This document shows, piece by piece, positions 1-64,000 of a stretch of 64,000 nucleotides of DNA. The stretch is from Peptococcaceae bacterium CEB3 (GTDB lineage Bacteria; Bacillota; Desulfitobacteriia; Desulfitobacteriales; Desulfitobacteriaceae), in the NCBI GenBank assembly GCA_001029295.1, contig LDXJ01000061.1, positions 248,001 through 312,000 of the forward strand. The letters are read 5' to 3'. Below the pieces are notes generated by a model that was not told the origin of the DNA, made no database searches, and saw nothing but the letters and a program-made list of their open reading frames with translations. Positions within the stretch are counted from its first letter, which is position 1; each line of letters opens with the position of its first letter. The position numbers and the translations under genes are program-made.

Positions 1-1281
1 CGTGATGGTGTACGTCGCTTTCGTTCCATTCTGGGCTGTAACCACCAGCGTGTTGCCGCTGACTACGGGGTCGGTCACTCCGGTCGTATCCCACGTTTGC
101 TGACTTTCCCCTTTACGCAAATTCCCCAGGAATGCCGCTTTGGTTGTTCCAATCGGTACCTTGCTGATCATTGTTCCACTTATCATATAGGCGGACGAGG
201 TTATGCCAGTATCACTGCTTTGCGCTTCCGACCCTGTCGTCAGTGCCGAGATCATGTTTTTGATTATCTGCAGCACATTATCCGGTATTGAAGCACTGCC
301 GCCCAAGCCGATTACATTCTCAGAAAGATTTAGACCCGTCAGTTCCTGTGCTGTATGAGGAAATCCGCTGCCTCTGGTCAACAAGAGTAAGGAATCGCTC
401 AGCGAAGCCATCGGCGCACCGGTCAAGGCATCCACGATGTGGCTATCCTCGCCATTTGCGACATAAGTAGACTGGGGTCTGAGTAAGTTGCTAAATTGGC
501 GGATTACAGCCAGGTTAGTGCCATAGCGGTCTTCCCCGGCCAGCCTCACAGGATTAGGCAGTCGACGCGCCACTCCGTCGCTGATAACACCGGTTCCGCC
601 CACAACATATGTTCTCCGGATCGAAGCCTTATTGTGAGTAAGATAATTAAGCACGGACATGGGCAGACTATTCTGGTCCGTAAAAAGTATCGGCATACCT
701 TCGGCCGCCGCCTCTGACGCTATAGACAAGGCGTCCGCAAAACTCCAGGCCGTAGCTACCGCCACTTGAGTCGGAGAGCCTAACTGGTTGGCGATGTTCA
801 ACGCGGTGGCAAAACGGTCGGAACCGCCTAGATTCACTACCTTAATGTTCATGGCCTTTAAACTATCCAGTACATTTTGACTGACAATACCAAGACCCGA
901 GACGAGGTAAACAGTCTTAACTTTAAGGCGTGTTAACTCAATTTTCGTGAACTTATTCAAGGCATCTTCCTGGGTAAGCAAAATAGGCGCGTCCTTTAAT
1001 TTAGCCAGCGGAGCCGCCGCCAAAACATCGACAAGATGTTCGTCAGAGCCTACTGCCAGCACGGCATTATCGGAAGTGGTTTTCCAACCATATTCGGCTA
1101 TTTGCGCCGCTGTCTGATAGCGGTCACTTCCCGCTATTCGGAACGGCTGGACGTGGACCGTCCTTAACGGTACCGGCGACTTACTCGAATCAGCCAACAC
1201 AGAAAGTGGAGCTAATATAGGCGACATTACAAAACAAAGGGCTATACAAACGGACAATATTTTTTGCGTTATTTTTTTCAC
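1..1281 (-). CDS. Cell wall-binding repeat 2 (CWB2) surface protein, C-terminus outside window
   Basis: Secreted protein anchored to the wall by CWB2 repeats (PF04122), which in clostridia bind anionic wall polymer. The reading frame is open across the whole 427 codons and leaves the window, so the effector end is missing. It starts at a GTG (1279-1281) behind a GGAGGAAG ribosome site; the overlapping ATG is followed at once by a stop. Residues 1-30 form a signal peptide (KK, then a hydrophobic run ending in LA). Three repeats follow, marked by RIAGSDRY near residue 48, NLGGSDRF near 143 and RLAGEDRYGT near 240. After about residue 335 comes a beta-rich stretch ending in GNTLVVTAQNGTKATYTIT, like a small adhesin-type module. 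The leader (1282-1380) holds an inverted repeat, CAGTAAG/CTTACTG. Family is clear; function of the missing part is unknown. Confidence 0.88.
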   Translation of the reverse strand, partial: MKKITQKILSVCIALCFVMSPILAPLSVLADSSKSPVPLRTVHVQPFRIAGSDRYQTAAQIAEYGWKTTSDNAVLAVGSDEHLVDVLAAAPLAKLKDAPILLTQEDALNKFTKIELTRLKVKTVYLVSGLGIVSQNVLDSLKAMNIKVVNLGGSDRFATALNIANQLGSPTQVAVATAWSFADALSIASEAAAEGMPILFTDQNSLPMSVLNYLTHNKASIRRTYVVGGTGVISDGVARRLPNPVRLAGEDRYGTNLAVIRQFSNLLRPQSTYVANGEDSHIVDALTGAPMASLSDSLLLLTRGSGFPHTAQELTGLNLSENVIGLGGSASIPDNVLQIIKNMISALTTGSEAQSSDTGITSSAYMISGTMISKVPIGTTKAAFLGNLRKGESQQTWDTTGVTDPVVSGNTLVVTAQNGTKATYTIT

Positions 1282-1624
1282 ATTCTCTTCCTCCGCTCTA
1301 CTAAATATGCAGCAATAATAATAAACCCAGTAAGTCGCTGCTTTGCTTCGCTATCTTACTGTCATTACATGATTATATATGAACTCTGAAAATAGGGATT
1401 TTTTTCAGCTTAATAGGTGTTAAATCCGGTACGAAATGACCTCTATTTGGTATAAAAGCCTCAAGCGGGAACTTGCGGGATACCCACATTGGAGAAGTAG
1501 CCGCAGCGTCAAACTATATGGAATAATACGGATTAGACTGGATATACTCATTACTAGGTTTTTGCATTCTAACATCTCAAAACGGCGATACTTCTTTGAT
1601 AATTTCAAAAAGGAGCTGGCACAA
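1282..1624. other. Intergenic, possible divergent promoters
   Basis: No convincing gene. A TATAAT hexamer on the minus strand at 1372-1377 could be the -10 of the CWB2 gene, but no good -35 is seen. An inverted repeat at about 1329-1361 lies in the presumed CWB2 leader. The open frames that cross this stretch on both strands have no ribosome site and no recognisable domain. Confidence 0.4.
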
Positions 1625-1723
1625 GTGGAATGTCTTGTTGCCTTTATGGTGTTTGCCTTGATTACAATCGCCATCATCTCAAGACTCGTTGAGGACGGGG
1701 GGACTTTCCCCCAGGGCATGTAA
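1625..1723 (+). CDS. Possible 32-residue single-span membrane peptide
   Basis: A short frame starting at GTG 1625 with a good ribosome site, AAGGAG at 1610-1615, nine bases upstream. The peptide begins VECLVAFMVFALITIAIIS (one hydrophobic span) and ends with a short polar tail, RLVEDGGTFPQGM. A rho-independent terminator lies 17 bases after the stop, so the unit looks like a compact transcript. Size and shape resemble type I toxins (TxpA/Fst/holin-like) or small regulatory membrane peptides, but no family match is claimed. The frame can be read further upstream to 1436, without a ribosome site. Real expression is unproven. Confidence 0.35.
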   Translation: MECLVAFMVFALITIAIISRLVEDGGTFPQGM

Positions 1724-1740
1724 GACAACAAATATAATAT

Positions 1741-1774
1741 AAAGGAGCTAAATCGTCTTATCTAGCTCCTTTTT
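1741..1774 (+). terminator. Rho-independent terminator
   Basis: A ten-base stem AAAGGAGCTA / TAGCTCCTTT with a 12-base loop, ending in a run of five T on the plus strand. It follows the possible membrane peptide gene by 17 bases and is the best sign that the region is transcribed rightward. Confidence 0.75.
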
Positions 1775-2170
1775 GTCGTCCCACCGAGAAATCTCCCCAT
1801 TTCTTCCTATCCCAATGCCCCTCAACGGTCACGACTCATAATTTACTTTTACGGATATGAACGCACTTGTAGGTACTCTTGGTGTCTTATGATTCGAGAT
1901 TGTTTCTGAGCGGGTGAAGATGAGTTAAAGCGGGGGCGTTTTTGTACGCCCTCGCTATGCGATAGTTTACCCAGTATGAGCTTGTTCCTGCCTATTCCGT
2001 TTATACCAAAATGTGTTCATTTCATACCAGAATTCATAGCTTTTAAGCGCCGGAAATACCTATTTTCCACATTTTAAGTAAAATAATAATGACTGATGTG
2101 TTTATGGCGTCTGCGATGCTGAGCGTCCCGCCCGCCTCGGCAAGCGCCATGCCAATTAAGTGTAGTTTTC
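1775..2170. other. Intergenic with an unassigned hairpin
   Basis: No gene seen. At about 1933-1958 there is a strong hairpin, GCGGGGGCGT / ACGCCCTCGC, without a T-run. It lies downstream of both neighbouring transcripts and could be a weak bidirectional terminator. Confidence 0.35.
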
Positions 2171-2929
2171 TTACAAGTTAAGGATCTTCTTCAATTCTGC
2201 TATGTGGCTTTTGCCGACTGGTATATCAAAAGACGTTCCCTGTAGTTTGATAACGTAATTATTATTGAACATAGGGGAAATCTTTACAATATGCTTCAGA
2301 TTGACAATGAAGCTGCGATGGCATTGGAAAAAGCCTCGGTTGGGCAAGCTGTTTTTCCATAACTCCAGACTTTTTCTTGTCCTGTAGGTTACCTGCTTCG
2401 TGAAGATAAGGGTGTCTTTCTTTTCAACTTCGATGTATAAGATATCGTCGGCGGCAATTACATTGTACTCTTCACCGTCAAAGGCGATAACTTTATCGAA
2501 GGCGAGTTTAGTGTCATTAGCCAAGGCGGCAATTTTATCTGCCATTCGCTCCTTAAGGGATGATCCCCGAGCCAACCTTGTGTTGAGCTTTTCAATCGTG
2601 ATGTTCAAGCGGTCTTTGCGGATCGGTTTCATAACATAGTCAATGGCATTAATTTCAAAGGCTTGGACTGCGTAATCATTGAAGGCGGTAAGAAATACAA
2701 TCGCTATGTCTTTATTGAGATCAGCAATTTCTCTGGCCAGATTCAGACCGTTGAGAACCGGCATGTCGATGTCGAGAAATACAGCGTCAGGCTTCAAGCT
2801 GTCTATTTCTTTCAAAGCCTCGACCGGATCGGTAAACATAGCCGAAATTTCGATAGCCTGGCATTTGTTCAGCAAGTATTCCAATTCGTCCAATAATGGT
2901 TTTTCATTGTCGACCAATACAACTCTCAT
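2171..2929 (-). CDS. LytTR-family response regulator
   Basis: Cytoplasmic two-component response regulator, 252 residues. The N-terminal receiver domain (about 1-120) has the acidic pair in VLVDNEKP and the phosphorylatable Asp in VFLDIDMPVLNG, plus the conserved Thr and Lys regions (FLTAF, VMKPI). The C-terminal half (about 150-250) is a LytTR DNA-binding domain, with the typical YIEVEKKDTLIFT and FFQCHRSFIVNLKHI stretches. The ATG at 2927-2929 shares one base with the stop of the kinase gene (TGATG), so translation is coupled and the kinase is its likely partner. LytTR regulators often control surface, wall or secreted functions; the CWB2 gene downstream is one possible target, but this is inference. 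Confidence 0.93.
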   Translation of the reverse strand: MRVVLVDNEKPLLDELEYLLNKCQAIEISAMFTDPVEALKEIDSLKPDAVFLDIDMPVLNGLNLAREIADLNKDIAIVFLTAFNDYAVQAFEINAIDYVMKPIRKDRLNITIEKLNTRLARGSSLKERMADKIAALANDTKLAFDKVIAFDGEEYNVIAADDILYIEVEKKDTLIFTKQVTYRTRKSLELWKNSLPNRGFFQCHRSFIVNLKHIVKISPMFNNNYVIKLQGTSFDIPVGKSHIAELKKILNL

Positions 2930-5511
2930 CAAAGATTCACACCTCTATGTTGCGGGATTTTCAGGCAGACCCTCGTACCCTTGCCGGGTTCGCTTTCGAT
3001 GTTGATGCCCAGTCTGTAGATTGCCGTCATCCGCTGTTGGACATTGAAAAGCCCTATCCCGGCGCCCTCCACCTTATTGCTTAATAAGAGCGGAATGGTC
3101 TCCTGGCTGATACCGGCGCCGTCATCTTCCACACAAAGCAGGACATGATCGTCACAACGCTTAACCGTGATCTTGACGGTTCCGCCTGCCTTCTTGGGCA
3201 GGATTCCGTGGCGGACGGCATTTTCCACCAGCGGTTGCAGGATGAGGTGCGGGATCCGGCATTCGATACTATCGTCAATATCATATATGATGTTCAGTTT
3301 GTCGGAGTAGCGGGCTTTTTCGATAAATAAATAGGATTTTATCATACTAATTTCCTTAGAGAGCGGCAATTCGTCCTCTATCCGGCTGATCGTAAAGCTC
3401 TCCCGGAGATAATTGCTGAGTTCCACAAGCAGTTCTCTGGCCAATTCAGGGTCGGTCCTGATAAAAGAAATAATCGTACTCATCGCATTATGTAAAAAGT
3501 GGGGTTTAATTTGCGCTTGTAAAAAATATACTTCTGCCGCCACCGCAAGTTCTGTGACCTTTTTTAATTCCAGTAAAGTTCTGACCCGCGCCAAAAGTTC
3601 CTTGTCATTGAACGGTTTATGCAGGTAGTCATTGGCGCCTGCCTCAAATCCTTGCACTAGGTCCTTCGTTTGGTTTTTGGCCGTAATCAGTAAAATAGGC
3701 AACTGGGTGAGCGTATACTTTTCCCTGACAACACGGCATACTTCATAGCCGGACAGATGAGGCATGATTACATCCAACAAAATCAGATCGAACTGCGCCC
3801 CGCCGGCCAGCCGGTTCAGGGCTTCATCTCCGCTTGGTACGCAGGTTAAATGATACTTCTCTCCGGACAAAATATTTACAACGATTTGTAAATTTAGCGG
3901 CTCATCGTCTACCACCAGGATTCTGGCATTTTCCGGAAGACCGGGAATTGGCCTTTTTTGCCTATCAGAAAGTATAAAATTTGGGGGTGTAGAAGTGTAA
4001 CCTCTGATCCACTGATTTAACCGCACGTCCAAGTGGGAAGTGCGCAGCACAAGCCCGGTTTTCTTTACGGCGGGAAAGTCAGTTTCTGCAGAGGGCCTGG
4101 GCATCATTATGTTCTCCGGTATACCAGCCGCCTTTGCCTCCCGGCGGTACTCCCGCCCGCCCAAAGGCAATGCGAAGGAAAAGCTGGAACCTCCTCCTTC
4201 GTCTGAGGTCACCCGGATCTTTCCGCCGTGAAGTTCCACCAGACTTTTGGTTATGGCCAGTCCCAGACCGGTCCCGCCGTATTCCCGGGAAATAGAAGTG
4301 TGAGCCTGTTCAAAGGCTTCGAAAATTGCCTGCCGCTTATCCTCGGGAATGCCTATCCCGGTATCGGAAACGGTTATGTGAAGATATTCATCAATACGAT
4401 CGGCAGTAATCGTAATGGTTCCGGAAGCGGTAAACTTGACGGCATTGCCGATCAGATTGTACATAATTTGCAGAAAACGGTTCTCATCGGCGTAAATTAA
4501 AGCATCCTCAGGATTGATCTTGTTGATTAAGGTGAGCGATTTTTGCCGGACCTGAGGCGCAAAGGTTTTGCAGACCATATCCGTCAGGACGAAGATATCC
4601 ATAACCTGCTTGTGTAAAATAATATCTCTATTCTTAAGCTTGGAGAAATCCAGAATATCCCCGACCAGTCCCGCCAGCCTTTTGGCGCTGGCGATGGCGA
4701 GCCGGACATCGTGCTCTTGCTCTTCGCTCAGCGGTCCGTGCCGCAATTCCGCAAGAGGTTCCAAGAGGCCGATAATGCCATGCAGTGGTGTATTCAGCTC
4801 ATGGGACGTATTGGCCAAAAAATCATCCTTGAGCTTGTCCAGTTTTTGTAGGTTTATGTTTTTGGTTTCCAGTTCTTCCGTGTATTTCTGAATGAGCAGC
4901 ATTTTTTTGTGATTGTCCAGGACCTGTCTCTTTAATCTTCCGTTAACCCAAAAAGCGATACCCGCGAGGATCATGAAAATAAACAGCCGCCCTGTGTGGT
5001 CCGCCAGGTCGATATGGGCGATAAGAAAAGGCTGGCGGACAGCAAAAATAATCAGCCAGGCAATGCCGCCCAGGACGGAATAGGCCAGGACGATTCGATT
5101 GGAAAAGTAACACATACTGACTATCAGAAGGATAATCAGGACAGCCCAGACAGTAAGTCCGGAAATATCGCTGTATCCGTAAAGAATCATGGAAATTGCC
5201 GCCAGGTACAAGAGAGCGATGGCATGAGTTATCGCAGATTCGCGAACTCCTAATCCGCGGAGTGCAAACGGCAGGATTGCTGCCAGAATCATGGCGGAAT
5301 CCGGTATAATGACATGCCTGGTCCAATTCAGATTATAATGATTGAAAAATTCTGCACAAGCAAGGAAAAAACAACTGGCGACCGCAATGACTAAAGTCAG
5401 CCACATCACTGTTGTATTAGCATCCCTATCGAATTCGGCTCTTATTTCGTTATCAATATCAATATCTTCATCAATGTCTTCATTACTATTCCTAAATAAT
5501 TTTGCAATCAT
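2929..5511 (-). CDS. Membrane hybrid histidine kinase with two kinase cores
   Basis: An 860-residue sensor kinase. After an acidic N-terminus (EDIDEDIDID) come about six membrane spans (residues 33-190), then a short coiled coil. A HisKA-type core follows, with the phospho-His in LANTSHELNTPLHG (His237), then an HATPase domain ending with GGTGLGLAITKSLVELHGG. Next is a receiver domain (ILVVDDEPLN, LILLDVIMPHLSG), and then a second, LytS-type core with the phospho-His motif QAQIKPHFLHNAMST and a second ATPase (LILQPLVENAVRHG, GAGIGLFNVQQRM). The order is TM6-HisKA-HATPase-REC-His_kinase-HATPase. A plausible route is HisKA to the internal receiver, which controls the LytS-like core, which phosphorylates the coupled LytTR regulator. 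The signal is unknown; no periplasmic sensor domain is evident. Confidence 0.9.
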   Translation of the reverse strand: MIAKLFRNSNEDIDEDIDIDNEIRAEFDRDANTTVMWLTLVIAVASCFFLACAEFFNHYNLNWTRHVIIPDSAMILAAILPFALRGLGVRESAITHAIALLYLAAISMILYGYSDISGLTVWAVLIILLIVSMCYFSNRIVLAYSVLGGIAWLIIFAVRQPFLIAHIDLADHTGRLFIFMILAGIAFWVNGRLKRQVLDNHKKMLLIQKYTEELETKNINLQKLDKLKDDFLANTSHELNTPLHGIIGLLEPLAELRHGPLSEEQEHDVRLAIASAKRLAGLVGDILDFSKLKNRDIILHKQVMDIFVLTDMVCKTFAPQVRQKSLTLINKINPEDALIYADENRFLQIMYNLIGNAVKFTASGTITITADRIDEYLHITVSDTGIGIPEDKRQAIFEAFEQAHTSISREYGGTGLGLAITKSLVELHGGKIRVTSDEGGGSSFSFALPLGGREYRREAKAAGIPENIMMPRPSAETDFPAVKKTGLVLRTSHLDVRLNQWIRGYTSTPPNFILSDRQKRPIPGLPENARILVVDDEPLNLQIVVNILSGEKYHLTCVPSGDEALNRLAGGAQFDLILLDVIMPHLSGYEVCRVVREKYTLTQLPILLITAKNQTKDLVQGFEAGANDYLHKPFNDKELLARVRTLLELKKVTELAVAAEVYFLQAQIKPHFLHNAMSTIISFIRTDPELARELLVELSNYLRESFTISRIEDELPLSKEISMIKSYLFIEKARYSDKLNIIYDIDDSIECRIPHLILQPLVENAVRHGILPKKAGGTVKITVKRCDDHVLLCVEDDGAGISQETIPLLLSNKVEGAGIGLFNVQQRMTAIYRLGINIESEPGKGTRVCLKIPQHRGVNL

Positions 5512-6054
5512 ATCCTGTTACCTTTCGGCGGTGCCCAATATTCAATTATAAATAAATATTAAACGATATTCGTTACACATATAACCATAACCATTATTTG
5601 ACGACACACTTTCTCAAAATATCAATACCAGTACCAAAATATCATAGCATATCCCGTTATCCTTGTCCACCTTTACCATAGGTTGGGCATGATGACATGA
5701 ATTGGAGCGCGTCCCTTGGGAGACCCCAAACAGTGCTGTCTCCTTCGCAGCTCTTCCCATTCTGCCGCTTGATTTCCTCGTCCGGCATGTCCGAGCCAAC
5801 AATCACCGTGTTGCAATGCTCATGGTTCATATTTTCCGTCCCGGTATCTTTTGCCGATACCCAACTTTTGCCGCCATTCCGGTGGCTCGCCAATATCGCC
5901 CCAGTATTCAGTCATTGATTGTATTAGTTCATTTTCAGTGTAACTGCGTCATCAATTTTCCGCAGTTTCGTCCACTGCAAATGTGATCCCGTGAAGATCC
6001 GGCATGACGGCAAGGATGGCGCATTCGTCAATTTAGAAAGAGGGTCCACGACCA
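5512..6054. other. Intergenic, no convincing gene
   Basis: Several short frames cross this stretch on both strands, none with a clear ribosome site or family. The best is a 43-codon minus-strand frame (5924-6055) whose ATG overlaps the stop of the nucleotidyltransferase gene (TAATG), so it could be translated by coupling. A second, 31-codon minus frame (5820-5915) is rich in Trp and Tyr. The stretch may be decayed coding DNA. A TATAAT at 5545-5550 (minus) may belong to the kinase promoter. Confidence 0.3.
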
Positions 6055-6621
6055 TTAGCTCAACTCACGGCGGATTTCGTCTACCCAAATGCGCGCCCGA
6101 CCCAAAACCAATTCCATATCGTCCCAGTTGCTTATACAATCTACCAGGTTCTCTTTGCTGGCTGGCAACTCCAGACTAAGGAATTTAGCATGCTGGTGAG
6201 CCAAGTTAGTGGTGATGAGTTTTACCGCTTCCGGCTTATGCCAAAGCTTCTGGATGTTATCCAATCTGGACTCAGCCGTTAGAATTTGAGCCTCACAAAA
6301 GGTCGGGAATTTCCCTTCCGGGTAAACTTGGGTCAATATGTATTCGTAAAACCCTGGTTTACCTGAGACAACCTTGGCAAAGCACAGCGAACGGTATAAC
6401 TCGAATTGCTTCTTGCGCGAAGCCCAAACAACATGGACCTCTTCATCCGGGTGCAATGATTCAAGTTGGCAAAATGTGTCGACATAGGTCCGAAACTTAC
6501 CGGCAAACACTAGGTAATCCCAGTCACTGAACTTGGTGATATGTCCTGTCGCTCTGCTGCCGGACAAAAGAACTAATTCCGCGTTATCCATGAGCGTTGC
6601 CCATGAGCGTACTCCAACCAC
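6055..6621 (-). CDS. Nucleotidyltransferase-fold protein (MNT/kanamycin-type)
   Basis: A 188-residue protein with the nucleotidyltransferase signature LLSGSRATGHITKFSDWDYLVF near residues 17-40: the GSR..G loop followed by the metal-binding D-x-D (SDWD). The third carboxylate may be in EEVHVVW. The C-terminal half looks helical. The fold is shared by minimal nucleotidyltransferase antitoxins (MNT of HEPN/MNT pairs), aminoglycoside adenylyltransferases and lone enzymes. No HEPN gene is adjacent. The GTG at 6619-6621 sits behind GGGAGGGG. Its exact substrate cannot be told from the sequence. Confidence 0.75.
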   Translation of the reverse strand: MVGVRSWATLMDNAELVLLSGSRATGHITKFSDWDYLVFAGKFRTYVDTFCQLESLHPDEEVHVVWASRKKQFELYRSLCFAKVVSGKPGFYEYILTQVYPEGKFPTFCEAQILTAESRLDNIQKLWHKPEAVKLITTNLAHQHAKFLSLELPASKENLVDCISNWDDMELVLGRARIWVDEIRRELS

Positions 6622-6786
6622 GTCGCCCCTCCCTGGCGTTTCGCCACCCTGCAGCCAAATCCTTGGGTTTCGCTGAACACCTAGCTAGTGTCTAGAAGGC
6701 TGATAAGCTCTAGCATTTTACTATACCGATTCTACGGTTTCCTTGAGTATGCCGAAGATCCCCTTGACCCGCTCAGGTTAGTCAGG

Positions 6787-6815
6787 TTGGTTGGGTTAGG
6801 ATGTCTTGGTATAAT
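6787..6815 (+). promoter_or_regulatory. Sigma-A type promoter of the lipid-linked sugar operon
   Basis: TTGGTT at 6787-6792 and a perfect TATAAT at 6810-6815 with 17 bases between. It lies 72 bases before the first gene of the three-gene rightward operon and is well placed for it. Confidence 0.65.
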
Positions 6816-6886
6816 GATACAGGCGTGGTATGATATATGAGTCAACCATGGTAACCGTCGAATTTTCTTGAGAAAGGTAGAGAGAT

Positions 6887-7834
6887 TTGAGAACCTCATC
6901 ACCTCTAAATCGGGTTGAAGAGCATAACATCATAGTGCCGCTGATGAAGCGAAATTCCCCTCAGGCTTTAATACAATTAATGCGTCCCTGGCAGTGGGCC
7001 AAAAACCTCTTCGTTTTCTTAGGGTTTCTTTTTTCCCGAGATTGGGGGAACTCCCATCTGTTTTTACGTGTTGTGGAGCTGGCCGTGGCTTTTTCCCTGA
7101 CTTCCAGTGCCGTATATATTTTAAATGATTGGTTTGACCGGCGTAAAGACCGGTTGCATCCCAAGAAAAGAAACAGGCCTTTAGCCGCGGGCCTCATATC
7201 TCCCTGGCTGGCCATTTTGCTGATGACTGTCCTTTGTTTGGCCGGCTTGACCATGGGCTATTTCGTTTCTCAGAGTGCCTTGCTCCTTCTAATACTCTAT
7301 TTTGTGCAAAATGTTGCTTATTCCAAGTATCTGAAGAACGTTGTGATCCTAGATGTCTTTCTGTTGGCGAGCGGATTCATGCTGCGCATTCTGGCAGGTA
7401 CCGTCGGAGTTGGCATACAACCCTCCCATTGGTTGCTGCTCTGCGGCCTAATGCTTACCCTATTTATCGGCTTTGGCAAACGACGGGCGGAGCTAAAAGA
7501 ATTAGCGGACCGGGCCTCGAGTCACCGTGCTGTTCTGGAAAGTTACAGTGAGAACCTCCTGGAACAGATGATGGGAATTACGGCCGGGGGGGTTATTATC
7601 ACTTACAGCCTGTATACGGTCAATTTTGCTACCGTAAGGCTGCATGGAACAGGTGCGCTCATTTATACGGTGCCCTTGGTCATCTACGGCGTCTTTCGTT
7701 TTCTATATATTGTCAGAAACAGCAGCGAAGGCTGTGACCCCACAAGACTGATACTGAAAGATTTGCACCTTGTGATAGTGAGTATCTTATGGCTTCTCAG
7801 TGTCATTTTGATTTTGGAACCAGCGCTGCTTTAA
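6887..7834 (+). CDS. UbiA-family transferase, decaprenyl-phosphate phosphoribosyltransferase-like
   Basis: Polytopic membrane enzyme of the UbiA superfamily, 315 residues. The first Asp-rich motif is NDWFDRRKDRLHPKKRNRPLAAG (from residue 80); the HP-K--RPLAAG ending is typical of 5-phosphoribosyl-1-pyrophosphate:polyprenyl-phosphate transferases (Rv3806c-like) rather than quinone-pathway UbiA or MenA. A homologue would move phosphoribose to a polyprenyl phosphate at the inner face of the membrane. Following genes encode a membrane glycosyltransferase and an EmrE-like flippase, which fits a lipid-linked pentose route. The start taken is TTG 6887 with AAAGG upstream; an ATG at 6944 (MKRNSPQ) is equally possible. 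Substrate is inferred from family only. Confidence 0.8.
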   Translation: MRTSSPLNRVEEHNIIVPLMKRNSPQALIQLMRPWQWAKNLFVFLGFLFSRDWGNSHLFLRVVELAVAFSLTSSAVYILNDWFDRRKDRLHPKKRNRPLAAGLISPWLAILLMTVLCLAGLTMGYFVSQSALLLLILYFVQNVAYSKYLKNVVILDVFLLASGFMLRILAGTVGVGIQPSHWLLLCGLMLTLFIGFGKRRAELKELADRASSHRAVLESYSENLLEQMMGITAGGVIITYSLYTVNFATVRLHGTGALIYTVPLVIYGVFRFLYIVRNSSEGCDPTRLILKDLHLVIVSILWLLSVILILEPALL

Positions 7835-7870
7835 TAACGACATTAAGCATGTACTTTAGGATGTGGTTTT

Positions 7871-9136
7871 GTGGTAAAAAGGATCGAACGTTTCTATGGT
7901 TTCACTGTTTTGGCAGGCTTTGTACTCAGTGTCTTTTGGATTTTCCTGGTCAAAACTCAGCCCTTTTCTGATTTCTTGTATTATCAGCGCATAGCCATGA
8001 ACGTGGCCAACGGGGGGCCATGGGGAAATACCTATACTACGGTGGGCTATTCCATGATTTTGGGGCTTTTCTACAAGATTTTTGGCTCTAACATCATGGT
8101 CGCTAAGTGGCTCAATGTTTTCCTGACGGTTGTAGGAGATTTATTGTTTTATCAAATTCTCAAGGCGGCTAATATCCGGGAATATGGACGTAGAATCATC
8201 TTTGTCTTGTTTGCCTTATTTCCGAGCACGATTTTTTACAATAGTATGGTTGCGACAGAAATTCCATTCACGACTATTCTCCTTCTGATTACGTATTTAT
8301 ATATAGCGGAATACCGCTATCGGTACTGGCTGATTGGCTTACTGGTCGGGCTTGACACACTGATTAAACCATTTTTCCTGGCATTTTTTCTGGTTATCTT
8401 TTTAACCGAGTATGTTACCGGCAAGAACAACTTCGCAAAAAGCCTGAAGAATAGCTTAATTATCTTAGCTGTGAGTATCCTGACAATCTCGCCTTGGTTA
8501 TACCGCAATTCCCGTTTAATGGGCCAATTTACTTATGTATCAAATAATGGTGGGATCGTCCTTTATATCAATAACAACTCACAGAATCACGCAGGCGGTT
8601 GGATGCCGGCCGAAAAGGTGAAGCACTCTCTGGTTCTGACCCAGAAATATAAAATGGCCAACATGACGCAGCGTAATCATATGCTTACCCAGGCAGCGGA
8701 AAAATGGATTCTTTCCCACCCCAGGCAATATGTGATTTTGGGCCTTAAGAGACTGCTGAAAACCTTCGGCCCCAAATCCGAACTGCGCATGAGCTTTTAC
8801 GGAGCTCAGGTGCCTAGAAACGTGCAAAAGTCATTAAGTTCCCTAACAGCCATCATGCGTGGCCTTTTCTTTAGTGTCGGGTTAATAGCAATGGCTTGGT
8901 TAGGCGTTTTATATATCTTTAGACTTTTGGCGCCTAAGAACCGCCTCAAAAACTCTAAAAGGAGTGGCAGTCTTTTAGCCGTGTATTTCACAATAACCTT
9001 TTTGATGTTCTCTAGTATCTATTTCTTAACGGAAGGCCAACCGAGGTATGCTTTTCCTGTTGTATTTATCCTACTCTATTTTGCTTATGTGGGATGGGAG
9101 AGCCTGTTTTCCCTGGTAAAAAAGTCAATTCTATAA
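7871..9136 (+). CDS. Membrane glycosyltransferase, GT39/PMT-like
   Basis: A 421-residue integral membrane protein with about ten spans. The organisation matches C-family glycosyltransferases that use polyprenyl-phosphate sugars: a first span, then an extracellular loop with a likely catalytic acidic region, followed by VGYSMILGLFYKIFG and a long run of helices. YNSMVATEIPFTTILLLITYLYIAEYRYRYW and GLLVGLDTLIKPFFLAFFLVIFLTEY are typical of the PMT_2/ArnT-like group. It probably transfers the lipid-linked sugar made and flipped by its neighbours to a surface acceptor. The gene begins at GTG 7871, 36 bases after the UbiA gene. Confidence 0.75.
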   Translation: MVKRIERFYGFTVLAGFVLSVFWIFLVKTQPFSDFLYYQRIAMNVANGGPWGNTYTTVGYSMILGLFYKIFGSNIMVAKWLNVFLTVVGDLLFYQILKAANIREYGRRIIFVLFALFPSTIFYNSMVATEIPFTTILLLITYLYIAEYRYRYWLIGLLVGLDTLIKPFFLAFFLVIFLTEYVTGKNNFAKSLKNSLIILAVSILTISPWLYRNSRLMGQFTYVSNNGGIVLYINNNSQNHAGGWMPAEKVKHSLVLTQKYKMANMTQRNHMLTQAAEKWILSHPRQYVILGLKRLLKTFGPKSELRMSFYGAQVPRNVQKSLSSLTAIMRGLFFSVGLIAMAWLGVLYIFRLLAPKNRLKNSKRSGSLLAVYFTITFLMFSSIYFLTEGQPRYAFPVVFILLYFAYVGWESLFSLVKKSIL

Positions 9137-9160
9137 CAGCAAAGGAAGGACTTAAAGTCT

Positions 9161-9517
9161 ATGCTCATACTGACGATAGTCTCTGTGGTTCTGAGTGCCA
9201 TAGGCCAAATCCTGGTTAAACTGGGAGCGGAGAACCTGGATCTTAGTTTTAAAGGTTCTAAGGTTTTCTACTCGCTCTTATTGATATTAAGAAATGTTCC
9301 GATCATGAGTGGAGTGATTATTTATGGCTTAAGCTTTTTGTTATGGATCAAAGTTCTAAGCAAAGTGCCATTGAGTTATGCCTACCCGATGGTTAGTCTG
9401 GGATATATTCTCATTATGATATTTTCATATTTTCTGTTTCATGAAAACATCAGTTTAACAAGGTTGGTTGGCATTCTTCTCATTATTGCGGGAGTCGTTT
9501 TTGTGGCCCGAAGCTAA
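9161..9517 (+). CDS. EmrE/SMR-like small membrane protein, probable lipid-linked sugar flippase
   Basis: 118 residues with four membrane spans of the small multidrug resistance/EamA fold. The second helix of the classical fold appears as IIYGLSFLLWIKVLSKVPLSYAYPMVSLGYILIMI, close to ArnE/ArnF-type and other sugar-lipid translocases. It lies 24 bases after the glycosyltransferase gene, so it most likely moves the polyprenyl-phosphate sugar across the membrane rather than exporting drugs. Such proteins work as dimers; no second subunit is adjacent. Start ATG 9161 behind AAAGGAAGG. Confidence 0.78.
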   Translation: MLILTIVSVVLSAIGQILVKLGAENLDLSFKGSKVFYSLLLILRNVPIMSGVIIYGLSFLLWIKVLSKVPLSYAYPMVSLGYILIMIFSYFLFHENISLTRLVGILLIIAGVVFVARS

Positions 9518-9651
9518 CCTGAACCGGAGCAGGCAGAGCCTATATTCGATGAAGGGGTGGAATAGAAACAAAGGTGCGGAATCGCCCCTGCGGGCGGCGT
9601 GGAGAGATTCACAACAACTTGCCAGTGGCGGGGCCATTCCTTCCTCCTCTT

Positions 9652-10299
9652 CTAATAACTTCGCTGCGCGATTCCGCGCTGTTGACTCCGGGCCAAAACG
9701 GATAGAGTGTAGTTCAGTATAAAATAAGTCAAAGCAATAATGCCAAAAATGGTAAACACCTGTGGTGTCGATCCGTACTGACCCATGATGATCAAGCCCT
9801 TGCCTGTCAGTTCCTCCACACCCACTGCCCAGACAAACGACGTATCCTTGATGACCGTGATGAATTGGGAAACCAGCGGGGGAATCATCTTGCGCAAAGC
9901 CTGGGGGAGGACAATGTGAAGAAGCGTCTGGGGATATGAGAAACCCTGAGATTTTGCCGCTTCCCATTGCCCTTTGTCAATAGAGTTTAACCCTCCCCGC
10001 ACGATCTCGGCAATAATTGCAGAAGTAAAGATAGTCATGGCCAGGATGCCCGAATTCACCGGCTTCATCGTGGTCATGAACCGTGTGACCAGAATGAACA
10101 GGAGCATAGGAATATTGCGAACCACCTCCACGTAGAAGGCAGCCATTCTGGACAGAACCGGCTGCTTCGAATAGCGGGCAATTCCTAGCAGTGTACCGGC
10201 TAGGAAACTGAAGATAATCGTCATCACCGCCAGATAAAGGGTGGTTAAGAGCCCCTGTGCCAGGAAGCGCAGAACGTAGAGTTGGAAAATCTCTTTCAT
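9652..10299 (-). CDS. Polar amino acid ABC transporter permease
   Basis: 215-residue permease of the HisM/GlnP group with about five membrane spans. The coupling-loop signature is [40 protein letters not shown], the canonical EAA motif that contacts the ATPase. The start ATG overlaps the last base of the upstream permease gene, so both are made in step. With that permease it would form the heterodimeric channel for a polar amino acid, probably glutamine or glutamate; specificity is not visible. Confidence 0.93.
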
Positions 10300-10970
10300 C
10301 AGGCTCCCACCTCCATCTTGCGTTCAAGATAGCGTGCCAACCGGGCCAAAGGAAAACACAACGCTAAATAGAGCAACCCAACCGTAACGTAGGCCGGACC
10401 GTAATAGATGTTGTCCGCCGACCAGGAATCCGCGTGGTACATCAAGTCCCCTCCGGCAATCATGGCCAGAACAGAAGTATTCTTGATCAAGTTTACGGCC
10501 TGGTTCGTTAACGGGGGAAGGACGACTCGGGCTGCTTGGGGCAAAATAATATGACGCATAGCCTGCCGGAACGCGAATCCCTGGGAAAGCGCCGCCTCCA
10601 TCTGCCCCCGGTGAACGGACTCGATTCCGGCCCGAACTACTTCGGCAATATACGCCCCATGGTAAATACCCACGCCCAAGACGCCCACGCTCAGGACCGG
10701 CAACATCAGGCCCAGATGAGGCAAACCATTATAGAGAAAAAACACCTGGATCACCAATGGCGTATTTTGGATGAACTCCACGTAGATTCGGTTGATCACC
10801 CGGAAAACCTTTTCATGGGTCGTTCCCATCATACCGAAAAGGATCCCCAGGGCCAATGCCAAAGCCAAGGCCAGGATGGAGGCTAACACCGTATGTCCCA
10901 ATCCGTCGGCAAAGACACGCCAATCGCGAAAAAGCGCCTGCCATTTGAACCAAGCAAAAGGACCTACCAC
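10299..10970 (-). CDS. Polar amino acid ABC transporter permease
   Basis: 223-residue integral membrane permease with the EAA loop [41 protein letters not shown]. It is the second channel subunit. Its start shares one base with the stop region of the binding-protein gene at 10970, so the three genes overlap end to end. Five or so spans; the sequence WTxxxSI seen in the partner ([11 protein letters not shown]) has an equivalent here ([18 protein letters not shown]). Confidence 0.93.
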
Positions 10971-11785
10971 TAGTCAAGACCCCACTTCTTGATCAGCTTG
11001 TCAAGTTCACCCGATGTCTTTTTCTCATTGACCGTGTCGTTAACCAATTTGGCCAGGCCGTCGTTCCCCTTCTTAGTCGCAATCCCATACTCCTGCGGAC
11101 TGAATTTATCGGGCAAAATCTCAGTGGAATTGTCTAAATAGCCGAAAAGGATGGAGCGATCAACGGAAAAAGCATCCACCCGACCGGAATCCAAAGCGGC
11201 TTTGATTTCCGGGTAAGTGGCAAACTCTTGGAAACTCACCTGTACGCCTAAATTTTTAGCTTGCGCTTGAACGGCTTGTTTGCTGGTAGACGACTGGGCG
11301 ACTCCAACTTTCTTGCCATTGAGGTCTTTTAAGCTTTGGTAGCCTGCTTCTTTTTTCACAAGTAGACCGACCCCGTCAGTAAAGTAAGGGTCCGAGAAAT
11401 TGTAGCTTTTCTTACGTTCGTCCGTGACAGTAAACGTCGAGATATCCATATCTACGTCTCCGCTGTCGAGGAGCGGACCCCTTGTCTTCGCCGTGACCGC
11501 CGATAGTTCCAATTTGGTCGGATCCCCTAGAATTTTCTTCGCCATATTCCTGGCCAGGTCAATTTCGAAGCCGTCGATCTTTCCAGTCTGAGGATCCTTG
11601 TACCCGAATTTCGGCACATCCACCTTAACGCCCACCTTGAGGACGCCACGGTCTTTAATGGCTTGCACGTCCTTGGCAATCCCGGAAGCAACGGTACCGG
11701 CGCCGCTTGGAGTCGCGGAACCACACCCTGTGGCCAAACTGCTCACAAGAAGCATCCCTGCTACGAGCACACCCAACTTTTTCAT
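10970..11785 (-). CDS. Amino acid ABC transporter substrate-binding lipoprotein
   Basis: 271-residue extracellular binding protein. It has a lipoprotein signal with lipobox SLATGC, lipidated Cys at residue 21, then a low-complexity tether. The SBP_bac_3 fold is shown by VLKVGVKVDVPKFGYKDPQTGKIDGFEIDLARNMAK, the ligand-binding TVTDERKKSYNFSDPYFTDG and GKKVGVAQSSTSKQAVQAQ. It delivers a polar amino acid to the adjacent permeases. Its gene is separated from the ATPase gene by a 358-base purine-rich leader, while it overlaps the first permease gene by one base. Start ATG behind AGAGAGAGGG. Confidence 0.93.
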   Translation of the reverse strand: MKKLGVLVAGMLLVSSLATGCGSATPSGAGTVASGIAKDVQAIKDRGVLKVGVKVDVPKFGYKDPQTGKIDGFEIDLARNMAKKILGDPTKLELSAVTAKTRGPLLDSGDVDMDISTFTVTDERKKSYNFSDPYFTDGVGLLVKKEAGYQSLKDLNGKKVGVAQSSTSKQAVQAQAKNLGVQVSFQEFATYPEIKAALDSGRVDAFSVDRSILFGYLDNSTEILPDKFSPQEYGIATKKGNDGLAKLVNDTVNEKKTSGELDKLIKKWGLD

Positions 11786-12143
11786 TCCGTTTTCCCTCTC
11801 TCTTCTTCCTTGTATTTTGTCTTCTCTCTATTTATTTACCTTTTCTTTTCTTCTTTTCTCTTTTTTTCTCTTCTTCTTATTTTTTCTCTATTACGTTTTA
11901 GGCTCCAGTCTTATCTCTCCCGGTAGTTTCTACTCCTTCTTTTTTTCTTTCTCTTGCCTTGTTCTCCTCCTTGCTTCTCGCGTTGTTTTCCTACCGTGAT
12001 GTTTCGCCCTTTGGTTCTCTCGTGGCCGTTTTCCCCGTTGTATCTCCTGCCTCGTATCGCCTGTCTTGTCCTTTACCTAACCCCTCCTTTTCGCCTCTTA
12101 CCTTTCTCTTCCTCCTCTCTCCTGAACATTCAAGAATTTAACC
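11786..12143 (-). other. Long polypurine leader inside an ABC transporter operon
   Basis: 358 bases that are almost pure C and T on the plus strand, so the leftward transcript between the ATPase and binding-protein genes is almost all A and G. The part nearest the binding-protein gene (about 11800-11890) is nearly unbroken purine on the minus strand. No hairpin terminator or coding frame of quality is seen. Such a tract would be unstructured in RNA and could form triplex DNA. It may be a ribosome-standby or stability element; this is inference. Confidence 0.6.
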
Positions 12144-12950
12144 TCAGCGCAAAATCCGGCTTAGGAAGAGCTTCGTTCTGTCATGCGTCGGATTCGCAAA
12201 GAAGTGTTCCGGTGACCCCTGTTCCAGAATTTGTCCTTCATCCATAAAAACCACCCGGTCTGCCACCTGACGCGCAAAACCCATTTCGTGGGTCACCACA
12301 ACCATGGTGATTCCTCCCTGAGCCAAATCAGCCATAACATCCAGCACCTCTTGAATCATCTCAGGGTCAAGGGCCGACGTCGGTTCATCAAATAGCATAA
12401 TTTTGGGCTTCATATTGAGAGCCCGAGCTATAGCCACGCGCTGCTGTTGTCCGCCTGAGAGCTGAGACGGATAGGCATCTGCTTTGGCTGAAAGTCCCAC
12501 CCTCTCTAGAATAGCCCGGCCCGAGTCTTCAGCTTCCGCTTTGGGTACACCCTTGACCAGTATGGGGGCCATCGTCAAGTTCTGGAGAACCGTCTTGTGG
12601 GGATAAAGATTGAACTGTTGAAAAACCATGGCGACGGACTGCCGCACTTTGGCCACCGGGGCTTTATGGGCCGTAATTTCCACCCCGTCCACCGTAACTC
12701 TGCCGGAACCCGGCTTCTCCAGCAAGTTCATACAGCGAATGAGCGTGCTCTTGCCTGAACCGCTGGGGCCGATTACGACCACCTTTTCCCCGCCCTTGAC
12801 GTGCAAATTAATCCCCTTCAGTACATGCAAAGGCCCAAAATGTTTGTTCACCCCCACCAGTTGAATCACCTCACCCGTCCCCCAATCTCTCGTTTCTCCC
12901 CCAATGGCTCTCAGTTCGGGGCATAACATGGTCTCCCAATTTATCTCCAT
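12144..12950 (-). CDS. Amino acid ABC transporter ATP-binding protein (GlnQ-like)
   Basis: 268-residue ATPase with every ABC motif: Walker [11 protein letters not shown]-loop [12 protein letters not shown], signature [15 protein letters not shown], Walker [15 protein letters not shown] and switch His in [10 protein letters not shown]. It powers uptake with the two permeases further left. An unusual N-terminal extension (about 28 residues) precedes the usual start [12 protein letters not shown]; the ATG at 12950 has AAAGGAG 13 bases away, so the true start may be the GTG of VIQLV. It is the first gene of the leftward operon, followed by the polypurine stretch. Confidence 0.9.
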
Positions 12951-13033
12951 AGAGGAACTTATTCTCCTTTAAGGAGCAATTTTCCTCCCGCTCGTCCCAA
13001 GCAATTTCCGACAAATTTCTCGCTGTGCCAGGC

Positions 13034-13086
13034 TAGATCCGGGCTGTGTCCGATTAGGTCCGGGCTATGCCTGATTAGATCCGGCC
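13034..13086. repeat. 21-bp degenerate tandem repeat
   Basis: Two and a half copies of a 21-base unit beginning TAGRTCCGGGCT (13034-13054, 13055-13075, partial 13076-13086), in the 165-base gap between the Wadjet operon end and the ABC ATPase start. One of a class of short tandem duplications seen at gene boundaries throughout the window. Confidence 0.7.
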
Positions 13087-13115
13087 GAAGTGGGTTTGCT
13101 CCCCCCACCGATCGT

Positions 13116-16100
13116 TCACCAATCGAACTCGACCTGGCGCTTCTTTTTCAGTTCTTCCTCCAGGGAATCAATGTGGTAGGAGCCGCGTTCAATCTTCGAG
13201 GTCATGTAATCGTTACCGGCAAAAGGCCTGAGGCGCAGGCTGTAGACGGTAGGGAAATAGGCAAAGATCGCGTCTTCCGAGAGGGCCGTGAGACAGATCA
13301 TCTGGACCTTGTTGTTTTCAGCCAATTGGAAGATCAGGTTGAGAACATGGGGAGATGAAGCGATGCCAAAGGGATTGTCAGCCAGCATGACTTTGGGCGG
13401 ATTATGCAGACTGGACATCTTGCTGCGGGTGTAGCAAAGGATGGCCATGAACATGGCCATATAGCCGGCATAACGTTCCCCACCCGACCATTTTTGCACT
13501 TCTTCCCAGGCGCTGAAGTAAGGGCCGGTCGGGTGCTGTTCGGGCTTGAGGACGCGGACGGAGGCCTGGTCCAGAGCGGACAGGACATTTAAAAGCTGGC
13601 GCGAGGACATCTTGCGTTCGATAAATTTTTCTTGTTTTTCTTCCGTCTCCCCTTCTTGGGCCAGGCGTTTAAGTTCTTTGATCAGGTCGTCGATATAGGC
13701 CTCCATCAGAGCGGGCGCCTTGTCCGCTTCGATCTCTTTGAGCTTGATCTGAACCGCGTTCACCCGCCGCCCGGCATAATCCACTTTGACATAGCGGTCG
13801 ATCATCTGCATTTCCTGCGCCACCCGCTCCACCTGCTTGATGGATCGCTGAACCAGTTCCAGTTTGTTTCTCTCCGCTTCTTTCATCTCAAAAGCGGCTT
13901 TTTCTTCGTATTGGGCGATGATTTCAAAGCTCTTGGCAAAGCTTTGCTCCACAGCCTCCAGTTGGAAGTGACGCTCTTCGTCCGCCACCAAATGGCTGAC
14001 AAAGCGGTCGATCACGGTATTTCCTTGATCCCGCAGGACTTGGGCATAGTGGCGGAAAGCCTTTTCCACAGCTTCCCGCAGTCTTTGGCTGTCCTTTTGG
14101 GTGGATTGCAGGAGCTTGCTCCAGGCTTCGATGGTCGCTGCCAGCTTGTCCCGCGCAGCCTGCCAATCAGCCTCGGCCAGGATTTCCTCACTGGGAGGCA
14201 CTTCGAAATTCTTCAGGCCGGCGGCCAGGCTATCCAAAGCCCGCGTCAGCATGGTCTTACGTTTCAGCGTATCAGCGGCGATTTGGTTCCATTCCTCGAC
14301 CTGACTTTTCAGGGCGTCTATTTCCCGCGCAATCCTGGCCGCTTCGCCTTCGAGATCTTCAAAAGCCAGGGCGGGTTCCCGCCCATACGTTTGCCGGATG
14401 CGAGCTTCTTTTTCTGACAGCTGTCCCAAAAGGCGTTCGATCACCTTTTCCGCAGCATTGACCCGTTCCAGCCAAGCGCCGGTCTCCTCTTTGAGCTTCA
14501 GAACCTCCGCTTCCTGGCGATCGATCTCTTCTTCAGTGATAGGGTACTTGGCCTCTTCCACATCTGTGAGTTCTAACTTCAGCTCTCGGACGAGGCGTTT
14601 TAAGAGCTTCTCACTGTCCTCGCGGTTGCGCCGGATGTTTTCTTCCCAATGCCTGAGTTCAGAATGCGCCTGGGCAAAGGCTTTTTCACTGACCTCCCAG
14701 AGGGCTTTGGCCTCCTCATAGCTCATCTCGTGCTCAGGCAGAACTTGCCGGCTGGGCACAGGCACAGAGTTCAGCTCTTCTTCTCTTCGTTGTTTCAGGC
14801 TTTCGAGATCTTTAAGCTTTCGTTCCCCATTGAGATGCTCTTCCCGGGTTTGTTCTTGCTCGCTTTCCTTTTGCCGCAGTTCGTACGCCAGGCGCTGCTG
14901 GTCCAGTAACGCCTGGTTGTGCTCCGAGTATTTCTGCCTCCGGTCGAGAAAGTCCTGCTGCCAGGCTCTAAACCGCTCCAGATCTCTCTCCCGCGCATTC
15001 TCCGCTTTTCGCTTCTCTTCCAGTCGTGAGCGTGTCTCTTTGCTCTCGCGCTCGGCTTCCGCTTTCTCAGCCATGAGTTTTTCGTTCTCACTCCGGGCTA
15101 AAGCCAGGGCTTCTTCAGCCTGGTCGATTTGGGCAGCGAGGCTGGGGAGATACCCGGGCGGATAAAGCCGGAAATAACCGTCAGCCTGTTCCTGGAGCGT
15201 AACCAGCTGGTCTTCGGTCACCTGAAGGTTACCCAGAATTTCTGTTTTGCGCTCAATCTCCGTTTCCAGATCATGCGCCCATTCCCTGCGGGACTCACCC
15301 GAGAGAGCATAGCGATACCCTTTATGCCAGAGGAGATACGCCGGGCCACCGATGGGCAAAATCTTACTCAGGGTGGATTCTTCGGCAGGCACTAATGCCG
15401 GACGGCGGGCCAGGAGCGGAACCGGGGAGTTCAGGAGTTCGCTCTGCCAGGTGTTGCTGTTTTCCAGGCGTTTGAAGTCCTCTTCCGCTAAGACCAGTCC
15501 ATAGGGAAGGAGGGGCTGATGGCGTAAATAGGCTTCCCGGTCCGCTTCTTCCCCCTGTTCTTCCAACCATTTGCTTCCGGTTTGGGCCGGTATCCGCAGC
15601 TCTTCCAAGAGTTTTTGCACTTTGAGAATTTCCCGGTTGGGCACGTAACTGTCTGTATCCCGCAGGAGACTGAGTTGGCTTTTGTCCTCTTCCAATCGCA
15701 CCCCTTCCAGGCGGATCCGATCCCGGAAGGCCATTTTCTTGCTGATGATTTCCGCCTCGATCCGGCTGTGCTCGGCCTGAGGATGCACACAGTGGATGGA
15801 AAAGCGCCCCAGGGCTTCTTGCAGATTGGCCGTGGCCCGCTCTGACGCTTCTTTTTCTTTTTGCAGGTCACTCAGCCGGTATTCGCGCTCCGAAATCGTA
15901 AGGATCAGGGTCTTTAAACTTTCTTCCCGCTCCTTTTGCTCGCTGAGCAACGTGCTTCGTTTCTCTTCTAAACCCTGAAGGGTGTTGCGGATACACGCGA
16001 GATCCGTGGAGAGATCTTTTAAGGCCTGTTCTGGGACCTCAAGCCAGCCAATATTTTGATAAACTTGGGCTAATTCATCCCACGTCTTTTGATAACGTTC

Positions 16101-17510
16101 GAGAACCGCAGCCAAGGAAGCAATGCGTCCCGCCAGGTCTTTGTCGGTTTGACGCAACCCCTCCAGCTCTTTTTTTAAGGCTTGTTCCCGCCTAAGAAGG
16201 ATTGTATTATCCGTTTTCAGGCAATCATACTCTTCCTGGATTTCTGTGCGCAGAACCGTAAGCACGGCGCGGAAAGTCGCCCGGGCCCGGTCGAGCTCCA
16301 GGAGTTTATCTTCCCGGCCGAGGGCGAGAAGGTCTCTCTGTTTCTCATACCCTTGATTGGCCGCCAAAAGCGCCGCCCTCTCCAGGTAGAAGTTCACTCC
16401 CCTGCTCTGACGCCAACGGAAATCCGCCTCAGCCTCGCGTTCCCTGAGACTCCGCAGTTGTTCCTGAGCCTGGCGGTGCTCCCGCTCCGCGGCCTCTTTC
16501 TCCCGAACCAAGCGCACATAGGGAATGCTCTCCGCCAGGTAAAGCAGCCTCTGGCGCTCATTTTTCTTGCCGGCGAGCGCTTCCTCAATTTGGCCCAGGT
16601 CCTGACCCACGGTTTCCCATTCCTGTTCGACCCGGTTAAAGAGTTGACGCAACCGGCTTTTTTCCTCCCGCAGAGTAGCCTGGTTTTGCGCAAACCTCCG
16701 CACCTCGGTCAAAACCCGCTCTCCCTCCGTCCGCAAGAGCTGAAAGTCCCGCAGGTTCTTTTCCAACTCCGGCAGGCGGATCAGGCTTTCGTTCACCTGC
16801 TGAAAGGCTAGCGCCAGGCGTTTGGCATCTTCCTCCCCATTGAAAATGGCCTCTTCCACGGCGGGAATGAGAATCGTGTCCAAGAGTTGACGCGAGGTTT
16901 TAGCCTGGGCAAAGAACTCCCCGACCCCACCTTCGATATTGTTGGTCTGCTTAATATTCTTCCACTCTTGTGCAAAGAGTCCATAGCTCTCCAGGTCACG
17001 AAGGTAGGCGCGTCTTTTATCATCCCGATCGTAGATGGAAATACGGGTCTCGGGGCTGCGCGGAGCCCCGCGCAGAAGGTTCAGAAGTTCAGAATAGGAC
17101 AAGGGAGTTTTATCCTGCACGAGCGCCATATTCTTGATGTCGAAGTCGTTAGCCACGTGATAATGGAGAGTGTAGAGGAAGTATTTCAAACGCTCGTCTT
17201 CCTCATTGCCGCGCGTAAAGCAGAAACCCGTGGTAAGAAACGCGGGCTCCTGGGTATCCAGTTTCCACTCCACCAAAATATGGCCGGTATACTTTTTGCC
17301 GGTTAAAAGGTCTGCCAGAGGGCGTTTGTTCAAAGACTCATTGGGTAGAACCACCTGCAGGAGAAGCTGAATCAAAAGAGTTTTGCCGCCGCCGTTGGCC
17401 AGGTTAATGAGGGTATTCCTGCCGTTAAAGCGAAAGAGCTCGTCGGAATAGATTTTCTTGCCGGCGTCGTATTCGATGTTCGTGAGGCGGGCACGCCAAA
17501 GGTGTGGCAT
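13116..17510 (-). CDS. jetC: Wadjet plasmid-defence SMC-like ATPase JetC
   Basis: 1464-residue SMC/MukB-like ATPase, the DNA-translocating motor of Wadjet. The N-terminal head has Walker A LANGGGKT near residues 40-47. Long coiled coils run at about 240-600 and 760-1290, with a hinge-like globular region around 610-760. The C-terminal head has the ABC signature WSGGERYAGY (about 1341) and a Walker B-like PPKVMLADNPFG in which Asn follows Asp (Asp about 1378) where a catalytic Glu is usual. JetA-B-C complexes extrude DNA loops and let JetD cut small circular DNA. The ATG overlaps the JetB stop (TAATG). It is the last gene of the operon. Length and motifs suggest an intact protein. Confidence 0.92.
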   Translation of the reverse strand: MPHLWRARLTNIEYDAGKKIYSDELFRFNGRNTLINLANGGGKTLLIQLLLQVVLPNESLNKRPLADLLTGKKYTGHILVEWKLDTQEPAFLTTGFCFTRGNEEDERLKYFLYTLHYHVANDFDIKNMALVQDKTPLSYSELLNLLRGAPRSPETRISIYDRDDKRRAYLRDLESYGLFAQEWKNIKQTNNIEGGVGEFFAQAKTSRQLLDTILIPAVEEAIFNGEEDAKRLALAFQQVNESLIRLPELEKNLRDFQLLRTEGERVLTEVRRFAQNQATLREEKSRLRQLFNRVEQEWETVGQDLGQIEEALAGKKNERQRLLYLAESIPYVRLVREKEAAEREHRQAQEQLRSLREREAEADFRWRQSRGVNFYLERAALLAANQGYEKQRDLLALGREDKLLELDRARATFRAVLTVLRTEIQEEYDCLKTDNTILLRREQALKKELEGLRQTDKDLAGRIASLAAVLERYQKTWDELAQVYQNIGWLEVPEQALKDLSTDLACIRNTLQGLEEKRSTLLSEQKEREESLKTLILTISEREYRLSDLQKEKEASERATANLQEALGRFSIHCVHPQAEHSRIEAEIISKKMAFRDRIRLEGVRLEEDKSQLSLLRDTDSYVPNREILKVQKLLEELRIPAQTGSKWLEEQGEEADREAYLRHQPLLPYGLVLAEEDFKRLENSNTWQSELLNSPVPLLARRPALVPAEESTLSKILPIGGPAYLLWHKGYRYALSGESRREWAHDLETEIERKTEILGNLQVTEDQLVTLQEQADGYFRLYPPGYLPSLAAQIDQAEEALALARSENEKLMAEKAEAERESKETRSRLEEKRKAENARERDLERFRAWQQDFLDRRQKYSEHNQALLDQQRLAYELRQKESEQEQTREEHLNGERKLKDLESLKQRREEELNSVPVPSRQVLPEHEMSYEEAKALWEVSEKAFAQAHSELRHWEENIRRNREDSEKLLKRLVRELKLELTDVEEAKYPITEEEIDRQEAEVLKLKEETGAWLERVNAAEKVIERLLGQLSEKEARIRQTYGREPALAFEDLEGEAARIAREIDALKSQVEEWNQIAADTLKRKTMLTRALDSLAAGLKNFEVPPSEEILAEADWQAARDKLAATIEAWSKLLQSTQKDSQRLREAVEKAFRHYAQVLRDQGNTVIDRFVSHLVADEERHFQLEAVEQSFAKSFEIIAQYEEKAAFEMKEAERNKLELVQRSIKQVERVAQEMQMIDRYVKVDYAGRRVNAVQIKLKEIEADKAPALMEAYIDDLIKELKRLAQEGETEEKQEKFIERKMSSRQLLNVLSALDQASVRVLKPEQHPTGPYFSAWEEVQKWSGGERYAGYMAMFMAILCYTRSKMSSLHNPPKVMLADNPFGIASSPHVLNLIFQLAENNKVQMICLTALSEDAIFAYFPTVYSLRLRPFAGNDYMTSKIERGSYHIDSLEEELKKKRQVEFDW

Positions 17511-18244
17511 TAAGCTTCCTCCTTGCGTGCGCAGAGCAGGGAGAGAAGTTTCTCCTGCCGGTTGCGCTCAGAGTAATATTTGCGCACCATTTGCTCAGTT
17601 TTCTGCGTGAGATAAATTTCCCGGTCCTGTTCCACATGAGCCAGCCCGTCTTCTTCTAAAAACCTGGCAACCCTGAGGATGAAACTGATCCGGTTTTTGT
17701 TGCTGCGCCTAAGCGTCTTTAACTCCGGATCATACTCCGGCATGTCCTGCCAGAGTTCAACAGAGCTGAGCAAATTCACCTCCAGTTCTTTCTCCCACTC
17801 CGGGAGTTCGGCAGCACCGGCAAGGCTCTGCAGCCGCTCCGAGACGAACCGTTCCAGGTCAGCGGCCGTCACATAGCTGCGGCTCACTTCACTGAGGCTG
17901 TCTTCCCCGTAAAACATAGCCAAGAGAGACAGGATAATGAAATAAGCGAGGTAAAGCTCCCGGTTGAGCGTAAGCCCCAGCCGCTGGCGCAGTTCCTCAT
18001 TGGTGTAGCCGAAAAAGCGGTTGTCCAGGTTGGGAGACAGGTAAAGGACATACAAAGACTCCAGAATTTTCACATCCGCCAAGGGTTCGACAATATTCGT
18101 TAAGAGCCCCTGAACTTCAAGGTCGGTTTTATAGGTCTGGACGAGTTGGGGATATTCTTCCGCGTGCAGTTCGCCCTTTTTCACGAGCTCGAGAAAGATT
18201 TCCAAGGCACTGGCTACGGTCTCCGCTTTATAGGATTCAAACAC
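17510..18244 (-). CDS. jetB: Wadjet protein JetB (DUF4194)
   Basis: 244-residue accessory subunit equivalent to the KITE proteins MukE/ScpB, which bind the kleisin and the SMC heads. Features seen: an all-helical N-terminal part (KAETVASALEIFLELVKKGELHAEEYPQLVQTYK), NEELRQRLGLTLNRELYLAYFIILSLLAMFYGE, and a winged-helix-like C-terminus (NRISFILRVARFLEEDGLAHVEQDREIYLTQKTEQMVRKYY). The chosen start is GTG at 18242-18244 with AGAGGAG eight bases upstream. It overlaps the JetA stop by eight bases. Longer frames to 18355 run inside jetA and lack a ribosome site. Stop overlaps the jetC start. Confidence 0.88.
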   Translation of the reverse strand: MFESYKAETVASALEIFLELVKKGELHAEEYPQLVQTYKTDLEVQGLLTNIVEPLADVKILESLYVLYLSPNLDNRFFGYTNEELRQRLGLTLNRELYLAYFIILSLLAMFYGEDSLSEVSRSYVTAADLERFVSERLQSLAGAAELPEWEKELEVNLLSSVELWQDMPEYDPELKTLRRSNKNRISFILRVARFLEEDGLAHVEQDREIYLTQKTEQMVRKYYSERNRQEKLLSLLCARKEEA

Positions 18245-19835
18245 CGGTTTCACTCCTCTGAGGACCTTGCGGGTCTTGAAGATTTTGAGCATGTTGAGAA
18301 CCCAGAGAACCCTGTGGACAGACAGAGAAACGGTAGTCCGTGACCCTGCTGCCATTTTCCAACCTGAGCTCCCGGGGGGTCGCCTCCACGTCCACTTCCC
18401 CCAGCGCGGCGGACTCCGGATGCGCGTCGACGTATTTTAAGAGCAGGAAGGGAAGGTTGCCCGTTTCCGAATCGATGATCTTCACCCGCATCTCTTCATC
18501 CACCGTCAAGGGAATCCTGCCCATTTGGTGGAGTTGAACGAGAAAGGCATAGAACTCGACCTCAGAGATCAGGCGGACGTACACCTCTCCGGCGAGCGAC
18601 TTGAGAATGCCGCTTAGCTTTTGTTCCTTTTCTTTGAGCAGGGAACCCAGCACGATCTCCAGATAGTCCAGGGTGCGTTCATCCCTTTGGTGTTTGAGCA
18701 AGCGTTCGCGCTCGACAGCGAGTTCCAAATCAGCCTCCGTGGGACCCAGAAAAACGTCTTCCGGGTCGCTCTCTTCCCCTTTGAGCCGCTGCGGCTCCAG
18801 AACACGCAGAATATTAAACGAAGGATGGCGTTGACAGCGGAAGAGAGGGTTGAGAACCTGACGCAAAGCCTCCAAATCCGGATTATCACTAACCACTTGA
18901 TCGACAAAATCGCGCTCGAAATTGATTTTGGTGCGGAAGGTATTGGCCAGGCTGTCCAGCATCGCCTCTTCGAGCAGCGCTCCCAGAGAAAGTTTGCTGG
19001 TGAAGAGACGGTTGTGTTCATTGACCACGAGGTCTAAACGTTTGGCCACCAGCACGAGCTGATCAAAACTCTCTCTCTCCTTACCGGTCAGCTCCCGGAA
19101 ACGATAGCCTTCCACGGTCTCTTTGAGCAGGCCCTGCAAGGAAGAAAAGACCTCCTTTTCCCGGCCCAGCTGTTCCGTCACCTCTTCCATGAGGGTAATG
19201 TAGTTCGCCACACTCACTTCCGAAACGTTGCGCAAGACGAGCTGCCTAATCCGCTCCAGCTTGGCCTGCACATCCCGCACCTGGACATAAAGGTCATCGA
19301 CGGTGCGCAAGGCCTCCTGAAAAACACCCTTTTCAATCTGTTGGCGCAGATAAAGCTGGGAGATACTGATCCGCAATTCTTTGTAGATTTCTTTCGTCTT
19401 GAAAAGCAAGTCTAGGCCGGCGTCCGTCAGGCGAAAACGCATCGTGCCGTGGATTTCGTAGCTGGCCACTTCGATGAGGGCGAACTTGCAGCGCACATCC
19501 TGGCCATTCTCCAAGTCTTTATACTCCAGGTCGAAAGGCCGGCCATTGTTGCGCAAGGCATCCAGAAAATAGTAAGCCATCTCCAAGCTTTCATTTTCAG
19601 TCAGATCCGTGCTATAAACCTCTGCCACGACCCCGCGTAAAAAACGAGCGATATCTTCATGCTCACAGTAATTGCGGCCAATGAGCATGTTTTCCAGGAT
19701 CAAGAGCAAGACGCCAAAGCCAAGGCTCAAGGCGTCGTATTGATTGTACTTGCGATTATTGTTCAAGGCAAATAAGGGCTGAAAGAGCGCGACATTCTGG
19801 ATGCGCCCGGCAAACCCTCTTAATTCTTCTCCCAA
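18237..19835 (-). CDS. jetA: Wadjet kleisin-like protein JetA
   Basis: 532-residue protein in the place of the kleisin (MukF-like) subunit that bridges the JetC heads. It begins with a winged-helix-like region (about 20-150: FGVLLLILENMLIGRNYCEHEDIARFLRGVVAEVY), followed by a long helical section around 150-290 and a C-terminal part ending with ELRLENGSRVTDYRFSVCPQ. It appears to belong to the JetA group called DUF5716 rather than DUF3375; this rests on recall. The start is TTG at 19833-19835 behind GAGAGGTG, overlapping the JetD gene by 16 bases; JetB starts inside its 3' end. Tight overlaps imply one translation unit. Confidence 0.88.
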   Translation of the reverse strand: MGEELRGFAGRIQNVALFQPLFALNNNRKYNQYDALSLGFGVLLLILENMLIGRNYCEHEDIARFLRGVVAEVYSTDLTENESLEMAYYFLDALRNNGRPFDLEYKDLENGQDVRCKFALIEVASYEIHGTMRFRLTDAGLDLLFKTKEIYKELRISISQLYLRQQIEKGVFQEALRTVDDLYVQVRDVQAKLERIRQLVLRNVSEVSVANYITLMEEVTEQLGREKEVFSSLQGLLKETVEGYRFRELTGKERESFDQLVLVAKRLDLVVNEHNRLFTSKLSLGALLEEAMLDSLANTFRTKINFERDFVDQVVSDNPDLEALRQVLNPLFRCQRHPSFNILRVLEPQRLKGEESDPEDVFLGPTEADLELAVERERLLKHQRDERTLDYLEIVLGSLLKEKEQKLSGILKSLAGEVYVRLISEVEFYAFLVQLHQMGRIPLTVDEEMRVKIIDSETGNLPFLLLKYVDAHPESAALGEVDVEATPRELRLENGSRVTDYRFSVCPQGSLGSQHAQNLQDPQGPQRSETGV

Positions 19836-20935
19836 AGTGACACCTCTCCCGACCGGCTGAAAAACAGATAGCTTAAGCCCTCTTGAGGGATATAGCGCTT
19901 CTGAGCGAGCAGGGATTTTATTTCCGAACGCAGCGTTTGCGGAAAAAACTCCAAGAACTTGCCTTCATAATCGGGATGGAGTTTTTGCTCTGTCTCCCGT
20001 CTCAAAGGGGCAGCATGGCCATAAAGCCGCCAGAGCGCTTCATAACAAAAGACCAGGGGCTCAATGCGGTAATCCGGGAAAGCCGTCGCCAAAGCCCCAA
20101 AAATATCCAGCCCTTCTGGGTCCAGATCCCCAAAATAGAGAACGCGCAGATTCTCCGGCGATATTCCCTGTATATCTTCAACAAAAGCAAAGCTGCTGAC
20201 GATCTTGCGGCCTTCGCCATAGATCAAAAGATCGAAGTCTTGCTCCCCCAGCCGCCGCCCACCGGCTCGCCAGGCACGTTTGATACTGTGAAACGTGTCT
20301 TTGTTCTCAACGATGAGAGCGGTATGGGCGACCGGAACCCCTGGCAAAGATGAGCTTTGTTCGGAAGGCGAGACTTGGCGATAATCAACATAAAAGAAAG
20401 GTTCGCAGGTCACATAACAGGACAGATCTTCCAGGTTGAGGCCAACCCGTTGCAAGAAAGTACGTCCCTGCGAACTCAGCAGAAACTTCTCATCCCGGAA
20501 GATTTGAAAGGAGCGTTCATTCGCGGAAATTCCCTGCTCCAGACTGGCTTTGAGGCCAGGATTTTTCAAAAAAGCATCCAGCGCCTTAAGGTATGCCTCG
20601 TCTTCAGTGAAAGTCTGAGGGAACTTCCGATAAGCTTCACTCTTAATGAGAGGATGCATTCCCAACAGCTTGCCCAAAGATTCCTCAGACAAGACGCCCG
20701 ACACTTTGCGGTACCGGTTAGACAAGGCCGGTGTCCGTCCGTTGCTTCTGGAGGCTTTTACCGCTTGGAGTGTTCCTTCCCGGCAAAGAGCCTCGATCAC
20801 CGCGGCAAAGGCGGGATAACCGCCAAGACGAGCATATTCTTCTCCCAGCCGGTTATACACCTGATCCTCCAGGCTGGAACTCGCCAGCGTTTTTTGCTTT
20901 GCGCCGGCAATTAGCTCGCTAATGAGTTCAAGCAT
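19820..20935 (-). CDS. jetD: Wadjet nuclease subunit JetD (DUF2220/DUF3322)
   Basis: 371-residue Toprim-type nuclease that cleaves plasmid DNA once the SMC complex has looped it. The N-terminal half (about 1-130) is helical and winged-helix-like (QVYNRLGEEYARLGGYPAFAAVIEALCREG). The C-terminal Toprim region has the catalytic Glu in ALIVENKDTFHSIKRAW (about 210) and the DxD-like FGDLDPEGLDIFG (269-280), as in the TopoVI/Spo11 fold. Here it is the first gene of the operon; ATG 20935 follows AGGAGGAAGC directly. A TATAAT lies just upstream of the ribosome site, but no clear -35 was found. Confidence 0.92.
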   Translation of the reverse strand: MLELISELIAGAKQKTLASSSLEDQVYNRLGEEYARLGGYPAFAAVIEALCREGTLQAVKASRSNGRTPALSNRYRKVSGVLSEESLGKLLGMHPLIKSEAYRKFPQTFTEDEAYLKALDAFLKNPGLKASLEQGISANERSFQIFRDEKFLLSSQGRTFLQRVGLNLEDLSCYVTCEPFFYVDYRQVSPSEQSSSLPGVPVAHTALIVENKDTFHSIKRAWRAGGRRLGEQDFDLLIYGEGRKIVSSFAFVEDIQGISPENLRVLYFGDLDPEGLDIFGALATAFPDYRIEPLVFCYEALWRLYGHAAPLRRETEQKLHPDYEGKFLEFFPQTLRSEIKSLLAQKRYIPQEGLSYLFFSRSGEVSLWEKN

Positions 20936-21110
20936 GCTTCCTCCTTATTATATCACAATCCCGAAAGAATCACTGTTGGAGCTGACACATGCAGACAACA
21001 GGCATACTTGTATTTCCAATATCCTGTCCAACTGTGTCGGATCATGCAAATACGCGTCCCTCCGTCTGGCGTAACCCTATTTAAGCAGGTTTCCAAATGT
21101 TCCCACGCAC

Positions 21111-22424
21111 CTATACCCCAAAGAGCACTCTGAAATATCCCAGCCCCACCAGCACAAGAACAAGCGTAACGGGAAAGCCAATCCTGAAGTGATCAACGAA
21201 GCGAATAGTTACTCCGTTTTTCTTGGCGACTTCTGCCACAATCAGATTAGCAATGGACCCGGTGATGGTTAAGTTCCCCGCAAAAGTGCTGAACAAGGCC
21301 AGATTGGCCCACCAAAGAGAGCTGTGCGCTGCTGGTATGATAAACTTCAAGAGCATGACTGCGGGAACATTGCTCACGATATTTGACAGGACAATGGTCA
21401 GGAACACAAAAACCGGCAAATGAGCACCTTGGCTTATTTCCCCCAAAAACTGTTCCAACAAACCGCTCTGTCCGACGCCCCCGACAATGACGAACAAGCC
21501 GACAAAGATCACCAGGAGGTTAAAGTCGATTCCTTCATAGACCTTATTCGGTTTCACCCTTCGGGTGACAAGAAGCACAGTCGCGCCCACGCTGGCGACG
21601 ATCGCTGGATCAATCCCCAATAAAAACCCTGTCAGAACGCCCATTAGGACGACGACCCCTTTGAACAGAAGAAACCGATGCAGGGGTTTGACGCCGGCTT
21701 GGTCAGCTTGGTCAGGGGCTAACACCAGAAACCCGGTAAGTTCTTCAGCGTAAACCCCAGCCAAAATGACGTACGTCAAAAGCAGTCCCACTATCGATAA
21801 CGGCAAAGCGATCAGGGAATACCAAGCAAAGGAAAGATGGGAAAGACTGCCGATCAAGATATTTTGAGGGTTCCCTATTAGCGTGGCGGCGCTGCCGATA
21901 TTGGAAGCCATGGCTACGGCTAACAGATACGGAACCGGTTGAATTTTTGCCCGGCGGCACGCTGAAATCACAACCGGCGTTAAGAGCAAGCAGACGATAT
22001 CATTGACGAGGAGTGCCGATAATAGCCCCGACAGGCCAATCACGACCCCCAATAAGCCCCGGGGGGTCTTCAGTCTATGCATCACATAGTTGCTCAGATG
22101 TTCAAACAGTCCTACGATATTCATATAAGAGGTTATGAGCATCATAGCAAACAACAGGATGATAGTCCGGTAATCCACGGCCCTTGTCGCCTGATCAAAG
22201 GTCAGGACTCCCGTGGCAACGGTCATGGTCGCGCCGATGATAGCGGCCCCCGCCCGGTCAACACGGAAGACGGGGCTCTTGCCAAGCGTAAAGATTACTA
22301 AGACTGTGGTGAGAATAAGGGCTGAGATGATCGTTGCTGAGATACCATCCATCCTCCTTTGAGTCGCACCGGCTTCCCACAACAGCATAGCACACATACA
22401 TAGCAAGTGATGATTAAGCGCCAA
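21111..22424 (-). CDS. SLC13/ArsB-NhaD superfamily permease
   Basis: Integral membrane protein with about eleven spans, up to 437 residues. Two repeated halves show the ion-transporter pattern: FAMMLITSYMNIVGLFEHLSNYVM and LIFVGLFVIVGGVGQSGLLEQFLGE, with re-entrant signatures LLSALLVNDIVCLLLTPVV and LSNIVSNVPAVMLLKFIIP. These NDxxCL and SNxxSNVPAV motifs are typical of the IT superfamily (ArsB, NhaD, citrate/dicarboxylate carriers). The substrate cannot be told; no arsenic genes are adjacent. The likely start is ATG 22352 (MDGISATII), which sits directly after AAAGGAGG; longer starts extend to 22424. The gene stands alone. Confidence 0.85.
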   Translation of the reverse strand: MALNHHLLCMCAMLLWEAGATQRRMDGISATIISALILTTVLVIFTLGKSPVFRVDRAGAAIIGATMTVATGVLTFDQATRAVDYRTIILLFAMMLITSYMNIVGLFEHLSNYVMHRLKTPRGLLGVVIGLSGLLSALLVNDIVCLLLTPVVISACRRAKIQPVPYLLAVAMASNIGSAATLIGNPQNILIGSLSHLSFAWYSLIALPLSIVGLLLTYVILAGVYAEELTGFLVLAPDQADQAGVKPLHRFLLFKGVVVLMGVLTGFLLGIDPAIVASVGATVLLVTRRVKPNKVYEGIDFNLLVIFVGLFVIVGGVGQSGLLEQFLGEISQGAHLPVFVFLTIVLSNIVSNVPAVMLLKFIIPAAHSSLWWANLALFSTFAGNLTITGSIANLIVAEVAKKNGVTIRFVDHFRIGFPVTLVLVLVGLGYFRVLFGV

Positions 22425-22469
22425 ATATTTCCCTATAAAATTTCGCGACAGCCAAAACCTTTCGCCAAA

Positions 22470-22654
22470 CCCTGTGTATTACAGGCGCCAGGATAGCTCC
22501 ATCAGCAGTCCTCGTCATCAAAGGGGATCAAGTACAACTCTTACCCATCAAAAAGGCCGGTAGTTTGGAAAAGCTCATAGAAATGGTTCCTGAGCTGGTG
22601 GAAAAGGCGAACGCTCATCATGCGGCCAAGAACCATGCCGAAGATAATGAGTGA
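22470..22654 (+). pseudogene. Relic of a GerW/YtfJ-family sporulation protein (C-terminal end)
   Basis: Read rightward, the frame ending at TGA 22652-22654 gives SAVLVIKGDQVQLLPIKK followed by SLEKLIEMVPELVEKANAHH. This matches my recollection of the conserved C-terminus of YtfJ/GerW proteins (FLVV..G.VRLLPV...LEKLIDLVPELVEK). There is no start codon with a ribosome site and the upstream sequence has no glycine-rich core of that family, so only the 3' end remains. It lies between two leftward genes in the opposite orientation. Confidence 0.6.
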
Positions 22655-22716
22655 GTTTGCATCTTATACTTCATGCCCATCATTTCACTTGTCCCCATCA
22701 TAACCCTTATATTCCA

Positions 22717-23796
22717 TCATCTAACATCTATCGGCTTATCCCCGCGGGGTGGCTGATTTTGCCGGAACACCATAACTCCAAATTCCGTTCCCAGGTTCTG
22801 AGCCACCACTTCACACTTGGCCCTGAGGAGAAAGAAAGTCTTCTCCCCCGCTTCTTCAGTGGACTCCAAGGACTCAAAGTTGGCTTGGCCCTTGCTGATA
22901 ATAATGTCGGCCTCCTCAAAGGCCCTCAAAAACTCAGGAGAACAATGTTTGAGAATCGTGCCTAAGAAACCGTTTCCATTCGTGATGACCCTTGCCCTCT
23001 CAGCCATGCCCACCTGCTGGGAATCTGCCAAGGTTACATCATTGAGAATAGGCTCACCTTTCACGGCGTAGATAACTTCCACCCCCTGTCGGCACAGCTC
23101 ACCAGTCAAAAGGGTATCAAAGGCGATTTCCCCACTGTTGTCGCCAAGAATCAGGACACTTCGGGCTGTTTTCAACTTCTTCCGGAAAGCGGGATAGTCG
23201 TCGAGGGCAAAACCGGCGGAGAGGGCATCCTTGAGGCTGGCCTCCAAATCATAGTCCGGTAAGATCCCCATGTCGATAATATTCCCGGCAACGGCAGCCA
23301 AACAGGCGGTATAGAGAGGATCGGCGCTCTCTGCGACGACCTCACGCAGTTTCGGCAGCATGCTCAGGGCAAGGCCATTCGATTCGGCTTTCGCTTCTGC
23401 ATAAGGATCCTCATTTGATATGAGCTCGTATACCTTCCGGAAGATCAGGCTGGAATTCTCCGCCGGAGTAGCCTCCGGATCAAGCCCTGGGATAATGGGC
23501 AAGACTCCAAGCAGGACACGCTGCCCTTCCTGATCATTGATTTTCAACACTTTAAGAGTGTTCACAATTTGTTTAAAATAGCAGGGTATGCATTCCATCA
23601 CAACTCGCACAAAAAGGCCCGTGTTTCCAAAACCCATGGTTTCAAAAAACCGGGAGTTCACCACGCTTTCTCTCTGAGTTAATTTTGAACCCAATTCTAC
23701 CATAGTGTGCCCAAGAAAGTCCGTTATACTTTCAAAGCTTCCAACCCCTCCAGAACTTCCAGCAAATACCCAATTTCCCGCTTTTGGCTGCGCCAT
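22717..23796 (-). CDS. DUF89/ARMT1-like damage-control phosphatase family protein
   Basis: Cytoplasmic protein of the DUF89 family, metal-dependent phosphatases thought to remove damaged sugar-phosphate metabolites. The family hallmarks are present: N-terminal MECIPCYFKQIVNTL with two Cys, then ILGDNSGEIAFDTLL, YAVKGEPILNDVT and ADIIISKGQANFESL, which carry the metal and phosphate ligands. The family normally starts at the MECIPC Met, here ATG 23598 (294 residues); the 66 codons upstream have no family features, though no strong ribosome site precedes 23598. It stands between a permease and a DUF6483 gene without evident pathway partners. Confidence 0.85.
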   Translation of the reverse strand: MAQPKAGNWVFAGSSGGVGSFESITDFLGHTMVELGSKLTQRESVVNSRFFETMGFGNTGLFVRVVMECIPCYFKQIVNTLKVLKINDQEGQRVLLGVLPIIPGLDPEATPAENSSLIFRKVYELISNEDPYAEAKAESNGLALSMLPKLREVVAESADPLYTACLAAVAGNIIDMGILPDYDLEASLKDALSAGFALDDYPAFRKKLKTARSVLILGDNSGEIAFDTLLTGELCRQGVEVIYAVKGEPILNDVTLADSQQVGMAERARVITNGNGFLGTILKHCSPEFLRAFEEADIIISKGQANFESLESTEEAGEKTFFLLRAKCEVVAQNLGTEFGVMVFRQNQPPRGDKPIDVR

Positions 23797-23839
23797 TTTT
23801 CCCGTTTCACTATTGTTGTATATTTCCCCGGACTTAGCC

Positions 23840-24505
23840 CTAACTCTTTCTATATTCTTCTAAGTTCGCTAATCCCTCTAACACTTCATCAATGGGTAAG
23901 TTCCCTTTCTCAAGTTCAATCGGGTCTGTATCTACTAATCTTTTGTAAAAGGCCGTACCTTGAGCCAAAAGATCATCGTTCACCTCATTCTCATCCATTA
24001 ATTCGAAAAGCACGTCCTCAGCCCTGGCATAATCTTTAACGTGTTCGTAGTATTTGAATAGCAGAAGCTTACTTTCCTTGGGAAGTACGGACCGCCGGAG
24101 CTTGTCCATCAGTTGGTTAATCTTATCTTTGTTTTGTTCAAAAAGCTCAGTGTCACCGTCTAAGGCAATCGTAATCCTGATATTCAAACTCTTAAAGTAT
24201 AAATTCTTTGCCTCAGATGTTTTTTCCTCGATCTCGTAAATATTTGCTTGTTGAGATAGTAATTCAGCGAGCATGAGTGCCTTTTCGCCATTTGTCTGTC
24301 TATTTCCACTTACCTTTTCAATGAGGATCCCAAAGGGGAGTACCCCTAAAACCTCTTTACTCAGGCCGGTGAAATTTGTCAATATCTCGTCTAAAACCTC
24401 TTGGCTTTCTTCGATTTTTCCTTCAGCCTTCAATCCCATGATTCTGGCAATTGCAGTTGAGAATTGCTCAACTATCTTCATAAAATAATCTTTTTCTTCA
24501 AACAT
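23840..24505 (-). CDS. DUF6483 family protein
   Basis: 221-residue, all-helical soluble protein that resembles the DUF6483 family common in Bacillota. It starts MFEEKDYFMKIVEQFSTAIARIMGLKAEGKIEESQEVLDEILTNF, the conserved opening, followed by helix pairs that look like tetratricopeptide-type repeats (SKLLLFKYYEHVKDYARAEDVLFELMD). No catalytic motif is visible and the biological role is unknown. It lies 43 bases upstream of the longest DUF89 frame on the same strand, so they may be cotranscribed. Confidence 0.78.
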   Translation of the reverse strand: MFEEKDYFMKIVEQFSTAIARIMGLKAEGKIEESQEVLDEILTNFTGLSKEVLGVLPFGILIEKVSGNRQTNGEKALMLAELLSQQANIYEIEEKTSEAKNLYFKSLNIRITIALDGDTELFEQNKDKINQLMDKLRRSVLPKESKLLLFKYYEHVKDYARAEDVLFELMDENEVNDDLLAQGTAFYKRLVDTDPIELEKGNLPIDEVLEGLANLEEYRKS

Positions 24506-24673
24506 TTTGTCTCTCCATACTTCTATTTTCTATCTAACACCCGGCAATCCTAAATGCTTGGATCATATCACATTTCTGAGTAGAGTGCACTGAAGTGCAA
24601 TCCAAATTGATCTTCTAAGAGGTCCGGCTACCTGTACAAGTCGGGAGGGTTATCTTTACGCACTGGCAATCGG

Positions 24674-25417
24674 CTATTGGTGCGCCATAATGACTTGGGC
24701 GACCGGTGGACCTCCGCAGGCCCGGATCAGCGCCGCGAAAATCGCCTGACTGTGCTCGGCAGTTGGCATTCCTTCCGGATGCCACTGCACGCCCAAGCAA
24801 AACCTGAGATGCGGAGCTTCGATTCCTTCAATGATGCCGTCCGGCGCCAAAGCGATCGTGCGGAAGAGCGAAGGTACAACGGCAACAGCCTGGTGATGGA
24901 AGCTGTTGACCTGCAATTTCTTCACTCCGACGATTTGCGACAAGCCGGAGTCCATAACCTCCACCTCGTGCCAAGGGCAATCGCGGGGAGCGGTCTGGCG
25001 GTGTTCCAGAGCGGAAGGACATTGGGAGGGGATATCTTGGTAAATCCCCCCGCCCGCGGCCACGGCCATGACCTGAATCCCCCGGCAAATCCCCAGGAGA
25101 GGGATATTCTTGTCTATAGCCCCACGGGCAAGAAGAATCTCGCCCAGATCCCTTTCAGGAAAACAGCTGCCGAGTCCTCCTCTCGGTGATTCTCCCAAGT
25201 AGAGCGGAGAAATATCCCCCCCGCCGGAGAGGACGAGTCCATCCAGTTTTGCCAATACGGCTTCGCTTTCCTGCCGGTCCGCGGGGGGAGGAATGAGAAC
25301 AGGGATTCCCCCGGCCTTCCGGATACTCTGAACATAGTTATGCCTGGGGAAGGATTTCAGCTCCTCGGCCTGGTGAGCGACGCTGATGCCGATAAAAGGT
25401 CTGACCATTTTTCCCAA
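24674..25417 (-). CDS. Class I glutamine amidotransferase-like hydrolase (peptidase C26, PuuD-like)
   Basis: 247-residue cytoplasmic hydrolase. The catalytic Cys is in LLGICRGIQVMAVAAGG (Cys111), with the His-x-Glu pair in GVQWHPEGMPT near residue 220; the oxyanion and glycine-rich region is LVLSGGGDISPLY. The family (PF07722) contains gamma-glutamyl-GABA hydrolase PuuD and relatives that split gamma-glutamyl amides. No other putrescine-pathway gene is next to it, so the substrate stays open. Single gene, leftward; ATG 25417 has AAGGAGTTGGGAAAA upstream. Confidence 0.87.
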   Translation of the reverse strand: MGKMVRPFIGISVAHQAEELKSFPRHNYVQSIRKAGGIPVLIPPPADRQESEAVLAKLDGLVLSGGGDISPLYLGESPRGGLGSCFPERDLGEILLARGAIDKNIPLLGICRGIQVMAVAAGGGIYQDIPSQCPSALEHRQTAPRDCPWHEVEVMDSGLSQIVGVKKLQVNSFHHQAVAVVPSLFRTIALAPDGIIEGIEAPHLRFCLGVQWHPEGMPTAEHSQAIFAALIRACGGPPVAQVIMAHQ

Positions 25418-25502
25418 CTCCTTACATGAGACACGTTAGGATTTCAGTTCGCATAGAGCAAGATCTCCCGTACGCACGCGCGCCGCACCTCGGCCACGGC
25501 TC

Positions 25503-25925
25503 CTAGCCCAATTTCTCAGCGATAGGTTCCGGGCTCTTGACAAAAACCCCATTGGCCTCGGCCAAAACGGTCCCATCCTCTAAGCTAAGCGTGGCTTCCG
25601 TGCGGAACAGACGGGTTTCACCTTTAACCCGTCTGCCTAAGAGCAAGAGCGGAGTATTGACCGGGGTGGGGTGCCGGAAGCGCACTTCCATGCTAGCCGT
25701 CACGGCCCAAATACCCAGATGCTCAATGGTTTTGGCCATGGTCTCGTCCAGAAGGGTCGTAACAATCCCTCCGTGCACCACCCCAGGATATCCGGCGAAA
25801 GTGTCCTCTATAATCACTTTTGCGCTTGCTTCCTCATTTGCGTACGTATACCTCACGCGCAGGCCCCCGTGATTATCCATCCCGCAGACAAAACAGAGAC
25901 GATATGTACTTTCTTCCATCTCCAC
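25503..25925 (-). CDS. PaaI-type hot-dog thioesterase
   Basis: About 140 residues, a hot-dog-fold thioesterase that hydrolyses acyl-CoA or acyl-protein thioesters. The core is CFVCGMDNHGGLRVRYTYANEEASAKVIIEDTFAGYPGVVHGGIVTTLLDETMAKTIEHLG: the PGVVHGG-(x)5-LLDE motif contains the catalytic region. It continues MEVRFRHPTPVNTPLLLLGRRVKGETRLFRTEATLSLEDGTVLAEANGVFV. The chosen start is GTG at 25925 with AAAGGAG 11 bases upstream; longer frames to 26156 carry no family sequence. Stand-alone gene. Confidence 0.85.
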   Translation of the reverse strand: MEMEESTYRLCFVCGMDNHGGLRVRYTYANEEASAKVIIEDTFAGYPGVVHGGIVTTLLDETMAKTIEHLGIWAVTASMEVRFRHPTPVNTPLLLLGRRVKGETRLFRTEATLSLEDGTVLAEANGVFVKSPEPIAEKLG

Positions 25926-26204
25926 TCTTTCGGCAGCTCCTTTCGCATACGATCCTTTCTCTACAGAGGACGCGATTTGACCACTACTGACGAAGAAACG
26001 GTCATGAACTCCGTCCACACAGAAGAATGAAAATGTCACTGGGGTGCACGACACATTTTCGTGAGAAAACTCGGCTTGCGCCGAGCCGTCACCCACAAAG
26101 GGCTGCCGAACTTGCACTTTTGCGCCCAGAGATTGTACACTTCGTGATATACCCAAAAAACAGCGTCCACCTTCAACGCTGTCTCTTGTACCATCAATTT
26201 CACC

Positions 26205-26246
26205 TATCTGCCGGTCTAAACATCTGCCCGTCTAAATGTCTGCCAG
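26205..26246. repeat. 16-bp tandem repeat running through the mazF stop codon
   Basis: Three degenerate units: TATCTGCCGGTCTAAA (26205-26220), CATCTGCCCGTCTAAA (26221-26236) and TGTCTGCCAG (26237-26246). The middle and right units form the last codons and stop (26232-26234) of the toxin gene, so the duplication started in the gene's 3' end. It lies in the gap between the toxin gene and the PaaI gene. Confidence 0.75.
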
Positions 26247-26591
26247 CCCCAAACTTATCTCAATCGCCTGGTCCACCCGCAGCATCACTTCCTCATCCAA
26301 GACGGCGACTTTTTCCTTCAGCCTGCTCTTATCAATGGTCCGGATCTGCTCGGTCAGGATCACGGAATCTCGTTCCAACCCGCTTCTTTTGGCACGAACT
26401 TCAACATGAGTGGGCAATTTGGCCTTGGCAATTTGCGAAGTAATAGCGGCAATAATCGTCGTCGGGCTGAACTGGTTCCCTATATCGTTTTGAATGACCA
26501 GAACCGGCCGCGTCCCTCCCTGTTCCGAACCGACGACGGGGTTTAATTCTGCGTAGTAAATTTCCCCGCGCTTAATGATCATCATCGACAC
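26232..26591 (-). CDS. ndoA: EndoA/MazF-type endoribonuclease toxin
   Basis: Type II toxin of the PemK/MazF family, about 116 residues from the [33 protein letters not shown] start. It carries the conserved [16 protein letters not shown] loop, the [13 protein letters not shown] strand and [22 protein letters not shown] with the catalytic Arg/Thr pair. Bacillus EndoA cuts single-stranded mRNA at UACAU. It overlaps the upstream ribbon-helix-helix antitoxin gene by ten bases. In many Bacillota this pair follows alr; here it is about 9 kb away from alr but in the same orientation. An ATG a few codons into the frame is the probable start. Confidence 0.92.
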
Positions 26592-26857
26592 TCCACAATT
26601 GTTCTCTCAAAATCCTCCAATGCTTCTTGCTCTGTAGAAAACAGTTCCTTGGCGATAGCCAGGTTGAGCTGGGCCATCTCCTGATATCCCTTGCGCATCT
26701 GCTCCCGCATTCCCCTTCTGCGGCGTTCATGGAGAACACTATTGATCGCTTCGCGAATGAATTCGCTGCGGTTACGTTTTTCCAGTGTAACAATCCCATC
26801 CACTTCTGCGAGCAAACTTTCAGGTAAACTGATCATGATCCGCTTACTTTCTGCCAC
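26582..26857 (-). CDS. ndoAI: EndoAI-type ribbon-helix-helix antitoxin
   Basis: 91-residue antitoxin with a CopG/RHH DNA-binding N-terminus ([47 protein letters not shown]) and an extended acidic C-terminal segment that would neutralise the toxin. GTG 26857 is chosen, with GGGGGTG five bases upstream; the frame extends to 26896 without support. Usually such pairs autoregulate their own promoter. The 3' end overlaps the toxin start. Confidence 0.9.
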
Positions 26858-27040
26858 ACCAGCACCCCCATGTTTTCTGCCAAGGCTATATTCCATTATA
26901 GATAGTAATGCTCCGAAGTGTCAACGAACTGGGCTGGCTAAACAAGCCAAAGAACCGGAATTCAAGCCAAATCCTCCATGTAAATTCTGCCATTTCGCAG
27001 CCTGGGTTCCCGGCAGGCCGTCATACCGTTTACTTCAAGT

Positions 27041-27082
27041 ATATTATGCCGGTATTGCATTTATATTATGCCGGTATTGCAA
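27041..27082. repeat. 22-bp tandem duplication
   Basis: Two copies of a 22-base unit starting ATATTATGCCGGTATTGC (27041-27062 and 27063-27082), differing only at the end. It sits in the gap between gatD and the antitoxin gene, 28 bases from the gatD stop. Each unit has a TATTAT that could serve as a -10, so the duplication may have doubled a promoter element. Confidence 0.75.
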
Positions 27083-27110
27083 GGGCGATATACTTTGCGA
27101 ATTTCATGTG

Positions 27111-27920
27111 TTAAGACAAAAACCGTAGCACCACAGCCCGGTGAGCCCTCATTTCCAGACGGTCGTCGAGCACAGCCGGGAGAGCGGAAACTCCCCGGCG
27201 CCGCAAAGCTAAAGAGAGCAGCAAGTCGGCCAAATGCGGGTTCTTCGGCAAAAGGGGCCCGTGCAAATACGTACCGAAAACGTTGCGATAGCGGACACCT
27301 TCCCCATGATCCTGACCGTTATTTCCGTAACCATGCCGGATCAAGCCCAGAGGCGAGAGTCCTTCTCCCAGATACGTCCTGCCCGAGTGGTTTTCAAAAC
27401 CTACCAGGGTCGTTAAAGTGCCGCCGTCGCTTGCCGCTTCGTTGCCGGCATTAGCCTTGGTTCCCGTCCCGGCCACCGCGCCAATCGACCTAAGCCCCCA
27501 GGCCTCGGGATTGACATCAGCAATCACATTGCCGATGAGCCGTTCCCGACCGGCCACAGTCCACAGGTTCAAGATGCCCAATCCCGGTATTTTGTCTCCC
27601 CCACCCGTTTGATAATACTGGCCCAGCAGTTGGTACCCGCCGCAGATGCCCAGGACCACCAGCCCTTCTTCAATGGCGGCGCGCAATTCCGTTTCCCGCC
27701 GTTTGAGGTCATTGACCAAAATGCTCTGCTCACGGTCGGAGCCCCCGCCGACAAAAAGAATGTCTATCTGGCGAAAATCCAATGGGTCTCCGAGGCTGGA
27801 ACGTTGAACCAAACCCTCAATGCCGCGCCAACGGCAACGGGCTGCCAAAGTCAGGATATTTCCCCGGTCTCCGTAAAGATCCAGCAGATCGGGGTAAAGA
27901 TGGCAGATAGTCAGTTTCAA
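27111..27920 (-). CDS. gatD: Lipid II isoglutaminyl synthase, glutaminase subunit GatD
   Basis: 269-residue class I (triad) glutaminase that feeds ammonia to MurT so that the alpha-carboxyl of D-Glu in lipid II becomes D-isoglutamine. Opening MKLTICHLYPDLLDLYGDRGNILTLAARCRWRG is typical of CobB/CobQ-like GatD. The catalytic Cys is in VVLGICGGYQLLGQYY (Cys93) and the His in NVFGTYLHGPLLPKNP. The start ATG overlaps the murT stop by four bases (ATGA), which agrees with the obligate complex. A long loop after residue 150 carries a Gly/Ala-rich insertion (GAVAGTGTKANAGNEAASDGG). Confidence 0.93.
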   Translation of the reverse strand: MKLTICHLYPDLLDLYGDRGNILTLAARCRWRGIEGLVQRSSLGDPLDFRQIDILFVGGGSDREQSILVNDLKRRETELRAAIEEGLVVLGICGGYQLLGQYYQTGGGDKIPGLGILNLWTVAGRERLIGNVIADVNPEAWGLRSIGAVAGTGTKANAGNEAASDGGTLTTLVGFENHSGRTYLGEGLSPLGLIRHGYGNNGQDHGEGVRYRNVFGTYLHGPLLPKNPHLADLLLSLALRRRGVSALPAVLDDRLEMRAHRAVVLRFLS

Positions 27921-29365
27921 GCGCTCGCCCTCCCCTCCGCACTCATACCCCGGCCGTTGTGGGCGGCTCTGGCTTCGAGCAGGGTGCGCAGCGGAAAGAG
28001 CATCGTGTAGGTCGGGAGGACGTAGACCGCTTCCTGCCCGCCGCGTCCTGCGGATACCAGGCTCAAAGCCTTCTCGGCTGAGTGTTCGATCCTCAATCTA
28101 TCTTCGGGCACACCGGCATATTTCAGACGCAAAGCCATATCCTCGGCCCGCAATCCCGTACAGACAACCAAGTCCACGCGGCCCTCCCCGCCTTCGGCAG
28201 CCTCTCCCAACCGTTCAAAATCAACATCCCAAAGCCAGGAGACATCCCTGCCATCAGCCGCCAGATCATTGATCCCAATCAAAAGGCGTATCTCAAGGCC
28301 ACCGCCGTTTAACACGGTGTGAATCACTTGGTTAAAGCCGGTGGGATTTTTGACTAAAGCGAGGGTAACCTCCCCTTCGGGCAGAAGAAAACGCTCCATG
28401 CGGCCCGCTTGCGGAACAAACTCCCTCAACCCGCGGTCAATGGCTTCTCCGTCAATATCCAGTTGCACGGCGGCCGCCACAGCCGCCAGAGCATTATAGA
28501 GATTGTAATACCCCTGCAAAGCCACCTCATAAGCACTGACCCCAACTCGGAAATGAAGCTTCCCCTCTTCCATCCTGACTTGTTGGGCCAGTAAATGCGG
28601 CTGCGGCCTGCGGAAAAAACACGAAGGGCAAGAAAAAAGGCCCAATTGGCCGTAATGAAATAAGGCATATTCCAGAGGAGTGCCGCACACGGGGCAAAAG
28701 CGGGCTTCCCGGGTCTCTCCGCTTACCGTGCTGCTCTCCGGAATCCTCTCCACTCCATAATAAATAACCCCTTGACGGATAACCCCGGCGGAGTCCGCTG
28801 CCCGCTTGTCTGAACGACCGCTTCCGAATTGGGCCACAAGGGGATCGTCTGCATTGAGGACAAGCACCGTCGCTCTCGGCAGCGCATTCCGGACCAACCG
28901 GACCGTCGTATCCAGCTCCCCGTAGCGATCAAGCTGGTCTCGGAAAAAATTGGTGACAATGGCCAGTCTGGGCGTTATCTGAGCACAAACTTTGGGAACC
29001 GTGGCCTCGTCCACTTCGAGCAAAGCCAAGGGCACCCGCAGGCTGCCCGACCAACCGGCATGCTGCAGCAGGGCACCGGTAATGCCCGTAACGAGGTTGG
29101 CCCCGGCCTGATTAAAGGCGAAGTCCTTACCCGCTGCCCTAAGGATATTCGCCAGCAGGTTGGCTGTGGTAGTTTTCCCGTTTGTACCGGTGACGAGTAC
29201 AACACCCTCCGGGAGAGAAGCACCAAGGTGCGCGATACAGGCGGGATCCAGACGTTGGGCCACCGCCCCCGGCAGGGTTGTCCCAGTTCTCCCGAGGAGC
29301 CGCAAAAGGGCGGCGCTCAGCTTCCCTGCCCAGACCGCCGCGTAAAAACGCCATGTTCGTTTCAC
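27917..29365 (-). CDS. murT: Lipid II isoglutaminyl synthase, Mur ligase subunit MurT
   Basis: 482-residue ATP-dependent amidotransferase acting on lipid II in the cytoplasm together with GatD. Seen: P-loop VLVTGTNGKTTTANLLANIL (about 57-76), Mur ligase core NFFRDQLDRYGELDTTV, and the RanBP2-like Cys4 zinc ribbon CPVCGTPLEYALFHYGQLGLFSCPSC, which is diagnostic for MurT; then the C-terminal DUF1727 domain (RIEHSAEKALSLV). The GTG at 29365 (VKRTWRFYAA) has AGGAG seven bases upstream; 31 codons more upstream have no support. The leader (29366-29666) contains two mutually exclusive hairpins. Confidence 0.93.
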   Translation of the reverse strand: MKRTWRFYAAVWAGKLSAALLRLLGRTGTTLPGAVAQRLDPACIAHLGASLPEGVVLVTGTNGKTTTANLLANILRAAGKDFAFNQAGANLVTGITGALLQHAGWSGSLRVPLALLEVDEATVPKVCAQITPRLAIVTNFFRDQLDRYGELDTTVRLVRNALPRATVLVLNADDPLVAQFGSGRSDKRAADSAGVIRQGVIYYGVERIPESSTVSGETREARFCPVCGTPLEYALFHYGQLGLFSCPSCFFRRPQPHLLAQQVRMEEGKLHFRVGVSAYEVALQGYYNLYNALAAVAAAVQLDIDGEAIDRGLREFVPQAGRMERFLLPEGEVTLALVKNPTGFNQVIHTVLNGGGLEIRLLIGINDLAADGRDVSWLWDVDFERLGEAAEGGEGRVDLVVCTGLRAEDMALRLKYAGVPEDRLRIEHSAEKALSLVSAGRGGQEAVYVLPTYTMLFPLRTLLEARAAHNGRGMSAEGRASA

Positions 29366-29666
29366 AAAGTTTCTCCTATTCGAGCCGTTCTCGGTCTTTC
29401 CGCAAATAATTATACATCCCGAGGGGGGGATCATCAACCGCGCGCGCCTTCGGGCCAACGGGTCTCCACTGCCCGCGTCCTACTGCTTAAAACACGGCCC
29501 CACCATCTTCACGCTCTGCCGGGACTACCGTAACGGCGCAAGTTCCAGCCACAACTTTTTAGGCAGCAGCTCATGGAGCCACCGCCTAAAAAGCACCCCT
29601 GCTGCCTGAAGAGCACCCCCGCCGCCTTGCGGAAGCATCTCGGCAACAAGTAAATGTCCAAAGAAT
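29366..29666 (-). promoter_or_regulatory. Leader region of murT-gatD with overlapping hairpins
   Basis: No gene. CTTTTTAGGC (29555-29564) pairs perfectly with GCCTAAAAAG (29584-29593). GGCAGCAG (29562-29569) can instead pair with CTGCTGCC (about 29599-29606). They share the GGC bases, so only one can form. A direct duplication (GCCTAAAAAGCACCCC and GCCTGAAGAGCACCCC) adds a third option. This could be an attenuation device or just repeat drift. Confidence 0.35.
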
Positions 29667-29698
29667 AATCTTCCTCAGAACATGAAATGAGGAGGATT
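29667..29698 (-). terminator. Probable bidirectional terminator
   Basis: An 11-base stem (29667-29677 with 29688-29698; one G-T pair) with a 10-base loop, flanked by TTTTT on the plus side and ATTATTCTTT on the minus side. It lies 48 bases after the stop of the small membrane protein gene and would end the glutamate synthase transcript before murT. Confidence 0.5.
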
Positions 29699-29746
29699 TT
29701 TCTATGCAGCACTCGGAGAACTTGAAGAACTTACAGACCGCGGGGT

Positions 29747-29998
29747 TCAGAAAGTCTTGAACCCGGTCACACTCCGGTTGACCAAAATCTCCACCAACGG
29801 CCCCAGCGCGTAGCTGAGAAACACGCGAAAACCCTCCGCCAAAACCAGGGCCACCCCCAGGCGGAGAAGAAAACGTCCCCAGCGCGCGCCGGAGCGGCGC
29901 AAGATCCCGTCTAAATCCAACATCCCGGCTGCAATCCAGCCCAAGAGCAAGCAGAAGACGAAGAACCCATAGGTAAATCCCAACGCCAACAAGGACAT
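29747..29998 (-). CDS. Small membrane protein, two spans
   Basis: 83 residues beginning MSLLALGFTYGFFVFCLLLGWIAAGMLDLDGILRRSGARWGRFLLRLGVALVLAEGFRVFLSYALGP: two membrane spans around an Arg-rich cytoplasmic loop. ATG 29998 follows GGAGAAGGGGGGAAGAAG. Arrangement and size recall the DUF1146/YwzB-type small membrane proteins, but the match is not firm. It is the last gene behind the glutamate synthase cluster on the same strand (140 bases away). Role unknown. Confidence 0.65.
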   Translation of the reverse strand: MSLLALGFTYGFFVFCLLLGWIAAGMLDLDGILRRSGARWGRFLLRLGVALVLAEGFRVFLSYALGPLVEILVNRSVTGFKTF

Positions 29999-30137
29999 CT
30001 TCTTCCCCCCTTCTCCAAAGTCTATGAAAGAGGGGCAAGGATTAGACCTCGCATATTGCCCAGGAAAAGTACCCCGGGTCACGAACGGAGCAAAACTTTT
30101 AAAAGGAGCCAGCCAGGACTAGAAGGCAAGCGCGTCC

Positions 30138-30878
30138 CTACCAGGCGCAATAAAGATCCCCGTAGGGCCGCTTATTGGCAGGGATCAGTTTGTTGAACGG
30201 CTGGGCCAGGATTTTCTCTTCATCCCCGCCGAAGTGCCGCACATACTGGGAAACATAGTAATGAATCCTTTCCTCATCTTCCTGGGTCAAAGGGACGATC
30301 TTCACTTCTTTACCTAATTTATACTCTTCCACCTCACCCCGGATGTACATTACGCCACCATGCATGCCGGTGCCGCAATAGCCGCCGACAATCGGAGCCC
30401 CGTCGGCAAGCCCGAGTCCGAGGAGCATCAACACTCCTCCGGCCATATACTCACCGAAGAATTCCCCGCCCGTACCGCCGATGACAATCGCCGGCACCCT
30501 GTCAAGGTACTCTTTCATATGAATTCCGACGCGATACCCGACACTGTCCCGGATATAGATCTCCCCGCCGCGCATAGCGTATCCGACCGTGTCTCCGGCA
30601 TGGCCATGGACAATAATCCTGCCCCTGTTCATGGTATTGGCCATGGCGTCCTGGGCATTTCCCTGCACGATGAGCTCCAAGCCATCCATGTAAGCGGCCA
30701 GATCGTTTCCCGGCGTCCCCTCCAGAATCAGACGCTGCGAGCCGCTAATGCCATCGCCGATATAGCGTTGGCCGTTGACATTTTGCACCCGCACCTCCTC
30801 GGCGCCGGAGGCAAACTGAGCGCGGATCTGCCGGTTAAGTTCCCTGTAATAAATTCCTTTGGCATTAAGCACGCTCAC
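30138..30878 (-). CDS. Glutamate synthase GXGXG-domain subunit
   Basis: 246-residue stand-alone version of the C-terminal beta-helix domain of the large glutamate synthase subunit. The repeated GXGXG turns are visible: GDGISGSQRLILEGTPGNDLAAYMDG, GRIIVHGHAGDTVGYAMRGGEIYIR and VIGGTGGEFFGEYMAGGVLMLLGLG. In split (archaeal-type) enzymes this piece packs against the glutaminase and FMN subunits. GTG 30878 has AAAGGAG nine bases upstream and overlaps the 3' end of the FAD subunit gene by 14 bases. Ends LYCAW. Confidence 0.9.
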   Translation of the reverse strand: MSVLNAKGIYYRELNRQIRAQFASGAEEVRVQNVNGQRYIGDGISGSQRLILEGTPGNDLAAYMDGLELIVQGNAQDAMANTMNRGRIIVHGHAGDTVGYAMRGGEIYIRDSVGYRVGIHMKEYLDRVPAIVIGGTGGEFFGEYMAGGVLMLLGLGLADGAPIVGGYCGTGMHGGVMYIRGEVEEYKLGKEVKIVPLTQEDEERIHYYVSQYVRHFGGDEEKILAQPFNKLIPANKRPYGDLYCAW

Positions 30879-32145
30879 GCTTCAGCACTCCTTTCCACAA
30901 TTCTTGCTGCCGGTATTCTTTGGGGAAATGCAGATACCCGAAATTCTCCCTGAGCAGATGCTCTTGAAAAGGTGTCACATCGATTTCCTTCTCCATCAGA
31001 CCCGTCAAAATCCCGGCCCGATCGATCGCGTTCAGGGCAATAAAACCGACGATCTTGCCCTCACGCAGGACGATCTTCTTGTATACTCGTTTCGCCGCAT
31101 CCGTGTGGATGAGCTCACGGAACTCGGAACTTTCGGGCTTCACGATCCCGGCTGTGATCATGGGCAAGTCAAAAAAGCCGATGGAATTCATGGCAAAGCC
31201 GCCGCGGTGGCTCTCCGTTCCTCCCGCCATATTCACACCCGCGCTGAAACCTTGTTTATAAGCATTCGGCAGAATCGGCAGGACTCGCCTTTGGCGAAAA
31301 AGGAAATCGTAACCCTCAGCTACATCCCCGGCAGCGAAAATGCCGGCGACGTTCGTCGCCAAAAACTCGTCCACCAAGATGCCCCGGTTGACGGCGACTT
31401 CCGTTCCTTGAGCCAACGAGGTATTGGGGCTGACTCCAATCGCAATCACCAGGCGCTCACAGGGCAGTTCTGTTCCGTCTTGCAAGCGCACTCCCTTCAC
31501 CCGGCCGTCCGCGCCCAGAATCTCCGCGACCGTATTTTCCAGGAAAAAACGAACCCCACGCTCTGCCAAACTTTCCTGAACCAGTCCGGCCGCACCTTCG
31601 TCCAAGATGGCGCTCAAGACCCGGTTGGCGAGTTCTACGACTGCTACCTCCGCTCCCCTGTGGCACAGAGCCTCCGTCGCCTTGAGCCCGATCAGGCCGG
31701 CACCGATGACCACCGTGCGCACCCCGGGATAGAGAGTCTTTTCCAGCGCCTTGACATCATCCCACTTCAGGAAAGTGAAGACTCCCTCCAAATCGCGGCC
31801 AGGCATAGGTGGCACGATAGGCTTGCCTCCAGTGGCCAGAAGCAAACGTTCGAAACCCACCTTTTCCCCGGACTCCAGCACTAATTCTTTCTCTGCTGTT
31901 GAAAGGGAATTTACCCGAGTTCCCAGGCGGGCCGTCACGTCCAGGCGCTCATAAAAATCCGGAGGGCGGTAATACATCTTATCTTCTGTCACTTTGCCGA
32001 ACAGATAATAGGAAATCAGAGGCCGCGAATAGGTGTGATAAGGCTCGTCGGAAAAAAGTGTGATTCTCCCCGCCTTGTCCAGACTTCGGATCCCCTCGAC
32101 CGCACCGATGCCCGCGGCGGAGTTGCCCACAATCACATAATCCAT
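30865..32145 (-). CDS. NAD(P)H-dependent FAD oxidoreductase of the glutamate synthase cluster
   Basis: About 426 residues, two-dinucleotide-binding-domain flavoprotein. The FAD-binding N-terminus is MDYVIVGNSAAGIGAVEGIR; the NAD(P)H domain has VVIGAGLIGLKATEALCHRGAEVAVVE; a second FAD motif is TNVAGIFAAGDVAEGYD. It likely passes electrons from NAD(P)H through the neighbouring ferredoxin-like subunit to the FMN subunit. ATG 32145 is preceded by GGGGAGGTAGTAAAG, with the ferredoxin stop (TAG) inside that ribosome site. Domain arrangement resembles NADH-rubredoxin or nitrite reductase-type flavoproteins. Confidence 0.88.
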   Translation of the reverse strand: MDYVIVGNSAAGIGAVEGIRSLDKAGRITLFSDEPYHTYSRPLISYYLFGKVTEDKMYYRPPDFYERLDVTARLGTRVNSLSTAEKELVLESGEKVGFERLLLATGGKPIVPPMPGRDLEGVFTFLKWDDVKALEKTLYPGVRTVVIGAGLIGLKATEALCHRGAEVAVVELANRVLSAILDEGAAGLVQESLAERGVRFFLENTVAEILGADGRVKGVRLQDGTELPCERLVIAIGVSPNTSLAQGTEVAVNRGILVDEFLATNVAGIFAAGDVAEGYDFLFRQRRVLPILPNAYKQGFSAGVNMAGGTESHRGGFAMNSIGFFDLPMITAGIVKPESSEFRELIHTDAAKRVYKKIVLREGKIVGFIALNAIDRAGILTGLMEKEIDVTPFQEHLLRENFGYLHFPKEYRQQELWKGVLKRERA

Positions 32146-32150
32146 CTTTA

Positions 32151-32609
32151 CTACCTCCCCCACAGTTCATCGGTAAAGACGAGGGCATCATTGGGACAGT
32201 TCTGAACACAGACGGGCAAGCCTCCGTTCGTGCTGCAGAGATCACATTTGGACGCGACTTTGTGTCCCCCGGCATCCCGTTGAACGGCTCCGAAGGGACA
32301 GACCAGAATACAGGTCCAACAGCCGACACAACGGCTCTCGTCATTTATAACCACTCCGGTCAGAGGATCTTTCTGCATGGCGCCGCTGATGCAAGCCTTA
32401 GTACAGGGAGCGTCATCACAATGCCGGCACTGAAGGGCAAAGGAAATCGGCTGGTTCTCCTCCACCAGAACCCGGGGCGTAGGTTTTACTTTCTGCTTCA
32501 GAAACGCTTTAATAATATCATCGGGGTATTCGGAATGGGCAACGGCACAATGCACCTCACAGAGCTTACAGCCGGCGCAAAATTCCTCACGGGCATATAC
32601 ACGCTTCAT
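32151..32609 (-). CDS. 4Fe-4S dicluster ferredoxin-type electron carrier (HycB/NrfC-like)
   Basis: 152 residues with four Cys groups for up to four Fe-S clusters: CAGCKLCEVHC (with the fourth Cys nearby), CRHCDDAPCTKAC, CVGCWTCILVC, and CDLCSTNGGLPVCVQNC. This is the NrfC/DmsB-type Fe-S protein fold. In this operon it probably links the FAD subunit to the FMN glutamate synthase subunit. ATG 32609 behind GAGGAAGAGGGGAAA. Between it and the FMN gene lies a copy of the dispersed AGTGAACTCG hairpin repeat. Confidence 0.92.
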   Translation of the reverse strand: MKRVYAREEFCAGCKLCEVHCAVAHSEYPDDIIKAFLKQKVKPTPRVLVEENQPISFALQCRHCDDAPCTKACISGAMQKDPLTGVVINDESRCVGCWTCILVCPFGAVQRDAGGHKVASKCDLCSTNGGLPVCVQNCPNDALVFTDELWGR

Positions 32610-32636
32610 TCTTGGCTTTCCCCTCTTCCTCGCAAA

Positions 32637-32666
32637 ATAATCAGCTTAAGCTGATCGAGTTCACTC
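32637..32666 (-). repeat. Dispersed hairpin repeat, copy D
   Basis: On the minus strand this reads GAGTGAACTCGATCAGCTTA and continues AGCTGATTAT. It has the shared head AGTGAACTCG and a perfect ATCAGCTTAAGCTGAT hairpin. The TGA stop of the FMN subunit gene lies in the head of the element. Related copies are at 45172, 49222 and 51528. Confidence 0.65.
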
Positions 32667-34163
32667 CCCTGCCGCCATGACGCCGAGAATGCTCAGTTCA
32701 CGGTCACTGAGACCAATTCCCCTCAGCATCAAACGGTTTCCGCGCAAACTCTCTATGGCGTTGATGCCCATTCCCCCCAGCAGTTCCTTGATCTCGTGTT
32801 CCCAGGCCGAAATGAGATTGGCCGCCCGTTCGGCCCCGATCTCGGGATTGAGGCGTTTGACGAGTTGAGGATTCTGGGTGGCAATTCCCCAGTTGCATTT
32901 GCCCGTATTGCATTTCTGGCAAAGATGACAGCCTAAGGAGATGAGGGCGGCCGTCCCGATATAGACGGCATCGGCACCCAAGGCAATCGCTTTGACAATA
33001 TCGGCACTGTTGCGGATGCTGCCGCCGATGACCAGGGAGACTTGGTTGCGGATTCCTTCTTCCCGCAAGCGCGAATCCACAGCTGCCAACGCCAATTCAA
33101 TCGGCAGACCCACGTTGTCCCTGGTTCTCAGGGGAGCGGCTCCGGTCCCGCCCCGAAAACCGTCAATGGCAATGATGTCCGCCCCGGCCCTGGCAATTCC
33201 GGAGGCTATGGCCGCAATATTGTGCACCGCCGCAATCTTAACACCCACCGGTTTGCGGTACTGAGTCGCCTCCTTCAAGGAATAGATGAGTTGGCGCAGG
33301 TCTTCGATCGAATAGATGTCATGGTGGGGAGCGGGAGAAATGGCGTCAGTTCCTTCCGGAATCATACGGGTCTGGGAAACCTCCAGTCCCACCTTTTCAC
33401 CGGGCAGATGCCCGCCGATTCCCGGCTTGGCTCCCTGTCCGATCTTGATCTCGATCGCCGCTCCTGCCTCCAGGTACTGCGGATGGACGCCGAAGCGGCC
33501 GGAAGCCACCTGGACAATCGTGTTCTTCCCGTATTTATAAAGGTCCTTGTGCAGTCCGCCTTCCCCGGTATTGTACATGATTCCGGTTTTTTCGGCCGCC
33601 GCGGCCAGGGATTTGATCGCGTTCAAACTGATCGAACCATAGGACATGGCAGAAAACATGATCGGCACTTCCAGTTCCAACTGGGGCGGCATGTCCTCCA
33701 CCAGTTTGCCGTCTCGCATCATTAGCTTTTCCGGTTTGCGGCCCAGAAAAGTCTTGAGTTCCATAGGTTCGCGCAGGGGGTCAATCGATGGATTCGTGAC
33801 CTGACTGGCATTAAGCAGGAGATGATCCCAAAAGATCGGGTATGGCTGATCATTGCCCATCCCGGTCAGGAGGATGCCCCCGCTTTCCGCCTGTTTATAA
33901 ATAGCCTTGATGGCATTGGCACTCCAGTTGGCATTTTCCCGGAATTCCAAAGGATATTTGCGAATTGTCAAGGCATGGGTGGGGCAGAGAGTCACGCAGC
34001 GTTGACAGTCCACACACAAAGCATCGTCAGATTTGACCCTCTGCTCTTCTTCATCCCAGATGTGGGCTTCGTTGGCGCACTGACGGACACAAACCCGACA
34101 GTTGATACAGCGGTCACGGTTGCGCTCGATCAAGAAGTCCGGGGTACTCAGGCTGAGTGTCAT
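32661..34163 (-). CDS. Glutamate synthase FMN/ferredoxin subunit (central domain)
   Basis: 500-residue subunit that does the glutamate-forming step. Residues 1-75 hold two 4Fe-4S motifs (CINCRVCVRQC, CVDCQRCVTLC). The rest is the FMN-binding TIM barrel of glutamate synthase: PIMFSAMSYGSISLNAIKSLA, NTGEGG, IEIKIGQGAKPGIGGHLPG, HHDIYSIEDLRQLI, DGFRGGTGAAPL, and the 3Fe-4S site CHLCQKCNTGKCNWG. The start overlaps the glutaminase gene stop (ATGA), so subunits are made in step. Ammonia would come from that glutaminase. Confidence 0.94.
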   Translation of the reverse strand: MTLSLSTPDFLIERNRDRCINCRVCVRQCANEAHIWDEEEQRVKSDDALCVDCQRCVTLCPTHALTIRKYPLEFRENANWSANAIKAIYKQAESGGILLTGMGNDQPYPIFWDHLLLNASQVTNPSIDPLREPMELKTFLGRKPEKLMMRDGKLVEDMPPQLELEVPIMFSAMSYGSISLNAIKSLAAAAEKTGIMYNTGEGGLHKDLYKYGKNTIVQVASGRFGVHPQYLEAGAAIEIKIGQGAKPGIGGHLPGEKVGLEVSQTRMIPEGTDAISPAPHHDIYSIEDLRQLIYSLKEATQYRKPVGVKIAAVHNIAAIASGIARAGADIIAIDGFRGGTGAAPLRTRDNVGLPIELALAAVDSRLREEGIRNQVSLVIGGSIRNSADIVKAIALGADAVYIGTAALISLGCHLCQKCNTGKCNWGIATQNPQLVKRLNPEIGAERAANLISAWEHEIKELLGGMGINAIESLRGNRLMLRGIGLSDRELSILGVMAAGE

Positions 34164-35254
34164 ACCAAATTCCCCCCTTCTTCAAATAACCCGATCACCG
34201 GCTCACCGCCGCGAGGGGCCCAAACCCGCTCCGGGTTCGGGCAAATTTCCCGGATGGCGGACTCTTCCGAAGCCACATAGAGGAAGTCCCCTTGGCTGGC
34301 CGCGACCAGGGAGCGCAATTTCAGGCGATCGTTTAAAGCCACAATCCCTTTGTTAGAACCCAGTATGATTGAGAAAGGCCCGTTGAGCAGGAGACTGCCA
34401 TAAACGGCGCGTACTGTCTTAAAGAGTTTCTGCCGCTCCGGATCCATCCTTTCAATATCGCGCCAGAAGGGAGCCGCCAGGGTAGCAATCGCAATGTCCA
34501 AAGGCACATTCTGTTTGCGCAGCAACAGGTCAAACGCGTAAGTAATGGCCTCCGTGTCCGTCTGCATCGTCAGTCTGTAGCCAAACATCTCCAAATAGCG
34601 CTTGTTGGCTCCATAAGACGAAATCTCACCATTATGCACTATCGACCAGTCCAACAGGGTAAACGGGTGCGCACCTCCCCACCAGCCTGGCGTATTAGTC
34701 GGAAAGCGGCCATGAGCCAGCCAGATGTTCCCCTTGTACTCCTCCAGGCGGAAATATTCACCCATGTCTTCGGGAAATCCCACTCCCTTAAAAGCTCCCA
34801 TGTTTTGGCCGCTGGAGACGACGAAAGCCCCTTTGATCTGAGAATTGATGTGCATCACGGTCCTGACGACGAGCTCATCCTCGCTTTCATCCTCCAACAG
34901 GCTTTCCGGCTTGGGCCTGACAAAATAGCGCCAAGCCAAGGGTGCCTGGCGAATAGAGCTCACCCGCCGGGTGGGAATCTTTCCGCTTTCAGCCACGTGA
35001 AACAGACTGTTGAGCTTTTGCTCGGTTTTCTCTTTCGCGGCCTGCTCCTCATAATAGAGATGAAAAGCATAGTGCTCAGGATAATCCGGGTAAATACCGT
35101 AGGCCGCAAAGCCGCCGCCCAAACCGTTTGAACGATCATGCATCAAGGCAATGGATTTAATGATATCCTGTCCGGAAAACACTTCGCCACGTTTGTTCAT
35201 AATTCCACTAATGGCACATCCGGAGGGAATCCGGACCTGACCTTCTCGCAGCAA
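34160..35254 (-). CDS. Glutamate synthase glutaminase subunit (class II amidotransferase)
   Basis: About 364 residues, the stand-alone N-terminal glutaminase domain of glutamate synthase. The expected Cys nucleophile is in IPSGCAISGIM (residue 13 from the chosen start), followed by MHDRSNGLGGGFAAYGIYP and, later, LAHGRFPTNTPGWWGGAHPFTLLDWSIVHNGEIS with the Arg/Asn oxyanion residues. Because class II enzymes need the Cys at the N-terminus, a short propeptide must be removed, as in bacterial GltB. TTG 35254 is chosen for its GGGGAGGGG site six bases upstream; the frame can extend to TTG 35305. First gene of the cluster. Confidence 0.9.
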   Translation of the reverse strand: MLREGQVRIPSGCAISGIMNKRGEVFSGQDIIKSIALMHDRSNGLGGGFAAYGIYPDYPEHYAFHLYYEEQAAKEKTEQKLNSLFHVAESGKIPTRRVSSIRQAPLAWRYFVRPKPESLLEDESEDELVVRTVMHINSQIKGAFVVSSGQNMGAFKGVGFPEDMGEYFRLEEYKGNIWLAHGRFPTNTPGWWGGAHPFTLLDWSIVHNGEISSYGANKRYLEMFGYRLTMQTDTEAITYAFDLLLRKQNVPLDIAIATLAAPFWRDIERMDPERQKLFKTVRAVYGSLLLNGPFSIILGSNKGIVALNDRLKLRSLVAASQGDFLYVASEESAIREICPNPERVWAPRGGEPVIGLFEEGGNLV

Positions 35255-35496
35255 ATTCTTCCCCTCCCCAAATCCTCTTAAAAATCTCTTCTTAAGCCCA
35301 GGCAAATCCCGGCCCCAGACGCGACAAGACGTATGCTGCCCCCGCCGCCAACGTCGATTAAGCTCTTGGCAGGGGTGATTGATGCCGATTCTTCGCTCAA
35401 GTGTGTTTTATTTTAGCACATCTCCGTTCCTCAGGTAACCGATCCAGTTAAAGTATTATGTATTTTTTCTATAACTTAAAGCCTATTAAATAACAG

Positions 35497-35532
35497 AAAA
35501 GCGTGTCAAACTCCATGAGAGTTTTGACACGC
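35497..35532 (-). terminator. Rho-independent terminator after alr
   Basis: Minus-strand stem of GCGTGTCAAAACTCT type: 35501-35513 pairs with 35518-35532 around a CATG loop, followed leftward by TTTT (35497-35500). It begins 24 bases after the alr stop and ends the acpS-nnr-alr transcript. Confidence 0.8.
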
Positions 35533-35555
35533 CCGCGCCTCAAGATTAGTTAAGG

Positions 35556-36671
35556 TCAGTTTTCCACATATACTCGGGGCACGCGCCCCGAAATCCCACA
35601 AACTATCTCGTAATTAATCGTTTGCAAGGTTTCGGCCATTTCCGTCGCTTCGAGGCGGTCCGGCCCGTCCGTGCCGATCAGGGTCACGACATCCCCCACC
35701 TCCACCCCGGGGAGCTTGGTCACATCGAGCAAAGTCTGGTCCATGCAGATACGTCCGATCATCGGCACCCTTCGGCCCCGGATCAAAGCCTCGCCCCGGT
35801 TCGACAAGGCCCGGCGCAATCCGTCCGCGTAGCCCACCGGAATCGTCGCTACCCGGGTAGGATAAGCGGCACAAAATGTCCGCCCGTAGCTCACGGTTTC
35901 CCCTTGGGCGATCATCTTGAGATGGGTAATTTTGGTTTTCCAGGAAAGGACCGGTTCCAATTCCGCCTCCGGACCGACCTGCCGCGAGGGAGGAAGGCCG
36001 TAAAGCACAATGCCAGGACGCGTGAGTTCAAAATGAGCCTCCGGCAAGCGCAGAATGGCCGCACTGTTGGCCGCGTGCCTGAGGGGAATGCTCAATCCCC
36101 GCGCGCGCAACTCGCCGTAAATGCGGTTGAAACGGTCCAATTGCTCATAAGTAAAAGAAAGGTCTTTTTGGTCCGCCGCGGCAAAATGCGTGTAAATCCC
36201 TTCGATCCGCAAGTTGGGCAGCGCGGCTATCTCCAGGATGCTCGCCGCACCCTCGTGATGAAAACCGATGCGCCCCATCCCCGTATCCACCTTGACGTGC
36301 AGCCGCGCCACCCTCCCCTGCCGGACCGCGGCCGCGGAAAGCGCGGCCGCCTGGTTGAGCCGGCTGATGCCGGGAATGATGTCCTCTTGAACCAGTACAT
36401 CGGAAGCTTCTTCCGGGGTAGTTCCGATCACCATGAGGGTCACATCCGGATAAGCCTGCTTGATCTCCAAAGCTTCTTCGAGCAAAGCCACACCGAAACG
36501 TTGGGCTCCCAAAGCCCGCAGGGCCCCTACCACGGGAAGAGCCCCGTGCCCGTAAGCATTCGCCTTGACAATCGGCATCATTTCAGCGCCCGTATAAGAC
36601 TGAACCCTGGCGTAATTTCGGCGCAGGGCGCCAAGGTTAATCTCGGCCCAAACCGGACGCACAATCTCCAT
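35556..36671 (-). CDS. alr: Alanine racemase
   Basis: 371-residue PLP enzyme that makes D-alanine for peptidoglycan. The cofactor Lys is in MMPIVKANAYGHGA (Lys36), and the catalytic Tyr region is GETVSYGRTFCAAYPTRVATIPVGYADGL; also MIGRICMDQTLLDVT near the C-terminus. ATG 36671 (MEIVRPVWAEINLGALRRNY) has GAGGGAGAGAGA just upstream; a longer frame to 36707 is unsupported. It follows nnr by 40 bases and acpS-nnr-alr is a common order in Bacillota. Confidence 0.95.
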   Translation of the reverse strand: MEIVRPVWAEINLGALRRNYARVQSYTGAEMMPIVKANAYGHGALPVVGALRALGAQRFGVALLEEALEIKQAYPDVTLMVIGTTPEEASDVLVQEDIIPGISRLNQAAALSAAAVRQGRVARLHVKVDTGMGRIGFHHEGAASILEIAALPNLRIEGIYTHFAAADQKDLSFTYEQLDRFNRIYGELRARGLSIPLRHAANSAAILRLPEAHFELTRPGIVLYGLPPSRQVGPEAELEPVLSWKTKITHLKMIAQGETVSYGRTFCAAYPTRVATIPVGYADGLRRALSNRGEALIRGRRVPMIGRICMDQTLLDVTKLPGVEVGDVVTLIGTDGPDRLEATEMAETLQTINYEIVCGISGRVPRVYVEN

Positions 36672-36711
36672 TCTCTCTCCCTCTTTCTGTGCGATGATTT
36701 TTATCAACTAA

Positions 36712-38346
36712 TTAAGTTGACCACAAATTACCCTTCGGCCCTCGCCCCGCTCTCACGCGAGCCGGACTCTGTTCCGGCGTCCCGCCCTCTTCCAGAGCCC
36801 GCCGGGCCAGCGGAAGCGTCTCGGCCACTTCTCCGGCCGTATAGCCGGACCAACCGTAGGTTTGGGCCAAGAGGTCCCCCGCTTTCCCATGTATGTATAC
36901 TCCCAAGCAAGCAGCCTCCACCGGGTTGACCCCTTGCGCCAACCAAGCCAAAATACTCCCCGTCAAAACGTCCCCCGTCCCCCCTGCTCCCAGACCCGGG
37001 TTGCCCGTGGGATTCAAAAAGGCCCTCCCATCAGGAGCCGCCACAATCGTTACGGCTCCCTTCAAAACGACTGTCGCTTCCCATTCCACGGCCTTGCTAA
37101 TCGCCAGTTCCAAACGGTTGGCCTGCACCTCAGCCACTGTCAGCCGACAGAGGCGAGCCATTTCCCCCGGATGAGGGGTCAAAATCAAGGGACCGCATCC
37201 CTGGCGCCCGGCTACAAGATCCGGAGCCGCGGCGATGAGGTTCAAGGCATCGGCATCCAAAACGAGCGGCAGAGAAATGCTGTGGAGCACTTTCTCCAAG
37301 ACCGGCAGGAACTCCGGGTTCTGACCCAGGCCGGGACCGACGGCCAAGGCCTGGGCCGCCTGACACCGTTCCCGGATGATGCTCCAGGAGTCCAAGCCGA
37401 GATATTGTTCCTCCGGCCCCGGCCAAACGGTCGCTTCAACCACCCCTCCATCAACCAGAGCACTGATTTGGCTGGGAGCGATGATCTGCAAGAGGCCAAC
37501 CCCTGTGCGCAGGGCAGCCCGCCCCGCCAGAATCGCCGCTCCGCTCATGCCCGGGGAACCTGCGACCAGAATTCCGCGGCCGTGCCGCCCTTTGTGTCCC
37601 TGCCTCAGACGCCGGGGTAAAAAGGAACCGGCCAAGCGATCCGTTAAGACAAAATTCGCCATCGCTTCCACTTCGAAATAGGTTTCGGGAATCGATATGG
37701 GATCCACAACCAATTTCCCGGTAAAATCCGGACCATCCCCCAAATAATGCCCCAATTTAGGCAAGCCGAAAGTCACGGTTTCTTCAGCCCGGACCGCTGC
37801 TCCGGAAACGTTCCCGCTGCCGGCTTCGACCCCGCTGGGAATGTCCACGGAGATAACCCAGGCACTCGCCTGGTTGACCTGTTCCACGTATTCCCGAGCA
37901 AAGGGGGACAAGGCCCCCTTGAAACCGGTGCCATAAATGGCGTCAACGATGACTTCCGCCTGGTTCAGCGCCAAGCGGGTCAGGTGCTGCCTATCCCCCC
38001 TGACGACAAAGAACTTGGCACCGGTTCCCTGGTAGAGGCGAAGGTTCAGGGCCGCGTCCCCCCGAAAATCCTCGGGAGGGGAGAAGAGGAAAACCGTAAC
38101 CCCCATGCCCAAAAGCACGAGGTGCCTTGCCACCGCCAAGCCGTCTCCGCCGTTATTCCCTTTGCCGACCAAGACAACGGCTTTATGCCCCTTCAGGTCA
38201 GGTGCACCCAAATCGGCAAAGTGCGTCCGGATCTCGCGTACCACCGCAAGGGCCGCATTTTCCATGAGCAGAAGACTCGGAATGCCATAGTCTTTGATCG
38301 CCCTCTCCTCAATTTGACGCATCTGTTCCGAATTTACAACCCGCAT
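36712..38346 (-). CDS. nnr: Bifunctional NAD(P)H-hydrate epimerase/dehydratase
   Basis: 544-residue fusion that repairs hydrated NAD(P)H. The N-terminal YjeF/NnrE epimerase (about 1-215) has MRVVNSEQMRQIEERA, LVGKGNNGGDGLAVARHL and VIVDAIYGTGFKG. The C-terminal ADP-dependent dehydratase NnrD (about 230-520) has GSPGMSGAAILAGRAALRTGVGL, LDADALN, LTPHPGEMARL and NPGLGAGGTGDVLTGSILAWLAQG, which hold the nucleotide and catalytic Asp. Located between acpS and alr. ATG 38346. Confidence 0.95.
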   Translation of the reverse strand: MRVVNSEQMRQIEERAIKDYGIPSLLLMENAALAVVREIRTHFADLGAPDLKGHKAVVLVGKGNNGGDGLAVARHLVLLGMGVTVFLFSPPEDFRGDAALNLRLYQGTGAKFFVVRGDRQHLTRLALNQAEVIVDAIYGTGFKGALSPFAREYVEQVNQASAWVISVDIPSGVEAGSGNVSGAAVRAEETVTFGLPKLGHYLGDGPDFTGKLVVDPISIPETYFEVEAMANFVLTDRLAGSFLPRRLRQGHKGRHGRGILVAGSPGMSGAAILAGRAALRTGVGLLQIIAPSQISALVDGGVVEATVWPGPEEQYLGLDSWSIIRERCQAAQALAVGPGLGQNPEFLPVLEKVLHSISLPLVLDADALNLIAAAPDLVAGRQGCGPLILTPHPGEMARLCRLTVAEVQANRLELAISKAVEWEATVVLKGAVTIVAAPDGRAFLNPTGNPGLGAGGTGDVLTGSILAWLAQGVNPVEAACLGVYIHGKAGDLLAQTYGWSGYTAGEVAETLPLARRALEEGGTPEQSPARVRAGRGPKGNLWST

Positions 38347-38372
38347 GATCTTCTCCCTTCCTCAAACTGGTT

Positions 38373-38738
38373 CTACGGGATGAGCAAGGCAAAAGCGACG
38401 ACTTTCTCCCGGTCATGGCTCAGACTCAGCCTCACCGCCGAGCCGCCCCTGGCCCGAGCCAAAGCTCCGGCTTTCGGACCCAGGAACACAAGGGGTTCCC
38501 CGCTCTCCCCCGTCAGAATCTCGATGTCCTGCCAGGATAACCCCTTCAGGCCAGTGCCCAGCGCCTTGAGCACCGCTTCCTTGGCCGCAAAGCGACCGGC
38601 CCAGCTTTGAACTCCGCGCTCGCTTAGGTCAGCCCTTTCTCTGGCGGTAAAAAGACGCTCTGTCAGAGCGGGACGCCGGGCCCACGCCGCGGCAAACCTT
38701 TCAATTTCGAGGATATCCACTCCCGGGTAGATGTCCAC
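38373..38738 (-). CDS. acpS: Holo-[acyl-carrier-protein] synthase
   Basis: 121-residue phosphopantetheinyl transferase that activates acyl carrier protein. Motifs: GVDILEIERFAAAWAR with the metal-binding Asp8, ERLFTARERADL and WAGRFAAKEAVLKALGTGLKGLSWQDIEI (Glu/Lys of the active site), then VRLSLSHDREKVVAFALL. GTG 38738 start. Leads the acpS-nnr-alr group, 26 bases before nnr. A perfect 9-base hairpin (38783-38804) lies just upstream. Confidence 0.94.
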   Translation of the reverse strand: MDIYPGVDILEIERFAAAWARRPALTERLFTARERADLSERGVQSWAGRFAAKEAVLKALGTGLKGLSWQDIEILTGESGEPLVFLGPKAGALARARGGSAVRLSLSHDREKVVAFALLIP

Positions 38739-38782
38739 TTCACTTGACGCCCCCTCTCCGCAGCCGACTCAACAGCAGAACT

Positions 38783-38804
38783 GCCCGGTGACCGCTCACC
38801 GGGC
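38783..38804. other. Perfect GC-rich hairpin between kinase and acpS genes
   Basis: GCCCGGTGA (38783-38791) and TCACCGGGC (38796-38804) around a CCGC loop. There is no T-run on either side, so it is not a typical terminator. It could protect or process the mRNA between the LytS-like kinase and acpS. Confidence 0.5.
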
Positions 38805-38816
38805 CGGAACAAGTTC

Positions 38817-40160
38817 CTATTCCCGGATATCCGCTTGCCGGATATCCACTTTCCGGACATCCACTGACAACTCCGGCCTCGGAAGAAAATCCTGTACCTT
38901 GTTTTCCGCCTTCTTGGTCAAGGGCAGCCTCATGGAGACTGTCGTACCGGCTCCCGGTTCACTCACGACCTTAAGCCCATAGGATTCACCGTAGAGGCCC
39001 TTCAAACGCTCGTGCACATTGGCCATCCCCACTCCGTTGCCCGAACCGAAACCAGGCAGCAAAACATTGCGAATGCGGTCGAGGGGAATACCCACACCAT
39101 CATCTTTCACCCGGATCAAGACTTCATCCTCTTCACACTCGACGTGAATCAGCACGGTGCCGTTGCCCATTTTTGGAGTGATACCGTGCTTGACGGCATT
39201 TTCCACCAGAGGCTGAATGCTCAAGCGTGGAATGACTACATCCCACAATTCCTCCGGGATCTCTTCTTTAACCTGGAGTTTACGACCAAAACGGGCTTTC
39301 TCCAGAATTAAATAGGTATTTACGAACTCCATCTCTTCCTTGAGAGGAATGACGGTTCCTTTAGATTTCAGAGCTCTGCGGAAAAACTCCGCCAGATGAA
39401 TGAGGAGCCTGCGCGTCCTGTTCGGGTTAGAACGGCTGGTGGCAATAATGGTGTTCAAAACGTTGAAGAAAAAATGCGGGTTGATCTGGGCATGCAAAGC
39501 ATCCAGCTGAGCCTCGGCCGTGAGTTTCGCCTGGTGATCCAATTCCGCCAGTTCAATTTGCATACCCAAAAGCTGCGCCATGCCTAAGGCTAAACGAATC
39601 ACATCCGGCGAAAGCTGACCGTCTTTGGTCTCGTAGAGTTTAACCGTTCCGACCACTTCGCTCCGATTGCGCAAAGGTACGATCACCGCCGCGGCCAAAG
39701 GACAATTGCAGATGTCTTTACGGGCGCAATTCAACTGTTTCTGTGTCCGCACCACTTTATAGTTGCCGGTTCGGATCACTTCCTTGGTCGCTTCCGTGAG
39801 GATACGATCCCCGGGGTGGTGTTGATCACACCCCACCCCCAAGTAAGACAAGACCCTCTCCCGATCCGTTATGGCCACCGCCGCCACCTGGCTGATGGAT
39901 TGAATAATCTGAGCAATCGCCTCAGCATTGCTCTCATCCAAACCCCGCCTCAAATAAGGCAGGGTTTCATGCGCAATTTTGACACTCAAATCCTCATTGC
40001 GGTGCTCAGGTTCTCTGGACTGCAGCCGCCGATAACGCTCCAAACGCCAAGTCAAAAAAAGGGTATTTGCCAGCAAAAAAATGAAAAAAATCACCGGTTG
40101 CCGGAAGTAAAACCCCAATACACTTTCAATCCCCAGTGCCAAGAGAATTTGCCAGCGCAT
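38817..40160 (-). CDS. LytS-like sensor histidine kinase with GAF domain
   Basis: 447-residue membrane kinase. Two N-terminal spans (about 5-45) replace the five-span 5TMR domain of LytS. A GAF-like domain follows (about 75-200: VAITDRERVLSYLGVGCDQHHPGDRILTEATKEVI) with a Cys group NCARKDICNCPLAAAVIVPL that could bind metal or sense redox. The His kinase part has ALHAQINPHFFFNVLNTIIATSR and an ATPase domain RLSIQPLVENAVKHGITPKMGNG, GVGMANVHERLKGLYG. No response regulator gene is adjacent. The C-terminus is a threefold 15-base repeat coding VDVRK-VDIRQ-ADIRE, directly before the stop. Confidence 0.9.
   Translation of the reverse strand: MRWQILLALGIESVLGFYFRQPVIFFIFLLANTLFLTWRLERYRRLQSREPEHRNEDLSVKIAHETLPYLRRGLDESNAEAIAQIIQSISQVAAVAITDRERVLSYLGVGCDQHHPGDRILTEATKEVIRTGNYKVVRTQKQLNCARKDICNCPLAAAVIVPLRNRSEVVGTVKLYETKDGQLSPDVIRLALGMAQLLGMQIELAELDHQAKLTAEAQLDALHAQINPHFFFNVLNTIIATSRSNPNRTRRLLIHLAEFFRRALKSKGTVIPLKEEMEFVNTYLILEKARFGRKLQVKEEIPEELWDVVIPRLSIQPLVENAVKHGITPKMGNGTVLIHVECEEDEVLIRVKDDGVGIPLDRIRNVLLPGFGSGNGVGMANVHERLKGLYGESYGLKVVSEPGAGTTVSMRLPLTKKAENKVQDFLPRPELSVDVRKVDIRQADIRE
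38820..38864 (-). repeat. 15-bp tandem repeat forming the end of the kinase gene
   Basis: Three in-frame 15-base units, GTGGATGTCCGGAAA, GTGGATATCCGGCAA and GCGGATATCCGGGAA, ending directly at the TAG stop (38817-38819). They add VDVRK, VDIRQ and ADIRE to the protein, outside the kinase fold. Confidence 0.85.
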
Positions 40161-40176
40161 TTGTCAATCCCTCATC

Positions 40177-40208
40177 TACGGCTTATTACTTATACGGCTT
40201 ATTACTTA
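40177..40208. repeat. Perfect 16-bp tandem duplication
   Basis: TACGGCTTATTACTTA occurs twice without a gap (40177-40192, 40193-40208), in the 124-base gap between the GntR-type gene and the LytS-like kinase gene, 17 bases before the kinase start. It probably arose recently, since the copies are identical. Confidence 0.9.
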
Positions 40209-40284
40209 AACAGTTCGACATCGGACGGCAAAGTCCTTTTAACATTTGCCAGAGCCTCAAGGAAACCGGACCCGCCATCTCCTA

Positions 40285-40914
40285 TCACTGCGGCCGGGGC
40301 AGTGACCGTCCTTTGGCCAGCAGAGCCTGCAGTTTTTTTTGGCCTTCTCCCGAGCCCACCACGAGCAGAATATCCCCCTCCTGCAGAATGAAGTTGGCGG
40401 CCGGGGAAAATTGTTCCAAGCCTTCCCGGACGATCGCTACAATCGTCGTCCCGGTATGTTCCCTGATCTTCAATTCCCGCAAAGTTTTGCCAATCGCGGG
40501 TGAGCCCGTCCCTACCTCGATTTCCCCCACATCCATCCAGCGTGACATGAGCCGCTCGGCGTAATTAAGCACTTTATCCAGATACTCTTCAATTTTTAAG
40601 TCTATTTCCCGGCGTTGGTCCAGAAGGCGCTTTAACTCTTCTTGAAAGACTTGCATCTCGCCTTTTTGGTCAAACGACTTGAGGAACCTGTCCGCCATCG
40701 CTCTGGAGGTCACCGTGATCCCGACCCCCTGATTCACAATCACGACCCCCGCGTTTTGCAAAATGGCAATGGCTCTCCGAATCGTCTCCGGCGAAACGTT
40801 AAAGCGCCCCGCTAACGTTGAGCGCCCATGAATTTTTTCCCCTTCCCGGTATTCACCCATGACAATGGAATGAGCCAACTCCAAAGCAATCTCTTGATAA
40901 CGAGCCTGATCCAT
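40285..40914 (-). CDS. GntR-type regulator fused to an RCK_C (TrkA-C) domain
   Basis: 209 residues. An N-terminal GntR winged helix (MDQARYQEIALELAHSIVMGEYREGEKIHGRSTLAGRFNVSPETIRRAIAILQNAGVVIVNQGVGITV, about 1-75), a helical linker (about 85-130) and a C-terminal TrkA-C domain (IGKTLRELKIREHTGTTIVAIVREGLEQFSPAANFILQEGDILLVVGS). RCK_C domains bind small ligands such as cyclic di-AMP or ions, so this may be a ligand-responsive repressor of ion or osmolyte genes; that is inference. ATG 40914 is chosen (AAAGGAGCGGCAGG upstream). Its promoter is at 41000-41028. Confidence 0.9.
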   Translation of the reverse strand: MDQARYQEIALELAHSIVMGEYREGEKIHGRSTLAGRFNVSPETIRRAIAILQNAGVVIVNQGVGITVTSRAMADRFLKSFDQKGEMQVFQEELKRLLDQRREIDLKIEEYLDKVLNYAERLMSRWMDVGEIEVGTGSPAIGKTLRELKIREHTGTTIVAIVREGLEQFSPAANFILQEGDILLVVGSGEGQKKLQALLAKGRSLPRPQ

Positions 40915-40999
40915 CCTGCCGCTCCTTTCCTGATCTCCGTGCGCCATAATCGGCCCAACCTCCGTTCTCAAAGGCCATACTGTCCCCCCCACACAGAAA

Positions 41000-41028
41000 G
41001 TATAAAATCTGTGGCAGGATAAGTGCAA
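41000..41028 (-). promoter_or_regulatory. Sigma-A promoter of the GntR-RCK_C gene
   Basis: Minus-strand TTGCAC (41023-41028) and TTATAC (41000-41005) with 17 bases between, 86 bases before the ATG. A purine- and G-rich leader follows. A second promoter points the other way 70 bases to the right, so this is a divergent control region. Confidence 0.6.
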
Positions 41029-41097
41029 CTCCTCTTCAGCCGAGTTTTCTCTGTTTTACCCCTATAATATTAGCTAAAAAACATACCGCTAAACCCC

Positions 41098-41126
41098 TTG
41101 ACACCTGACAACTTTCCCTGTATCAT
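41098..41126 (+). promoter_or_regulatory. Strong sigma-A promoter of the 58-residue protein
   Basis: Perfect TTGACA (41098-41103), 17-base spacer, TATCAT (41121-41126). It drives the small gene that begins 126 bases further, giving a leader of about 115 bases. The spacer includes a TGACAACTTT stretch that may be an operator. Confidence 0.75.
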
Positions 41127-41251
41127 AAGGTTGTCGGATGAAGTTTTGCGGAGCCTCTCTTAAGCGGCTTCGACATACATTGAAATACTATGCAAGAGTA
41201 TACAATTTTGACGACCCAAGTGCAATTCACTCTGGAAAGGAGCCGGTCAAT

Positions 41252-41428
41252 ATGTCTGAAAAACGCGATCAAAGGGATCAAGAAGTTTTCCATCGGATCC
41301 TGGCTATCAATTCGGATATCGAGCAATACCTGGCTCTGGCTCCCAGCCTCAAATTGCCAACAGATCAGCCAAAGGAGACAACTTTCCTCCCCGTCCCCGT
41401 TGATCATCGTTTACCCATGGTCATTTGA
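41252..41428 (+). CDS. Small conserved-looking protein of 58 residues, function unknown
   Basis: Begins MSEKRDQRDQEVFHRILAINSDIEQYLALAPSLKLPTDQPKETTFLPVPVDHRLPMVI. ATG 41252 has GGAAAGGAG ten bases upstream. An amphipathic helical N-terminal half, then a Pro-rich tail; no Cys, no membrane span. The gene has its own strong promoter and its own terminator, so it is a monocistronic, probably well expressed unit. I do not recognise the family. The divergent GntR-RCK_C regulator is a candidate controller. Confidence 0.65.
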   Translation: MSEKRDQRDQEVFHRILAINSDIEQYLALAPSLKLPTDQPKETTFLPVPVDHRLPMVI

Positions 41429-41489
41429 GATCCACAGGCTATTTTTCCTGCCTTGTCAATTTTAACCGCTTTTCTGTTCCCCTTTTTTT

Positions 41490-41518
41490 AAGAGCAACCC
41501 TTAAGGGTTGCTCTTTTT
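41490..41518 (+). terminator. Rho-independent terminator
   Basis: Perfect palindromic stem AAGAGCAACCCTT / AAGGGTTGCTCTT (41490-41515) followed by TTTTT. It ends the 58-residue protein transcript. On the minus strand no T-run follows. Confidence 0.85.
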
Positions 41519-41562
41519 ATCCGCGCCTACCCTTTTCCTTCTCGCCTGCCTTTCCCACCCTC

Positions 41563-42504
41563 TCATGGCATCTCGCCGTCGGCCTGGGTCGATCTATGAC
41601 CTTGCCAACTGTCTCTCTCGCTCAGTTCTTTGTCAATGGCATTGAGGATTTCCCATTTGCGGAGGCTCCAGAAGGGTGCGATGAGGTCGTTCGGCGGCCC
41701 GTCACCGGTCAGACGCTGGATAATCGTCTCGGGCGGCAGGATCTCCAGAATGTCGGCCACATATGTGACATACTCCTCTTTCGTCAAGAGCGGAAAGGGT
41801 TCTCTTTCGTAGATCTCTGCCAACGGTGTTCCTTTCAATACGTGCAGGAGATGCAATTTTATAGCCTGAAGCGGCAGCCGAGCCACGGCCTCGGCCGTCG
41901 CCATTATATCTTGGCGGCCTTCTCCGGGCAAACCCAAGATCAGGTGGGCACAGACCCGGACCCCGCGCTGCCGCAGTTTCCCCAGTCCCTCCAAAAAGGC
42001 GGAATAGTCATGCCCACGCCGCATCCAGGCCAAACTTCGCCCGTGAATGGTTTGCAAGCCAAGCTCAACCCACAGATAGGTTCGTTCATGTAACTCTTGC
42101 AAATAATCCAGGACATCATTCGGCAGACAGTCCGGCCGGGTGGCGATAGCGAGACCCACGACCCCTTCTTGAGCCAAGGCCTCCTCAAAAACCTCCCGCA
42201 AGCGCACCACCGGCGCATAAGTATTGGTATAGGCTTGAAAGTAAGCCAAGTATTTGCCCTTGGGCCACTTCTTCCGCATTTGCTCTTTCACCTGGGCAAA
42301 CTGAGCGGATATAGACTTCCCCTGCTCCCCGGCAAAATCCCCCGAGCCGCGGGCACTGCAGTAGACACATCCCCCGCTGCCCAGAGTCCCGTCCCGATTG
42401 GGACAGGTAAAACCGGCGTCCAGCGGAACTTTGAAAACCTTTTCCCCAAACACTTGCCGCAAATGTCCATTAAAATTGTTGTAGCGCTTCTCTCCCCAGC
42501 GCAC
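41563..42504 (-). CDS. TIGR01212-family radical SAM protein (YtqA/YhcC-like)
   Basis: 313-residue radical SAM enzyme. It opens with MRWGEKRYNNFNGHLRQVFGEKVFKVPLDAGFTCPNRDGTLGSGGCVYCS, the family signature, where Cys34, Cys46 and Cys49 (CX11CX2C) hold the 4Fe-4S cluster. Further conserved parts: YFQAYTNTYAPV, GLAIATRPDCLP, WVELGLQTIHGRSLAWMRRGH and AHLILGLPGEG. The reaction is not established; the family is widespread and has been linked to tRNA or cofactor work. Single gene. Confidence 0.92.
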   Translation of the reverse strand: MRWGEKRYNNFNGHLRQVFGEKVFKVPLDAGFTCPNRDGTLGSGGCVYCSARGSGDFAGEQGKSISAQFAQVKEQMRKKWPKGKYLAYFQAYTNTYAPVVRLREVFEEALAQEGVVGLAIATRPDCLPNDVLDYLQELHERTYLWVELGLQTIHGRSLAWMRRGHDYSAFLEGLGKLRQRGVRVCAHLILGLPGEGRQDIMATAEAVARLPLQAIKLHLLHVLKGTPLAEIYEREPFPLLTKEEYVTYVADILEILPPETIIQRLTGDGPPNDLIAPFWSLRKWEILNAIDKELSERDSWQGHRSTQADGEMP

Positions 42505-42731
42505 AGCCTAACATCCTTTCCGTGGAACACGCCTGCGTGCGCTTGGCTGAAATGCGAGAGCGTCCAATCCGCAGACGAGAAACTCGTCTCATGTGCAACC
42601 ATAAAACATATCTTCGGCCATTATACCACATTCGGCTTTTGACTCCTACGGACATCCTTTTTCCGTCGTTGGTTTCCGGCCCAAAAGGTGTCATAATAGA
42701 ATTAGTTTTAACCAACATGTACCCGGCACTC
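42505..42731. other. Intergenic, nothing recognised
   Basis: Between two divergent genes (radical SAM leftward, menA rightward). No promoter of quality or structured element was recognised before the tandem repeat at 42732. Confidence 0.3.
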
Positions 42732-42795
42732 TTTCATAGTATCTGAAACTTTTTCACAGTGTCTGAGACTTTTTCATAATGCCTGACTTTTTCAC
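42732..42795. repeat. 20-bp degenerate tandem repeat upstream of menA
   Basis: Three units starting TTTCATAGTATCTGAAACTT (42732-42751), then 42752-42771 and a shorter 42772-42789, and the start of a fourth. They share TTTCAyARTRYCTGARACTT. It sits 57 bases before menA. Each unit carries a short CTGA/TTTCA dyad, so it could be a protein-binding array, but it also fits the general tandem-duplication class. Confidence 0.75.
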
Positions 42796-42851
42796 CTACG
42801 GTCACAGCCATTACAGTCGCGATAATTACAATATACGAAAGGCCCAAAACC

Positions 42852-43787
42852 ATGCAAAGTATTTCTCAACAACCGCTCTCCCCCAAGGCAACCCGGCCCA
42901 AACGCGGCCTGGGTAAGATCTTGTGGAAAATCACCCGGCCGCATACCTTGACAGCCTCAGTTATACCTGTCTTCGTCGGCACCGCTTTGGCCCGTCGTTA
43001 CGGCGGGACCCACATTCTCCTTTTCCTCGCCATGCTTGCGGCCTGTCTCCTGATCCAAATCGCTACCAATCTATTTAATGAATACTATGACTTCAAGCGG
43101 GGTCTGGACACCAAAGCTTCCATCGGGATTGGGGGGGCGATTGTACGAGAGGGTTTTCAACCCCGGACCGTGATGTTCATGGCCTTGGCCGCCTACGCTT
43201 TATCCATTTTGGCTGGTGTTTATATCTGTGTCAGCAGCACTTGGTGGTTGGCCCTCATCGGTCTGGCCGGAATGCTGATTGGCTATCTCTACACCGGCGG
43301 ACCTCTGCCCATCGCCTACACCCCCTTGGGTGAGATATTTTCCGGCGTGTTGATGGGAGGCATGTTTATCCTCATCTCCTTTTTTATCCAAACCGGGTAC
43401 GTAAATAAGGAAGCCCTCCTTCTCTCCCTTCCGACCACCCTCTTGGTCGGAGCCATCAACATGGCTAACAATATTCGAGACCTGGCGGGGGACAAGGCTT
43501 CCGGCCGCAGGACCCTGGCTATTTTACTTGGCCATAACCGCGCCGTTTACGGCCTGGGGCTAATGTTCGCGGCCGCTTATCTGTGGGTCGCCGCTTTGGT
43601 TCTCCGGGATGTCGTCAGCCCTTGGCTCCTGCTCGTTTTCTTGAGTATCCCGAAAGCCGGGCAAGCAGTTCTGCGCCTCGTGGGCAAAACTCTCCCCGTG
43701 GAAATGATGCCTGCCGTCAAGTCGACCGCCCAGGCCAATACCGTGTTCGGGCTGTTATTGTCCCTAAGCCTCTTACTGGCACGGTAG
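42852..43787 (+). CDS. menA: 1,4-dihydroxy-2-naphthoate polyprenyltransferase
   Basis: 311-residue UbiA-family membrane enzyme that attaches the polyprenyl tail to dihydroxynaphthoate in menaquinone synthesis. First Asp-rich motif: QIATNLFNEYYDFKRGLD (about residue 70-86); second: NMANNIRDLAGDKASGRRTLAI (about 205-226). Eight or nine spans. The MenA-type NxxNDYxD pattern separates it from the other UbiA protein at 6887. No other men genes are in the window. Confidence 0.9.
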   Translation: MQSISQQPLSPKATRPKRGLGKILWKITRPHTLTASVIPVFVGTALARRYGGTHILLFLAMLAACLLIQIATNLFNEYYDFKRGLDTKASIGIGGAIVREGFQPRTVMFMALAAYALSILAGVYICVSSTWWLALIGLAGMLIGYLYTGGPLPIAYTPLGEIFSGVLMGGMFILISFFIQTGYVNKEALLLSLPTTLLVGAINMANNIRDLAGDKASGRRTLAILLGHNRAVYGLGLMFAAAYLWVAALVLRDVVSPWLLLVFLSIPKAGQAVLRLVGKTLPVEMMPAVKSTAQANTVFGLLLSLSLLLAR

Positions 43788-43842
43788 CAGATCCGTCCGG
43801 TAAATCTCGGTAATTACGAAGAGCTCTGAAGACAGAAAGGCA

Positions 43843-45048
43843 GTGTTACTCTTGTTCATATCTTGCAGCACGAAGGAAGAACTGTGGCCCATCCCACCCG
43901 CGGGAAAAGCCCTGATCGGCGGTTACTGGAACCCGGCAGAGGAACCGGTACAAAGGCCCTCGGTACTGGAGTGGGCGGAAGGCCGGATCCTTCACCTGGA
44001 GGATTGCCCAGCCGGGACGCTTTCTTGCCCTCCGGACTGGCGGGACTGGCGCGAGTACCTGCTCATGCCCGGTTGGATCGATGCCCACGTACACCTGGCC
44101 TTAGACAGCATTGATTTTAACCTTTGCTTGGAACGCTGGCAGGACCCGCCGGCCATGGAAGCCGGGATCGTTCGCTTCTTGCGACGCTACCGTCAACTCG
44201 GAATCTGTGCCATCCGTGACGGCGGAGACCTGCCGGGTTACGGCTGGAGTGCCCATGAGAAGACAGCCGCGGGCCGGTGGTTGGGACCTGAGGTGATCTC
44301 CGTACGGGAAGCGCTTTACCGCCGGGGCCGCTACGGACGTTTTCTGGGGCGCGGCGTGGGGGACATCCGCCAGTGGCGCGAACAGCGTGAACAGTTCCTG
44401 TCGCAAGGCCAGGCCCAAGTCAAACTGATTGTGTCCGGAATCATAAGCTTTCGTGAATACGGAATCGTCGGCGCTCCCCAGTGGTCGCTGCCGGAGTTGC
44501 GGGAAATAGTCAGCGATGCTCATGCCCGAGGCCTGGCGGTCATGGCGCATGTCAGCGGCACTGAGGCTGTTGGGCTGGCGCTGGCCGCCGGGGTAGACAC
44601 CCTTGAACATGGCTATTACATCACTTCCGCCCAGCTGGAGGAGATGGCGCGCCGAGGAGTGGCCTGGGTGCCGACCGTCGCCCCCACGGGAAATATCCTG
44701 CGGCAGGAAACTGATCGCTATTCGGCTGACGAGAAACAAGTACTGACGAGGATTGTGCAACAGCATCTGACGCGCGTCTCAGAAGCCCACGCTTTAGGCG
44801 TTCACCTCGGTTTGGGCACGGATGCCGGCGCTTACCTGGTAGGTCACGCCGATTCCCTGCTTGAAGAAATGGCTTGGTTCCGGCAAGCCGGCCTGCCGGC
44901 GCGGGAAGTCTGCCGCCTGGCCACCGAAGGCAACGCAGTTATTATCGGCCGTCCCGAACTGGGCAGATTGGTTGCGGGATCCGCAATGGCAAACCTGCAA
45001 CTACGCAATACAGACAATACTGACAATTATCGCTGCCAAGGTGATTGA
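43843..45048 (+). CDS. Amidohydrolase-family protein
   Basis: 401-residue metal-dependent hydrolase of the imidazolonepropionase/prolidase-like amidohydrolase group. Metal motif HxH in LMPGWIDAHVHLALD (His82, His84); further ligands in QVKLIVSG (Lys), MAHVSGTEAV (His), DTLEHGYYI (His) and HLGLGTDAGAYLVGH (Asp). The substrate cannot be read. The start is GTG 43843 in a weak context; a TTG a few codons later is possible. Its stop (45046-45048) lies inside the -35 of the promoter for the Crp/Fnr gene. Confidence 0.85.
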   Translation: MLLLFISCSTKEELWPIPPAGKALIGGYWNPAEEPVQRPSVLEWAEGRILHLEDCPAGTLSCPPDWRDWREYLLMPGWIDAHVHLALDSIDFNLCLERWQDPPAMEAGIVRFLRRYRQLGICAIRDGGDLPGYGWSAHEKTAAGRWLGPEVISVREALYRRGRYGRFLGRGVGDIRQWREQREQFLSQGQAQVKLIVSGIISFREYGIVGAPQWSLPELREIVSDAHARGLAVMAHVSGTEAVGLALAAGVDTLEHGYYITSAQLEEMARRGVAWVPTVAPTGNILRQETDRYSADEKQVLTRIVQQHLTRVSEAHALGVHLGLGTDAGAYLVGHADSLLEEMAWFRQAGLPAREVCRLATEGNAVIIGRPELGRLVAGSAMANLQLRNTDNTDNYRCQGD

Positions 45049-45074
45049 CAATAACGTATGCTTAACTCTATAAT
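45045..45074 (+). promoter_or_regulatory. Promoter of the Crp/Fnr-family gene
   Basis: Perfect TTGACA (45045-45050), 18-base spacer, perfect TATAAT (45069-45074). GTATGC occurs twice around the -10 (about 45056 and 45077), a possible operator half-site pair. The leader is about 140 bases and includes copy A of the dispersed hairpin repeat just before the ribosome site. Confidence 0.75.
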
Positions 45075-45171
45075 AAGTATGCATTATCTTAATCCTTTCG
45101 GAAAGTGCCGGGATCGCGCCGCCGCGGAGAAAGGAACGGTGTTGTTTGCCCTGCACGTGTGCGAAAATACC

Positions 45172-45205
45172 GAGTGAACCCGTTCAGCGTAAGCTGAACA
45201 TCGAG
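45172..45205 (+). repeat. Dispersed hairpin repeat, copy A
   Basis: GAGTGAACCCGTTCAGCGTA followed by AGCTGAAC: head AGTGAACYCG and a GTTCAGC/GCTGAAC hairpin. About 25 of 30 positions agree with copy D at 32637-32666 (minus). It ends six bases before the GAAGGAGG ribosome site of the Crp/Fnr gene, so folding could affect translation. Confidence 0.65.
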
Positions 45206-45219
45206 AAGGAGGGCGATGT

Positions 45220-45888
45220 ATGGAAGCCGCCAACCTGGAAACCGCAGCCCTGGATGATTTGGAGAAAGTCCTTATCCGTCAGGCAGGTTCACTGACCCAT
45301 TATCCCAAAGGGCATATTGTCTTCGCTGCCGGTGACATTGCCGATCGGGTATACCTGATTGAAAGCGGTTGGGTCAAGATCTACCGCCTTTCCTCCGACG
45401 GGCATCGGGTAACCGTGGGAAGCATCCGCAGTCCCGGTGAAATGATGGGTTTGGCCGAGACTCTCTGGGGAGGCGAGCGGACTTGTTTCGCCGGTGCCAT
45501 TGATAATGTGACCATGGTCGTTTTACGTAGGAATAAATTTGAGGAACTTATGGCCACTCACCCCTTTCTGGCCATTAAGGTCGCCAAATTGTTGGGGGCC
45601 AGAATGCGGGAAGCGGAAGGAATCATCCATGAGATGGTGAGCTGGCAGGCACCGGGACGCCTGGCCTTGACGCTCTTAAAAATGAGCGAGCGCTGCGGGG
45701 TGGAGGCCAAGAACGGAATCAAAATCGGTTTACCCCTTACCCACGAGGAATTAGCCAGTATGGTGGGAGCCTCTCGCCAAACGGTGACAACCTTGCTCAA
45801 TACCTTTAAACACGAAAAAAGCATTTCGTACGAAGGCCGGGAGATCAAAATCGTCAATCCGGATAAGCTCGTCCGCTGGATTATGTGA
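45220..45888 (+). CDS. Crp/Fnr-family transcription regulator
   Basis: 222 residues. The cyclic-nucleotide-type beta-barrel (about 20-125: HYPKGHIVFAAGDIADRVYLIESGWVKIYRLSSDGHRVTVGSIRSPGEMMG) is followed by the dimer helix (about 125-150) and a Crp winged helix, LPLTHEELASMVGASRQTVTTLLNTFKHEKSI (about 175-205). No N-terminal Cys cluster like Fnr and no clear cAMP pocket Arg/Ser pair, so the effector is unknown. It might control the transporter operon to the right. ATG 45220 behind GAAGGAGGGCG. Confidence 0.9.
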   Translation: MEAANLETAALDDLEKVLIRQAGSLTHYPKGHIVFAAGDIADRVYLIESGWVKIYRLSSDGHRVTVGSIRSPGEMMGLAETLWGGERTCFAGAIDNVTMVVLRRNKFEELMATHPFLAIKVAKLLGARMREAEGIIHEMVSWQAPGRLALTLLKMSERCGVEAKNGIKIGLPLTHEELASMVGASRQTVTTLLNTFKHEKSISYEGREIKIVNPDKLVRWIM

Positions 45889-45942
45889 GGAAAACCCTTG
45901 ACTTTAATCAGGGTGGCTAAATGAATATCGTGTTCCTGGGAG

Positions 45943-45989
45943 ATGTCATCGGTGCGACCGCCTAATGTCGCGCAGATGACATTTTTTTT
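45943..45989 (+). terminator. Rho-independent terminator after the Crp/Fnr gene
   Basis: ATGTCATC (45943-45950) pairs with GATGACAT (45975-45982) around a 24-base loop that itself has a GCGACC/GTCGC pairing; seven T follow. It lies 54 bases after the stop. Confidence 0.8.
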
Positions 45990-46189
45990 GTCGTACTGCT
46001 GACATCGCCTGACGTTTTAATTTGTTATGCTTTAGATAAGGTCTATTTGGCCATTGATTTAAGAAAGGGGGCACGTTCACTTTACGGCAACAACCTAATA
46101 CACCGCGGCGCGATCTGTATCTCTTTCCGATGGTTGGCGAGATTCTGTTGTTTACTCTTGACAAGTCTCCTGACAAGTGAGGTGTCTCT

Positions 46190-46633
46190 ATGAAGGCGTG
46201 GCTCGGAATGATCAATAAGTTCCTGCATCCCCACCAGAAGAAGCAGGAAAAACTGTTGGCTAGACTGGCTGAGTACCGGGATTTGTCTTCCCTGGCCCTG
46301 GAAAGTGAAAGTAAGCTCATGTACTCCCTTCTGCAGCGGGAAATGAACGAGGTCTTTTGCGAATATCTGACCCTGGCCTTCCTGGACGGCATCGGTTTTC
46401 TCATCCCGCACGTTTTAGTCCTGTGGTTGATCAATTTCCGCTTTCCCTACTTAGTTTTACCCCTGCAACTGCCCTGGATCGGCAATCAACTTCCTGTCAT
46501 TATCTGGTATCCGGCGGCCGCAATTTTATTCTACGCAGGACGCCGTTTGTTGCGCAAATATTCTTTCGGTGCTCGGGTTAACCCGGTAACCCCATGTAAC
46601 CGGGACAAAACAGTCGGAGGTGCTGTTCAATGA
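46190..46633 (+). CDS. Membrane protein of unknown function, partner of the TSUP transporter
   Basis: 147 residues. A charged, helical N-terminus (QKKQEKLLARLAEYRDLSSLALESESKLMYSLLQREMNEVFCEYLTLAFLDGIGF) is followed by two membrane spans (FLIPHVLVLWLINFRFPYLVLPL and VIIWYPAAAILFYAGRRLL) and a basic tail. I do not recognise the family. The stop overlaps the ATG of the TSUP gene (ATGA), so they are translated together and may form a complex. GAGGTG lies four bases upstream of the ATG. Confidence 0.75.
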   Translation: MKAWLGMINKFLHPHQKKQEKLLARLAEYRDLSSLALESESKLMYSLLQREMNEVFCEYLTLAFLDGIGFLIPHVLVLWLINFRFPYLVLPLQLPWIGNQLPVIIWYPAAAILFYAGRRLLRKYSFGARVNPVTPCNRDKTVGGAVQ

Positions 46634-47586
46634 TTTTTCATGTGGCGGGCGTTACCGTCAACCCTATCGTCATCATAATCTGGATGATGTTTGTCGGTTT
46701 CGTTTTTTCGACCATCGGCGCGGCCGGGGGAATCCTGGCCGGAGTCGGGCATATTACCATCTTCGGTATGAAAAAGGCCAACGTCATTAAACCCATGAAC
46801 CAAATTCTCACGTTGGTCAGCCCGATCATTTCCACCCCTCTATACCTGCGGGAAAAACGGCTGGTAATACCGGCGGCCGTCACTCTCGGTTTAGGAGGCA
46901 TCATCGGAGCCCTGATCGGTTCCTGGCTTTCGCACACTTATCTGCCGGACATGAAGTCATATCAGCCCCTTTTCGGCTTGATCACTTTTGTTATCGCGGG
47001 TCGCATGTGGTATGAGCTGACCCCTCGGTTTCGTGACAAGCAACAGGTTGTCAAAAAAGCAACCAAAGCTTTTGAGAGCAAAGTGAAGGAACTGAAAGCG
47101 GCCGGAAAGCTCAATGAGATCAAGGAAATCGGCGTGAATTTCAGTGAGATGGGCATCAATAATACTTTTTCCTTCGCAGGTGAAACGTTCCGCTATAATG
47201 CCTTCTCTCCTTTCCTGGCCGGAATGTTTGTAGCCATTATCTCAGCGGCCCTGGGCGTGGGCGGGGGCTTCTTGTTGGTCCCTTTCCTGAGCAGCATGCT
47301 TGGCTTTCCGATGTTCATTGTGGCCGGCACTTCAACCATGTCTATTCTCATCTCTTCTCTCACCAGCATCGGTAACTATTTACGCATGGGCAGCCACCTG
47401 GACTTCGCCATGATCGGCTTCGAACTGATCGGCATCCTCATCGGTTCTTACTTGGGACCCACTCTTTCCAAATACATTAAGGGCGTCTACCTCAAAGGTT
47501 TCCTGGCCGTCGTCCTCACCTATATCGGCATCGGTTATGTCTTCGGCCCTCTCATCCTGCACACGATAGGAATCAAGATTATCTAG
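46630..47586 (+). CDS. TSUP-family transporter (TauE/SafE)
   Basis: 318-residue permease with two homologous halves and about eight or nine spans: FVGFVFSTIGAAGGILAGVGHITIFGM in the first half and FVAIISAALGVGGGFLLVPFLSSMLGFPMFIVAGTSTMSILISS in the second. The GxGGGFLLVPF signature is typical. A cytoplasmic loop around residues 130-180 is long and charged (KQQVVKKATKAFESKVKELKAAGKLNEIKEIG). The family exports or imports sulfite, sulfonates, sulfoacetate or related anions; here no sulfonate enzyme is adjacent. Confidence 0.9.
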   Translation: MIFHVAGVTVNPIVIIIWMMFVGFVFSTIGAAGGILAGVGHITIFGMKKANVIKPMNQILTLVSPIISTPLYLREKRLVIPAAVTLGLGGIIGALIGSWLSHTYLPDMKSYQPLFGLITFVIAGRMWYELTPRFRDKQQVVKKATKAFESKVKELKAAGKLNEIKEIGVNFSEMGINNTFSFAGETFRYNAFSPFLAGMFVAIISAALGVGGGFLLVPFLSSMLGFPMFIVAGTSTMSILISSLTSIGNYLRMGSHLDFAMIGFELIGILIGSYLGPTLSKYIKGVYLKGFLAVVLTYIGIGYVFGPLILHTIGIKII

Positions 47587-47726
47587 CCGGCGCGAGCACG
47601 ACCGCGGACTCATCCAATTCAGCCCGTTCGCAGCCGTCAAGATCAGCGACTGCTCCCCTGAATTTGAATCGAAGAAACTTGCCCGCCTCCGTAATCTGCA
47701 AGGCAACCCGAAAGGAGAAGATAGAA

Positions 47727-48512
47727 TTGGTTGAGCCGAAATCCATCACAACTTATGCCGACGCGCAAGAACTGTTTGAACGCCTCTTAAAACTGGACTA
47801 TCACCCGGTAGCCATAAAGTTCTTTAAATCCGCGGAAGAAGCGGCAAAATACCCGGCTGAGAAGAAAGCGGCCGCGAAACTCACTTTCTGCCAATTTACG
47901 GCGGCTACCCGCATGGCCAACTATGTCCTCAAAGGGACAAATGACAATATTTTGTGTGAAAACTGCCTGACCTGTTTCGGCTATACCGCCCCGTCGGATG
48001 AAGAAGCCAAAGGGCATTTTAAGTATGTGGCAGATATGGAACTTGCCAAACAGGTCTTGGCTACTAAGCCTCGCCTGCCTTTGGGAGAGCTGAAGGTTTT
48101 CATGACCGCTCCGCTGGCCAAGACGCCGGTCGATCCCGACGTGGTCATGTTTGTCTGCAACCCCCTGCAGGCTTACCATATCCTGAATGATTTCGTCGGC
48201 GCTTTCAAGGTCCATCCGCTTCAATTCAATCATACCGTGAACTCAGCGGTCTGTGGGGGGGCCGTCTGGAGTTACCTGAATCATAAGCCTAACATGAGCA
48301 CCATGTGCTCGGGCAGTTATACTTCCGGCAAAACCGAGAAGGGGGAGGTCAACGTCTTCATACCGGGTGATCAAATCCTGGACGTAGCCCGGCAGCTGGC
48401 TTACCGCACGGAAGTGTCTGACGGAGCCTCCTTCCCGTACACCGGGACGGAATGGCCCGGGCTGGATGTCTGCAAGAAATGCCCGATGGTTCGCTTCAAA
48501 GACGCGGAATAG
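47727..48512 (+). CDS. DUF169-family protein
   Basis: About 261 residues of the DUF169 family (COG2043), soluble proteins of unknown role frequent in anaerobes. Conserved pieces: DYHPVAIKFFKSAEEA near the start, TFCQFTAATRMANYVLKGTNDNILCENCLTCFGYT with a CxxC-like pair, VMFVCNPLQAYHIL, NSAVCGGAVWSYLNHKPNMSTMCSGSY and a final LDVCKKCPMVRFKD. The many conserved Cys suggest metal or cluster binding. TTG 47727 is chosen for AAAGGAG nine bases upstream; the frame opens at 47664. Confidence 0.85.
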   Translation: MVEPKSITTYADAQELFERLLKLDYHPVAIKFFKSAEEAAKYPAEKKAAAKLTFCQFTAATRMANYVLKGTNDNILCENCLTCFGYTAPSDEEAKGHFKYVADMELAKQVLATKPRLPLGELKVFMTAPLAKTPVDPDVVMFVCNPLQAYHILNDFVGAFKVHPLQFNHTVNSAVCGGAVWSYLNHKPNMSTMCSGSYTSGKTEKGEVNVFIPGDQILDVARQLAYRTEVSDGASFPYTGTEWPGLDVCKKCPMVRFKDAE

Positions 48513-48597
48513 TCTCACCCGCCCGCAAAATCTAGAATCCGCAAAAGATTTTTCGCAAGGCATCATCCGTGCAAAAAGCCGTTTGTGGTCATGCGAA

Positions 48598-48639
48598 GCC
48601 GAGCGGTTCTTCTTAGGACCGCTCGGCTCCACGTTTTTT
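48598..48639 (+). terminator. Probable terminator after the DUF169 gene
   Basis: A ten-base perfect stem GCCGAGCGGT / ACCGCTCGGC (48598-48607, 48618-48627), then TCCACG and six T. The short gap before the T-run makes it less typical, but place and orientation fit. Confidence 0.6.
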
Positions 48640-48646
48640 CTATGGT

Positions 48647-48865
48647 CTAATCCTCAAGTTTGTCGCGGCGTAGTTCGTAAAACGGGCTTTCCGCCAACAA
48701 CTCACCGCCGACGCCCATATTGCTGCGCTCGTGTTCGTCAAGTACCACATTGAATGCGGCCATGGGCAGCCCCAGAGCTTGTGAAGCGGCTTCAGTCATC
48801 CCGTGAATCAAACTGCGTTTTTGATCAATCGTGAGCGCCGGACCGTCAAAATGAATGGTTGGCAT
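48647..48865 (-). CDS. 4-oxalocrotonate tautomerase-like protein
   Basis: 72 residues starting MPTIHFDGPALTIDQKRSLIHGMTEAASQALGLPMAAFNVVLDEHERSNMGVGGELLAE. After Met removal Pro1 is the catalytic base; Arg and the hydrophobic core match the 4-OT/DmpI family, with DmpI-like VVLDE-----WGVGG replaced here by SNMGVGG. It catalyses keto-enol type isomerisations; the true substrate is unknown. Single gene convergent with the DUF169 gene. Confidence 0.88.
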   Translation of the reverse strand: MPTIHFDGPALTIDQKRSLIHGMTEAASQALGLPMAAFNVVLDEHERSNMGVGGELLAESPFYELRRDKLED

Positions 48866-49221
48866 CTTGCTTACACCCCCGAAGATGATATTCTATCCGT
48901 CAAAAAGAATGCCCTTTTTCCCCGCAAAAAATACCCGCGACAGTAGCCGCGGCTTGCGCAAAGATTCTCTAAATAAAAAAGGTTAAAACCCCTACAAATT
49001 CAGAGGAAGACCGAGTATAATAGAGTCTAGCCCATTGAAAATATAAGCAATTGAAAATGCGCGGAAGCAAAGGCCATGGAGGTCTGGACCCTTCTCTGCT
49101 GAGTGTGGACTCGGATCACTCGACAAGGAGATGGTTTACTCCTGGCCTTTTTTGTCCGCTGTTAGCCCTTGCTCTGCCGGAGCAAACGCAGGTCAGCCGA
49201 GTGTTCCTGCATTTAAGTCTC

Positions 49222-49241
49222 AGTGAACTCGTTCAACTAAA
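49222..49241 (+). repeat. Dispersed hairpin repeat, copy C; arm of a 20-bp inverted repeat
   Basis: AGTGAACTCGTTCAACTAAA. Its exact reverse complement is at 51528-51547, on the other side of the cooT-cbiQ-cbiO group. In this copy the second hairpin half has decayed (ATTAGGGG). It lies in the cooT leader, 77 bases before the start codon. Confidence 0.75.
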
Positions 49242-49253
49242 ATTAGGGGAACC

Positions 49254-49276
49254 ACTCCCACTTTAGAAGTGGGAGT
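49254..49276 (+). other. Perfect ten-base hairpin before cooT
   Basis: ACTCCCACTT and AAGTGGGAGT around a TAG loop. There is no T-run, so not a terminator. Similar hairpins occur at ends of IS200/IS605 elements, but no transposase or matching second end is present. Confidence 0.6.
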
Positions 49277-49317
49277 CTCGGATCAAACAGATTGGATCAA
49301 ACAGAGGAGGGGATACC

Positions 49318-49578
49318 ATGTGTGAAGCCAATGCTTATCTCCAAGACACCGAAGGCGAAGTACTGTTCATGGAAGCCGTCGACATCATCGAACCCTACGA
49401 GGACGGTCTCAAACTCGTGGATATTTTTGGCCGGCAAAAATTCATCAGAGCCCGAATCAAAGACATGACCCTCTTAAGCCACCGCATCGTCCTGGAAGCG
49501 GCAGAAGTCCGCCGGCCCGCCTCTCACGAAGTCGTCAGTCCCGCTCAAACGGACAGAGCGGACATCTTAACACCTTAA
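49318..49578 (+). CDS. cooT: CooT-family nickel-binding protein
   Basis: 86 residues: MCEANAYLQDTEGEVLFMEAVDIIEPYEDGLKLVDIFGRQKFIRARIKDMTLLSHRIVLE. This matches the CooT family, small dimeric proteins that bind nickel through the conserved Cys2 and were first linked to carbon monoxide dehydrogenase maturation. An added 25-residue tail (AAEVRRPASHEVVSPAQTDRADILTP) follows. ATG 49318 behind GAGGAGGGG. Directly upstream of an ECF transporter of the nickel/cobalt type, which supports a nickel role. A 15-base tandem duplication starts at its stop. Confidence 0.88.
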   Translation: MCEANAYLQDTEGEVLFMEAVDIIEPYEDGLKLVDIFGRQKFIRARIKDMTLLSHRIVLEAAEVRRPASHEVVSPAQTDRADILTP

Positions 49579-49602
49579 CCCTTAACTCCTTAACCCTTAA
49601 CT
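49573..49602. repeat. Perfect 15-bp tandem duplication at the cooT stop codon
   Basis: CCTTAACCCTTAACT occurs twice without a gap (49573-49587 and 49588-49602). The first copy includes the last codon and TAA stop of cooT (CCT TAA). Confidence 0.9.
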
Positions 49603-49767
49603 CCCCAAAATGAGGCCGGATCCGGCCTCCGATGCCGGCCGGGCTCAGAGACGGGAGTCCACGTGGATCAGTTCGAGTTTTCCCCTGGGGGCATAACTCT
49701 CCTACCATAGAGGTTGGAGCCTTCTACGGCGGAGTGTCGGTAAAAACGAAACAGTGGAGGAACGGTT
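49603..49767 (+). promoter_or_regulatory. Structured leader of cbiQ with the motif shared with cooT
   Basis: An 18-base perfect palindrome GAGGCCGGATCCGGCCTC (49612-49629), a hairpin GAGTT-CCCC / GGGG-AACTC (about 49675-49698), then CCATAGAGGTTGGAGCCTTC continuing TACGGCGGAGTGTCGG (49705-49740). This last block aligns with 49074-49110 in the cooT leader (CCATGGAGGTCTGGACCCTTCTC-TGCTGAGTGTGG), about three quarters identical. The ribosome site AGTGGAGG follows at once, so the motif may control translation. Confidence 0.5.
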
Positions 49768-50709
49768 ATGAAGCTTCCTGATTGGCTGGAAGAAAACAGC
49801 CCCGCTCTCTGCCCCTGCGGCTGCCTGGGCGGACGGAAGAAGCAGGGGTTTGTGCAAAAGACGCTGGAAGACATTGTTCGTTTCCTGCACGATTCTGTTT
49901 TTTCGGAAGAAGTCGCTTTGCAAACCGGATTTCTGCAATCTCTCGATCCCAGGGTAAAAGTGGCGGCTCTCCTTCTTTTGTTAATCTCCCTTAACTTACT
50001 GAGTCATCTTACCCTTCTCTGGGGATTCTACCTGGTTCTCCTCTTGGCGGCCCACTTGTCCGGCCTCTCGGTTCGCTCTCTCCTGAAAAGGGTTTGGCTG
50101 GTCGTCCCGCTGTTCACCGGAATTATGGCCCTGCCCGCGCTTTTTAACTGGGTGCGGCCCGGAGACCCCCTTCTTACCCTATTTCACCTGGGGGCTCCAC
50201 TCTATATCGGCCCTTGGCGCCTTCCGGCTACCCTGACCATTACCGAACAAGGTTTGCGCGGGGACGCTCTGCTAGTGAGCCGGGTGGGAATCTCCGTCAC
50301 TCTGGCCATGATCATCACGCTCACCACCCGTTGGCATGACCTTCTCCGCGCTCTGCGCAGCTTTTTCCTGCCAAAAATATTCGTCGCCACTTTGGAAATG
50401 ACGTACCGTTACATTTTTGTTTTAGTTATGAGCCTGGAAGAAATGTTCATGGCCCGCAAGGCGCGTGATGCCGGTCTTTCCGATATCAAGGAACAACGTC
50501 GCTTTGTGGCCTCTTCTATCGGCGGGCTCTTCGGCAAATCTCAATTGATGAGCGAAGAAATATATCAGGCCATGATCGCCCGGGGTTATAACGGTGAAGT
50601 CCGCCTCTCCCGGCACTTTAAGCTCACCTGGCTTGATTTGTTCACAACAGGAGTCATTCTTCTTTCCAGCTTGACTCTCTACGCCGCGGACAAAGTATTG
50701 GGAGGGTGA
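49768..50709 (+). CDS. ECF transporter transmembrane (T) subunit, CbiQ-like
   Basis: 313 residues. The EcfT/CbiQ membrane domain begins near residue 55 (LDPRVKVAALLLLLISLNLLSHLTLLW) with five or six spans. The two coupling helices have the family motifs (MTYRYIFVLVMSLEEMFMARKARDAG and EEIYQAMIARGYNGEV, the two Ala-Arg-Gly/Lys signatures). An unusual N-terminal stretch, CPCGCLGGRKKQGFVQKTLEDIVRFLHDSVFSEEVALQTG, has three Cys and could bind metal. It pairs with the ATPase gene, which it overlaps. No CbiM/NikM substrate subunit is in the window. Nickel or cobalt is inferred from cooT and family. Confidence 0.9.
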   Translation: MKLPDWLEENSPALCPCGCLGGRKKQGFVQKTLEDIVRFLHDSVFSEEVALQTGFLQSLDPRVKVAALLLLLISLNLLSHLTLLWGFYLVLLLAAHLSGLSVRSLLKRVWLVVPLFTGIMALPALFNWVRPGDPLLTLFHLGAPLYIGPWRLPATLTITEQGLRGDALLVSRVGISVTLAMIITLTTRWHDLLRALRSFFLPKIFVATLEMTYRYIFVLVMSLEEMFMARKARDAGLSDIKEQRRFVASSIGGLFGKSQLMSEEIYQAMIARGYNGEVRLSRHFKLTWLDLFTTGVILLSSLTLYAADKVLGG

Positions 50710-50711
50710 AT

Positions 50712-51503
50712 ATGACGAAGTCAACACCGCTTTTTACTTTAAAAAGCGTTTCCTATAATTACCTTCCGGACAAGCCCGTCTTAGCGCGGATTGACTTGGA
50801 CCTTTATCAGGGGGAGAGCTTAGCCATTTTAGGAGCCAACGGCAGCGGCAAATCCACTTTGCTCAAGTTGCTTTGCGGGTTGATTTTTCCCACCGAGGGA
50901 GAGATTACGGCTTTCGGCCAAACACTCAGCGAGAAAAGTCTGCAAAATCCGGCTTTTTTGCAAAGTTTCCGCCAACAGGTTGGCTTTGTCTTTCAGAACT
51001 CCGATGCGCAGCTGTTTTCAGCCACGGTTCGCGATGAACTTGCTTTCGCTCCGCTTCAGGCCGGACTCCCCGCCGAAACGGTACAGACAAGGGTCCGGGA
51101 CACAGCGGAACTCCTGGGAATTCAACATCTCTTGGACCGCCCCCCTTACCGTTTGAGCGGCGGCGAGAAAAAGAAAGTCGCTTTGGCCAGTGTCCTTGCC
51201 GTCAATCCCGAGGTTCTCTTCTTGGATGAACCCACCAATGGTCTGGATCCCCGCACCCAATTCTGGCTGGTGGAATTCCTCATCGCCTTAAAAGACGCCG
51301 GCAAAACCGTGATCATAGCTACTCATGACCTTTCTATCGTTGAAGACCTCGCGGAGAGAGTCATCGTCATCCGGGAGGATCATACCATGGCCGCCGACGG
51401 CCCTACCTTAAAAATCCTGTCCGACCGGAACCTGCTCTTAGATGTCAACTTGATCCACGAACGCTCTCATTTTCACGTCGGTGCTGCCAGACACCACGGC
51501 TAA
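50712..51503 (+). CDS. ECF transporter ATPase (A) subunit, CbiO-like
   Basis: 263 residues with Walker A GANGSGKST, Q-loop FQNSDAQLFSATV (FQNxDxQ is typical of ECF ATPases), signature LSGGEKKKVALASVLA, Walker B VLFLDEPTNGLDP and switch His IIATHDLSI. The C-terminus ends HERSHFHVGAARHHG, a His-rich tail like that of metal-transport CbiO proteins. ATG 50712 has GGAGG six bases upstream; the GTG at 50706 overlaps the cbiQ stop. It drives the adjacent T subunit. Confidence 0.92.
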   Translation: MTKSTPLFTLKSVSYNYLPDKPVLARIDLDLYQGESLAILGANGSGKSTLLKLLCGLIFPTEGEITAFGQTLSEKSLQNPAFLQSFRQQVGFVFQNSDAQLFSATVRDELAFAPLQAGLPAETVQTRVRDTAELLGIQHLLDRPPYRLSGGEKKKVALASVLAVNPEVLFLDEPTNGLDPRTQFWLVEFLIALKDAGKTVIIATHDLSIVEDLAERVIVIREDHTMAADGPTLKILSDRNLLLDVNLIHERSHFHVGAARHHG

Positions 51504-51521
51504 GCACCTATACGGTCTCAC

Positions 51522-51550
51522 TTCAACTTTAGTTGAACGAGTTCACTTTC
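51522..51550 (-). repeat. Dispersed hairpin repeat, copy B; second arm of the 20-bp inverted repeat
   Basis: Minus strand: AAGTGAACTCGTTCAACTAA then AGTTGAAG. The part 51528-51547 is the exact inverse of 49222-49241. It also forms a local TTCAACT/AGTTGAA hairpin. It starts 18 bases after the cbiO stop. TTTCACGTCGG is also repeated nearby (51471-51481 and 51546-51556). Confidence 0.75.
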
Positions 51551-51590
51551 ACGTCGGACGCAAACCCAAATCTGGCTTGCCAAAAAAGAA

Positions 51591-51629
51591 GGTGCCCCCG
51601 GACTCCTTGAAAAAGTCCCGAGAGGCACC
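51591..51629 (-). terminator. Bidirectional terminator between cbiO and the acyl-CoA operon
   Basis: GGTGCC plus GGACT pair with AGTCC plus GGCACC (51591-51604 with 51614-51629). On the minus strand it is followed by TTCTTTTTT, which fits the end of the leftward acyl-CoA operon; on the plus strand by ATTTTCATT, which may serve cbiO. Confidence 0.75.
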
Positions 51630-51726
51630 ATTTTCATTCGGCTATAGGGAAACGCCGTCGGCCTTCAGGCCAGACTAACAGCGGACTGCGCCCTCATCGC
51701 TTCAGGCGGTCTGCAAGCATAGCCAC

Positions 51727-52869
51727 TCAGGCACAACCCAACGAGCGGGCGATCACCAAGCGCTGGATCTCCGAAGTCCCTTCCCCAATCTCCAGGAGCT
51801 TGGCATCTCTCAGATAGCGTTCCACCGGGTATTCCCGCATGTAGCCGTACCCGCCGTGGATTTGGATAGCCTCCAGGGCACACTTGACGGCGGTTTCCGA
51901 AGCGTGAAGTTTAGCCATGGCCGCGGCTTGAGTGAAAGGCTTGCCGGCATCTTTTAAGCGGGCTGCATTCCAAACCGCCAGTCGGGAAAGCTGCACTTGA
52001 GTCGCCATATCCGCCAGTTTAAATTGAATGGCCTGAAAGGAGCTCAGGGTCTGGCCGAATTGCTTGCGTACTTTAGCATAGGCCAGGGCCGCGTCCAGGG
52101 AAGCCTGGGCCAAACCAACCCCCATAGCTCCAATGCTGATTCTTCCCCTATCCAGGATTTGCAGGAACTGCTTAAAACCCACATTTTCTTCCGTCCCCAG
52201 AAGATTCCCGAGGGGAATCTTCGCCTCGTCAAAGACAAGTTCGGTCGTATTGGAGGCATGGAGTCCCAGTTTCTCATAAGAGGAATTGACCTGAAAACCC
52301 CGGATGCCCGGCTCGATCAGGAAAGCGCTGATCCCCCGGGTGCCGCGCTCAGGAGTCGTGACCGCGGTGGTGGTAACCACCCCGGCGTAGCTGGCGTTGG
52401 TAATAAAGCACTTGGAACCGTTCAAGACCCAGCCGTTCTCCGTGCGTGAGGCCCGGGTCCGGGTGCCGCCCGCATCCGAGCCGGCCTCCGGCTCCGTCAG
52501 CCCGAAAGCCGCCAAGTACTCCCCGCGAAAGAGGGGGGGGAGATACTTTTCTTTTTGCTCCGCCGTACCGAAGAGATAAATGGGACTGATCCCGAGGGAA
52601 AGGTCAGCCGCATAAGTGATACCCGTAGAGGCGCAGGCCCGGGTGATCTCTTCCACGGCAATCGCGTAAGAAACATAATCTCCGCCCGTCCCACCGGATT
52701 CCTCCGCAAAGGGAAGCCCCAGGAGCCCCAATTCCCCCATCTGTTTCACGATGGACAAGGGGAATTCTCCCGTTTTATCGCGTTCGGCCGCTCCCGGGGC
52801 GATGACTTCCTGGGCAAAGGAATGTACCATATCTTGGAGGGCTTTTTGTTCGGTCGTTAAATCCAACAT
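51727..52869 (-). CDS. Acyl-CoA dehydrogenase
   Basis: 380-residue FAD enzyme that makes the 2,3-double bond in an acyl-CoA. Signatures: [19 protein letters not shown] (FAD loop), [18 protein letters not shown], the middle beta domain, [51 protein letters not shown], and [42 protein letters not shown] with the probable catalytic Glu in EIGEGTSE. Last gene of the operon, 71 bases after the DUF35 gene; the gap is filled with short repeats. Chain length specificity unknown. Confidence 0.95.
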
Positions 52870-52887
52870 GTTTACCCCTCCCTACTT

Positions 52888-52955
52888 AAAAATCAGAAGT
52901 CGGATGTCAGATGTCAGATGGAGATGTTAGATATTGGGAATCAGATATCAGATGG
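52888..52955. repeat. Cluster of short TCAGATR tandem repeats
   Basis: Seven or so degenerate copies of a 7-8-base unit (GTCAGATGTCAGATGGAGAT, TTAGATAT, ATCAGATATCAGATGG) between the acyl-CoA dehydrogenase and DUF35 genes. The last copy runs into the DUF35 stop and final codons (52941-52955). Slippage-prone sequence. Confidence 0.75.
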
Positions 52956-53450
52956 GACAAAATAGACATCCGTCGGCTTGAACTGGCTTAAGCGCCTGAA
53001 CTTAGCCTTGACCGGCATACCGATTTTAACCTCGTTCGGGGCTACCCCCAGCAAACGGGAAAGGAAAAAAGTGTCCACATCCGGCCATTCGACCAAGATC
53101 AGGGTAAACGGCGTCTCCGCCAGGAATTCCTGGCTGCCGAAATAACAGGTCGTATAAGTGTGGACTTTCCCCTCCAACGGCAGCTTCATCCATTCCGTCT
53201 TAGCTCCGCAATTCATGCAATGGCCGCGCGGGGTGGCGAAAGTACTGCCGCACACCGGACATTTGCTCCCCCAAAGTTCTCCTTTGCTCAAGCCCTCAAA
53301 GAAGGGAGAATCTTGGGCGTAGCTGTGCATGTAGTCAATCTCGTAATGGTACTTCATTATAATGGGGTCCACGTTGTAAAGAACGGCCCCTTTTTCCTCT
53401 TCCTCCAGTTTTACTTTGCCCACCGGGTTCGTCCGTTGTTCCGCACTCAT
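52941..53450 (-). CDS. DUF35 OB-fold protein with zinc ribbon, thiolase partner
   Basis: 169 residues. A helical N-terminus (IIMKYHYEIDYMHSYAQDSPFFEGLSKGELWGSKCPVCG) leads to a rubredoxin-like zinc ribbon CPVCGSTFATPRGHCMNCG and an OB-fold (LEGKVHTYTTCYFGSQEFLAETPFTLILVEWPDVDTFFLSRLLGVAPNEVKIGMPVKAKFRRL). Such proteins form complexes with SCP2-type thiolases or thiolase-like aldolases and act as scaffold or acyl-CoA channel. Start lies three bases before the thiolase stop region, so they are coupled. The pair is like BbsA/BbsB or Ltp/ChsH2 systems. Confidence 0.88.
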   Translation of the reverse strand: MSAEQRTNPVGKVKLEEEEKGAVLYNVDPIIMKYHYEIDYMHSYAQDSPFFEGLSKGELWGSKCPVCGSTFATPRGHCMNCGAKTEWMKLPLEGKVHTYTTCYFGSQEFLAETPFTLILVEWPDVDTFFLSRLLGVAPNEVKIGMPVKAKFRRLSQFKPTDVYFVPSDI

Positions 53451-53453
53451 ACT

Positions 53454-54710
53454 TTAAAACCCCCTCTCCATCACGCTTACGGTTATATAGGTGCCGGTGC
53501 CGGCATGACTGTGAATGAGCCCCCGTTTGGCGTTCTTAATCTGGAGGGTGTCATCCCCGTTGAAATGCTGACCGATCGTACCTTGCAGCTGCCATAAAGC
53601 AAAGACTCCCTGCATCAAACCGGTTGCGCCGACCGGATGACCGCAGGCCAGAAGCCCGCCGGACGGATTGACTGGGACTTTCCCTCCCAGGCTGGCTGCC
53701 CCGGACTCGACGAATTTGCCTCCTTCGCCGTATTTGCACAGACCCAAATCCTCATACGTTTGGATTTCGGAGGAGGTGAAAGCGTCATGCAGTTCGACGA
53801 AGTCAATCTCTTCCAGGGGATTGGTGATACCCGCCATCTCGTAAGCTTCCTTAGCCGCCGTCCGGCCGCCCCGGAAAGAGTGAACCCCGGGATATTTCAG
53901 ATCCTTATAGTCGGCCGCGTTCTCGTGCGGCAGGAGAATGACTTCACGCGAGGGTCGGTCAGCCATGCGCATGGCGTCCGTCCCCGTACCGACTCCACTG
54001 ATCCGCACCGGTTTGTCCGTGAGCTTATGAGCCATCTCCTCTGAGGCTAGGATGACCGCCGCGGCCCCGTCTGACATGACACAAATATCCAGGCGTTTTA
54101 AAGGATCGGCAATCATCTCCGACTTCATTACATCTTCAATGGTGAGTTCCGCCGGAAATTGAGCATAAGGATTGTGCAGGGCATTGCCGTGGTTCTTCAC
54201 CGACACAGCCGCCAGCTGCTCTTCCGTCGTGCCGAATTCATACATGTGCCGTTTGACCATCATGGCATAGTACCCGGTGTAAAATCCCCCCACCGGATAG
54301 TCGAAGTTGGTATCAGAAGCGAGGGCAATGAATTCGTTCCCTTTCCAGGTGTTGACATGGGACATGGTCTCAAAACCAAAAGCCGCACAGACATCCATCC
54401 GCCCGCTGGCCACTGCCTCCCAGGCCGATTGGATACACATTCCTCCGGTGGCGCCGCCGGATTCAATCCGCTTTGAAGGTTTCGGCGTCAGTCCCAAGTA
54501 ATCATGCACCATGATCCCGGCCATCAGTTGCCGGGTAAAATGATCGGAAAAGTAGGACGCCACAGAACCGTCAATCAGGTCCAAAGTCAGACCGGGCACA
54601 TCGGCCATCGCTTGGTCGAAGGCTTCTTTGACCATGTAGCGGAAATCTTTGCGTGGGGACGCCTTGGCGAACTTGGTAATTCCCCCGGCAATCATGTATA
54701 CAGGTCTCAA
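53454..54710 (-). CDS. Thiolase (SCP2-type acetyl-CoA acyltransferase-like)
   Basis: 418-residue thiolase-fold enzyme. Active-site regions: ESGGATGGMCIQSAWEAVASGRMDVCAAFGFETMSH, probably with nucleophilic Cys in GMCIQ; NPYAQFPAELTIEDVMKSEMIADPLKRLDICVMSDGAAAVIL; FVELHDAFTSSE; and NPSGGLLACGHPVGATGLMQ with the catalytic His. SCP2-type members with a DUF35 partner catalyse thiolytic or retro-aldol cleavage of branched or aromatic acyl-CoA. The start is TTG 54710, with GGGAGG upstream. It follows the ligase gene by 20 bases. Confidence 0.92.
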   Translation of the reverse strand: MRPVYMIAGGITKFAKASPRKDFRYMVKEAFDQAMADVPGLTLDLIDGSVASYFSDHFTRQLMAGIMVHDYLGLTPKPSKRIESGGATGGMCIQSAWEAVASGRMDVCAAFGFETMSHVNTWKGNEFIALASDTNFDYPVGGFYTGYYAMMVKRHMYEFGTTEEQLAAVSVKNHGNALHNPYAQFPAELTIEDVMKSEMIADPLKRLDICVMSDGAAAVILASEEMAHKLTDKPVRISGVGTGTDAMRMADRPSREVILLPHENAADYKDLKYPGVHSFRGGRTAAKEAYEMAGITNPLEEIDFVELHDAFTSSEIQTYEDLGLCKYGEGGKFVESGAASLGGKVPVNPSGGLLACGHPVGATGLMQGVFALWQLQGTIGQHFNGDDTLQIKNAKRGLIHSHAGTGTYITVSVMERGF

Positions 54711-54730
54711 GTCACATTCCTCCCTTAAAT

Positions 54731-56398
54731 TTAAGCCGTCACGACCGCGGCCGCCTCTTGCAGGTTATATTTTTCAATATAAATCTCGCGTAAGCGATAT
54801 TTCTGGATCTTGCCGCTGGCAGTCGCCGGGTATCCCTGCACAAAATCGATATAACGGGGAATCTTGTGGTTGGAAATGTGACCCCGGCAGAAGTCCCGAA
54901 TCTCTTCCGACGTGGCCGTTTCTCCTTCACGCAGGCGGATAACGGCGCAGACTTCCTCACCATACTTCGTATCCGGCAGTCCGACGACTTGAACATCGGC
55001 AATCTTGGGATGGCGATAAAGAAACTCTTCAATTTCACGCGGGTAAATATTCTCGCCGCCGCGGATGACCATGTCTTTCAAACGGCCGGTGATATTACAG
55101 TAGCCGGCTTCATCCATCACCGCCAAGTCCCCCGTATGGAGCCACCCTTCCGCGTCAATGGCCTGGGAGGTGGCTTCCGGCATGTTGTAGTAACCGGCCA
55201 TAATACTGTATCCCCGGGCGCAAAGCTCACCCTGCTGCCCATAGGGTACGGGTTCCCCAGTAGCCGGATCCACGATCTTGACCTCGACCCCGTCTAGTTT
55301 CCGGCCCACCGTCGTTACCCGGCGTTCCAGCGAATCATCAATCCTGGTCTGAGTAATGACCGGGGAGGACTCCGTCTGCCCATAAGCAATGGTCACCTCT
55401 TCCATACCCATCGTCCCAATCACTTGTTTCATCACTTCTACCGGGCAGGGCGACCCAGCCATGATTCCTTTGCGCAAAGTCCCAATATTGTAGGGAGTGG
55501 TTTTCAGAGTTTCCAGTTCGGAAATAAACATCATGGGCACACCCTGCAGACCAGTGCACGCCTCTTTTTCCACCGCTTTGAGAACCGCTTGAGGTTCAAA
55601 ATATTCCACGGGAACCATCGTGGCTCCCTTGGTCACACAGGCCAAAGACGACATGACACAGCCGAAACAGTGGAAAAGCGGCACCGGGAAACAGAGGCGA
55701 TCTTCTTCCTGCAGATTCATGGCGTCGGCCACCGCGTTAGCATTGTTGACAATGTTATAGTGGGTGAGCATAACCCCTTTGGGGAAGCCGGTCGTGCCCG
55801 AGGTGTATTGGATATTGATGACATCCTCGGGACGGGTGTTATCCTGATACCCTTTCAGCACTTCGTCCGTTACCCCGGCGCCACGAGCCAGGAACCCCGG
55901 CCAATTCAGCAAACCCGGCACCTCTTTATCCGCGAGCAGAATCCTGTATCTGAGTTTGGGCAAGGCGGGGTAAGCGTAAGGCTGCTCCTGGGGATGGCGC
56001 GCGAATTCTGGCAGCACGGAACTCAGGATCTCGACATAGTGAGTCTGTTTCACCCCCTCCACCAGAAAAATGGCGGCACTGTCGGACTGCTTGAGCAGAT
56101 ATTCCAGTTCCGTACTCCTATATTGGGTATTCACTGTGACCAGGACAGCTCCCATTTTGGCACTGCCCATTTGCAAAAGTATCCACTCGGGGACATTGGT
56201 GGCCCAAAGGGCGATCGATTCCCCTTTGCGAATCCCCAAGCCGATCAGGGCCTTGGCGACTCGGTCCGCTTCCTCCCTCAACTGCTTGTAAGTAAGCCGC
56301 ACCGGCCGATCCGCATAAACCATGGCTTCTTTGTCCGGCAACCGCTCGCTCACCTCGTCCAGCAAGTCCCCAATCGTTTGGTGCAACACGTTGGTCAT
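54731..56398 (-). CDS. AMP-forming acyl-CoA synthetase
   Basis: 555-residue adenylate-forming ligase that activates a carboxylic acid to its CoA thioester. Motifs: P-loop INIQYTSGTTGFPKGVMLTHYNIVNNA, A5 region AYGQTESSP, hinge and A8 GRLKDMVIRGGENIYPREIEEFLYRHP, and the C-terminal Lys in YPATASGKIQKYRLREI. Closest to medium/long-chain fatty acid or FadD3-like ligases. First gene of the operon; ATG 56398 behind GAGGGGGGAG. A sigma-54 promoter is located about 120 bases upstream. Confidence 0.95.
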   Translation of the reverse strand: MTNVLHQTIGDLLDEVSERLPDKEAMVYADRPVRLTYKQLREEADRVAKALIGLGIRKGESIALWATNVPEWILLQMGSAKMGAVLVTVNTQYRSTELEYLLKQSDSAAIFLVEGVKQTHYVEILSSVLPEFARHPQEQPYAYPALPKLRYRILLADKEVPGLLNWPGFLARGAGVTDEVLKGYQDNTRPEDVINIQYTSGTTGFPKGVMLTHYNIVNNANAVADAMNLQEEDRLCFPVPLFHCFGCVMSSLACVTKGATMVPVEYFEPQAVLKAVEKEACTGLQGVPMMFISELETLKTTPYNIGTLRKGIMAGSPCPVEVMKQVIGTMGMEEVTIAYGQTESSPVITQTRIDDSLERRVTTVGRKLDGVEVKIVDPATGEPVPYGQQGELCARGYSIMAGYYNMPEATSQAIDAEGWLHTGDLAVMDEAGYCNITGRLKDMVIRGGENIYPREIEEFLYRHPKIADVQVVGLPDTKYGEEVCAVIRLREGETATSEEIRDFCRGHISNHKIPRYIDFVQGYPATASGKIQKYRLREIYIEKYNLQEAAAVVTA

Positions 56399-56518
56399 AA
56401 ACTCCCCCCTCTGACATTCACTTCACTTGAGAACCGCTTTGCCAGCGCCTGTTTGGGGCCACAGATTCTAAACGGCCCCCGGAAATCGCTCTCGCCTGTT
56501 CCCTGACTCACCCCTTAT

Positions 56519-56535
56519 AGCAAATCGCCGGCCAA
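56519..56535 (-). promoter_or_regulatory. Sigma-54 (-24/-12) promoter of the acyl-CoA operon
   Basis: Minus strand TTGGCCGGCGATTTGCT: the -24 GG and -12 GC elements are exactly ten bases apart and match the consensus YTGGCACG-N4-TTGCW at all but two positions. It is placed before the acyl-CoA ligase gene, next to the gene for a sigma-54 activator on the same strand. Confidence 0.75.
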
Positions 56536-56645
56536 CAATGCTTTCCCCACGCGCTCCGCCCGGCCGTTCGACCCGAAAAGTTAAGATCGAGCACTGAATA
56601 GTAACAACACCGCCTTCAACGGTTCAGGCAATCCACGCACGCAAC

Positions 56646-56665
56646 AAAAAAAGCCCCTGGGGGAC
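56646..56665 (-). terminator. Rho-independent terminator after the sigma-54 activator gene
   Basis: Minus strand AGTCCCCCAGGGGCT hairpin followed by TTTTTTT. It is 196 bases after the activator stop and 111 bases before the sigma-54 promoter, so the activator and the acyl-CoA operon are separate transcripts. Confidence 0.65.
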
Positions 56666-56860
56666 TCAAAAATCCGGCTTGCACTCGCTCCCACTGTGTC
56701 ATTTTTCTTTGACACCAGGACCACTGGGACGGGGATGTGAAGAAAGGTTTACACAATTCTGAGATCCGAAACGTAAATATCAGTTGACAAACTCTGGGAC
56801 ACATCCCCATCGCTAAAGCCCCCCTAAAGCCGGGGGCACGTGACTAAGCTTTTCGGAAAA
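56666..56860. other. Intergenic with inverted repeats, possible mobile-element relic
   Basis: Short inverted repeats: GTGTCA/TGACAC (about 56696-56714), a GGGGATGTG near 56731 and its inverse CACATCCCC near 56800, and a GCCCCC/GGGGGC hairpin at 56821-56840. CACTGTGTCATTTTTCTTTG-like stretches occur beside RAYT/IS200-like elements in other clostridia, by recollection; no transposase is present. Confidence 0.3.
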
Positions 56861-58366
56861 CTACTTTTCCGGGTGATATTTTTGCAATTTCTTGTATAAG
56901 GCCTGGCGTGAGATTCCTAGCATAGCTGCCATCTCCGTCCGGTTACACCCACTGCCCAAAAGATGGACCAAAAGCTTCCCTTCAAATAGATCCGTGATCT
57001 CCACCAGGGGCCGCCTGCCTATCATATTCACCCATTCCGCCCAGGTTATCGCTTCGTTCGCTCCATCTCTTCCTTCGCCCGATTCATCCCATTCGCCGTC
57101 CGCCCTATCTTCTTTGTTTCTTCTATCTTCTTTGTTTGTTCTATCTCCTTTGTTCATTCTGCTTTCTTCTTCGTTTGTCCCGTCCGCCCCTTCCGTTACC
57201 CTGTCATTTGCTTTACCCACTCCACCTTCTGTTTCCTTCACCCTGTTCCGTACTTCCTTCGCCCCGTTCCCTGCTTCCCTCGCTTCGTTCCTTGCTTCTT
57301 TCGCTCTGTCTCTGTCCTCGTTCGTTCTACCCCTTCCCTCAATCGTCCGATCCGCTTCGAGGCACCGAGAACCCGTCTCTATCCCCTCTCTTGCCATCTC
57401 CAGCCGGCCCGCTCCAGGCCGGCGGCCGATCTTCCCGCCTCTTCGCGATGCGGCTTCCCGCCTGCTGGTTTCGTCCTTCCACTCTTCTCTCTCTCTTATA
57501 GCGTCAGACTCAACCTGCCCGATTGCCGAAGTACCCGCTGCCAAACCCAAGGTCTTTGCTCTCTCCGTTTGTTCCTGAAACCATCTTCGCAAATACGGCG
57601 GTAAATATCCGGCGTTTAGCTCTTGCCCCCCATCATGCAAGTTGAAAGCCGTTTCCAAAATATTGCGTAATTCGCGCACATTTCCCGGCCAGTGATAGCT
57701 GTCGAGAATTCGCTGTATGTCGGCGTCCAGACGATAAACCCTATAATCGTACTCCACGTTCAACTGCTTCATGAAAGCTCGGGTAAGGACGGGAATGTCT
57801 TCCCTCCGGCTGCGCAAGGGCGGTATTTCCAAAGTCACAACATTGATGCGGTAGTAGAGGTCACTGCGAAACTTCTTGTATTTGACCAGTTGGGCAAGAT
57901 TAGCATTGGTGGCCGCTACCACCCTCACGTTGACCCTCCTGGGCAAGCTCTCTCCCAAACGCTGAATTTCGTGTTCTTCCAAGAAGCGCAAAAGTTTAGC
58001 CTGAAGTGCCAAAGGCAGTTCGGCCAATTCGTCGAGGAAAACCGTACCGCCGTCCGCAAGGGCAAATTTTCCCAGGTAACCGCCCTTTTTACCCCCTGTA
58101 AACGTTCCCTCAGCATAGCCGAATAACTCCGATTCCAAAAGTGCCTCGGGAATCGCCGCACAATTGACCCGGACAAACGGCTTAAAACGGCGCAGGCTGC
58201 CTTGATGCAGCGCCTGGGCAAACAGCTCTTTCCCCGTTCCGGTCTCCCCCGTTATGAGCACGGTCGTATTACGTGGAGCAACTTTGAGAACCGCTTGTTT
58301 TAAGTCAAGAATCTGGGGACTCTTGCCGACAATCGCGGCAATACTCGGATCTTCCGTTGTTTGCAT
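56861..58366 (-). CDS. Sigma-54-dependent activator without sensor domain, with long low-complexity linker
   Basis: 501 residues from ATG 58366 (GGGGGTGAG upstream). AAA+ domain at about 10-245: Walker A GETGTGKE (40-47), Walker B GTVFLDE (107-113), arginine finger region YYRINVV. The sigma-54 contact loop reads GTFTGG (87-92) instead of GAFTGA. There is no N-terminal receiver, GAF or PAS domain. Residues about 285-440 are a repetitive stretch of Arg, Glu, Asn, Lys and Gly (RMNKGDRTNKEDRRNKEDRA). A Fis-type helix-turn-helix closes the protein (EMAAMLGISRQALYKKLQKY). Probably activates the neighbouring acyl-CoA operon. Confidence 0.88.
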   Translation of the reverse strand: MQTTEDPSIAAIVGKSPQILDLKQAVLKVAPRNTTVLITGETGTGKELFAQALHQGSLRRFKPFVRVNCAAIPEALLESELFGYAEGTFTGGKKGGYLGKFALADGGTVFLDELAELPLALQAKLLRFLEEHEIQRLGESLPRRVNVRVVAATNANLAQLVKYKKFRSDLYYRINVVTLEIPPLRSRREDIPVLTRAFMKQLNVEYDYRVYRLDADIQRILDSYHWPGNVRELRNILETAFNLHDGGQELNAGYLPPYLRRWFQEQTERAKTLGLAAGTSAIGQVESDAIREREEWKDETSRREAASRRGGKIGRRPGAGRLEMAREGIETGSRCLEADRTIEGRGRTNEDRDRAKEARNEAREAGNGAKEVRNRVKETEGGVGKANDRVTEGADGTNEEESRMNKGDRTNKEDRRNKEDRADGEWDESGEGRDGANEAITWAEWVNMIGRRPLVEITDLFEGKLLVHLLGSGCNRTEMAAMLGISRQALYKKLQKYHPEK

Positions 58367-58594
58367 TCTTCTCACCCCCGGGTGAACACCCCTAAATCCA
58401 CTGCTCACACTACATATTATAAGTGCATTCCGGGGCAAATACCTGAATATTTCGCCAACAGGTCTGTAAACTTAGGTTAACGGTCTATATCGCGTGCTCG
58501 ACAGTCGCCCGAACAAAATAGCAAAGGGCACTCATGAACAAGCCGATGCAGCCTTAGCATTTTCGCACCTGCGAGCTTGAGCTGTGGATTGATT
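58367..58594. other. Intergenic upstream of the phosphoesterase gene
   Basis: Divergent gap between the sigma-54 activator gene and the phosphoesterase gene. Apart from the Pho box that follows, nothing was recognised. The minus-strand sequence close to 58400 is AT-rich (ATATTATAAG) and may hold the activator promoter. Confidence 0.3.
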
Positions 58595-58644
58595 TTAACA
58601 TATCTTTATACCTATTGGAACAGTGAATTAATCAGGATTTAACA
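58595..58644 (+). promoter_or_regulatory. PhoP-type Pho box of the phosphoesterase gene
   Basis: Hexamers at an exact 11-base period: TTAACA (58595), TTATAC (58606), GGAACA (58617), TTAATC (58628), TTAACA (58639), each with five bases between. The Bacillus PhoP consensus is TT(A/C/T)A(C/T)A with five-base gaps, in four copies. A TACATT at 58653-58658 could be the -10. The gene product is a secreted phosphoesterase, so phosphate-starvation control is likely. Confidence 0.75.
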
Positions 58645-58704
58645 TAAATGGGTTACATTTCTTGTGGGTCACAAATTTCGGAAGGAAGTAGGAGGGAATT
58701 AGAC

Positions 58705-61125
58705 ATGTTAAAAGGCAAGAAGCTAAAACAGGTTGTCGCCGGCGTGGCCTTGGCCACATTTGTTCTCAGCGCGAGAACAGCTTTTGCTGCTACGCAAGTC
58801 TCCGCGAACCCGCAAAAAGACGGAACCGTCATTACGTCCTATGACTGGCAACTGACCCCAGCCGGTCAACAGATTACCTTGGGTGATTTTCCTATGGGAG
58901 CGGCTGTGAGCCCAGACCACAAGTACGTGGTTGTAACGAATGACGGCCAAGGTACTCAGTCACTCCAAGTTGTAGATCTGGCATCAAGGCAAGTAATTCA
59001 AACGATTCCCTATCACTCTCCTCAGGCCTTGTACCTCGGCATCGCCTTCAGTCCGGACGGGAAAACGTTGTATGCTTCGGGCGGAGGTCGGAATGTGATT
59101 CACGTCTATTCATTTGCCAACGGAACCTTGACGGAACGCTCTGCAATCACTGGCGTGCGCGGCTACCCTGCCGGGCTGAGTGTCTCAGCGGATGGAAAGA
59201 CTCTCTATGTCGCAAACAACACGTCCGATTCCGTGTCAAGCATTGACCTGACGACGGGTAAGGTAAGCAAGACAACCCCAGTCGGCCATAATCCCTACAC
59301 CGCGTTTCTCAGCCAGGACGGGACCGCCCTTTACGTCAGCAATTGGGGTGAAAGTAGTGTCACGGTTTTAAATCCAAAGGACCTCAGTGTTGAGAAAACC
59401 ATCCGGGTAGGCCTGCATCCGAATGCCATTGCCCAAAATCCGGTGACTGGTATGATTTACGTATCTGACTCAGACAGCGACCAAATATCTGTCATTGCGC
59501 CCAAGTCCAATCAGGTCATCCACACCGTCTCTCTCGCCCCCTACAAGGGCGCCTTGCCAGGGACGACGCCGGATGCCCTGATGGTCAACCCGGACGGCAA
59601 GACCTTGTACGTAGCAAACGCCGATAACAACGACATCGCCGTTATCGATCTGGGAGATGGCCGGGACAGAAAGACGCCCTCCGTCAAAGGTCTGATTCCG
59701 ACAGCTTGGTACCCCACAGGCATCTTCACAACCCAGGACGGAAGCGGCCTGATGGTCATCAATGCCAAGGGACTGGGCGCCGGTCCCAATACGCAGGGCC
59801 AGTACATTGGCAACATGATCAAGGGAACGATGTCCTTCATTCCAACCCCTGACCAGGGACAACTGCGCAAATACACCGAGCAAGTGAAGACCAATGACCA
59901 CTTCCGGCCGGAGGGAATTCGGCCGCTGGTGAGTGCCACGATTCCGCGCTTCTCCAATGAACGTTCGCCCATCAAGCACGTTATCTACATCATCAAAGAG
60001 AACCGCACCTACGACCAAGTGTTTGGCGATATGAAAAAAGGCAACGGTGACCCCTCGTTGACCGAGTTTGGCAAGCAAATCACGCCAAACTTGCACAAAC
60101 TGGCCAATCAGTTTGTCCTCTTGGACAACACCGACACGGACGCGGAAATCAGTGCCCAGGGGCACAACTGGTCCACCGCGGCCATTTCCAACGACTACAC
60201 CGAGAAAAACTGGCTGGCAAACTACAGTGGCCGTGGCCGCGGCTATGACTTCGAGGGAACCAACAAGTCTACGTATCCCCAAGACGGATTCCTCTGGGAT
60301 GACGCTGCGCGCGCTCACGTCTCCTACCGTGATTATGGTGAATTTGAGGGATACAATGCCAAGACGGGAATCTCAACCCCTAGTGGCCCCAGCATCGGCA
60401 ATAACTACGACCCCAACTATCCTGCCTGGGATCTGAATGTCTCTGATCAGACCCGGTTTGAGCAATGGCAAAAAGAGTATAACCGTTTTGAACGAGATGG
60501 CAACCTGCCGCAGCTGGAAATTGTCCGTCTGCCAAACGACCATACTCAGGGAACGCGAACCGGTGCCTTGACACCACAGGCCTATGTGGCTCAAAACGAC
60601 TATGCCTTAGGTGAGATTGTGGATACTGTCAGCCATTCAAAAGATTGGAAAGACACCGCCATCTTCGTCATCGAAGACGATTCACAAGACGGGCTCGATC
60701 ACGTGGATGCCCACCGCACGGAGGCTTTGGTCATCAGCCCTTACACACAAACCGGCAAGGTTGATAGCACCTACTATGACACAGCTTCGATGCTCAAGAC
60801 CATGGAACTGATTCTCGGTATGAAGCCGATGACCCAATTTGATGCCGAAGCAACTCCGATGCTCAACGCTTTCACCTTTAAATCGAACTTTACGCCGTAC
60901 GATGTCATCCGGCCCACCTACGATGTGAACGCCAAAAACGGTCAAAACGCTCCGATGGCTGCACTAGCCGACAAGATGATCTGGAACGTGGAAGACGCTA
61001 ACAATGATAACCAATTTAACCGGATGCTGTGGGCCGCTACCAAGGGTAACGTACCATACCCTACCGTCCATCACACCGATGGATCACCTGACAGTGAACC
61101 ACAGGTTCCGGATTCGGACGGCTGA
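58705..61125 (+). CDS. Secreted beta-propeller/phosphoesterase fusion
   Basis: 806 residues. Sec signal peptide MLKGKKLKQVVAGVALATFVLSARTAFA, cut near residue 28. A seven-bladed YVTN/lactonase-type propeller at about 50-370 (blade motifs FSPDGKTLYASGGG, VSADGKTLYVANNTSD, LSQDGTALYVSNWGESSVTVL, VNPDGKTLYVANADN). Then a phosphoesterase domain (PF04185) at about 420-760: IKHVIYIIKENRTYDQVFGDM with the probable metal-binding Glu-Asn, ISAQGHNWSTAAISNDY, and FVIEDDSQDGLDHVDAHRTEALVISPY. Such proteins hydrolyse phospholipids or phosphate esters outside the cell. ATG 58705 follows GGAGGGAATTAGAC; the upstream Pho box fits. An earlier frame start at 58648 is unlikely. Confidence 0.92.
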   Translation: MLKGKKLKQVVAGVALATFVLSARTAFAATQVSANPQKDGTVITSYDWQLTPAGQQITLGDFPMGAAVSPDHKYVVVTNDGQGTQSLQVVDLASRQVIQTIPYHSPQALYLGIAFSPDGKTLYASGGGRNVIHVYSFANGTLTERSAITGVRGYPAGLSVSADGKTLYVANNTSDSVSSIDLTTGKVSKTTPVGHNPYTAFLSQDGTALYVSNWGESSVTVLNPKDLSVEKTIRVGLHPNAIAQNPVTGMIYVSDSDSDQISVIAPKSNQVIHTVSLAPYKGALPGTTPDALMVNPDGKTLYVANADNNDIAVIDLGDGRDRKTPSVKGLIPTAWYPTGIFTTQDGSGLMVINAKGLGAGPNTQGQYIGNMIKGTMSFIPTPDQGQLRKYTEQVKTNDHFRPEGIRPLVSATIPRFSNERSPIKHVIYIIKENRTYDQVFGDMKKGNGDPSLTEFGKQITPNLHKLANQFVLLDNTDTDAEISAQGHNWSTAAISNDYTEKNWLANYSGRGRGYDFEGTNKSTYPQDGFLWDDAARAHVSYRDYGEFEGYNAKTGISTPSGPSIGNNYDPNYPAWDLNVSDQTRFEQWQKEYNRFERDGNLPQLEIVRLPNDHTQGTRTGALTPQAYVAQNDYALGEIVDTVSHSKDWKDTAIFVIEDDSQDGLDHVDAHRTEALVISPYTQTGKVDSTYYDTASMLKTMELILGMKPMTQFDAEATPMLNAFTFKSNFTPYDVIRPTYDVNAKNGQNAPMAALADKMIWNVEDANNDNQFNRMLWAATKGNVPYPTVHHTDGSPDSEPQVPDSDG

Positions 61126-61176
61126 CTGTAGGTCAAATATCTATGTCTTGACAGAACGAATTAAGGTACAAACATA

Positions 61177-61223
61177 GGGTGTCTTGGCAGGGTCGTAATA
61201 TAATGACCCTGCCCGGACACCCC
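61177..61223 (+). terminator. Long hairpin after the phosphoesterase gene
   Basis: GGGTGTC-ttg-GCAGGGTC pairs with GACCCTGC-ccg-GACACCC (61177-61194, 61205-61222) with a 10-base AT loop. A weak CATTTCTT follows. Probably the transcript end for the phosphoesterase gene, though not a classical T-run. Confidence 0.6.
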
Positions 61224-61332
61224 ATTTCTTATACAGCACAGAAGTTCGTAATTTAGCACGAATCAGCCAAATATATCCGTAGGGCAGACCGAAGAGTAGG
61301 CTGAATGCTAAGCCGAATCCTTGAACCCCGGA

Positions 61333-62106
61333 TTAAAGGGTTGCCAGAAAATCCTCTATGGCCCGGTTGACAGCTTGCGGCTGTTCTGACATGACCATGT
61401 GTCCTGCCGCGGGGACGAGAGTCAACGATGTCTTGGGCATCTTTTCCTGGAGATAGCGGGAGAACTTGGCTGGAGTCATCAGGTCGTCTTCCCCGCAGAG
61501 AATGAGCGCCGGCACCCCGATCGACGCAACTCTGTCCATAACGTCAAAACGGTCACAAGCTTGGAAATCCGACTCATAGACCTGGGGGGGAACCTGTTCC
61601 ATCTCCTTCCTGGCTTGGTCCAGGATTTTCTCCTCCGCGTCCTTCGCGTACATGTACTTGACACTTGCCAGCGGATGCCTTCCCTCGGCCAAGACTCCTA
61701 AAATAGCCGGGCTCACTCTTAAGCGGGCACCGCTCCCGACCAGGATGATTCCCGCTAGGGTTTCCGGATAAGTTAGAGCAAAATCCAAAGCGATCCCCCC
61801 GCCCATAGAATGCCCTACAAGGACAAATCGCTTCAGCCCCAGGACCTGAGCAAAGCGGTGGACGAACTCTCTGTAGCCTGCGATCTCATCCTGTGCCTTG
61901 CCCCCTGATTCTCCATGTCCGGGCAAATCCACAGCCACGAGATGCCGACCCCTAATTCCGGCGAGTTGTTTCTCCCAAGTGCCCCAGCTTCCTCCCGCCC
62001 CGTGCACAAAGAGAACGGTCTGCTCTTCCGCTTTTCCCTTACCCTCTTCTTCATAATGGATACGGTCGCCCCATACCTCGGCAAAAGACATCGTTCTCAC
62101 CCTCAT
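61333..62106 (-). CDS. Alpha/beta hydrolase
   Basis: 257 residues. Classical fold: oxyanion HGAGG in TVLFVHGAGGSWGTW, HLVAVDLPGHGESGG, nucleophile elbow VGHSMGGG with Ser100, acid in LILCGEDDLMTP and His in AAGHMVMSEQP near the C-terminus. The closest groups are the general esterases, haloperoxidases and MhpC-like C-C hydrolases; the substrate cannot be told. ATG 62106 has AGGAG five bases upstream; ATG 62091 is an alternative. Single gene. Confidence 0.88.
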   Translation of the reverse strand: MRVRTMSFAEVWGDRIHYEEEGKGKAEEQTVLFVHGAGGSWGTWEKQLAGIRGRHLVAVDLPGHGESGGKAQDEIAGYREFVHRFAQVLGLKRFVLVGHSMGGGIALDFALTYPETLAGIILVGSGARLRVSPAILGVLAEGRHPLASVKYMYAKDAEEKILDQARKEMEQVPPQVYESDFQACDRFDVMDRVASIGVPALILCGEDDLMTPAKFSRYLQEKMPKTSLTLVPAAGHMVMSEQPQAVNRAIEDFLATL

Positions 62107-62368
62107 TTCTGCTCCTGAATACCCCTGAACATAATAGCATAATGGTTTGTCCCTATCATTCTCAACCAACTGCCTCCCAACATTCTACCCGCTGAGCGAA
62201 AATTCCGCAAACACCCCTTAGCGGAAGAAATCTTGAGCGAAAGGAATCTTGCCGTTAGGAATAGAATGTCGCATATCAGCTGACGAAAAGGGCAGAGTAT
62301 ATCTAGCCATAAACCCGTAGTAAATTCCGGGCCAAAGCAAACTTTATGAACGGAGGTATCAATCAAGC
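62107..62368. other. Intergenic, divergent
   Basis: Between the leftward hydrolase gene and the rightward DUF3231 gene. No clear sigma-A promoter. A spore-type (sigma F/G) promoter was looked for before the DUF3231 gene and not found with confidence. AGCGAAAGGAATCTTG resembles AGCGAAAATTCC nearby (weak direct repeat, about 62196-62245). Confidence 0.25.
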
Positions 62369-63439
62369 ATGAGTACTCTGGAACTTGGAAACAACCGTCA
62401 GGCAGAACCGACAGCATACTCTGTCATTCAACATAACTTGGAAAACGTGGGCTTGACCGGGCCGGAAATCGGCGAACTCTGGGCCACCTATATGGCGGAA
62501 AGCATGACTTGTTCCATGCTCCCCTTTTTCGTAGCCAAGGTCAAAGACCCGGATATACACCGGGTCCTGCAACAGCATACTCTGGATAAGTCGGCTCAAC
62601 ATTTGAATTCGATCCGCGAGATATTCACGGCAGCCAATTTTCCCCTTCCCCACGGTTTCACGGATGAAGATTTCGATGTGAACGCCAAACCCCTTGTTTC
62701 CGACACCTTTATTCTGCTCTATGCCAGCTTCATGGCCAAATCCGGTATGCTCAATTTCAGTCTGGCTTTTTCCAGTGCCGCGCGTCCCGATGTTCGGGCC
62801 TTTTTTGAAAACTGTCTCAACGATTCTCAAGAAAGCGCCCGCACAGCGCACGAGGTTCTTTTGGCAAAAGGGCTTTTCCCCCGGGCGCCTTATGTTCCCA
62901 CCCCAGACAGGACGGAATATGTCCATGATGTGCAAAGTTTTTATAAGGGTTTCCTCGGCGACAAAAGACCCATCAACGCCCTCGAGATCGAACATATTTT
63001 TGCCAACGTGGTATCTATGTATTTAAGAAACACTATGACCTCAGCCTTGGAACAAGTCACCAAATCTAAACTGGTCAAGGATTATTTAGAGCGCCTGCGC
63101 CGGATCAATGACAAACAGATCGATATTCTTGAGCACATATTGGAAGATGCCGACCTTGCCACTCCCACAGACCACGATCACCATGTCACGGAATCCCTGG
63201 AATCTCCCTTCAGCGATAAGTTAGTTCTGTTCCACCTGACCGTAGTTACGGCCTACGCCATAACCGGATATGGGCTCGCCCTGGCCAATTGTACCCGCAG
63301 CGACATCATCTTGACTTTCAGCCGTTTCATCTTTGAACTTGGGGACTGTGCCAAAGATGGAGTCAATTTGATGATCAAGCAAGGCTGGCTGGAGCGAGTT
63401 CCCGAAGCCGCCAACCGCAAAGAATTGAGCAGCCAGTGA
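62369..63439 (+). CDS. DUF3231-family protein
   Basis: 356 residues made of two similar helical halves (about 20-180 and 200-345): IGELWATYMAESMTCSMLPFFVAKVKDPDIHRVLQQHTLDKSAQHLNSI in the first and EIEHIFANVVSMYLRNTMTSALEQVTKSKLVKDYLERLRRINDKQIDILEHIL in the second. This tandem ferritin-like four-helix arrangement is DUF3231, a family found mainly in spore-forming Bacillota, with relatives tied to the spore coat. The metal-ligand pattern (E..H) is only partly kept. ATG 62369 behind GGAGG. Confidence 0.85.
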   Translation: MSTLELGNNRQAEPTAYSVIQHNLENVGLTGPEIGELWATYMAESMTCSMLPFFVAKVKDPDIHRVLQQHTLDKSAQHLNSIREIFTAANFPLPHGFTDEDFDVNAKPLVSDTFILLYASFMAKSGMLNFSLAFSSAARPDVRAFFENCLNDSQESARTAHEVLLAKGLFPRAPYVPTPDRTEYVHDVQSFYKGFLGDKRPINALEIEHIFANVVSMYLRNTMTSALEQVTKSKLVKDYLERLRRINDKQIDILEHILEDADLATPTDHDHHVTESLESPFSDKLVLFHLTVVTAYAITGYGLALANCTRSDIILTFSRFIFELGDCAKDGVNLMIKQGWLERVPEAANRKELSSQ

Positions 63440-63753
63440 CTTCGACATCCGACCGGGAAAGTCATGAAACAAGGTTTTTCGAATAAAAGCACCTCCCGAA
63501 AACCTGGGGGGCCTTTGCCTCATTCGCCAAGAATTTTTTCTCTTTTCTGGCCGCGATTTTCTGCCTTCGGTTTTCTGCCCGCATTTAAGACCTTTTTCCC
63601 TAGCCCGCAAGATTAATTATTCCCGCCCCGACATATAATGATCTTCGGAGACCCCGCTCAAAGAGGAATTCCCTGCTTAAACGGCGAACTTCTGTTATTA
63701 GCTAACTCCGGTTATCAGCCAACTCCAATGCACCTTATACCCAAAAATGACAC
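63440..63753. other. Intergenic, nothing firm
   Basis: A TATAAT at 63634-63639 could be the -10 of the following membrane protein gene, but no matching -35 was found. Pyrimidine-rich stretch around 63525-63600. A weak hairpin CCTCCC/GGGGGG near 63493-63513 could end the DUF3231 transcript. Confidence 0.3.
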
Positions 63754-63789
63754 CCTCACACTATTATTATTCCTCACACTATTATTATT
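63754..63789. repeat. Perfect 18-bp tandem duplication
   Basis: CCTCACACTATTATTATT occurs twice without a gap (63754-63771, 63772-63789), ending directly before the ribosome site AAGGAAAGGA of the next gene. It could change promoter or leader spacing. Confidence 0.9.
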
Positions 63790-63807
63790 AAGGAAAGGAA
63801 TGATTCC

Positions 63808-64000
63808 ATGCGCTGGTCCGAGCGGCTCAAACTCACTTGGCAGACTTTCTTACAGGAAGCACCCGCTCTCTATCTCTGGTTTCTCCTATACATCCTTGCC
63901 ACAGCCGTCGTGATCATCCTCTTCGTGTTTAGCTTGGTTCACAATGCCCCGCTTGATATTCCTTCAGGCGCTTTCCCGCACAGGGCGCCAATGTTCCCCG
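63808..64000 (+). CDS. Start of a membrane protein, truncated by the window end
   Basis: 64 codons are visible: MRWSERLKLTWQTFLQEAPA, a membrane span (LYLWFLLYILATAVVIILFVFSLV), then HNAPLDIPSGAFPHRAPMFP. ATG 63808 has AAAGGA nine bases upstream; another frame starting at ATG 63800 stops inside. N-terminus in, one span, then an outside segment: possibly a sensor or secreted-domain protein. No family recognised. Confidence 0.6.
   Translation, partial: MRWSERLKLTWQTFLQEAPALYLWFLLYILATAVVIILFVFSLVHNAPLDIPSGAFPHRAPMFP

Follow-up and report, generated by a model that had tools for sequence, protein, structure and literature searches.

A predicted transcription attenuator before cooT and an apparently undescribed element family at nickel and cobalt genes of Bacillota

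The cooT-cbiQO locus and its leader motifs

The window analyzed here, a stretch of 64,000 nucleotides from Peptococcaceae bacterium CEB3, carries three neighboring genes on its forward strand. The first, cooT, belongs to the nickel-binding CODH accessory protein family (49318-49578; PF10133, E 7.6e-24) and is followed by cbiQ, encoding the T component of an ECF transporter (49768-50709; TIGR02454, E 1.5e-41), and by a cbiO-like ECF ATPase gene (50706-51503; PF00005, E 3e-34), whose top NCBIfam matches are ECF ATPases, under their cut-offs. The original prediction had placed two related motifs in front of cooT and cbiQ, and both stretches are present at the positions it gave. When aligned (CCATGGAGGTCTGGACCCTTCT-CTGCTGAGTGT against CCATAGAGGT-TGGAGCCTTCTACGGCGGAGTGT), they reach a local score of 38, while shuffled intergenic pairs gave a mean of 21.9 (sd 3.3) and attained 38 in only 3 of 1000 cases. 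Among 1338 segments of the window, both strands included, the cbiQ motif is the best match to the cooT motif, with the runner-up at 31. Thus the likeness exceeds chance.

The motif before cooT, hereafter copy 1, is part of a predicted leader attenuator at 49069-49153 on the forward strand. It matches our covariance model R1 with 39.1 bits (E 3.5e-7), as the sole such match in the window, and Acididesulfobacillus acetoxydans, a species of the same genus, has it at the same place before cooT with 92% identity. The minimum-energy fold of its surroundings has -44.7 kcal/mol, while shuffled sequences average -32.0 (z -3.3), and 49069-49154 reaches z -3.7, so that the strong terminator-like stem claimed for this copy was borne out. 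In this fold, the terminator 5' arm (49069-49081) pairs with 49139-49150, and the 3' arm together with its T run (CTCCTGGCCTTTTTT) extends over 49139-49153, as supported by sequence, fold and model alignment. The long inner stem in between (49085-49138) is specific for the genus and appears as a 49-nt insert in the R1 alignment, where the model has 14 nt; in other copies its place is taken by a short hairpin. Overlapping the 5' arm lies HP2 (49071-49085, forward strand), the proposed antiterminator hairpin AGGCC-AUGGA-GGUCU, which folds on its own with -5.8 kcal/mol and a 5-nt loop, and whose pair -2/+2 covaries among copies. A further upstream hairpin found elsewhere, HP1, is missing from this copy. 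We rejected a leader peptide (ATGGAGGTCTGG..., MEVWTLLC*), as its frame differs among the copies when compared by eye.

Between this leader and cooT lies a dispersed repeat (49222-49280) with the hairpin CACTCCCACTTTAGAAGTGGGAGT. The genome contains 42 partial matches to it, and its edge recurs in inverted orientation over 23 nt behind cbiO (51525-51547). This repeat is absent before cooT in the sister species and looks like an IS200/IS605-type end or a small mobile element. It is separate from the leader element, which is present only once as DNA in its own genome; a transposon end, which the original prediction had named as a refuting outcome, was thus ruled out. In addition, a short tandem repeat, CTTAACNCCTTAACC, spans the cooT end (49566-49600).

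The motif before cbiQ, copy 2 (49704-49737, forward strand), is a partial look-alike according to alignment and local fold, with the hairpin UCC.ACC-AUAGA-GGU.GGA. Folding revealed no terminator-like stem around it (z -0.7 compared to shuffles), the covariance models gave it zero score even with filters switched off, and the cooT-cbiQ spacer of the sister species lacks a counterpart. Copy 2 can hence not be upheld as a second working copy. Two other genomes do have a true copy of the element ahead of cbiQ (L157, L193). Probably copy 2 is a remnant of the element at most, and given its local look-alike hairpin, a decayed duplicate is a plausible origin. The predicted regulatory RNA tied to nickel and cobalt genes held for the cooT leader and failed for the copy before cbiQ.

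Distribution of the element and its downstream genes

An Rfam scan with gathering as well as loose thresholds, including the models of the NiCo (RF02683) and cobalamin (RF00174) riboswitches, found no match at the element, in line with the earlier failure to match it to a known riboswitch, and copy 2 likewise lacks a curated Rfam match. The family core is RRCC-AYGRA-GGYY plus terminator; Desulfosporosinus, Paradesulfitobacterium and others carry a shorter form, AAGRCCATGGAGGTC...CTYYATGGYCTTTTTT, before cooT. Within the family of the window, the element lies upstream and on the same strand at 21 of the 30 cooT loci examined, and 39 of 46 genomes possess it at E 1e-3. At this threshold, R1 detected it in none of the 37 other genomes of the class. 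A restriction to one family, as R1 first suggested, was contradicted by scans of the phylum: R1 found seven more genomes, and the broader model R2 was positive in 32 of 398, five of these in the window's family, leading to about 27 genomes with the element in other families of the Bacillota. Three matches outside the family (L241, L242, L243) look like plain terminators hit by chance. The genomes of relatives contain up to 19 copies, often clustered in islands. In the open-access literature we found no nickel/cobalt attenuator of such kind; an earlier description elsewhere is possible. We regard the element as a real RNA attenuator family with a nickel/cobalt regulon that is apparently undescribed.

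Besides these counts, the arrangement of some copies is unusual. Three of them (L122 1496-1555, L229 6782-6839 and L158 6836-6887) can be read on both strands, and a single hairpin may serve two directions there. Outside the family, two full copies stand in tandem before a CobN-like gene (L237 4966-5086).

In the genome of the window, R1 marks three distinct places: cooT-cbiQO itself, cbiM on contig 62 (L150) and, with E 0.006, a NiCoT-like permease gene on contig 58 (L151). As cbiQO of the window lacks an adjacent cbiM, a common leader would tie together the parts of a split transporter. The first gene after 113 copies encodes CooT (17), Peripla_BP_2 proteins of the BtuF/FecB binding protein type (15), FmdE (14), CbiM (13), a methyltransferase (13), a NikA-type SBP (7), DUF3842 (3), NicO (2), FecCD (2) or CbiQ (2), and RcnR/CsoR-type repressor genes follow directly in two cases; cobN is a target as well. 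The next ORF, by mechanical calls, is on the strand of the element in 124 of 142 cases. Outside the family, nikA-type operons (L238, L239 and, via fmdE, L240), CobN-like chelatases (L237, L252), cbiM (L258, L260, L269), fmdE (L257), DUF3842 (L249, L251), a methyltransferase gene (L262) and a ZnuA-type gene (L266) lie downstream, together with other genes, some of which have no evident metal link. The recurrence before metal genes of relatives that the original prediction had proposed as a check was therefore found inside and outside the family.

Terminator, proposed antiterminator and upstream hairpins

The distal structure has the make-up of an intrinsic terminator: a G+C stem and then a T run, placed ahead of the gene and in its orientation. 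Base pairing between 5' core and 3' arm holds in 124 of 125 copies, and the terminator, with 96.3% of cells paired, shows 14 double changes compared to 4.8 in shuffled alignments, though kinship inflates this and all other shuffle tests, and tallies that include relatives make the sequences seem more independent than they are. More weight lies with the agreement between distant families. In sequences from outside the family, columns 9/94 read TA 14, CG 7 and TG 2, and columns 11/92 read AT 19, GC 3 and GT 1, both unmatched in 1000 shuffles. Each of the loop variants AUGGA, AUGAA, ACGAA and ACGGA has its matching 3' arm. Nevertheless, the two strands evolve differently: the 5' arm is nearly invariant and the 3' strand drifts. 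Such a near-fixed 5' arm is more than a terminator alone requires.

HP2, which uses the terminator 5' arm, is a mutually exclusive fold that would serve as the antiterminator. Its pair -2/+2 is GC in 71, AT in 28 and GT in 25 copies and broken in 1 of 125 (0 of 2000 shuffles), and among 23 sequences outside the family it is GC in 15, AT in seven and AA in one (0 of 1000 shuffles); the covariation of HP2 rests mainly on this pair, as the innermost pairs are invariant. Since the outer bases of the HP2 3' half lie beyond the outer terminator helix, the terminator cannot explain this covariation. Compensatory base changes, the second check proposed originally, thus occur in both structures. On its own, HP2 has about -4 to -6 kcal/mol, whereas the terminator has about -25. 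HP2 being so much weaker, a stabilizer must exist.

HP1 is found in roughly half of the copies, 62 of 125 showing the string A[TCA]GAA at its place. The most frequent spot for the loop ATGAA is position -19, with 31 of 125 copies. In copies not chosen for pairing, covariation was seen at each of the three pairs next to the HP1 loop (0, 0 and 7 of 2000 shuffles), and perfect stems occur outside the family in L260 (GGCAUC-AUGAA-GAUGCC) and L240 (ACAUACC-AGGAA-GGUAUGU).

Proposed mechanism and alternative explanations

Judged from sequence comparison, the element probably attenuates the transcription of a nickel/cobalt regulon, with two exclusive folds and a factor that holds the loops. RNA polymerase would make a short leader in which, by default, the 5' strand RRCCAYGRAGG and the distal strand CYYCRUGGYY form an intrinsic terminator, so that transcription stops short of the gene. 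In the other fold, this 5' strand would pair with itself to give the hairpin RRCC-AYGRA-GGYY with its conserved 5-nt loop; many copies have, about 20 nt further upstream, another hairpin whose loop is of the ANGAA type. The factor that holds the loops would most likely be an antiterminator that binds RNA. It would act under shortage of nickel (or cobalt) and would block the terminator, so that uptake and insertion genes are expressed. We infer antitermination, the sign of the metal response, nickel over cobalt, and a protein as the agent; activity under metal shortage follows from the targets being mostly uptake and insertion genes. Hairpins that overlap a terminator and are stabilized by a protein are known from the RAT antiterminators of BglG/LicT, and a protein stabilizer is what we propose for the element. 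However, RAT consists of one hairpin, roughly 30 nt long and interrupted by internal loops, and serves a sugar-uptake regulon, in contrast to the nickel/cobalt regulon found here.

Nickel is favored over cobalt because CooT and NikA belong to the regulon and because cobalt/corrinoid operons of related Dehalobacter are under cobalamin riboswitches (PMC4285132). The cobalamin riboswitch (RF00174) resembles the element in this control of corrinoid and cobalt genes, but it is much larger and separate, and on L034 and L041 it is located away from the motif. NikR was found in none of the 46 genomes of the window's family, while 5 of 14 control genomes were positive, and its lack calls for another nickel regulator. 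Zhang et al. (2009) reported NikR in fewer than half of the organisms containing NikABCDE (PMC2667541). One might speculate that FmdE, a frequent target with a zinc-finger tail, binds the leaders: its structure report describes the C-terminal zinc finger as suggestive of transcriptional regulation (PMC2954224). We put forward tentatively, at somewhat short of even chances, that a previously undescribed nickel/cobalt regulon extends throughout the Bacillota, in which tandem AYGRA-loop hairpins and an RNA-binding antiterminator that senses metal replace NikR; this protein might be FmdE, which would then act on the leader of its own gene and on those of others. The element thereby bears on the control of nickel uptake in anaerobic Bacillota without NikR. 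It names a regulon that includes the poorly characterized CooT, FmdE, DUF3842, CobN-like and CpaM-like methyltransferase proteins and offers a 50-nt RNA as bait for the metal-sensing factor.

A true riboswitch, in which the leader RNA itself binds Ni2+, Co2+ or some metal complex and is thereby shifted between the folds without a protein, is unlikely. The conserved loop nucleotides, the short 5' leader and the metal regulon would suit it, and metal riboswitches are already known, such as NiCo (czcD, RF02683), which controls metal efflux genes and is likewise a leader RNA linked to nickel and cobalt genes. Yet the NiCo covariance model finds no match at the element, which consists only of simple hairpins with no compact junction or aptamer. 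Furthermore, the leader is off by default, so that a metal stabilizing HP2 would turn uptake genes on at excess metal, and hairpins with the same loop in tandem are typical of protein dimers. A protein-dependent antiterminator fits this anatomy better than a metal-sensing RNA.

The element might also be a divergent target of an ANTAR-domain antiterminator, which we consider improbable. Like the dual-hairpin RNAs of the eut, nas and ami leaders, the copies with HP1 comprise a pair of small hairpins whose loop bases are conserved, in an attenuated leader. The second hairpin overlaps the intrinsic terminator's 5' arm, an arrangement also known from E. faecalis eut, and ANTAR targets terminate by default and allow read-through once the loops are held (PMC3369931, PMC8934654). 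Moreover, within the window's family, 42 of 46 genomes have ANTAR genes. However, ANTAR targets are defined by hexanucleotide loops with A at position 1 and G at position 4 (PMC3369931), whereas AUGGA, AUGAA, ACGAA and ACGGA have 5 nt (A1, G3, A5); the HP1 stem is longer, and HP1 is missing in many copies, including that of the window. The regulon is one of nickel and cobalt, and the carriers do not share any one ANTAR gene: such a gene stands beside glnA in G012 and beside an OsmC-like gene in G000, G001 and G028, and genomes poor in the motif have ANTAR genes too. A shared ANTAR protein is therefore an unlikely factor.

Still less credit can be given to the core as a DNA operator for a metal-responsive repressor, with the terminator being incidental. 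The core is indeed an imperfect palindrome (AGACC-N5-GGTCT), and RcnR/CsoR-type repressor genes follow two copies. Against this, the AYGRA center is asymmetric, conserved and oriented toward the gene, core and distal arm covary, and the HP1 loop is kept while its stem varies. It is very improbable that what precedes these genes is just the upstream gene's own terminator, or a dispersed repeat, placed there by chance: stem and T run are present, and the model does match plain terminators outside the family, but the genes that follow form a clearly non-random set, drift is confined to the 3' strand while the 5' strand is fixed, and unrelated loci share an unchanged core. Binding of CsrA to the loop, where CAUGGAGG in the family HP2 agrees with the CsrA consensus CANGGANG, has next to no likelihood, as loops outside the family are mostly AUGAA or ACGAA without GGA, and CsrA is absent from G000 and G001 (98% and 97% complete), which both carry the element, and is thus ruled out in the window's genus.

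Two further loci with copies of the attenuator element deserve mention. On contig 45 of G003 (L155), a CobN-like chelatase, ChlI/D-like subunits and a FecBCD-type transporter, named from their sequences, occur together with several copies and possibly represent a nickel or cobalt tetrapyrrole or metallophore system. The L240 contig holds, as a feature separate from the element before fmdE-nikA, a NiCo riboswitch (7873-7945) near a gene whose start resembles a cation-diffusion efflux protein; two different RNA elements may govern uptake and efflux there.
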